Shown in pieces: positions 1 through 36,511 of a stretch of DNA of 36,511 nucleotides. The translations under genes were made by a program, and so were the position numbers. This DNA is from Aeromonadales bacterium. GTDB lineage: Bacteria > Pseudomonadota > Gammaproteobacteria > Enterobacterales > GCA-002770795. The first letter of the stretch is position 1; each line of letters begins with the position of its first letter. The notes beneath the pieces were generated by a model that was given only the letters and a program-made list of their open reading frames with translations, did not search any database and was not told the DNA's origin. The stretch is from contig DRNA01000068.1 of assembly GCA_011322365.1 (NCBI GenBank), forward strand, positions 1 through 36,511. The letters are read 5' to 3'.

Positions 1-78
1 AATTAAGCTGGTTTGATTCAAAGTAGCTGTTTTCTGCTTTGACAAAGATTTCATGCCATTGCTGATAATTAAACTCAT
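1..78 (-). CDS. ftsW: FtsW, N-terminal fragment (truncated by window edge)
   Basis: Minus-strand ATG at 78-76 overlaps the murD stop (ATGA) and stays open to base 1 (MSLIISNGMKSLSKQKTATLNQTSLI). Identity is inferred only from conserved dcw gene order (murD-ftsW). Confidence 0.5.
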   Translation of the reverse strand, partial: MSLIISNGMKSLSKQKTATLNQTSLI

Positions 79-1466
79 GCCGCCACCCGCCTGACAGCAC
101 TGGCAAACTGTTGACCACGCTGTTCAAAATTCTGAAACATATCAAGACTTGAACAGGCTGGTGATAATAATACAAGACCATTATCTGGCGCTATTTCTGC
201 TGAAATTTCTACAGCCTTTTCCAGAGTAGATACATCAATTATGCGGACATTTTTTATCAGGCGACCAATCGAAGGGCCATCTTTTCCCAAGGTGATTAAT
301 GTAAATACATGCCGTTCAATATTTTTTACAAGCGGTGTTAAATCTGCATTTTTGGCATCGCCACCCACAATTAAAATAATTTTTCCAGAAAATTGTGTTG
401 CAAAACTTTCCAGAGCAGCAACGGTAGAGGCTACATTTGTAGCCTTTGAATCATTGATCCATAACACCTGCCCGGAAGTTATAATTTTTTCACAACGATG
501 AGGTAAGCCGGCATACTTTTTCAGTACCTGTTGCAGCCTGATTTTATTATTACCCATTAGTGAAAATCCGGCACCCTCGACTAAAGCCAGCGATGCCAGA
601 ATATTAAGCCAGTTATGTTGTCCACTTAATGCAACTTCAGATAAGGCCATCCATGGCTTACTGCCGACTGAATCGTTTAAATGAATAAAAATAAAGTAGT
701 TGTTTTTGATTTTTCTAATGGAAAAATCGCTCATTTCATCCATTCCAAAATGAACTATTTTTTTTACTTTGGGTAATTCCCAATGATTATTCTGGGGTAC
801 TACAGCAATAGTATTCTCATGCAGGATGCTCAGTTTTGAATGTTGATATTGTTTAAATGAATCATAACGATCCAGATGATCCGGACTGATATTTAATACT
901 GTAGCAGCAACAGGTCGTAATGAGGTTGTTGTATCTAACTGGAATGATGATAACTCCAGCACAATATAATCCAGTTCTGAGTATTGTATCTGCTCTTTAG
1001 TAAACTGGGAGTTGGAAAGTAATTGCAACACTGGGGTGCCGATATTTCCAGCCATTGCCACACTAACTCCCAGAGAGGTTAATAATTTTTGAGTTAATTC
1101 TGTAACAGTACTCTTACCATTGGAGCCAGTTACACCAATCACCGGCACATGGTTGCAACGAGCAAAAATCTCAATATCACCTATAATTTCTGCACCCTTT
1201 TCTCGGGCGCTAACCAGCACTTCTTCTCTGATATCTACACCAGGTGACAGGATGATCGAGCCCGCATTTTCAACAACTGGATGTTGCAGAGATCCGGTAA
1301 TTATTTCTACCTGAGGATAAGTCTCTTTTGCTTTTTTCAAGAAAGGTGGTTGCGGTCTGGAATCGACTACAGTACAGGAAATGTTTTTTTCAGACAGAAA
1401 TTGCAGGCAGGCGAAACCGGTCTTACCCAGACCGATTATCACTACAGGTTGCCGCAATTTTAACAT
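75..1466 (-). CDS. murD: UDP-N-acetylmuramoylalanine--D-glutamate ligase
   Basis: Mur ligase motifs: GVTGSNGKSTVTEL P-loop, NISPDHLDRY, INDSKATN. dcw context. Confidence 0.97.
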   Translation of the reverse strand: MLKLRQPVVIIGLGKTGFACLQFLSEKNISCTVVDSRPQPPFLKKAKETYPQVEIITGSLQHPVVENAGSIILSPGVDIREEVLVSAREKGAEIIGDIEIFARCNHVPVIGVTGSNGKSTVTELTQKLLTSLGVSVAMAGNIGTPVLQLLSNSQFTKEQIQYSELDYIVLELSSFQLDTTTSLRPVAATVLNISPDHLDRYDSFKQYQHSKLSILHENTIAVVPQNNHWELPKVKKIVHFGMDEMSDFSIRKIKNNYFIFIHLNDSVGSKPWMALSEVALSGQHNWLNILASLALVEGAGFSLMGNNKIRLQQVLKKYAGLPHRCEKIITSGQVLWINDSKATNVASTVAALESFATQFSGKIILIVGGDAKNADLTPLVKNIERHVFTLITLGKDGPSIGRLIKNVRIIDVSTLEKAVEISAEIAPDNGLVLLSPACSSLDMFQNFEQRGQQFASAVRRVAA

Positions 1467-1468
1467 GC

Positions 1469-2551
1469 TTATCTTACCTTCAATGTAGCCAGACCCACTA
1501 ACACCAGGATTAAAGTAATAATCCAGAATCGCACAATAACTCTCGGTTCCGGCCAGCCTTTTAATTCAAAATGATGATGCAATGGTGCCATTCTAAAAAT
1601 TCGTTTTCCGGTTAACTTAAATGAAGCCACCTGCAATATTACAGACAGGGTTTCCACCACGAATACACCGCCCATAATAAAAAATGTTAATTCCTGACGA
1701 ACCATGACTGCGATAATACCAAGTGCAGCACCCAAACCTAATGACCCCACATCACCCATAAAAACCTGGGCTGGATAGGTATTAAACCAGAGAAAACCCA
1801 GTCCAGCACCAGCGATGGCACCACAAATCACTACCAGCTCTCCCGTGCCTGGAATAAAAGGAATAGAAAGGTATTCTGCAAATTTTGCATTACCGGTGGC
1901 ATAGGCGAAAACACCCAAAGCACCCGCAACCATAACTGTCGGCATAATAGCCAGACCATCCAACCCATCGGTTAAATTCACTGCATTACTCGAACCCACA
2001 ACCACCAGATAAGTAACAAAAATAAAACTTACGCCCAATGGAATAGCCACTTCTTTAAACACCGGAACAATAAGTTCCAGTTCGGCGGGTATCGTTGCAC
2101 TGTGATAAAGATAAAATGCAGCAACCAATGCAATGACTGATTGCCAGAAAAATTTCCAGCGTGAAGCCAAACCCTTAGGATCTTTTTTTACCAGTTTTTT
2201 GTAATCATCAATCCAGCCCACAACCCCGAAACTCATGGTTGTTAACAATGCAACCCAGACATAATGATTCGTCAGGTTACTCCATAGCAATACACTCAAC
2301 ATAATGGATAACAAAATCAGTGCGCCACCCATTGTCGGCGTACCGGCTTTGGTCAAATGAGACTGAGGCCCATCATCCCGTACGGTTTGTCCGATCTGGT
2401 AATGACTTAATTTTTTTATCATTGCCGGCCCTATTAATAAAGCCATCAATAATGCAGTCAATACACCTAAAATTGCCCTGAGGGTTAAATAATGAAAAAC
2501 ACCAAAAAATGACCAATACTGAGTTAAATAATCGGTTAACCACAACAACAT
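1469..2551 (-). CDS. mraY: Phospho-N-acetylmuramoyl-pentapeptide transferase
   Basis: Polytopic membrane protein with MraY motifs ([41 protein letters not shown]). ORF opens at 2560, but the conserved N-terminus (MLLWLTDYL) starts at 2551 with a TAATG overlap with murF. Confidence 0.97.
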
Positions 2552-4014
2552 TACAGACACTCCTCTTTTATTTTATTTTTATTTATTAAGGTGCGATCTG
2601 CATCTAGTAAAGATTGAACAATCTTTTCCATTTTTGCAGCTCTTGAACCTTTAATGAGAATGGTGCTTTTATTGTCCAGCTCTTTTTCTAAACTTTTAAC
2701 TAATTCATCGCTACTTTCAAATACATAGTTTTGATGTGAATTTTTATTACCATTTTTCTCCTGGTATTTATAAAAAACATTACTCGCTTCACTCGCTAAA
2801 TCTCCCAGAGTATAAATTGCATCAACACCATGGCTGTAAGCATATTTTCCACATTGCTCATGTAGTGACTTTTCATCAGATCCTAGTTCACCCATATTGC
2901 CTAAAACCAGAATTTTTCTTTTCGAAAAACTTGCAAGATAATCTATAGCTGCTCTGACTGAAGCTGGATTAGCATTGTAACTGTCATCAATAACTAACCC
3001 GCCATTTTTTGTTGGATGGGAATTTAATCGCCCAGGGATCTCGGCCATATTTTCCAGGTATTTAACACGCTCATTTGCATCAAAACCAGCAGCAATTACT
3101 CCGGTGATGGCCAATAACGCATTGAGAACATTATGTTGTCCTGAGAGTGAAAGTCTCACCGCAATTTTTGCTTTAGTACTACAGTAATTAAAAGACGTGG
3201 TCTGTTGATGAGCCTGGATATCCTCTGCCCAGACATCAGCACCCTCACCTGCATTCAGAGCAACTCGGATAAGGTCTCGATCCGCTGCCGCAGATACTAA
3301 AACAGGGAGGCTTTTAATATCCGCATTAACTATAGCAATCCCTGACTCTGAAAGACCTGAGAATAATTCTGCTTTGGCATTAGCGATGCCATTAAGATCA
3401 TTAAAACCTTCCAGGTGAGCTTCTGCCACCTGTGTAATAATACCAATATCCGGTACAGCAATATCACAGAGGGCTTTGATTTCACCTGCAGCATTAGCAC
3501 CCATTTCAACAATGGCAACAACGTCTTCTGGTGATTCATTAAACAAAGTTAATGGTAATCCTATGGCATTATTAAAATTCCCTTTGGTGGCACAAATTTT
3601 TATATCTTCATGTAGCATGGAAAACAACATTTCTTTGACTGTGGTTTTCCCCACACTCCCGGTTATGGCAATAGTCTGACTTTTATTTTCATTTATATCT
3701 GCTTCAGACTGACAGAATTGGTGCCAATGAGCGGCTAATTTTCCGAGTGCAACAATGGTATCTTTTACTTCCAGGGAGTACACCCTTTGGTAAGGTGCTA
3801 CCGAATCTTCTTTTGAAACTAATGAGGCTACGGCACCACGGGAAAAGGCCTGATCAATAAAATCATGCCCATCAAAATCTTTTCCAGTCAAAGCAACAAA
3901 TAAATCACCTCTACGAGTTGAACGACTATCAGTACTGATACCGGTAATCAGCTGATCTTCACCCTGGAAAGGCTGAGAAAATATCTGAAAAATTTCTGAA
4001 AGCCACATGCGCAT
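2551..4014 (-). CDS. murF: UDP-N-acetylmuramoyl-tripeptide--D-alanyl-D-alanine ligase
   Basis: Mur ligase motifs [37 protein letters not shown]. Confidence 0.96.
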
Positions 4015-5597
4015 TATGCAGCCTCCTTTAATATTTCTTTTACCACATCTCTATCAGAAAACGGCAGAGTTTTACCCGCCACCAATTGATAATCTTCATG
4101 ACCTTTTCCCGCAATTAAAATAGTATCACCAGTATCTGCACTGGCTATGGCTTCAGCAATAGCCTGATAACGATCACGAATAACGCGAGTATGGTCTTTA
4201 TGTTTTATGCCAGTTAAAATATCCTTAATAATGCTATCACCGTCTTCAAAACGGGGGTTGTCGTCAGTGACAATAATCTCATCGGCTGTTTTTTCAGCAA
4301 CTGCCGCCATAAGCGCTCGTTTCCCACTATCCCTGTCACCACCACAACCAAATACACACCATAATTTACCCTGACAATGAGTTCTTAATGCGGTTAGCGC
4401 TTTCAATAATGCATCCGGTGTATGCGCATAATCAACGACTACAACTGGCCTGTTTTTCTCGATAAAAACTTCCATACGACCTGGAACTGCAGCTATATTG
4501 TGAATTTCAGAAACAATGTTTTCCCAGGAAAAATTCAGACAACCCAAGATTGATACTACAGCCAGCACATTAGATAAATTAAACTGTCCTAGCAAAGGAA
4601 TGTTAATCTCTGCTTCTCCCCAGGGAGTCTGTAGTAAAAACTGCTGCCCGGCTGGTAATATTTTTAACTGGCTTGCAATAACTTCTTCATAAGGATAAGA
4701 CTGTTCTTTACTATTATTCATTCCATCGGCTCTATTTTTCTCAGCCATTACTTCTGTTTTATCTGCAATTGAATAAACAATTTTCCTTGCCTGTATCGAA
4801 TTATCCTGAATCAACGTTCGTGCAAATTCATCATCTTTATTAAGCACTGCATATTTGGCTGCATAATCGGTAAATAAAGATCGCTTCACCTGAGCATAGG
4901 ATTCCAGACTATGGTGATAATCCAGATGATCTCGACTCAGGTTGGTCAACACTACGACATCAAATTGCAAACCAGCTACCCGTCCCTGATGCAGAGCATG
5001 TGACGATACTTCCATGATAAGATGTCCGGCTTTTCTCTCAGCGACTTCTGCGAAGGTTCTGCGTATGGTGAGTACATCAGAAGTCGTGTTCATTGAGGTT
5101 TTTAATTTACCCGCAAGTCCATTGCCCAAAGTTCCCATCTGTCCGCATTGACCCGTTATTCGGCTGATAATGTCTGCTGTTAACTGACAGACCGATGTTT
5201 TACCATTGGTGCCTGTAACACCAACAAGTTTTAATTTTTTTGCTGGATAGTCATAAAAATAATCTGCTAATTTTGCTAATTGTAAAACGAGATCATCTAC
5301 ACAAATCCAGGGAATATCCAGCAAAGACAGAATGTTAGACTGTTGCTCCGTTAACCCTTTGGCTTCACAAATAACCGCACAGGCTCCAGCATCAGATGCC
5401 TGTTGAATATACTCTCTTCCATCAGCACTCGAACCTGGAATAGCAATAAAAATCTTACCTTTAATTTCATCTTGAGAATTTAATGACAGTCCAGAGCATT
5501 CAACAGCATTTTCCGGACTCTCGTTGATATTTCCGGAAGTATTCTTCACAGCATTTAATTGAGTGCACAGATCATTAAAGTCAGGGAACTTTTTCAT
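4014..5597 (-). CDS. murE: UDP-N-acetylmuramoylalanyl-D-glutamate--2,6-diaminopimelate ligase
   Basis: GVTGTNGKTSVCQL, MEVSSHAL, DHLDYH, DNPRFED (meso-DAP specificity motif DNPR). Confidence 0.96.
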   Translation of the reverse strand: MKKFPDFNDLCTQLNAVKNTSGNINESPENAVECSGLSLNSQDEIKGKIFIAIPGSSADGREYIQQASDAGACAVICEAKGLTEQQSNILSLLDIPWICVDDLVLQLAKLADYFYDYPAKKLKLVGVTGTNGKTSVCQLTADIISRITGQCGQMGTLGNGLAGKLKTSMNTTSDVLTIRRTFAEVAERKAGHLIMEVSSHALHQGRVAGLQFDVVVLTNLSRDHLDYHHSLESYAQVKRSLFTDYAAKYAVLNKDDEFARTLIQDNSIQARKIVYSIADKTEVMAEKNRADGMNNSKEQSYPYEEVIASQLKILPAGQQFLLQTPWGEAEINIPLLGQFNLSNVLAVVSILGCLNFSWENIVSEIHNIAAVPGRMEVFIEKNRPVVVVDYAHTPDALLKALTALRTHCQGKLWCVFGCGGDRDSGKRALMAAVAEKTADEIIVTDDNPRFEDGDSIIKDILTGIKHKDHTRVIRDRYQAIAEAIASADTGDTILIAGKGHEDYQLVAGKTLPFSDRDVVKEILKEAA

Positions 5598-7393
5598 TGC
5601 CTGACTCCTTTTTTTATTCTGTTGTGCGCAAATTGGGGCTTGCTGATTTTATCGGGCGGCACATCCAGCCAACGCAAACTTCTTTCTAATATTGCCGAAA
5701 AAACCGGAGCAGAAACGTCACCTCCATAATATTCATCACCTTTGGGGTTATCCACCATCACTACAACTGCGAGTCTGGGATTGGTTATGGGGGCGATACC
5801 AGCAAATATGGCAATATAATCATCACTGTATCCTCCAGATTTAGCTTTGAGAGATGTCCCGGTTTTACCAGCAACACGATAACCTGCCACCCTGGCTCTG
5901 GTTCCCGTACCACCATCTTCCAGCACATGTTCCATCATGCGTAATACACGATCAGTGACTGATTTGTTTGCAATTTTTTCTGCAGGTACAGGTTTGTCCT
6001 GTCGTAAAAAACTAATGGGTCTTAATTGGCCGCCAGAACCCAGCACAGAATAAGCCCTGGCCAATTGTAGTGCAGTAACGCTTACACCATAACCATAAGA
6101 AAGTGTCGCTTTGTCAATGTCAGACCAACGGACTTTATCTTTAAAAAGTCCACTATTTTCACCGGGAAAACCGGAGCCGGTATCCATGCCAAAACCCAGT
6201 TGATAAAATACATCCAGAAATTGCTCTGTCGGTAGAGCCAATGCCATTTTGGTCACACCAACATTGCTGGATTTTTTTATAATGTCGGATACAGAAAGCA
6301 AACCATAATTATGATCGCGACCAACCCAGTAACCGTTAACTTTCATTGGGCGAGTATCAATCAGGGTTCGGGCATTAAATTTTCCACTTTCCAGTGCAGC
6401 CATCGCCGTAAAAGGCTTAAAGGTTGAACCCGGCTCGAAGGTATCGGTTACTGCTCGATTTCTAAGTGCTTTTATATTGAGATTTTTTCTGTTATTCGGA
6501 TTATAGGAAGGTTGATTTACCATCGCTAAAACTTCACCGGTTTTCACATCAAGTACAATCGCTGATGCCGCAGTAGCATGTACTCGTTCAAATTCTTTTT
6601 TAAGTTCAACATAAGCAATGGTCTGAATTCTGGCATCGATACTTAAGGCTATGTTTTTACCATTTTTCGGAGCTTTTAAAATTTCTCTGGCCTCAATTAC
6701 ATTTCCCAGCAAATCACGATGAACCAGAACCTGGCCGGCTTCACCCTGCAATATCTTGTCATACGCATTTTCTATACCTTCCAGACCTTTACCATCAATA
6801 TTGGTAAAGCCCAGCACATGAGAAAAAACTTCACCGGCAGGATAAAAACGACGGGACTCAGCCAACAGATGTACTCCAGGTATTTTTAAGGCTTTAACTA
6901 CCTGAGATTGCTGCTGATTGATATGCCTTTTTAAATAGACAAATCTTTTAGACGATTTTGACTTAATCCAACCAGTCAGTTTTTGAGGCTTTTCTTTCAC
7001 CAGATGTGCTAACTGCTTCCATGCCGGGCTGGAAAAAATTTGTGTTTCATCTTCAGTTGAAGTTAACATTTGCACCGGGTCGATCCAGATTGAATTAGAG
7101 GGTATGCTGATAGCCAGTTCTTCGCCATGTCTATCAGTAATAGTTCCTCTTGAGGCATCCAGTCTACTTAGTCGCTTAATTCTGGCATCACCTTCACCTT
7201 TTAAAAAATCCGCATTCCAGATTTGAACATAGCCCGCTCTGACTAAAATGGCTGTTGGTAATAATGAAAGTATCACAACGAAAAATATAAATCGTCCACG
7301 CAGAAAAACAGGATTATTATTATCCTGTTTTTTACTGGCTCTCTGTTTTACCATTGTTTGAGCCAGGCGCTGTGTTTCATCGAAACCTTTCAT
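5594..7393 (-). CDS. ftsI: Peptidoglycan D,D-transpeptidase FtsI (PBP3)
   Basis: Class B PBP: EPGSTFKPF (SxxK), SSNVG (SxN), GKTGT (KTG). Single N-terminal TM. dcw context. Confidence 0.96.
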   Translation of the reverse strand: MKGFDETQRLAQTMVKQRASKKQDNNNPVFLRGRFIFFVVILSLLPTAILVRAGYVQIWNADFLKGEGDARIKRLSRLDASRGTITDRHGEELAISIPSNSIWIDPVQMLTSTEDETQIFSSPAWKQLAHLVKEKPQKLTGWIKSKSSKRFVYLKRHINQQQSQVVKALKIPGVHLLAESRRFYPAGEVFSHVLGFTNIDGKGLEGIENAYDKILQGEAGQVLVHRDLLGNVIEAREILKAPKNGKNIALSIDARIQTIAYVELKKEFERVHATAASAIVLDVKTGEVLAMVNQPSYNPNNRKNLNIKALRNRAVTDTFEPGSTFKPFTAMAALESGKFNARTLIDTRPMKVNGYWVGRDHNYGLLSVSDIIKKSSNVGVTKMALALPTEQFLDVFYQLGFGMDTGSGFPGENSGLFKDKVRWSDIDKATLSYGYGVSVTALQLARAYSVLGSGGQLRPISFLRQDKPVPAEKIANKSVTDRVLRMMEHVLEDGGTGTRARVAGYRVAGKTGTSLKAKSGGYSDDYIAIFAGIAPITNPRLAVVVMVDNPKGDEYYGGDVSAPVFSAILERSLRWLDVPPDKISKPQFAHNRIKKGVRQ

Positions 7394-7469
7394 TAACTAC
7401 AACCTTTCATCTCATCTTTTAAGCTGATACTTATTCATTTTTGTTTAACTTTTTAATATTTACCTTTAA

Positions 7470-7778
7470 TCATTTAAGAATGGTTTCCCTATCTGCAGTT
7501 ACCGGTATCATTTTCAGTCGTTCTCTTGCCAGTTGTTCTATACGTGAATGTTCTGCTAACGACCGATGTTCCAGACGTAATTTTCGCCATTCAATTTCCA
7601 GTTTTTTCTGTTGACCGATCAATCGGGCAAGCTGAGCATTCAATTCACGGTTCTGCTGAGAGGCCCAGGTCACTCCAATTCCACTGATGGTTAAAAAAGT
7701 GACCAGTAGCACAAGCACCCAATGTGTACGGAACAGATCATACGCAATAAGTCGTATTAAACTTTGTGGTTTTTTCAT
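7470..7778 (-). CDS. ftsL: Cell division protein FtsL
   Basis: Short bitopic protein with TM plus coiled coil between ftsI and rsmH. Confidence 0.88.
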   Translation of the reverse strand: MKKPQSLIRLIAYDLFRTHWVLVLLVTFLTISGIGVTWASQQNRELNAQLARLIGQQKKLEIEWRKLRLEHRSLAEHSRIEQLARERLKMIPVTADRETILK

Positions 7779-7843
7779 GTTATTAACTCCCTCTTTATAC
7801 CAACATCACTGCTTTAGTTAATCGTCTAACCTTCACTGTTAAT

Positions 7844-8779
7844 TTATATCGCCCTTTTTTCAGCAATTCTGAGTACTGCGCTGCGTGCTCTCGGATTATT
7901 GCGGATCTCGTCTTCGGTTGCCTTGATACCTTTACTCAGACCTTTTAACGGCCCTGTTTGTGTTTCAGTTATCGGGATTTCCCGAGGAATTTTCTGTCCA
8001 CGGGTTTGATCGCGAATAAATCTTTTCACTATTCGGTCTTCCAGCGAATGAAAACTGATTACTGATAATCGTCCTTTAGCTGACAGCACCTCTATCGACG
8101 ACTCCAATACCTGTTCAATTTCATCCAGTTCATTGTTTATTTCAATGCGAATAGCCTGAAAACTTCGTGTTGCAGGATGCTTGTTTTTATCTTTTTTTGG
8201 CACAGCCGCTTCAATAATATTGGCTAACTGGTGCGTCGTTTCTATCGCCTGACTTGCTCTTTCGCTAACAATCGCTTTAGCGATACGCCGGCTAAACCGC
8301 TCTTCACCATATTTCCACAATACCTGTGCAATATCTTTTTCATCAGTTTCTGCAATCCATTGACCGGCACTGATACCGCTCGAAGTGTTCATACGCATAT
8401 CCAGAGGGCCATCTCTTAAAAAACTGAAGCCTCTTTCGGCAATATCCAGCTGTGGCGATGAAACCCCTAAATCCAGTAAAATACCATCCACTTTTCCAAG
8501 CTTATCCCTAGCTGCCATAATCTTGCCTAAATTTGCAAATGAATCGTGAATGATTTCAAAACGATTATCACTGGCAAATTCCTCTTTGCCAAAGGCAACC
8601 GCTTCAGGGTCACGATCAATAGCAATGAGCTGACCATTTTTATCCAGTTGCTGCAAGATGGCACGGGAATGGCCTCCGCGCCCAAAAGTTGCATCAACAT
8701 AAAAACCGCCGGCTTTAATAGCCAGCGCATCCACCGCCTGTTTTAGTAAAACCGATTGGTGAGCTGCTAAGGTATTCAT
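7844..8779 (-). CDS. rsmH: 16S rRNA m4C1402 methyltransferase RsmH (MraW)
   Basis: VDATFGRGGHSRAIL, DLGVSSPQLD, RGFSF..GPLDMRM, TRSFQAIRIEINNEL. Confidence 0.97.
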   Translation of the reverse strand: MNTLAAHQSVLLKQAVDALAIKAGGFYVDATFGRGGHSRAILQQLDKNGQLIAIDRDPEAVAFGKEEFASDNRFEIIHDSFANLGKIMAARDKLGKVDGILLDLGVSSPQLDIAERGFSFLRDGPLDMRMNTSSGISAGQWIAETDEKDIAQVLWKYGEERFSRRIAKAIVSERASQAIETTHQLANIIEAAVPKKDKNKHPATRSFQAIRIEINNELDEIEQVLESSIEVLSAKGRLSVISFHSLEDRIVKRFIRDQTRGQKIPREIPITETQTGPLKGLSKGIKATEDEIRNNPRARSAVLRIAEKRAI

Positions 8780-8781
8780 TA

Positions 8782-9237
8782 CTAAAAGGACAAATCAGGT
8801 AATTGTTCAGAATCCAGAGACTGATCCGTCACCAGTGCCAGATCATCCTCAATTTGTGAATTCCATTGAGCTTCATCCCAGATCTGAAAAGAACGACCAT
8901 TACCCACCAGAAATAGATGTTTTTCCAAACCCACAAGCTGTCTTAACGAGGGAGGTACAAGAAAGCGACTATTTTTATCAAGCTCAATATCAGTAGCATG
9001 GCCCAGCAAGATATGCTTAATAGCACGATGCTGTCGATTGGTACTTGATAAACCTGCTAATTTGGTTTCCAGAGATTCCCATTCAGGAATTGGGAACAAC
9101 AGTAAGCAGGGGTCGAATAAATCTTTGGTGACAACCATAGAACCGGCGCATTCCACGACAAGTTGCTCACGATACCTGGCAGGCATAGCGATACGACCTT
9201 TCGCATCCAGATTAATTGCATTTGCGCCTCGAAACAC
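8782..9237 (-). CDS. mraZ: Transcriptional regulator MraZ
   Basis: MFRGANAINLDAKGRIAMPARYRE and tandem SpoVT/AbrB-like repeat. First gene of dcw cluster. Confidence 0.95.
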   Translation of the reverse strand: MFRGANAINLDAKGRIAMPARYREQLVVECAGSMVVTKDLFDPCLLLFPIPEWESLETKLAGLSSTNRQHRAIKHILLGHATDIELDKNSRFLVPPSLRQLVGLEKHLFLVGNGRSFQIWDEAQWNSQIEDDLALVTDQSLDSEQLPDLSF

Positions 9238-9301
9238 TCTTTACAGCCTCCCCAGCCTGTTTCATTATCATTACTACCGTTTGGTATCAATGAATGGATA
9301 G

Positions 9302-9341
9302 TGATCCATTTTATGTCACTTTGATCCACTATATGACACTA
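9302..9341 (-). promoter_or_regulatory. Four 10-bp direct repeats overlapping/downstream of the mraZ promoter (candidate MraZ boxes)
   Basis: Minus strand TAGTGTCATA|TAGTGGATCA|AAGTGACATA|AAATGGATCA, four units in exact 10-bp phase. Confidence 0.6.
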
Positions 9342-9367
9342 TAGGTAGTCAAGCCACCTACTGTCAA
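9338..9367 (-). promoter_or_regulatory. Putative sigma70 promoter of mraZ/dcw cluster
   Basis: Minus strand TTGACA (9367-9362), 18-nt spacer, TATAGT (9343-9338), about 100 bp upstream of the mraZ start. Confidence 0.65.
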
Positions 9368-9572
9368 GGCTTTCAGTGATAATTTTGGGGGAATTCTTCC
9401 TTATAACACAACGACTTAGCTAAATATTCTGAGAATATTTGAAATTGAAAATAACTATTAAAATTAAATCACAGTGTTACAGAATAAAGTTAAAGTAAAG
9501 TCTTAGAAGTTAATGAAAAAAGGTGAATTTGGTCACAAAAACGGGATTTTTAAGTCAGTTAAATAATATAGA

Positions 9573-9606
9573 ATTAAAGCACTCATTATACAACGAGTGC
9601 TTTAAT
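9573..9606. repeat. Perfect 12-bp inverted repeat
   Basis: ATTAAAGCACTC - ATTATACAAC - GAGTGCTTTAAT. Confidence 0.85.
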
Positions 9607-9818
9607 GGATGAAAATGTTAATTTACGCACTACGCCTTGTAGTTTGACTATGAAATGAAGACTTACCAGCTTATGGTATCATTCTTGTTGTTCAGAAGAA
9701 GATATTTTAAAGCTAATGCCTAATGGAATGGCCACAAAATAAAACTGATTTTAGAGATGCAGGCAGTGAACATATAAGCCATTTAATTCCTCTATTTCTT
9801 GATTTTTAAAAATATTAT

Positions 9819-9849
9819 TTGACACCTCAAGGTTACATATTGTAACCTT
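9819..9849 (+). promoter_or_regulatory. Putative promoter element plus operator palindrome for the membrane/XRE pair
   Basis: TTGACA at 9819-9824 followed by perfect palindrome AAGGTTACA-TAT-TGTAACCTT (9829-9849), 34 bp upstream of the ATG at 9883. Confidence 0.6.
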
Positions 9850-9882
9850 TACTTCTATTGTAGACAATTAAAGGTTTCAAAT

Positions 9883-10362
9883 ATGAATAAAGCTAATAAA
9901 CTAAGCCCAATCGAAGCAATTGAAAGAAATAGGCGTATTAATCTAATTGGATTTATTATCGCTTTTAGTAGCTGGCAATTGGGACAAATTGTAACTCTTA
10001 ATTTCTCAGATTCTATCGATCCTGAACTTCTCTTCATTTTTCAACTATTAATGGTAGTAGGTAGTCTCGGCTGGATTGGCTTTAGCTACTTCCTCTATCG
10101 GACTATTCGCTTAATAAAACAACACCCCGAACTGAGCTCACAACTCAACGATGAAAGAAGTTCTCTTATTCGGATAAGAGCGATGGCCTATGGTTTTATT
10201 TATACCCTTGGTGCTGCCTCGTTATTTTTTGGTGGCTCGTTCTTAATTGATGCTTTTAGCGCCAATTTTCATTTTTCTGGTAGCTTCGTAGCTCAATCAA
10301 TAATGTTGATAGGGATTGAGTCTGCCTGGATTTCGTTTCTAATAATGGACAGCAAAGAATGA
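9883..10362 (+). CDS. Hypothetical membrane protein (about 4 TM), co-transcribed with an XRE regulator
   Basis: Hydrophobic segments GFIIAFSSWQLGQIV, LLFIFQLLMVVGSLGWIGFSYFLY, YGFIYTLGAASLFFGGSFLI, SIMLIGIESAWISFLI. Stop overlaps the next start (ATGA). Confidence 0.8.
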   Translation: MNKANKLSPIEAIERNRRINLIGFIIAFSSWQLGQIVTLNFSDSIDPELLFIFQLLMVVGSLGWIGFSYFLYRTIRLIKQHPELSSQLNDERSSLIRIRAMAYGFIYTLGAASLFFGGSFLIDAFSANFHFSGSFVAQSIMLIGIESAWISFLIMDSKE

Positions 10363-10577
10363 GTAAAGTACTTGGTAATAACTTAAAGGTTTGGCGAGCT
10401 AAACTGGAAATTACACAGTCTGAACTCGCGCAAAAGGCGGGTGTGTCTCGAAAAACAATCAGCACATTAGAGCGAGGGGTTTATACTCCTTCAGTCGCAT
10501 TGGCATTAACGCTTGCCGCCATTTTTGACGCTCAGGTTGAGGAAGTATTCTATCTTAAAAAGATAAAAGGAAGCTAA
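10359..10577 (+). CDS. XRE-family HTH transcriptional regulator
   Basis: LKVWRAKLEITQSELAQKAGVSRKTISTLERGVYTPSVALALTLAAIFDAQVEEVFYL: compact cro/C1-type HTH. Confidence 0.92.
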   Translation: MSKVLGNNLKVWRAKLEITQSELAQKAGVSRKTISTLERGVYTPSVALALTLAAIFDAQVEEVFYLKKIKGS

Positions 10578-10686
10578 GATAATAAGATAAAAGGGACTCA
10601 CAGTTTACCGCGCTCTTCCCCATAAGCCAGGTCAACCTCATTAACATCCCAAGCAATGCTATTAACTGGTTAAAGCCACAAAAAAT

Positions 10687-11038
<352 letters not shown>

Positions 11039-11045
11039 GAGCGCA

Positions 11046-11074
11046 AGAATAGAGAATAGTGCTTGAACTTGCAA
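11046..11074 (-). promoter_or_regulatory. Putative rnpB promoter
   Basis: Minus strand TTGCAA (11074-11069), 17-nt spacer, TATTCT (11051-11046), placing the start about 7-8 nt before the predicted mature 5' end. Confidence 0.65.
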
Positions 11075-11285
11075 GCCTTAATGCCTTAACACCTGCTTTT
11101 ATACCCATAATCATTGAAGATGCGGTATTTCAAGTGTCATCAGGCCAAAGAGATGCCTTTTGCAATTCCTGTACTAACCATTGCTATTATCTTACTAATT
11201 CAATCCTGGCTCTTTTGATATCATTGATTACTCAGGATTACTACGATAATCCCAGACGTACTATAAAATTTGTAAGGAGTTATCC

Positions 11286-12278
11286 ATGAAAAAATTTAAA
11301 ATCAAAGTTGTATTTTTCACTATGCTGTTGACTATAGGTTCAGCGCCACTGGTTTATGCCGATTTCTGGGATGACCTCGGCGATGTATTCACTGGAGGTG
11401 GTGGCGGCGGCAGTGGTGGTAGTGGCGGCTCACTATCTGATCCATTTACAGATGTCTTAGATAAAATAACCGGGCTTGGTAATGATATCACAGGACTTGG
11501 TGATGATATTGCTGGCTTAAGTACCGATATCGGTAAGCAAATTACTGACCAATACACTGATATTACCGGCTTTTTTGAAGATGAATACAATAATCTGGTT
11601 GATATTATCGGTGGTATTGACCCCTCTGAGGCAGCCAGCGCCATTGTAGCTACCATGCAGGATGAAAGTTTGTGTAAAACACTGCCCAGTCAAATAGATG
11701 GTGTGGTATCAAATGTCATTTCACAATTGGGTATACCTGAAGAATTTGCCAGCAAATTACAAATCGTGCAATTTAGCGATCTGGTCAGGCCCATTGACCC
11801 TGCAACGGCAACTGATGAAGATATTTACCTGTATAACGTTCAGACCATGAGACCGTTGAATGCACTACGTGGTATGTCACAGTCTTATATTAAAATTCCA
11901 TTTGTAGTAGCCAGTGAAATTGCCCAATCCTGTGTTGATGCAGCCCAGTTCAGATTATCTCAACGTTCTTCTGATGAGGAGCTGACAGCAAAAATCCATA
12001 ATGTGCTGGGTTCAAAAGATTTGAATAATATTAAATTTCAATTACCCAATGCAAATAATGGCTACCTTGAAGATGTCGAAAAAGTGTTAGCTGATACCTT
12101 TGCGACCTACAGCGAATTAGGTATGAAGATTCCCCATTCCGCCAGCAGACAATTTGAACATGGGCAGTATTATTTCTCCCAGGGTCAATATATGAAAGCC
12201 TTTAGAAGTTATAAAAAGTCCTACCAGAGACTGGCTAAGGGCGATCACGAACACCATAGAGATCGTGACAGGGATTAG
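11286..12278 (+). CDS. Exported hypothetical protein with poly-Gly/Ser linker, heptad repeats and charged His/Asp/Arg tail
   Basis: Signal peptide (MKKFKIKVVFFTMLLTIGSAPLVYA), GGGGGGSGGSGGS linker, GLGNDIT-GLGDDIA-GLSTDIG, C-terminal GDHEHHRDRDRD. AAGGAG RBS just upstream. Confidence 0.85.
   Translation: MKKFKIKVVFFTMLLTIGSAPLVYADFWDDLGDVFTGGGGGGSGGSGGSLSDPFTDVLDKITGLGNDITGLGDDIAGLSTDIGKQITDQYTDITGFFEDEYNNLVDIIGGIDPSEAASAIVATMQDESLCKTLPSQIDGVVSNVISQLGIPEEFASKLQIVQFSDLVRPIDPATATDEDIYLYNVQTMRPLNALRGMSQSYIKIPFVVASEIAQSCVDAAQFRLSQRSSDEELTAKIHNVLGSKDLNNIKFQLPNANNGYLEDVEKVLADTFATYSELGMKIPHSASRQFEHGQYYFSQGQYMKAFRSYKKSYQRLAKGDHEHHRDRDRD
11472..11534 (+). repeat. Three degenerate 21-bp tandem repeats within a CDS
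   Basis: Encodes GLGNDIT / GLGDDIA / GLSTDIG. Confidence 0.7.
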
Positions 12279-12319
12279 AAACTATTTTGTGTAGCACCAC
12301 TATCCGGCGGTCAGATTTT

Positions 12320-13195
12320 TTATTTTGGCTGCTGGATACCTATATTATAAAACAGCTTTTTACGTTTTCCGGTGAGATCAGCTGCCAGCTGGGCGGCCTG
12401 TTTCACCGATAAATCCTGCATCAGTCTCAGCATCAGCGGTTCATCATCTGGTAGATCCCTTGTTCTCTCTGTTTCTGCCGCACCTTCAACCAAAATCACA
12501 AACTCACCTTTTTGTCTTTCAACGGCGGTTTCCAGCCAGGTGATTATCTCTTTAAAAGTACCGTGGATAATCGATTCATGGCTTTTGGTCAGCTCTTTTG
12601 CCAAAGTCGCCTTTCTTTGTTCACCAAAACAGGCCAACATGGATATCAGGCAATTTATGATGCGATGGGTAGATTCATAAAAAATCAGAGTTCTTGATTC
12701 GGTTTGTAGTAAATGCAGTTTTACCTCGCGTGCTGTTGATTTGGCCGGCAGAAAACCTTCAAAGCTAAATCGATCAGATGGCAGCCCGGCAACACTTAAT
12801 GCACTAATCGCCGCACAGGCTCCTGGAACAGGTTCTACTTTGATACCTTGCTCTAATGCCTGTTTGACCAAAATATATCCCGGATCACTGATTAAGGGCG
12901 TCCCCGCATCTGAAACCAGAGCAATACTGGTGCCAAGTTTGCATCGATCGAGCAGGGATTGAGCCTTCTGGCGCTCATTATGATCATGATAAGCAACAAT
13001 CCTGGTATTGATACCTAGATGATTCAACAGTTTTTTACTGTGCCTGGAATCTTCTGCGGCAATCAAATCACAGTTATTTAATACTTCTATTGCTCTTAAG
13101 GTGATGTCATCCAGATTCCCTATGGGGGTCGCAACCACATAGAGAACACCGGCATTGTGACTTATTTCAACTAAAGATGTTTTTTTATCTGGCAT
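12320..13195 (-). CDS. rsmI: 16S rRNA 2'-O-ribose C1402 methyltransferase RsmI
   Basis: GVLYVVATPIGNLDDITLRA, AAEDSRHSKKLLNHLGI, VSDAGTPLISDPGY. ORF opens at 13228; start placed at MPDKK. Confidence 0.95.
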   Translation of the reverse strand: MPDKKTSLVEISHNAGVLYVVATPIGNLDDITLRAIEVLNNCDLIAAEDSRHSKKLLNHLGINTRIVAYHDHNERQKAQSLLDRCKLGTSIALVSDAGTPLISDPGYILVKQALEQGIKVEPVPGACAAISALSVAGLPSDRFSFEGFLPAKSTAREVKLHLLQTESRTLIFYESTHRIINCLISMLACFGEQRKATLAKELTKSHESIIHGTFKEIITWLETAVERQKGEFVILVEGAAETERTRDLPDDEPLMLRLMQDLSVKQAAQLAADLTGKRKKLFYNIGIQQPK

Positions 13196-13271
13196 ATGAA
13201 TCCAATTGGTTGGAAAATACTGGGGCATACTTTATCATGGTCACAGTACAAATTACGATCTTCGTGATACT

Positions 13272-15221
13272 ATGAACAATAAGATGACTATAGCCTTCAA
13301 AATATCAACTCTGGGATTACTGGCTCTGTTAGTCGGTTGCCCCGGTAAACCGGTGCATGACGATAAACAGCTCATCCAGCCCGTTTCAGTGGAAGATTCC
13401 CGTTCGGGTCATGACTGGATAAATCTCGCAAACCAGAGTAGTGGTACTCTACGAGCAGAATATCTTCTCAACAGCGTAGCCGCATTTATCAGAAACAACG
13501 ATTTTGTCTTCACCGATAAACCCATGGCGAGTGTTTTTACTCTGCCACTAACAGACACCCAAATAAAGCGTTGGAAATTATATCAGGGGATTCTGTTAAC
13601 ACATGAGGAAAAATTTGAACAGGCATTAAAATTATTTGCAGAAATCACTCCAGACAACAATGAGCAAGTTTTCAAAGCAAGTGACCAACAGCTATTATTA
13701 CTCTGGTATTCGAATGCCTATCGACTGTCCGGTAATTTTATTGAAGCGGCTAAAAAACGTATTGCTCTTTCTAAATTACTCATTATTAAGCAACAGCAAC
13801 AGAAAAATATTGATGCCATCTGGCATATCCTCAATATTCCAACAGCTGAATATCTCTCGCTGTTTAATCAGTCCACTCTTTCCGATAGGGTACTTGTTGG
13901 ATGGATTGAACTGGCATTAATCAATAAAAGATATGCCGGTCAACCACGGGAGTTAATGCAGGCGATTGAAGTCTGGAAATCTCGATTTTCTGCTCACCCG
14001 GCGCAACAGATGATGCCAACTGACTTATCTTCAATTTCCAAAGCCCAACTCATTCATCCCGTAAAGATAGCTGTGTTTCTGCCCCAAACAGGCAAGCTGG
14101 CAGCCAGTGGCAAATACATCAGAAAAGGAATAGAGGCGGCATTTTATAAACTCTCTGAAAAGAGCGATAACACCATACAATCCCAACCTGAGCTGAAATT
14201 TTATAACTCGAATGTAGAGGATATCCAATCCCTGTACCTTCAGGCAAAAAATGATGGTATGGAATTTATAGTAGGTCCTTTGAGAAAATCTGCCATTACA
14301 TCGTTAATTGAAAATGCAAATATCGATATTCCAGTTCTTGCATTAAATATGCTAAACAAACCGGATAATTCAGAAATACCAATTTATCAATTTGGTCTTC
14401 CCGTTGAAAACGAAGCCCGCCAGGTTGCAGAAAAATTCTGGAGCAAAAAACTCAACCAGGCAGCCGTACTTGTTCCTGATACAACACTTGGCGACAGGGC
14501 TTTAAAAGCATTTAAGGAACAACTTCAACGACTTGATGGCAAAGTTACCATTGCTCGCCACTATGTTTCTGGACAGGATTACAGCAAAGTAGTCAGAGCT
14601 TTATTAGCCATTGATGATTCAAAAAAACGATATCAGGAACTAAAAAAATTATTAGGTACTTCGATTGAATTTGAAGAAAGAAGACGTCAGGATATAAAGG
14701 GGATCTTTCTATTTTCCAATGCTGAAGACGGGCGACGTTTAAAACCATTAATTGATTATTACTATGCCCAGGATTTACCGGTATTTTCTACCTCCAGAAT
14801 TTATCATGGCGCCTCGCCAGGCAGGAGAGATCGCGATTTAAATAAAGTGTATTTTATTGATATTCCATGGTTAGTATCACAAAACAAAACTCCATCTAAA
14901 AGTAGTACCCCGCAACAAAACATCTACTCAAAAACGGCTATTGACAAGGAGAAATTAAAGAAAATTTGGCCTAAAACAGTTACCGGTAAAAATGCCCGTT
15001 TATTTGCTTTTGGATTTGATGCCTTTAACCTGATTGAGCAACTTTCTGTCTTGGAGGCCTTTACACATCAATATTTGAAAGGAAAAACCGGCCGATTGTA
15101 TTTAAATTCACAAAAAAAGATTGCACGTGATTTGCCCTGGGTTCAATTTAACAAGGAGAAAATTCGATGGATTGGTTATTTAGATGATCAAAATAAAGAA
15201 GAAACAGACAGAAAAAAATAA
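13272..15221 (+). CDS. lpoA: Penicillin-binding protein activator LpoA (LppC family lipoprotein)
   Basis: Lipobox LLALLVGC, periplasmic-binding-like C-terminal region (VKIAVFLPQTGKLAASGKYIRKGIEAAFY). Located between rsmI and yraN. Confidence 0.88.
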   Translation: MNNKMTIAFKISTLGLLALLVGCPGKPVHDDKQLIQPVSVEDSRSGHDWINLANQSSGTLRAEYLLNSVAAFIRNNDFVFTDKPMASVFTLPLTDTQIKRWKLYQGILLTHEEKFEQALKLFAEITPDNNEQVFKASDQQLLLLWYSNAYRLSGNFIEAAKKRIALSKLLIIKQQQQKNIDAIWHILNIPTAEYLSLFNQSTLSDRVLVGWIELALINKRYAGQPRELMQAIEVWKSRFSAHPAQQMMPTDLSSISKAQLIHPVKIAVFLPQTGKLAASGKYIRKGIEAAFYKLSEKSDNTIQSQPELKFYNSNVEDIQSLYLQAKNDGMEFIVGPLRKSAITSLIENANIDIPVLALNMLNKPDNSEIPIYQFGLPVENEARQVAEKFWSKKLNQAAVLVPDTTLGDRALKAFKEQLQRLDGKVTIARHYVSGQDYSKVVRALLAIDDSKKRYQELKKLLGTSIEFEERRRQDIKGIFLFSNAEDGRRLKPLIDYYYAQDLPVFSTSRIYHGASPGRRDRDLNKVYFIDIPWLVSQNKTPSKSSTPQQNIYSKTAIDKEKLKKIWPKTVTGKNARLFAFGFDAFNLIEQLSVLEAFTHQYLKGKTGRLYLNSQKKIARDLPWVQFNKEKIRWIGYLDDQNKEETDRKK

Positions 15222-15609
15222 TTTGTTTTCACTTTTCAAACAGAAAAATAATAGCCGATCATTACTCGGAGACAATGCCGAGAATTTAGCGGAAGATTTC
15301 CTGGTGCGAAAAAAGTTTAAACTGATTCAGGCTAATTTCAGAACTAAAATGGGTGAAATTGATCGCATCATGCTTGATAGCAGAACACTGGTATTTGTCG
15401 AAGTAAGGTATAGAAAAAATAGCCAGGTCAGTCCAATAGAATCAGTTGATATTTTCAAACAGAGAAAGTTAATTAAAACTGCAAAGCTGTTTTTGTTAAA
15501 ATACCCACAATATGAGCATTATCCCTGTCGTTTTGATGTTGTGGGTTTAAAAGATTTAAACTTTTCGTCCATAATATGGGTCAAAGACGCATTCCAGTTA
15601 GAGGAGTAA
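15184..15609 (+). CDS. yraN: YraN/UPF0102 family endonuclease-like protein
   Basis: LGDNAENLAEDFLVRKKFKLIQANFRTKMGEIDRIMLDSRTLVFVEVRYR. Confidence 0.92.
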   Translation: MIKIKKKQTEKNNLFSLFKQKNNSRSLLGDNAENLAEDFLVRKKFKLIQANFRTKMGEIDRIMLDSRTLVFVEVRYRKNSQVSPIESVDIFKQRKLIKTAKLFLLKYPQYEHYPCRFDVVGLKDLNFSSIIWVKDAFQLEE

Positions 15610-15615
15610 AAACCG

Positions 15616-16206
15616 ATGAGTTCGGTTGAACTTGTAAAAAATGTCTTCAACGAAAGCATTCAAACGAAAATTGATTCAGCAGATGCTTTGCCTGAATTGG
15701 TAGCCAGGGCCAGTGAACTCATTACACGGGCATTAGTCTCCAATAATAAAATTTTACTTTGTGGTACAGGTATTGAGGCAACTCTGGCTCAGGCCTTCAC
15801 AACCCTGTTGCTGCATCAGGTACAAAAGGAAAGACCCGGTCTGCCAGCTATCTGCCTTTCTGATAATGTCTCTCTGATCACCGCTATTAATGATGACAAT
15901 AATCTCAATGAAGTCTTTTCAAAACAGGTAAGAGCACTGGGTAATGCGGGGGATATTCTGATCAGCATTACCAAAGATGGCAACTGTTTTCCCTGCGTAC
16001 AGGCAATCAGGGCCGCACTAAGCAAAGATATGTTAATCGTTGCATTAAGTGGAGATGATGGCGGACAAATCGCAGGCCTTACCGGTGCTGACGATGTTGA
16101 GATTCTTATCCCTTCCACGAACACGCTAAGAGTAAACGAAGTGCAATTAATGATTATTAATTGTATTGCCACAGTAGTAGATAGCAACTTATTCGGTGAA
16201 CATTAA
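15616..16206 (+). CDS. diaA: SIS-domain protein, DiaA/GmhA-like
   Basis: SIS fold motifs (ILLCGTGIEATLAQAF, GDILISITKDGN). Conserved position after yraN. Confidence 0.85.
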   Translation: MSSVELVKNVFNESIQTKIDSADALPELVARASELITRALVSNNKILLCGTGIEATLAQAFTTLLLHQVQKERPGLPAICLSDNVSLITAINDDNNLNEVFSKQVRALGNAGDILISITKDGNCFPCVQAIRAALSKDMLIVALSGDDGGQIAGLTGADDVEILIPSTNTLRVNEVQLMIINCIATVVDSNLFGEH

Positions 16207-16787
16207 TGAAACAACCATTTCAGTCCTTAATTATTCTAGTAATAGTATTACTTATACAAAGTTGTGCCGCAATCATTGTTGGCGGTGTAGCCAGTACTGC
16301 TGTTGTAACCACGGACCGACGTACTACGGGTGTTTTTATTGAAGATGAAAATATTGAAATTAAAACCAATGCTCGCCTGTCTGAAAATAAAGATCTGGAA
16401 GATAAAAGCCATATTAATGTGATCAGTTATAATGGCGTGGTATTGTTAGTTGGCCAAACTCCCACTATAGAATTAAAAAGAATCGCTGGAGAAATAGCAA
16501 GAAATGTCCCCAGCGTAAAACGCGTTCACAATGAACTTAGAATAGCCGCACCTAATAATTTAATCACCCGTTCGAGCGATAGCTATATCACCTCAAAAAT
16601 TAAAACCAAAATGACCTTTGAGAAAAATTTTGATTCAACCGCATTTAAAGTGGTTACTGAAAATGGTGAAGTGTTCCTGATGGGATTAGTCACGAAAGAC
16701 GAAGCAGAGACAGCAATAGCCATTGCCAAAAATGTTGATGGCGTACAAAAAGTCATCGATGTTATGGAATATATTCCCACAGTTTAG
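16206..16787 (+). CDS. dolP: BON-domain lipoprotein, DolP/YraP-like
   Basis: Lipobox LIQSC and two BON domains (NVISYNGVVLLVGQTP, VVTENGEVFLMGLVTKDEA). Conserved position. Confidence 0.88.
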   Translation: MKQPFQSLIILVIVLLIQSCAAIIVGGVASTAVVTTDRRTTGVFIEDENIEIKTNARLSENKDLEDKSHINVISYNGVVLLVGQTPTIELKRIAGEIARNVPSVKRVHNELRIAAPNNLITRSSDSYITSKIKTKMTFEKNFDSTAFKVVTENGEVFLMGLVTKDEAETAIAIAKNVDGVQKVIDVMEYIPTV

Positions 16788-16852
16788 ATTCAGCTTCAGC
16801 TTGATGTAGCCGGCCAATCGCGAATGAATTCGCTCCCAGCAGCCCGTCCGAG

Positions 16853-17353
16853 CTATTTAATCACTTTAAGGCTGGCTTTAGACTTTGGTCTGGAGCTACC
16901 TTTTTTCGATGAAACCCGTTCGCCTTCAACCGTTTTGAAAGTTTTTTTACTCACCCTCTGTTTCTCAACTTCATTTCCAGCGGTATTATCAATCTGCAGC
17001 TCATGATCGATTTCAGTCTCAAAATCTTCATCCGGAAAAGCCATACCCTGTCCATTTTCACGTGCAAAAATTGCAAGCACGGCACTTACCGGAATGCTCA
17101 CCAGAAAGGAGCGTCCGGAAAAACGGGTGTTGAAAGTAATAAGATGATTATCCAGCGATAACCCGGAAATAGCCTGGGGTGAAATGTTCAATATAATTTG
17201 ATTATCTTTAATCAGGTGTTGAGGTACTTTCACTTTACCGGAACTTGTATCCACAAGTAGCTGTGCTGTTAACTGATTGTCTGTTAACCACTCATAAATC
17301 GCCCGGATAAGGTACGGGCGATTTGAAGTCATACTTATCTGAGACTCGCTCAT
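16853..17353 (-). CDS. sspB: ClpXP adaptor protein SspB
   Basis: RPYLIRAIYEWLTDNQLTAQLLVDTS, LNISPQAISGL, NTRFSGRSFLVSIPVSAVLAIFARENGQGM. Confidence 0.95.
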   Translation of the reverse strand: MSESQISMTSNRPYLIRAIYEWLTDNQLTAQLLVDTSSGKVKVPQHLIKDNQIILNISPQAISGLSLDNHLITFNTRFSGRSFLVSIPVSAVLAIFARENGQGMAFPDEDFETEIDHELQIDNTAGNEVEKQRVSKKTFKTVEGERVSSKKGSSRPKSKASLKVIK

Positions 17354-17982
17354 TAGTCCTGCATCTCGTTTTCCAGTTCTGACAGGCTCCCCTGAAAAGA
17401 TTCTCTTTCAAACAGGCGATCCATATACTGCTGGATTTCTTTAGCACCCTTACCAGACAGTGTAATTCCCAGTACTTTTAATCGCCATAATAAAGGTGCC
17501 AGATAGCAATCAACTAACGTTATTTCCTCACTGAGAAAATAAGGGTTATCACCAAAAACTGGAGCTACCGTTAGCAGGGATTCTTTCAACTCGGATCGAG
17601 CTTTCTCCCGTTCTTTTTCCTGTTTTGAATTTAAAATTTGTTCAACCAGTGAGAACCAGTCTCTTTCAAACCGGTGCATCATAAGGCGAGAGCGCGCACG
17701 AGCCACCGGATAAACCGGCATTAAGGGTGGATGAGGAAATCTTTCGTCAAGATATTCCATAATGATCCCGGGTTCAAACAATACCAGTTCACGATCAACC
17801 AGCGTTGGTACGTTGTTATAAGGATTAAGATCAATTAATTCAGGAGGTGTATTATCACCATCTACATTGATAACTTCATAAGTCACACCCTTCTCAGCCA
17901 ATACAATGCGTATCTGGTGACAGCGCAAATCCGTTGAATTTGAATAGAGTGTCATAATCGAACGTTTGGCAACTACGGCCAT
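17353..17982 (-). CDS. sspA: Stringent starvation protein A (GST-like)
   Basis: SIMTLYSNSTDLRCHQIRIVLAEKG, NPYNNVPTLVDRELVLFEPGIIMEYLDERFPHPPLMPV. ORF opens at 18033; start at MAVVAKRS follows a GGAG RBS. Confidence 0.94.
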   Translation of the reverse strand: MAVVAKRSIMTLYSNSTDLRCHQIRIVLAEKGVTYEVINVDGDNTPPELIDLNPYNNVPTLVDRELVLFEPGIIMEYLDERFPHPPLMPVYPVARARSRLMMHRFERDWFSLVEQILNSKQEKEREKARSELKESLLTVAPVFGDNPYFLSEEITLVDCYLAPLLWRLKVLGITLSGKGAKEIQQYMDRLFERESFQGSLSELENEMQD

Positions 17983-18057
17983 AATACTTCTCCAGTTTTT
18001 ATAGACAAAAATGCCGGAATTGATTTTTTTCAACCCCGGCGCTTATCTTAATTGATG

Positions 18058-18948
18058 CTAGTGGACGTCTTTCCAGTATTCTTTTTTCAACAGATAAGTA
18101 ACAATAAATAACAGGATCAGGAAAAGAATAACCCATACACCCATGGCGATACGTTTAGCTTTAACAGGCTCTGAAACATAGGAAAGGAAATTCACCAGAT
18201 CCAGCATGGCGTTATCAAACTCTTCAGGAGACATTTCACCCTTGTGCACCAGTTGAAAATATTTCCCTTCATGTTTTAAATTAGCAATGGCTTCAACTGC
18301 CTTATGGGATGCTTCCTCTGCTTCTGCTTTTTCACGTTTCAGTTTGGCAGTATCAGCCCCTTCTTTGTCAAGCCTGGCGAAAATTGCATTAATCTTACTA
18401 TGAGATTCATGAATAATCGACTCCTGGAATACAGCCTCATCCGACTTACGTTGAAGCCCTTGGAGAGATTCCAGAACATGCGGCATAGCAACCATGTCAA
18501 AGGCTGTATTGTTAACACCGAACGGTCGGGTATCATCCTGATAAAATCCCCGCAAATAAGCATAAATATAATCCACTCCCTTTGCCCGGGTAATTAAGGA
18601 TAAATCGGGAGGAGTAGTACCAAAAAATTTGGCCGCATCTTCAGCTGGCATATTTATGCTCATGGTCTCACCAATTTTATTCGCTGTGAACATCAGGTTT
18701 TTTGTCACAATTTCAGGCGGAATATGTAAATCAGTTGCCAGTCTTTCATATCTTTGATATTTCAATGAATGACATCCAAGACAGTAATTAACAAATAACT
18801 TTGCTCCGTTTTGCAACGAGCCATAATTATTCATATCAATTTTTGCTTTTTCGAAATGTTCACCACTATTGGCTGAAACCCCATTGCTGAAAGTTAGACT
18901 ACTAACAGCAAAACTTAACAGTACGATTGTTTTAATTAAAGTTTTCAT
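18058..18948 (-). CDS. petC: Ubiquinol-cytochrome c reductase, cytochrome c1 subunit
   Basis: CLGCH heme motif, C-terminal TM and LLKKEYWKDVH. Start MKTLIKT overlaps petB stop (TAATG). Confidence 0.94.
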   Translation of the reverse strand: MKTLIKTIVLLSFAVSSLTFSNGVSANSGEHFEKAKIDMNNYGSLQNGAKLFVNYCLGCHSLKYQRYERLATDLHIPPEIVTKNLMFTANKIGETMSINMPAEDAAKFFGTTPPDLSLITRAKGVDYIYAYLRGFYQDDTRPFGVNNTAFDMVAMPHVLESLQGLQRKSDEAVFQESIIHESHSKINAIFARLDKEGADTAKLKREKAEAEEASHKAVEAIANLKHEGKYFQLVHKGEMSPEEFDNAMLDLVNFLSYVSEPVKAKRIAMGVWVILFLILLFIVTYLLKKEYWKDVH

Positions 18949-20168
18949 TAGTGTGTCACCCTCTCTGGTACGGGCTTGGTTTTTCCCAGTTTGCTCCAAA
19001 AAGGCATCAACAGGAAAAACAGGAAGTAAATAGTAGCAAATATTCTGCTCAGCATGGTTAATGTGGGTGTAGGTTTCTGTGTTCCCAGATAACCCAGACC
19101 AAAAAATGCAATCAGAAAAACAGCCAGGATGGTTTTATAAATCCAGTCTTTATATCGTATGGATTTCACCGGTGAGCGATCAAGCCAGGGTAATAAAAAC
19201 AGTACCACTATGGCACCACCCATACCTATCACACCAAAGAGCTGGTCAGGAATAGCCCTTAATATGGAATAAAAAGGTGTGAAGTACCAAACTGGGGCAA
19301 TGTGTTCTGGCGTTTTTAATGGATTAGCAGGAAGGAAATTTGGTGGCTCAAGAAAATAGCCGCCCATTTCAGGAGCAAAGAAGATAATCGCGGTAAAAAT
19401 AATCAGGAAACCAACGATCCCATTGATATCCTTAACGGTGAAATAGGGATGGAAAGGAATACCATCTTTAGGAATACCATTTTCATCTTTTACTTTTTTG
19501 ATTTCAATACCATCAGGATTCATTGAACCCACCTGATGTAACGCAACAATATGCAGGAACACCATAATGATTAATGCCAGAGGGACAGCTACTACATGCA
19601 AAGCAAAGAAGCGAGTTAAGGTCACTCCAGAGATAACATAATCTCCACGGATCCAGACGCCAAGGGATTCACTAATCGCACCAAACAGGTTAATAATTAC
19701 CTGAGCCCCCCAGTAGGACATCTGGCCCCAGGGTAATAAATACCCCATAAATGCTTCAGCCATCAGTAATACAAAAATAATCATGCCGAAAATCCACACC
19801 AGCTCACGAGGTTTACGGTATGAGCCGTACATTAACCCTCTGAACATATGCAGATATACCACAATAAAAAATGCCGAAGCACCGGTGGAATGCATATAGC
19901 GAAGTAACCAGCCCCAATCCACATCACGCATGATATATTCGACAGAATCAAAAGCACCCGCTGAGGTGGGATCAAAGTTCATGGTTAACCAGATACCGGT
20001 TAAAATTTGATTTACCAGCACAAATAGAGATAAAACCCCCATCAGATACCAGAGATTAAAGTTTTTAGGGGTATAGTATTTGCCAATATGTTTATTCCAG
20101 GTTGCAGTTAATGGAAATCTGGCATCAATCCATTCCATGACCTGGTTTTTATTTTCTTCAGAAGACAT
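18948..20168 (-). CDS. petB: Ubiquinol-cytochrome c reductase, cytochrome b subunit
   Basis: Polytopic cytochrome b: LLRYMHSTGASAFFIVVYLHMFRGLMYGSYR, GYLLPWGQMSYWGA, PEWYF-like APVWYFTPFYSILR. Confidence 0.97.
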   Translation of the reverse strand: MSSEENKNQVMEWIDARFPLTATWNKHIGKYYTPKNFNLWYLMGVLSLFVLVNQILTGIWLTMNFDPTSAGAFDSVEYIMRDVDWGWLLRYMHSTGASAFFIVVYLHMFRGLMYGSYRKPRELVWIFGMIIFVLLMAEAFMGYLLPWGQMSYWGAQVIINLFGAISESLGVWIRGDYVISGVTLTRFFALHVVAVPLALIIMVFLHIVALHQVGSMNPDGIEIKKVKDENGIPKDGIPFHPYFTVKDINGIVGFLIIFTAIIFFAPEMGGYFLEPPNFLPANPLKTPEHIAPVWYFTPFYSILRAIPDQLFGVIGMGGAIVVLFLLPWLDRSPVKSIRYKDWIYKTILAVFLIAFFGLGYLGTQKPTPTLTMLSRIFATIYFLFFLLMPFWSKLGKTKPVPERVTH

Positions 20169-20764
20169 CAGGCTTCTCCTTTATCTTCACCGACACGTAC
20201 TAAAGTGTCTTTAACATAAAAATGGGGTGGTATAACTAGATTTTTCTGAGCAGGAACACCATTGTAAACCCGGCCAGCATTATCAAATTTACTACCGTGA
20301 CAAGGACAAAAATAGCCACCTGGCAATCCGGGCGTTAAGCTTCCAGATTCTGGTTTATAAGAAGGAACACAACCCAGGTGTGTACAAATTCCAATCATAA
20401 TCATATATTCGGGCTTAATAGAGCGGAATTCATTATGCGTATATGAAGGTTGCTGGGAGAGCAGTTCAGAATCAGGATCTTTCAGAGCCCCGGAGGTAGT
20501 CATGGTTTTCAACCCGTCCAGTTGTTCTTTGGTTCGCCTCAGGAAAAAAATTGGTTGCCCACGCCAATTGGCTCGAATCATCATCCCAGGATCAATTTTA
20601 CTAATATCAACCTCAATTGGCGCACCTGCCGCTTTGGTTCGTGCGCTTGGTTGCCACGATCCTATAAAGGGTACTGCCACGTAACCAGCACCAATAGCAC
20701 CTAGCACCACCGTTGCACCTGTAAGCATACGTCGGCGTCCTAAATCTACCCCATCATTAGCCAT
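20168..20764 (-). CDS. petA: Ubiquinol-cytochrome c reductase, Rieske iron-sulfur subunit
   Basis: Tat-like N-terminus GRRRMLTGA, Rieske motifs CTHLGC and CPCHGS. GGGGGA RBS. Confidence 0.97.
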   Translation of the reverse strand: MANDGVDLGRRRMLTGATVVLGAIGAGYVAVPFIGSWQPSARTKAAGAPIEVDISKIDPGMMIRANWRGQPIFFLRRTKEQLDGLKTMTTSGALKDPDSELLSQQPSYTHNEFRSIKPEYMIMIGICTHLGCVPSYKPESGSLTPGLPGGYFCPCHGSKFDNAGRVYNGVPAQKNLVIPPHFYVKDTLVRVGEDKGEA

Positions 20765-20790
20765 AAAATATCCCCCGTGGGTTTTAAAAA

Positions 20791-20816
20791 TCAGTTAATG
20801 TTTCGGTATTAACTGA
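20791..20816 (-). promoter_or_regulatory. Inverted repeat upstream of petA
   Basis: TCAGTTAAT-GTTTCGGT-ATTAACTGA, perfect 9-bp arms, 26 bp before the petA start. Confidence 0.5.
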
Positions 20817-21157
20817 GTAATTACAGTTGAAAAGATTGTCTGGATAAGAACCTGCTAAAGAAGAAATGCTCGGCTGAGAGCAAGCCAAATTGTCTGGCCA
20901 CACATTCAGTTGATTCTTTTTTCTGTTACGAGTTGTTAGCCACACCCTCTTCTACTTCCTAGAATGGCGTAATGATATAGAAGATCAGAGTTTTTGACAA
21001 GTAGAATTCTGTTTTCTCTTTCCAGAACAAAGACTTAGATTGATTTAAATCAATGTTAGTGCTGACAGATATTTTAAACATATTAATATGAATGAAATGA
21101 ATCACTTAACTGACATGATAGCGTTAACTTTAACCAGAAAACTGTTTTTCTGGCACA

Positions 21158-21187
21158 AAAAAACCGACATTGCAGTCGGCTTTTTGT
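21158..21187 (-). terminator. Rho-independent terminator after rpsI
   Basis: Minus strand CAAAAAGCCGAC-TGCAAT-GTCGGTTTTTTTG: GC stem followed by T-tract. Confidence 0.85.
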
Positions 21188-21205
21188 ATACTCGCAGGTA
21201 AAAAA

Positions 21206-21595
21206 TTAACGTTTTGAAAATTGAGGACGCTTTCTTGCTTTATGCAGTCCCACTTTCTTACGTTCAACCACACGTGCATCTCGGGTGACGTAACCGGCAC
21301 TACGCAGGTCAGGTCTCAGAGTTTCATCATAGGACATTAGTGCACGGGTGATACCTAAACGTATCGCGCCCGCCTGTCCGGTGATTCCACCACCCTTCAC
21401 GGTAATTTTTAAATCCAGGGAATCAATTAAATTGGTAAGTTCAAGCGGTTGACGTACAACCATACGAGCTGTCTCTCGACCAAAATATTCTTCAAGTGTA
21501 CTTCCATTAACCGTTAAAGCACCTTTACCACGAGAAACAAATACGCGAGCGGTAGAGCTTTTACGACGTCCAGTACCATAATATTGTTCAGCCAT
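21206..21595 (-). CDS. rpsI: 30S ribosomal protein S9
   Basis: [31 protein letters not shown] ... [20 protein letters not shown] opens at 21658. Confidence 0.98.
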
Positions 21596-21602
21596 AATAA
21601 CC

Positions 21603-22031
21603 TTATATCTCCAAAGGCAAGGGCTGCTGTGCAGCATGTTGATGCTCAGGGCCAGCATAAACTTTCAGCTTTCGATACATTGCCCGACCCAATGGGTTTT
21701 TAGGCAACATACCTTTGACGGCAAGTTCAATAATACGCTCTGGAGCACGTTGTTGTAATTTATCAAAGCTGATTTCTTTCAAACCACCGATATAACCGGT
21801 ATAGCTACGATAAATCTTATCTGTTGTTTTTTTACCCGTCACTACAACTTTTTCGGCGTTGATAACCACAATGTAATCACCGGTATCCACGTGAGGGGTA
21901 TATTCTGGTTTATGTTTGCCACGTAAACGTAAGGCAATTTCAGTCGCCATGCGACCTAACGTTTTACCAGCCGCATCCACGACAAACCAGTCACGCGTGA
22001 CTTCTGCTGGCTTAGCACTAAAGGTTTTCAT
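21603..22031 (-). CDS. rplM: 50S ribosomal protein L13
   Basis: [65 protein letters not shown] opens at 22085. Confidence 0.98.
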
Positions 22032-22284
22032 GTGTTTACTCCACATTTGACACACCCTGAAGACAGGAAAGTGCCACAACCGCAATTCAAATAAAGGCGC
22101 GAATTCTACATGATATCTGACATACAGGCAAGAAAATTTCTATAGAAAGTGTTGAAATATTCACATTTTCAAAAAAATGAAAATATCCTTTGCCAAAGAG
22201 CTGATTTTACGATAAAAAGCACAGCTCAAATTATGAGAGTATGTATTCCGGAAAGTTCCTGATTACCGATGCTCCGTTTGTTTG

Positions 22285-22347
22285 TATCTATTCAGTTGAA
22301 TAGATATTTTAACCAGTAACTTTTCAGATTATCCCTGAATCGTTACT
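22285..22347 (+). promoter_or_regulatory. Palindrome plus stem-loop in leader of HU-family gene
   Basis: TATCTATTCA-GT-TGAATAGATA (22285-22306), then AGTAAC/GTTACT enclosing TTCAG/CTGAA (22315-22347). Confidence 0.55.
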
Positions 22348-22376
22348 TATGTTTTTCATCTTGAAGGAAGATATCA

Positions 22377-22727
22377 ATGGCTACAAAAAATGCTGCCCCA
22401 AAACGTAAGACTACAGCAATCAAAGATCGATTCACCAAAACTCAAATTATGAGTGAACTCGCTGAAAATACCGGCCTGACAAAAAAAGAAGTTGCCAGTG
22501 TTCTAGAAGAGCTTGAAGTCATTATTGATCGCCATATTAAAAAGCGTGCGGTAGGCGAATTTACCTTACCGGGTTTACTAAAAATTACTACCGTTCGCAA
22601 AAAAGCGGTTAAAGCACGTAAGGGGATTAATCCTTTCACCGGCGAAGAAACCATGTTTAAAGCAAAACCTGCGCGCACCATGGTAAAAATCAGACCATTG
22701 AAAAAGCTAAAGGATATGGTCGAATAA
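22377..22727 (+). CDS. HU-family DNA-binding protein with basic N-terminal extension
   Basis: FTKTQIMSELAENTGLTKKEVASVLEELEVII ... GEFTLPGLLKI ... KARKGINPFTGEETMFKAKPARTMVKIRPLKKLKDMV. GAAGGAAG RBS. Confidence 0.93.
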   Translation: MATKNAAPKRKTTAIKDRFTKTQIMSELAENTGLTKKEVASVLEELEVIIDRHIKKRAVGEFTLPGLLKITTVRKKAVKARKGINPFTGEETMFKAKPARTMVKIRPLKKLKDMVE

Positions 22728-22751
22728 CGGATTGAATAAATGCTTCCATTT

Positions 22752-22787
22752 AAAAAGCCGTTTCAGTTTTGCTGAAACGGCTTTTTT
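22752..22787 (+). terminator. Rho-independent terminator, likely bidirectional
   Basis: AAAAAGCCGTTTCAG-TTTTG-CTGAAACGGCTTTTT, perfect 15-bp arms, between converging genes. Confidence 0.95.
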
Positions 22788-22811
22788 ATTAACGGTTGAC
22801 CCGAAAGTCAA

Positions 22812-23372
22812 TCACCGTATGGTCTGGCTTGCTTTCATGCTAACGATTTGTTCACCACTGGCGGTCGTTTTCAAGGTGCCATTGGCTTTTAAATAGTCTC
22901 TGGGGTTAACACCACCCACATTAACCGGTATAGCAAAAACAGAGGTACGACGATTTTCTGCAAAGCCCGTTTGCGCATTCACATAGATATAATAAAAACC
23001 TTTTTTCTCGGCTGTAAAGGTTAACAATTGTCGATTGCCCTGGCTGATAGCATCCGCAGTTTTTTGCAAACTCCGGGTTTTAGTTAAAAAGTGTAACTCT
23101 TTTGCCATCTTAATTTCCGAGCGTAAATCCTTATTGCGATTATTTGTCAACGACAATTCCACTACAAAACGCTCACCGGGGTTAATCTTCTGAGGCACCT
23201 GGTAAGTGAGGCATACGCCTGCACCTGGTTTTCCCTGAATGGTCCGGGGAATACCATTAATGGAGGTTTTAACCGTACCACAATTAGCAGAAACCTGGCC
23301 TGATTTTGCCTGTACCTGACCCATACCAAGAGCGATGAGTACAAGGGTTAAATATAATTTTACATATTTCAT
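22812..23372 (-). CDS. Exported hypothetical protein downstream of PKD-metallopeptidase
   Basis: Signal peptide (MKYVKLYLTLVLIALGMGQVQA), 29-bp gap to the upstream gene, probable beta-rich fold. Confidence 0.8.
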   Translation of the reverse strand: MKYVKLYLTLVLIALGMGQVQAKSGQVSANCGTVKTSINGIPRTIQGKPGAGVCLTYQVPQKINPGERFVVELSLTNNRNKDLRSEIKMAKELHFLTKTRSLQKTADAISQGNRQLLTFTAEKKGFYYIYVNAQTGFAENRRTSVFAIPVNVGGVNPRDYLKANGTLKTTASGEQIVSMKASQTIR

Positions 23373-23401
23373 TGTTGAATCCTCAATTTATTCTACAGGC
23401 T

Positions 23402-25879
23402 TTATTGTTGGGTAATACTGACATCAATACAGCTTCGGGAGGTGGTGGCTTCAGTGACCACTTTATCGTCATTTATGGTAATGACATGAGTACCTACTGC
23501 TAATGAATGTGTCCCCGTTTCAGTACCATCAGCAGCAGATAATCCGGCTCCCAGGATACCATTTTCAAAAAGGTAGTAATCCGGATCTGTGCCTGTTGCA
23601 GAGGTTAACTGCACCTGATAGTTGCCCGCTGTTGCCACTTCAAAACGTAAAAACTGATAGGCCCCCAACTTATTAGAGCCCCCGGTAGAGCTTTTAAATT
23701 GAGGGTTACTGCACACATTAACAGATACACCGTCCGTATTAATGCTGCCATAAACTGGCAAAACGTCCTGTACAGTTGCTGGACTCGGTAAACTGGATTC
23801 ATTGGTTTCACCAGTTCCCCATTCATCGCTACCATTCACATCCTGAGCGGCTACCAACGTATCAATCGCAGCTGCATCACCAGGATTTTCGTCCTTTAAT
23901 GCTTTAATAAAACTAAAGATACTGGTTAAAGCTGGAGTATTTTTCTCTTTATCAATTAATACGTTATAAATTGGCGCAAAACCCATAGCAATATTATCGG
24001 CACCGTCAGCATTGGTATCATAAAGATCGTATAAAATCGATTGAATAGAACCTTCTGAAAACCAGCCAGCATTAGAATTGGTGTTCAAATCCACATTGAT
24101 CTGAAAATCAGAGCCCTGACCTGTACCATTGGAATCTCGGTAGACCGGATCGTCGGTTGCCATACCAGACCAGGCATTACCCCAACCTTCACCAAAAGCT
24201 ACTCGCATATCCAGGCTATCACCCCCGCCATGACCACCACCAATAGAATCCGACCGAGAGAAATTATCTTCAAAATAATGACCCCATTCATGAATCATCA
24301 CGTGGTCATCGTATTCGTCCGTATCCGAATTGGCATCACCCAAAATGTAGAGTTCATTTTGTGTATAATGGGAAGTCGTTATATTTCCAGTAGATTTATC
24401 ATCATTAGGATCGACTACCGCTTTATTATTCACACTCCAGTTTATTTTCAGAGCAGTGAAATTATGATTAGCATTACCTTCCAGAACTTTTTGCATGGCA
24501 AGGTAGGCGCTGTGTAACATGGCAAAAGGTGCAGCAACACGGGTGTTACCATAGCTTGTTCCTGTCCAGCCTGAGTCAGCATTCAGATCAAGCACGGTAT
24601 CTGTAACTCCGGAATCAAAACTGTTGCCATCCATTGCATAAATGGCTTTACTATTGGTGTTATCAACCACTTCTACATCACGTGAAGGCGTGCCGGTTTT
24701 TTTCATCTCTGCTTTAACACGGATAAATAGCTGAATATTAGGATCGACAGTTAATGAGTACTTACCCAGTGTGTCGGTGGTAGTGGACGCAACCACTACA
24801 GAATTTGAGATCGCCTCAACGGTTGCCCAGCTAACCGCCGTTTGAATAATATTGTTATAATCCAGTCCCTGATTTGTTGCGCCAAATGGCACCCGATCAA
24901 AGGTCACTGTGCCGGTAATTTTTACCTGAGTCGGTGCAGGCGTTACGGTAATATCAACCAGATCACTGTGGGTTGCCCCTTCATTATCGGTTACTGTCAA
25001 CTGAAAAGTTAAGACTTCATTAGCCACTACCGTTGGCGCATCAAATCCCGGCGTAGCGGTATCAGCAGCGGTTAACGTTACTGTTGTGCCAACCATTTGC
25101 GACCACGCATAGCTAGCAATTGAACCATCGGGATCAGTAGAACCGATGCCATCAAGATTTACTTTAGACCCACCGACCACACTTTGATCAGCTCCAGCAT
25201 TAGCCACGGGTGCAGTGTTTAGACCTGCCACAGGATTAATGGTAACCGTGACATTATCTGTATTAGTTGCGCCGCGATCATCAGTGACTGTTAAGCTGAA
25301 AACCAGATTCTCAGCCACACTTAAAGAAGGTGATGTAAATGCTGCATTAGCTGAAGTTGGTGTGGAAATTGTTACTGTTGACCCGGAAACCTGAGCCCAG
25401 GCAAAACTGGCAATGCTGCCATCGTCGGTTCCAGCACCAGTTAGAGCCACCTGAGATTGCTCATCTGCTGTAAAATCAGCTCCGGCATTTGCTACTGGGG
25501 CCGCGTTGGTAGTATTAATGGTAACTGAAATATCATCACTGGATGATGCTCCTTTATCATCTCGAACAGTTAACCGAAATACCAGAACTTCACTACCTAC
25601 AGCAATAGATGGTGCCGTAAAAGTGGCAGTAATTGAGGTGGCAGAATTAATCGTCACTGAAGTACCTGAAACCTGCGACCAGGTGGTCGATGCAACCGTA
25701 CCATCGCTATCACTGGCGGTGCCTGTTAAAGTAACATCAGTCTGTTCATCAACAGACTGATCCGCACCCGCATTGGCTGTTGGTGAAACATTAGCCGGGG
25801 CTGAAGATCCTCCACCTCCACAGGCACTCAAAAGTAATAGCACCAGAAAAACAGGTGCCAGGCGACTTATTATTCTCAT
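23402..25879 (-). CDS. Lipoprotein zinc metallopeptidase with three PKD-like domains
   Basis: Lipobox LLLSAC followed by GGGGSS; three about 95-aa repeats (PxANAGADQSV...LTVTDNxGATxSD); HEWGH zinc motif (24278-24292) and downstream GEGWG (24179-24193); C-terminal beta domain. Confidence 0.88.
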   Translation of the reverse strand: MRIISRLAPVFLVLLLLSACGGGGSSAPANVSPTANAGADQSVDEQTDVTLTGTASDSDGTVASTTWSQVSGTSVTINSATSITATFTAPSIAVGSEVLVFRLTVRDDKGASSSDDISVTINTTNAAPVANAGADFTADEQSQVALTGAGTDDGSIASFAWAQVSGSTVTISTPTSANAAFTSPSLSVAENLVFSLTVTDDRGATNTDNVTVTINPVAGLNTAPVANAGADQSVVGGSKVNLDGIGSTDPDGSIASYAWSQMVGTTVTLTAADTATPGFDAPTVVANEVLTFQLTVTDNEGATHSDLVDITVTPAPTQVKITGTVTFDRVPFGATNQGLDYNNIIQTAVSWATVEAISNSVVVASTTTDTLGKYSLTVDPNIQLFIRVKAEMKKTGTPSRDVEVVDNTNSKAIYAMDGNSFDSGVTDTVLDLNADSGWTGTSYGNTRVAAPFAMLHSAYLAMQKVLEGNANHNFTALKINWSVNNKAVVDPNDDKSTGNITTSHYTQNELYILGDANSDTDEYDDHVMIHEWGHYFEDNFSRSDSIGGGHGGGDSLDMRVAFGEGWGNAWSGMATDDPVYRDSNGTGQGSDFQINVDLNTNSNAGWFSEGSIQSILYDLYDTNADGADNIAMGFAPIYNVLIDKEKNTPALTSIFSFIKALKDENPGDAAAIDTLVAAQDVNGSDEWGTGETNESSLPSPATVQDVLPVYGSINTDGVSVNVCSNPQFKSSTGGSNKLGAYQFLRFEVATAGNYQVQLTSATGTDPDYYLFENGILGAGLSAADGTETGTHSLAVGTHVITINDDKVVTEATTSRSCIDVSITQQ
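24935..25798 (-). repeat. Three tandem PKD-like domain repeats encoded in the metallopeptidase gene
   Basis: Recurring ANAGAD ... W(S/A)QVSG/MVG(S/T)xVT ... F.LTV.D..GA protein pattern. Confidence 0.8.
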
Positions 25880-26018
25880 TTACATAACCTCAGTTTTGTG
25901 ATTTTTTGTCCACACTATATGGGTAATTTAACGCTTGATTCAGAGTATAGAGGACAAAACTGAAAAAAAATATGTACTATTTACACTTTGGTTGATGATT
26001 TTACACACAAACAGGCCG

Positions 26019-26687
26019 TTATTTTTTCATAGCCTCCAGGATATCAGCTAATAACTGATTGTTCTGTTTTTGCATCTCAATAGACTGCTGCATCCATACT
26101 TTGTTCCGCTCCATATCCTCAAGTGCCTTTTTTTGCATGGCAACGGAGTCTTTGGCCCGTTTAGAATTAACAATTTGTGAAAAGAAAAAGTAAATCAGGA
26201 TAACTATTAATAGATAATCCCAGTAATCGAAAAATGTTAACAAAGATGGATATAATGCCACTTTATCCATGCCATTGCCGTTCATTAGCTGCTGACTGAA
26301 CTCCTCATAACTATCCCATTTACTGCGTTTTTCATCAAAATATAAGGTATTGTTTTTGGCCCATTTCTGGAAGGTTCGGGCATATTTACTACGCATATCT
26401 GCAGGAGCACCAACGAGTTCATATTCCACATAACCCATTTTTGAGTAGGTAAGAGAATCCATCGGGTTGGGCATATCTTCTACGTCATAAGCAAGTACAT
26501 GAAGCTTCCCTTCAAAGGGCAGATTTTTAAATTTAATATGATAATAATTATCCTTGATACTGGAAAAGTCCCTGACTTCCGAACTGTTTTTTTGAACGGA
26601 CTCCCAGGCTTTAAGAAAGTCCTGCCTGTCATCTGCAAACACTACCGAGGTTAAAAGGAATAGAATAAAAGGGAGAGTGTGCTTCAT
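26019..26687 (-). CDS. Hypothetical protein: signal peptide, single TM, C-terminal coiled coil
   Basis: MKHTLPFILFLLTSVVFA, TM FFDYWDYLLIVILIYFFF, helical tail AMQKKALEDMERNKVWMQQSIEMQKQNNQLLADILEAM. Start follows AGGA RBS; ORF opens at 26744. Confidence 0.75.
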   Translation of the reverse strand: MKHTLPFILFLLTSVVFADDRQDFLKAWESVQKNSSEVRDFSSIKDNYYHIKFKNLPFEGKLHVLAYDVEDMPNPMDSLTYSKMGYVEYELVGAPADMRSKYARTFQKWAKNNTLYFDEKRSKWDSYEEFSQQLMNGNGMDKVALYPSLLTFFDYWDYLLIVILIYFFFSQIVNSKRAKDSVAMQKKALEDMERNKVWMQQSIEMQKQNNQLLADILEAMKK

Positions 26688-26759
26688 GTCTATGTCCTGT
26701 AAAAGCTGTTTTTTTAATATTAGGCTAAACAGATAAACAATCAAGTGGCTTATACCGTT

Positions 26760-27863
26760 TCAGGGCAAATGTTCCAGTCCCAGATAACTTTCGGATTGCA
26801 TTTCTTCCAGGCGACTGCTGGTTCGCCTGAATTCAAAACTTAACTCTTCCCCAATATAGAGGGAATCTAGTGGGTTTGCGGCAGATATGATGAGCTTCAC
26901 ATGGTGTTCATAAAATTCATCTATTAAAGTGATAAATCGTCTCACTTCGGCGATAACGCTATCATCAAGTTGTGGGACATTGCTTAAAATAACCGTGGGA
27001 TAGAGGCGGGATATTTCAATATAATCAGCAGCCGATCGCGGTCCCTGGCAAAGGTGGGCAAAGTCAAACCAGATAATTTTATTGGAAATGGCTCTGACCG
27101 GTATTTCACGTTCAGCAATAATCACCTCTGAAACTGTTTTACCCGGTTGCATGTCATTTGCACCCAGTTTTTGATAACTGGACCATAACGCCTGCTCAGA
27201 CTGTTTATCTGCCGGGCTGTAATAGGTAGCGACTTTTTTTAAGGTTCGTAATCGATAGTCCCGTCCCCCATCCATTTCAAATACCTGAGTGTTTTGCTTG
27301 ATTAACTCGATAGTCGGTAAAAATCGATCACGATGTAACCCCTTATAATATAATCTGTCTGGTGGGATATTGGAGGTGCTGACCAAAACAATACCCTTTG
27401 CAAAAAGCGTTTCAAATAATCGACCCAGTAACATGGCATCGCCAATTTCGGCTACGAAAAACTCATCAAAGCAGAGGACGTCAATATCATCCGATAATTG
27501 ACTGGCAATTTTTTTTAAGGGATTAACTTCACCTTTATTGAGTTTGAGTTGCTCGTGTAACCAGTACATAAATCGGTGAAAATGAATACGTCTGACTCGA
27601 CTGTTGGACTCTTTTTGCAAGGTGTCACAAAACAAATCCATAAGGTAAGTTTTACCTCGCCCTACTCCGCCCCAGAAATAAATGCCTTTAATTGGCCGGG
27701 TTAAACCAGAGTATCGTTTGATACGAGACCATAAACTGTTTTTGTTATAAGACTTAAGCTGTAGAAAAAGTTGTTGTAATAAATCCACTGCCGCCAGCTG
27801 TGCCCGGTCTGTAATAAAACCTTTTTCTTCACAGTCGTGTTGGTATTGGCTTTGAAAACTCAA
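26760..27863 (-). CDS. zapE: Cell division protein ZapE (AFG1-like ATPase)
   Basis: GIYFWGGVGRGKTYLMDLFCD Walker A, CFDEFFVAEIGDAMLLGRLFE Walker B, STSNIPPDRLYYKGLHRDRFLP. Confidence 0.95.
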   Translation of the reverse strand: MSFQSQYQHDCEEKGFITDRAQLAAVDLLQQLFLQLKSYNKNSLWSRIKRYSGLTRPIKGIYFWGGVGRGKTYLMDLFCDTLQKESNSRVRRIHFHRFMYWLHEQLKLNKGEVNPLKKIASQLSDDIDVLCFDEFFVAEIGDAMLLGRLFETLFAKGIVLVSTSNIPPDRLYYKGLHRDRFLPTIELIKQNTQVFEMDGGRDYRLRTLKKVATYYSPADKQSEQALWSSYQKLGANDMQPGKTVSEVIIAEREIPVRAISNKIIWFDFAHLCQGPRSAADYIEISRLYPTVILSNVPQLDDSVIAEVRRFITLIDEFYEHHVKLIISAANPLDSLYIGEELSFEFRRTSSRLEEMQSESYLGLEHLP

Positions 27864-27897
27864 CTACAATCTCCCTGAAAATAACTGAAGATAGTAT

Positions 27898-28542
27898 TCA
27901 TAAATTAAATGCATCCAATACTTCCGAGAGCTGCCGTTTAAGTTCGACTAGTTTTCCGTGGAAAAAGTGACTGGCATCGGCAATTTTAATCAGACGTGTG
28001 GTTTCACTTTTCAGGTTAAGTGAATCAAACCACTTTATAACCGACTGCGGGTTAACCACCTCATCGGCCATGGGTTGAATTAAAATCCAGGGACACTGTG
28101 GCAATATCATCTGTTTAAAATAAAACCGCTCCACCGGAGGTGCAACCGTCACCATAAAATTAAATTCATTATACTCTGCCGCTTTTAAACTCACATAAGC
28201 ACCAAATGAAAAGCCAGCCATGCCAACAGCTAAAGAGGGAAATTTTTCAGCTACCCAGCTCACCACAGCATTTACATCTTCAACTTCTCCGATACCATCA
28301 GCATAACTGCCATGGCTTTTGCCTACGCCACGAAAATTAAATCGGAGTGTATTCATACCATGATTAAAAAAAGTCCGATGTAGCGTATGCACTACCTTAT
28401 TGGTCATTGTACCGCCATAAAGCGGGTGGGGGTGGCAACAGATGGCTATTTTTTGAGCGCCATCCTGAATGCTGATCAAGGCTTCCAGATCACCGGCCGG
28501 ACCGGGGATTAATAAACGGTGTTCGCCAACTTTAAATGGCAT
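27898..28542 (-). CDS. Alpha/beta hydrolase family protein
   Basis: CHPHPLYGGTMTNKVVHTLHRTF, NFRGVGKSHGSYADGIGE, GFSFGAYVSLKAAE, DASHFFHGK. Confidence 0.9.
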   Translation of the reverse strand: MPFKVGEHRLLIPGPAGDLEALISIQDGAQKIAICCHPHPLYGGTMTNKVVHTLHRTFFNHGMNTLRFNFRGVGKSHGSYADGIGEVEDVNAVVSWVAEKFPSLAVGMAGFSFGAYVSLKAAEYNEFNFMVTVAPPVERFYFKQMILPQCPWILIQPMADEVVNPQSVIKWFDSLNLKSETTRLIKIADASHFFHGKLVELKRQLSEVLDAFNL

Positions 28543-28624
28543 TTCATATCCCGAGACTATTAAAATTTAAAATGATAGGGCATTTTATAGGGCTTATACG
28601 TCTAAAAACAATACAGAACAGAGA

Positions 28625-29602
28625 TTATTGCACCAGAATGCCTCTGTCCAGAGGCCATAAAACATAATCTTTCTCAGTAAAACTGTCCGGGTGCCAGTTT
28701 TCAGGTGAAAACCGATAATTTCCACCCTCACCTGGCAAGAGATGAGAGGTACCAATTTCTGCACAATAACGGTTCTCAAAACCCATGAGCACCTGTTTAC
28801 CTGCATAGCACAGATGAACCATTTTAACATCACTTTTCCCCCCGTAGGGCTTACTCAACTGCCATAAATTGGGCTTTACCCTTCTGGCTTTCACCGGAAT
28901 GTTATGTGGCATAAATTTCAATAATAACTGGCTGATAGCTTGTTGGGTAACTATTGAAACCAGACAGTGTGCTTTGCCGGTTTCTTTTGAACAAAAGGTA
29001 GAGTTGCTCTGTTGTAACTCATGCCAGAGTTCATCAGAAAGTGAGGCCCGGAATAGCTGATGGTAGGATTTGACCGAGGCATTTTGCATCTGATAAGCGG
29101 AAATACGCAATTCAAATTTATCTGATGAATTGATAACTTCAGGGATAAAATCAAACCATTTAGCAAAGAAACCTGGTTCTTCGGTAGAAAGAGCCAGGTC
29201 AGTATCAGAGTTTAAGGGTATCTCTATTTTTACGGGGTTATAAATTGTGGTGTCAATATTGTGCCAGTTCCACCAACTGCTTTGATGAAATGTTTGCTTG
29301 ATAATGGCCTGGATCTGGGTATATTGCTTTTGTAAAGCATCATCGGACTGAGACAGCCCCCCCGTTAATCCTGTAAAGTTAAGTATAATCGGTAAAACCT
29401 CTGGTGTACGAGGCCACTGGTATTGCCCCCATTTTTTTATCTGCTCTGTAGTTAATACTGATACACCACCTGCCGACAACTTCTCATCTGCTACCTTTTG
29501 AGTTTCAGGTACACTCATTTCCCCAGTTTGCCCAGATACATCTGAGAGATTCACAAAACATAGAATCAGGCCAAACAGTGTGAGAATTACTCGCATTTTC
29601 AT
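28625..29602 (-). CDS. Exported hypothetical protein
   Basis: Signal peptide MKMRVILTLFGLILCFVNLSDVSG. No family recognised. Confidence 0.75.
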   Translation of the reverse strand: MKMRVILTLFGLILCFVNLSDVSGQTGEMSVPETQKVADEKLSAGGVSVLTTEQIKKWGQYQWPRTPEVLPIILNFTGLTGGLSQSDDALQKQYTQIQAIIKQTFHQSSWWNWHNIDTTIYNPVKIEIPLNSDTDLALSTEEPGFFAKWFDFIPEVINSSDKFELRISAYQMQNASVKSYHQLFRASLSDELWHELQQSNSTFCSKETGKAHCLVSIVTQQAISQLLLKFMPHNIPVKARRVKPNLWQLSKPYGGKSDVKMVHLCYAGKQVLMGFENRYCAEIGTSHLLPGEGGNYRFSPENWHPDSFTEKDYVLWPLDRGILVQ

Positions 29603-29828
29603 AAATAAAATATCCTTTTGAGTACCTAAATTTTACAGTAGTTTTTCTAGGAACTTACACAGGTTGATTATCGGCTGTGTGGGCATAACCTTAACAAATT
29701 CTGGATAGCAACAGTTAGTTTGAATAAAAGTCACCTCAATTAATCCCCTTTAATCTGAGAATTGAATTTAAATTATACAATTTATGCAACTAAAACCCAG
29801 TTTTGTTATCATAATTACTGACGGTTAA

Positions 29829-30977
<1,149 letters not shown>

Positions 30978-31018
30978 TGTTCAACCATTGAGCACCGGCA
31001 AGATCACAGGGGCCGGTC

Positions 31019-31885
31019 ATTAAACCCCTTTTTGCTGAAGGGCCATCACAGCATGTCAGAATGCTGGCGGTGGTTATTATTTCCACTACGCTGATGTTCC
31101 TGGATTATCGTCAGGAACATCTTTCCCGTCTCAGACAGGCCATTGCCACCATACTCTCCCCGTTACAATCTCTGGTCAGCTATCCGGCCGATGTGGCCAA
31201 TTGGGCCAGTGAAGAATTTCGCTCTCACGGCACACTGGTGAGCCAAAACCAGCAATTACGCGATGAAATCCTTATATTAAAGGCTCAATCTCAGAAAATG
31301 ATTGAATTAGAAGCTGAAAATTCTCGATTAAAAGCATTAATGGGATCCGTCAGTGAGTTGAGAGAACAAAGACAGATTGCCGATATTATTTCAGTGAAAG
31401 CCAGTGAATTTCATCATGAGGTTTTAATCGATAAGGGCCTGATTGACAAGGTTTATGTGGGACAACCGGTAATTGATGCAGATGGTATTATGGGCCAGGT
31501 TATCGAAGTATCTGAATTATCAGCACGCGTCATTCTGATTACCGACGAACGCCATGCTATCCCGGTAAGAGATTTAAGAAACGGTGTCCGAGCCATAGCA
31601 GCCGGTACCGGGTCACTCACCCGCCTGGAGCTCATTCAGGTACCCCATAGTGTTGATATTAAAGAAAATGATGTATTGGTTACTTCCGGTCTGGGTCAGC
31701 GTTTTCCTTCAGGGTTTCCGGTGGCCAGAGTCTCACTTATCCGACATGATCCCGGTGAAAACTATGCCTACATTGAAGCCACGCCACTGGCGAGGCTGGC
31801 CCGATCAGGTCAGGTGATTTTAATCTGGCCAAAAGACCGTCCGGCTATTGAGCCTGCTGAAAAAGGAAACGCTCATGGCCATTAA
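31019..31885 (+). CDS. mreC: Rod shape-determining protein MreC (proposed ATT start)
   Basis: MreC motifs (VIDKGLIDKVYVGQPVIDADGIMGQVIEVSELSARVILITDERHAIPV, VLVTSGLGQRFPSGFPVA). In-frame KPLFAEGPSQHVR upstream of the first ATG (31061) matches the conserved MreC N-terminus. AGGGG sits 6 nt before ATT. Confidence 0.85.
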   Translation: MKPLFAEGPSQHVRMLAVVIISTTLMFLDYRQEHLSRLRQAIATILSPLQSLVSYPADVANWASEEFRSHGTLVSQNQQLRDEILILKAQSQKMIELEAENSRLKALMGSVSELREQRQIADIISVKASEFHHEVLIDKGLIDKVYVGQPVIDADGIMGQVIEVSELSARVILITDERHAIPVRDLRNGVRAIAAGTGSLTRLELIQVPHSVDIKENDVLVTSGLGQRFPSGFPVARVSLIRHDPGENYAYIEATPLARLARSGQVILIWPKDRPAIEPAEKGNAHGH

Positions 31886-32354
31886 ACGACGCTTCGCCTA
31901 TATCCAGTTCAGTTTTCTGTTAGGGCTCGCTCTTACCATTGTGCCATTTTCCGGTAGTTTCGGTAGCTTAAATCCTCAATGGTTGGTATTAGTGGTTGCC
32001 TATTGGGGGATCTACCTTCCCGAACGCGCCGGTATCATCACCGCCTGGTTCTGGGGTTTATTTCTGGATGTTGCCCTGGGTACCCATATGGGATTGCACG
32101 CACTTTCTCTGGCTCTGGTAAGTTACATGACAGTCATCTTATATTTAAGATTGAGAATGTATCCCTTATGGCAGCAGATGTTTTTTATCTGGTTGCTTGC
32201 CGGGCTGGATAAACTGGTCACCTTTCAATTAATGAATGTGTTTATGCCCATGGAGGTTGACTGGCATTACTGGATGTCAACGCTTACCACCGCATTAATC
32301 TGGCCACTGATACTCGTCATGTTTAAATGGTATCGGCATAAGCGCCAATTTTAA
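31875..32354 (+). CDS. mreD: Rod shape-determining protein MreD
   Basis: Small polytopic protein after mreC: PQWLVLVVAYWGIYLPERAGIITAWFWGLFLDVALGTHMGLHALSLALVSY. Confidence 0.95.
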   Translation: MAIKRRFAYIQFSFLLGLALTIVPFSGSFGSLNPQWLVLVVAYWGIYLPERAGIITAWFWGLFLDVALGTHMGLHALSLALVSYMTVILYLRLRMYPLWQQMFFIWLLAGLDKLVTFQLMNVFMPMEVDWHYWMSTLTTALIWPLILVMFKWYRHKRQF

Positions 32355-32399
32355 TCTGTCTTCTTAACCAGCAATATTTTGTCGTAAAGGAGAGATGTG

Positions 32400-32966
32400 A
32401 TGAAAGTATACCTTGCCTCCCAATCACCCCGTAGGCAGGCGCTGTTAAAACAGATAAACATTGCTTTTGATACCCTGCTGTTCGATATAGACGAAACCCC
32501 CAAAAGTGGAGAGAATGCCGAACAGATGGTCTTAAGGCTGGCCAGGGCTAAAGCCACAAAGGGATGGCAGCATAATCAAAGAACAGCCCATCTTCCAGTA
32601 TTGGCTGCTGATACCATCGGCCTGTTAGCAGAAAACATTTTATTAAAACCCCAAAACAAAACCGATTTTGTCACCATGCTCAGCTCCATGTCCGGTAAGA
32701 CTCACCAGGTATTAACAGCTGTTGCAGTGTGTTTTAATGGGAACTGTGAATCCATTATTTCAAAATCCATGGTCACTTTTGCCAAACTGTCCCAAGCAGA
32801 AATTCTGGATTACTGGGACTCCGGAGAACCCCGTGATAAAGCCGGAGGTTATGCTATTCAGGGCCTGGGAGGACGTTTTGTTACCCGCATTGAAGGCAGT
32901 TATTCTGGAATTGTCGGTCTACCGCTATACCAGACATGGAAATTGTTACAAAAAGTAAGACAGTAG
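32400..32966 (+). CDS. maf: Maf/YhdE-like nucleotide pyrophosphatase
   Basis: VYLASQSPRRQALLKQI, VLAADTI, GKTHQVLTAVAV, GEPRDKAGGYAIQGLGGRFV, GSYSGIVGLPLY. Confidence 0.95.
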   Translation: MKVYLASQSPRRQALLKQINIAFDTLLFDIDETPKSGENAEQMVLRLARAKATKGWQHNQRTAHLPVLAADTIGLLAENILLKPQNKTDFVTMLSSMSGKTHQVLTAVAVCFNGNCESIISKSMVTFAKLSQAEILDYWDSGEPRDKAGGYAIQGLGGRFVTRIEGSYSGIVGLPLYQTWKLLQKVRQ

Positions 32967-33020
32967 GCGTACGCATTGAGCCATTTTTAAGCTAATATTC
33001 TGCCTATCGGCAGCAATCAA

Positions 33021-34562
33021 ATGGAAAACTATTTAATGCCCCTTTCAACGGTTCAACCACACAGTATCTGTAATGAGGAGTTATTAATCAATATTACTCC
33101 TCAGGAAACCCGTCTGGCAGTAGTTGAGAACGGTATGTTGCAGGAATTACATATTGAACGCAGTTCCAATCGGGGGCTGGTGGGAAATATCTATCTGGGT
33201 AAAATAAGCCGCATTTTACCTGGTATGCAGGCTGCTTTTATCGATATTGGTCTGGAGAAAGCTGCCTTTTTGCATGTATCAGAACTGGTAGAATATTTCC
33301 CGACAGACAATTTACCGAACCCTGAACACCAATCTTCACAAAACAACAATCAGCACCTGCCTGATATTAACAAAATTATTCATCAGGATCAGTCCATCGT
33401 TGTACAGGTATTAAAAGATCCATTGGGTAGCAAGGGCGCCCGGTTAACCACACAGTTAACCCTGCCCTCACGCTATCTGGTATTGATGCCGGAAAACAGG
33501 CATATTGGTATATCTCAGCGAATTGAGGAAGAAGCGGAGAAAGAACGCTTGAAAGCCCTGCTCAAAAAAGTACAACAGCAATATACAGGGGGTTTTATTA
33601 TTCGAACAGCAGCTGAAGGCGTTAATGAAGATTCGATCACAGCTGATGCCGATTTTTTGAAGCGGTTGTGGAAAAAAATCAAAGAACGGAAATTGCATGC
33701 AAAACCGGGGACACTTTTATATGAAGATCTGGATTTAAGTACGCGAGCTATCAGAGATATGTTGCATAAAGGCGTTGAAAAAATCCGCGTTGATTCAAGA
33801 GAAAATTATCATCGCATGAAGGATTTCATGGAAAATCTTATGCCCGAGGCTATCGAAAAACTGGAATACTATCCCGGAGAAAGACCTATCTTTGATCTGT
33901 ATAATATGGAAGATGAAATACAGAAATCCCTGCAACGAAAAGTCGATTTAAAATCTGGTGGCCATATTATTATTGATCAAACAGAAGCCATGACTACAAT
34001 CGATGTCAATACGGGAGCATTTGTAGGTAGTCATAATCAGGAAGAGACCATTTTTAAAACCAACCTTGAAGCTGCTATTTCACTGGCCCGGCAGTTAAGA
34101 TTGCGAAATCTTGGTGGTATCATCATCATTGATTTTATTGATATGATAGATGAAGAACATAAACGTCAGGTGTTAAGAGCACTGGAAAAAGCACTGGCCA
34201 AAGACCACGTTAAAACCTCTATCTCGGAAGTATCATCTTTAGGGCTGGTTCAGATGACACGAAAACGAACCCGAGAATCTCTGGAAAACATATTATGTGA
34301 AGCCTGCCCCATCTGTCAGGGAACAGGTAGTATCAAAACTTCCCAGACCATCTGTTATGAAATTTTCAGAGAAATATTAAGAGCATCTCGTGCTTATGAA
34401 GCCAAACAAATTATGGTATTAGCTTCACAACAGGTTGTTGATCGCCTGCTTGATGAAGAGTCGAACAGTGTAGCAGAATTGGAAGAATTTATTGCAAAAC
34501 CCATCCGTTTTCAGGTGGAATCCATGTATTTTCAGGAACAATATGATGTAGTTCCTGTCTAG
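33021..34562 (+). CDS. rng: Ribonuclease G
   Basis: RGLVGNIYLGKISRILPGMQAAFIDIGLEKAAFLH, TIDVNTGAFVG, IIIIDFIDM, LGLVQMTRKRTRESL, CPICQGTG. Confidence 0.97.
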   Translation: MENYLMPLSTVQPHSICNEELLINITPQETRLAVVENGMLQELHIERSSNRGLVGNIYLGKISRILPGMQAAFIDIGLEKAAFLHVSELVEYFPTDNLPNPEHQSSQNNNQHLPDINKIIHQDQSIVVQVLKDPLGSKGARLTTQLTLPSRYLVLMPENRHIGISQRIEEEAEKERLKALLKKVQQQYTGGFIIRTAAEGVNEDSITADADFLKRLWKKIKERKLHAKPGTLLYEDLDLSTRAIRDMLHKGVEKIRVDSRENYHRMKDFMENLMPEAIEKLEYYPGERPIFDLYNMEDEIQKSLQRKVDLKSGGHIIIDQTEAMTTIDVNTGAFVGSHNQEETIFKTNLEAAISLARQLRLRNLGGIIIIDFIDMIDEEHKRQVLRALEKALAKDHVKTSISEVSSLGLVQMTRKRTRESLENILCEACPICQGTGSIKTSQTICYEIFREILRASRAYEAKQIMVLASQQVVDRLLDEESNSVAELEEFIAKPIRFQVESMYFQEQYDVVPV

Positions 34563-34702
34563 AAAAGATAAACAAATATATTATAATAGCATCAATTTTT
34601 ATCCATCGATTGAAATTAGATTCTTTATACCCGTTCCATTTGAAGATGCCTTTAAATCAGTTACAAGGTAGAAAGATATTTTGAGAACTACATGAGTAAC
34701 CC

Positions 34703-36511
34703 ATGAGCGATAAAACAAACCAGACCAGCAGCGCTCCCAGATCACAACAACAAAAAACTTTTTTTGCCTTACGTCTATTCTCAAAATGTATCAATGGATT
34801 ATGGGCTATGCTGGCTTTTAGCCTGATTGTACTGGCAATAATTATTGCAGCACTCAGACTTTTTACTGATGAATTTTCAAAATTCAAACCCGATCTTGAA
34901 AGCTATCTAAGTCAACAACTGGGACGAAACGTCAATATTAAAGAATTAAAATTCGAATGGCCTTCGGTTGGACCAAGAATACAGCTAAAACAACTGGAAA
35001 TAGAATCCTCTGAAAAAGCTAAATTAAATTCTCTGGTGATTGCAAATGGTGTGATTGTAGTAGATTTATGGCGAAGTTTCTTTTCTATGGAATTAATCAC
35101 TGATGAAATAAATCTGCAAGGCATACAGATTCAATACAATCCATCCTATAGAAATGATAATACAACACTCAATGACACCCGCTCAATTGAAACAAAATCC
35201 ACGAGTTTAAATTCAGCTGAAGCGCAACAAAAAATTCAGCCCCAGGGTTCTTCAGGAAAAATTATTAACTGGCTGCTTAAACAACGGACTATTGAAATTT
35301 ATGATTCATTTTTATTATTAAAAACTAAAACAAAAAAACCATTTTCTCTGGCCCTACCCGTGCTTACCTTTCATGGTGGAACCAGACATCATCAATTAAA
35401 TGGTACAGCGGTAACAGCTAACGGTAAACATCTGACAATCAAATCCGAGTTGAAAGGTGAGAGTGATGATCCTCTGAGGCAATTGCAACTCTATGTAAAA
35501 GCTGATGACATTGACTTGAAAGATTTACCCACTTCACTATTTGTAAAAAAATACACAAAAATTGCAGGTTCCCTGGCAATTGAAATATGGGCAGATTTCA
35601 CAGCTTCTCATATGCAGAAAATGTTAATAAAGGCATCGGCGAATAAGCTGCTTGCTGGAGAGAAAAAACTATCTTTTAGTATTCCGGAAAGTTTTTTTCT
35701 ATGGGAGAGAAATGCTGATAATGGATGGCAATTTATCAGCACCCCTATTTCAATCCTGTTAAACAATAAAAATCTCCCCCCCTTTGTTCTTAAAGGAAAC
35801 CGCCTTGAGAAAAAAAATAGAAAAGAAAAAACATGGAGTGTTCAGGGGCTTACACTGCCCGTTAAACTTGTCAGTGGGATCATACAGGACCAGTTGTCTC
35901 CGAAACTGAAAAACTGGCTTGGGAAGGCAAAGCCTGAGGGCCTGTTAGCCAATATCGGCACCACCATGAAGTTTAGCAATAACAAACCTGACTTTAATCT
36001 CCATTTTGATTTGAAAAATTTTTCTATCAAACAGATAGGTCAATATCCTGGTGCAAACAACATTGATGGACACATAAAAATAACAGACAAAAAAAGCACT
36101 TTTAGCATAGATTCAAAAAATGGTGAGTTAAACCTCAAACCACTTTTTAGATTCCCATTACCCTTCAAACACCTGAGTACTACTATTGAGTTTGAATATG
36201 GTGATAATTCCAGGTTGATCTGGGATAACTTTAATTTCCAGAGTAAAAATGTTGACATTTATAGCCTGGGAAAAATTGAATATTTTAAAGATGGTGGTGG
36301 ACACCTTGAAATATCAACACAATTGCAAAATGGCAACGCGAAATTCACGCCTCATTTTTTGCCTGTAGGTGTAATGTCTAAAAATGGCGTCCGCTATCTG
36401 GACAACAGCATCCGCTCAGGGGAGCTCGTAAAAGCAAATGCTATAGTTCGTGGAAATTTTGATAATTATCCCTATATAAATGGTGATGGAATATTTGATG
36501 TTCAGGCAAAA
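34703..36511 (+). CDS. yhdP: YhdP family protein (DUF3971/AsmA-like), 5' portion truncated by window end
   Basis: ATG at 34703 opens a frame with no stop through 36511 (603 codons): MSDKTNQTSSAPRSQQQKTFFALRLFSKCINGLWAMLAFSLIVLAIIIAALRLF ... GDGIFDVQAK. Position after rng matches yhdP. Absent from the ORF track because it has no stop in the window. Confidence 0.9.
   Translation, partial: MSDKTNQTSSAPRSQQQKTFFALRLFSKCINGLWAMLAFSLIVLAIIIAALRLFTDEFSKFKPDLESYLSQQLGRNVNIKELKFEWPSVGPRIQLKQLEIESSEKAKLNSLVIANGVIVVDLWRSFFSMELITDEINLQGIQIQYNPSYRNDNTTLNDTRSIETKSTSLNSAEAQQKIQPQGSSGKIINWLLKQRTIEIYDSFLLLKTKTKKPFSLALPVLTFHGGTRHHQLNGTAVTANGKHLTIKSELKGESDDPLRQLQLYVKADDIDLKDLPTSLFVKKYTKIAGSLAIEIWADFTASHMQKMLIKASANKLLAGEKKLSFSIPESFFLWERNADNGWQFISTPISILLNNKNLPPFVLKGNRLEKKNRKEKTWSVQGLTLPVKLVSGIIQDQLSPKLKNWLGKAKPEGLLANIGTTMKFSNNKPDFNLHFDLKNFSIKQIGQYPGANNIDGHIKITDKKSTFSIDSKNGELNLKPLFRFPLPFKHLSTTIEFEYGDNSRLIWDNFNFQSKNVDIYSLGKIEYFKDGGGHLEISTQLQNGNAKFTPHFLPVGVMSKNGVRYLDNSIRSGELVKANAIVRGNFDNYPYINGDGIFDVQAK

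Follow-up and report, generated by a model that had tools for sequence, protein, structure and literature searches.

The mreC gene of the window, the whole stretch of 36,511 nucleotides analysed here, very probably initiates translation at an AUU codon served by the Shine-Dalgarno motif AGGGG. This start would be one instance of an ancient feature in which AUU, AUC or AUA (AUH) opens mreC, and its likeliest role is to cap MreC far below MreB. To our knowledge, very few bacterial genes start with AUU, AUC or AUA, infC being the textbook AUU-start gene. The kind of start is already familiar from infC, pcnB and sigR; the gene concerned, the unusual breadth and the consequence for annotation appear to be new. 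No paper linking mreC with a non-canonical start was found in the literature searched, which is weak evidence given the thin coverage of subscription journals.

The mreC start site in the window

The gene product was identified as MreC by matches to the NCBIfam equivalog model TIGR00219 (194.6 bits, cut-off 92.75) and to Pfam PF04085 (132.6 bits, cut-off 28). On the forward strand, mreC is placed between mreB (29928 to 30977, with a canonical ATG at 29928 and a TAA stop at 30975 to 30977) and a hydrophobic ORF of 160 residues (31875 to 32354), which begins with a canonical ATG, overlaps the end of mreC and was assigned as mreD solely by its operon position. Ordinary starts are available for the other genes of the window.

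The candidate start codon of mreC is ATT at 31019 to 31021 on the forward strand, from which the reading frame is open for 288 codons; the open frame and the family models support an entire coding sequence, from ATT to stop, of 288 amino acids (31019 to 31885, forward strand). An in-frame TGA at 30989 to 30991 of the same strand, read directly from the sequence at position −30 relative to the start, closes the mreC frame and thereby rules out an upstream canonical start; the codons between it and the ATT are GCA CCG GCA AGA TCA CAG GGG CCG GTC, with ATG, GTG or TTG at 0 of the 9. The AGGGG motif (31008 to 31012, forward strand) lies upstream of the ATT with a 6-nt spacer, and the Shine-Dalgarno duplex predicted with the 3′ end of 16S rRNA amounts to −5.7 kcal/mol for ATT 31019 versus 0 for ATG 31061. 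Downstream, the ATT is followed by AAA CCC CTT TTT GCT GAA GGG CCA TCA CAG CAT GTC AGA and then by the ATG that the ORF caller picked (31061 to 31063, forward strand), an unlikely start that corresponds to codon 15 at the beginning of the membrane helix. Alignment and codon-periodic conservation mark codons 2 to 14 (31022 to 31060, forward strand) as the conserved cytoplasmic N-terminus, KPLFAEGPSQHVR.

The homologous residue can be read from the E. coli protein, which begins from residue 1 with MKPIFSRGPSLQIR (PDB 7eft) and whose residue 1 pairs with residue 1 of the ATT-started protein. An earlier note on this DNA had proposed the ATT start partly from the E. coli N-terminus, and the alignment with 7eft shows the E. 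coli sequence it cited to be correct; the coordinates it gave, the in-frame stop, the absence of ATG, GTG and TTG, and the AGGGG with its 6-nt spacer were all confirmed on the sequence. Two further kinds of signal were sought around the site. A candidate regulatory hairpin at the Shine-Dalgarno motif, pairing 30994-30999 with 31012-31017 (ACCGGC/GCCGGT), folded no better than shuffles (z −0.18), and no Rfam family was found near the mreC start in the window. A four-codon leader, ATG TTC AAC CAT TGA (30977 to 30991), overlaps the mreB stop in frame with mreC and looks like a chance occurrence.

AUH start codons across the Gammaproteobacteria

The ATT-started MreC protein served as query against the closest genomes, strands being corrected before codon 1 was read. 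In the window's family, represented by three genomes, this comparison of close relatives, which the earlier note had suggested, gave ATT, ATC and ATA as the homologous codon. Several more families of the order carry ATT, ATC or ATA, and the Enterobacterales-like core carries ATG.

A DNA pattern with AT fixed and the third base of codon 1 left free was then applied to 369 gammaproteobacterial genomes, a search that is freer than the strict call described below and yet still demands AT. True mreC matches to this pattern read ATT, ATC or ATA with one exception (ATG), and they are preceded by a Shine-Dalgarno motif and an in-frame stop. As a safeguard against pattern bias, a 23-row protein alignment was searched over the same genomes and over one genome each from 80 additional families that scored lower. 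Starts were called automatically in 241 genomes of 160 families, a sample of genomes in a class rather than a species count, and a locus was called strictly AUH when it had an AUH codon and no ATG, GTG or TTG in the interval that runs from the stop upstream to roughly residue 4. This call yielded 123 AUH-only loci in 77 families. Another 13 loci are probably AUH as well, their chance canonical codon being distant or devoid of a Shine-Dalgarno motif and the AUH codon having a strong one of its own. The remaining 105 of the 241 loci are canonical or ambiguous, because any ATG, GTG or TTG within that interval counts as canonical in the strict call.

AUH mreC genes that lack a canonical codon are also present in single-contig genomes. 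As a control, a canonical start for mreB was present in 125 of 126 loci, located on the homologous site or no more than 3 codons away. The ATT start is beyond chance, with ATT, ATC or ATA and no canonical option in 123 of the 241 sampled genomes. About half of the sampled gammaproteobacterial families, Pseudomonas included, are thus predicted to start mreC at AUU, AUC or AUA, and what the earlier note had treated as a quirk of one genome is instead shared by much of the Gammaproteobacteria. Its central proposal, that mreC starts at ATT 31019, is strongly supported by ATT, ATC and ATA across the window's family and by AUH in at least 77 families. Among the best 30 loci of a phylum-wide search, six non-gammaproteobacterial families were seen, with a different N-terminus and with ATG or TTG available. 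At two loci, L065 (Chromatiales) and L148 (G518), the mreC start position reads GTT behind a strong Shine-Dalgarno motif, canonical codons being absent, and mreC may start at GUU there.

The coding boundary was located with a conservation profile built from one AUH locus per family (85 families). Almost no information is present from −36 to −13, a G-rich Shine-Dalgarno peak occupies −12 to −7, where the window has its AGGGG, and codon-periodic conservation, with third positions free, sets in from codon 2 onward; ATH at codon 1 is a condition of the strict call, and the third-base composition of the 85 families is no independent test. The profile also has a weak C preference at −2/−1, which was rejected as an AUH-specific signal, C at −2 preceding the mreB ATG as well. 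No out-of-frame ATG or GTG occurs between −6 and +9 in any of the 85 families. In the 23-row MreC alignment K2 and F5 are invariant and G8, P9 and R14 are at least 90% conserved, and the position of the next canonical codon downstream is not conserved, ranging from codon 10 to past codon 25 in nearly all AUH loci. Coding conservation from codon 2 together with the lack of alternative starts places the beginning of translation at codon 2 or directly ahead of it, a boundary that leaves the AUH codon as the only correctly placed start. The start position, its homology and conservation, the Shine-Dalgarno motif and the lack of alternative starts are direct observations here. Furthermore, the mean Shine-Dalgarno duplex is −6.65 kcal/mol in 136 AUH mreC loci versus −2.86 kcal/mol in 63 ATG loci, a difference that holds with one value per family (85 versus 51 families, Mann-Whitney p ~2e-12).

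Several other accounts of the ATT were weighed against initiation at this codon. The main alternative of the earlier note, an ATG misread as ATT through a sequencing or assembly error, could draw on the state of the assembly, a draft of 497 contigs with a single copy of the mreC locus. Three different non-ATG codons among members of one family cannot come from a single sequencing error, however, and with AUH-only starts recurring in at least 77 families, single-contig genomes among them, we reject it as having next to no probability; ATT 31019 is the homologous start of mreC. Translation from ATG 31061, or from GTG or TTG equivalents elsewhere, with the upstream codons untranslated, is the choice of ORF callers, and a downstream codon of this type underlies the residue numbering of P. 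aeruginosa MreC (PMC8137920). That reading is nevertheless very unlikely, given that ATG 31061 lacks a Shine-Dalgarno motif, that codons 2-14 are under amino-acid constraint with third positions free, that the first canonical codon wanders among AUH loci, and that the protein would begin inside the membrane helix with no cytoplasmic end. A canonical start upstream or in another frame, joined to mreC by frameshifting or stop readthrough, could make use of the short leader at 30977, which is in frame but ends after four codons; the clean −6 to +9 interval, the lack of coding conservation before codon 1, and upstream stops that vary in position and type among relatives make this route scarcely credible. 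Initiation at the AUH codon itself is the reading carried forward below.

Persistence of the AUH codon and its proposed role

A quickly computed maximum-likelihood tree of MreB and MreC (100 rows, 70 families), from which the start codon was excluded, was used to follow the history of that codon; six of its rows, with a canonical codon far upstream or at codons 3-4, were assigned to AUH by eye. AUH makes up 63 of the 100 rows, scattered across the whole tree. The AUH/canonical label requires at least 12 state changes versus 30 for shuffled labels, a count in which independent losses of AUH are not separable from gains because the tree is unrooted. Among AUH rows, ATT, ATC and ATA were interchanged at least 23 times. 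Judged from this comparison, the AUH start of mreC appears to be an old and conserved feature in which the third base is exchangeable, G is avoided and a strong Shine-Dalgarno motif is retained.

An AUH start that is real but merely a neutral relic, with no selection for low output, deserves more weight than the alternatives above. The stronger Shine-Dalgarno motifs at AUH loci would offset the weak codon, and many families have AUG mreC loci. If output were neutral, however, AUG should have displaced AUH: a single transition converts ATA to ATG, and in ordinary genes start-codon change towards AUG is favoured (PMC5622118). Instead, AUH has survived very deep divergence through those repeated A/C/T exchanges, and we regard the neutral reading as rather unlikely. 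Persistence of AUH despite third-base turnover would be best explained by selection against an efficient codon.

Such selection can be placed in a simple mechanism. The AGGGG motif would recruit the ribosome to AUU 31019, where initiator fMet-tRNA would decode AUU with a third-base mismatch to give a protein beginning fMet-KPLFAEGPSQHVR. IF3 would reject initiation complexes on AUU, AUC and AUA, which would limit the MreC made from the shared mreBCD message, and through this rejection MreC synthesis would be capped well below that of MreB. We infer initiation at AUU 31019 in the cell, its low yield and its sensing by IF3. IF3 is known to discriminate against AUU, AUC and AUA (PMC4611024), and with AUU and a CAU anticodon the addition of IF3 cuts full-length product in vitro (PMC10158994). 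In S. aureus, reporters with AUU or AUA and a strong Shine-Dalgarno motif give a lower yield (PMC13009471), and in Streptomyces sigR starts with GTC, which acts through IF3 to set the ratio of two proteins from one operon (PMC5472188). By analogy, translation of mreC would run far below that of mreB on the mreBCD message; what the earlier note had proposed, IF3 sensitivity of AUU initiation and a possibly lowered MreC level beside MreB, fits both this known biology and the comparative data.

A close parallel is infC of E. coli and many bacteria, which starts with AUU or AUA and, like mreC, combines AUH with a strong Shine-Dalgarno motif, deep conservation and avoidance of a canonical codon. 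In the window's own genome, infC (G000:C167, L275, ~1500) likewise has no ATG, GTG or TTG and reads GAGGAATAA-ATT-ATT-AAA-CCC. In contrast to mreC, the product of infC is IF3 itself, which reads the codon in an autoregulatory loop, whereas MreC, a membrane protein of the cell-shape system, is not known to feed back on IF3. Similarly, pcnB of E. coli has an inefficient AUU that limits a product wanted at low level, according to Binns and Masters 2002 as cited in PMC13009471; beside this E. coli AUU, the AUH start of mreC extends over at least 77 families. The sigR gene resembles mreC in that a non-canonical codon with a strong ribosome-binding site sets a partner ratio within an operon, and in having been misannotated. 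Repression by IF3 was demonstrated experimentally for sigR; unlike that of mreC, its start is GTC, kept in Streptomyces only, and the genes concerned are a sigma/antisigma pair rather than a structural operon (PMC5472188). The S. aureus genes cvfC1 (AUU), ccpN (AUA) and infC (AUA) share with mreC a conserved AUH and a strong Shine-Dalgarno motif, with lower reporter output (PMC13009471), but they are regulatory genes of Firmicutes. Non-canonical starts in Deinococcus deserti (Baudet 2010, cited in PMC3305630) were also found after annotation had missed them, though in another phylum and by proteomics.

ATG-type mreC genes bear on how specific this control may be. Their weak Shine-Dalgarno motifs suggest a general low set point rather than an IF3-specific circuit, and the comparison suggests that both groups of mreC keep a low initiation rate by different means. 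Six ATG-type loci (L010, L015, L016, L022, L024 and L029) have a strong terminator-like hairpin 7-16 nt upstream of the mreC ATG, which may be a further means of lowering mreC relative to mreB. A terminator trade-off, in which AUG mreC would have a terminator and AUH mreC none, was not established, since a loose hairpin scan also matches the AUH loci L007, L090 and L201.

A bolder and doubtful reading is that, beyond the Enterobacterales core, most gammaproteobacterial families couple MreC output to the activity of IF3. If it were true, any change in the amount of free IF3, as growth rate or ribosome supply varies, would move IF3 and MreC together and would tie cell-wall elongation to translation capacity through a start-codon class common to infC and mreC. 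An essential, core cell-shape gene with an AUH start in at least 77 families offers a natural setting for testing what purpose weak start codons serve, and mreC is studied in well-developed organisms in which the start and its effect on the MreC:MreB ratio are directly testable.

Numbering and annotation of Pseudomonas MreC

MreC annotated under ATG/GTG/TTG rules can miss the conserved cytoplasmic N-terminus, and Pseudomonas provides an example. Four loci of one family (L278, L280, L281 and L300) encode proteins that share 90-94% identity with P. aeruginosa MreC (PDB 6zlv). Three of these (L278, L280 and L281) read CTAGGAGCCGGTC-ATC-AAA-CCG-ATA-TTC, with a GTG at codon 17 as the first canonical codon, and mreC of the fourth Pseudomonas relative, L300, has an ATC start too. 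According to PMC8137920, no more than 14 residues lie ahead of its P. aeruginosa MreC construct, and these contain the membrane region. The published residues P114, F115, R175, E188 and R190 (PMC8137920) fit the relatives' proteins exactly if the GTG of codon 17 is counted as residue 1, a comparison made on the DNA of the Pseudomonas relatives and not on that of P. aeruginosa itself. This fit argues that the published numbering rests on a start within the membrane helix; by comparison with these relatives, P. aeruginosa MreC numbering is predicted to begin 16 codons late, at a GUG inside that helix. Constructs and mutants based on the GTG-started model of P. aeruginosa MreC would accordingly lack 16 residues.
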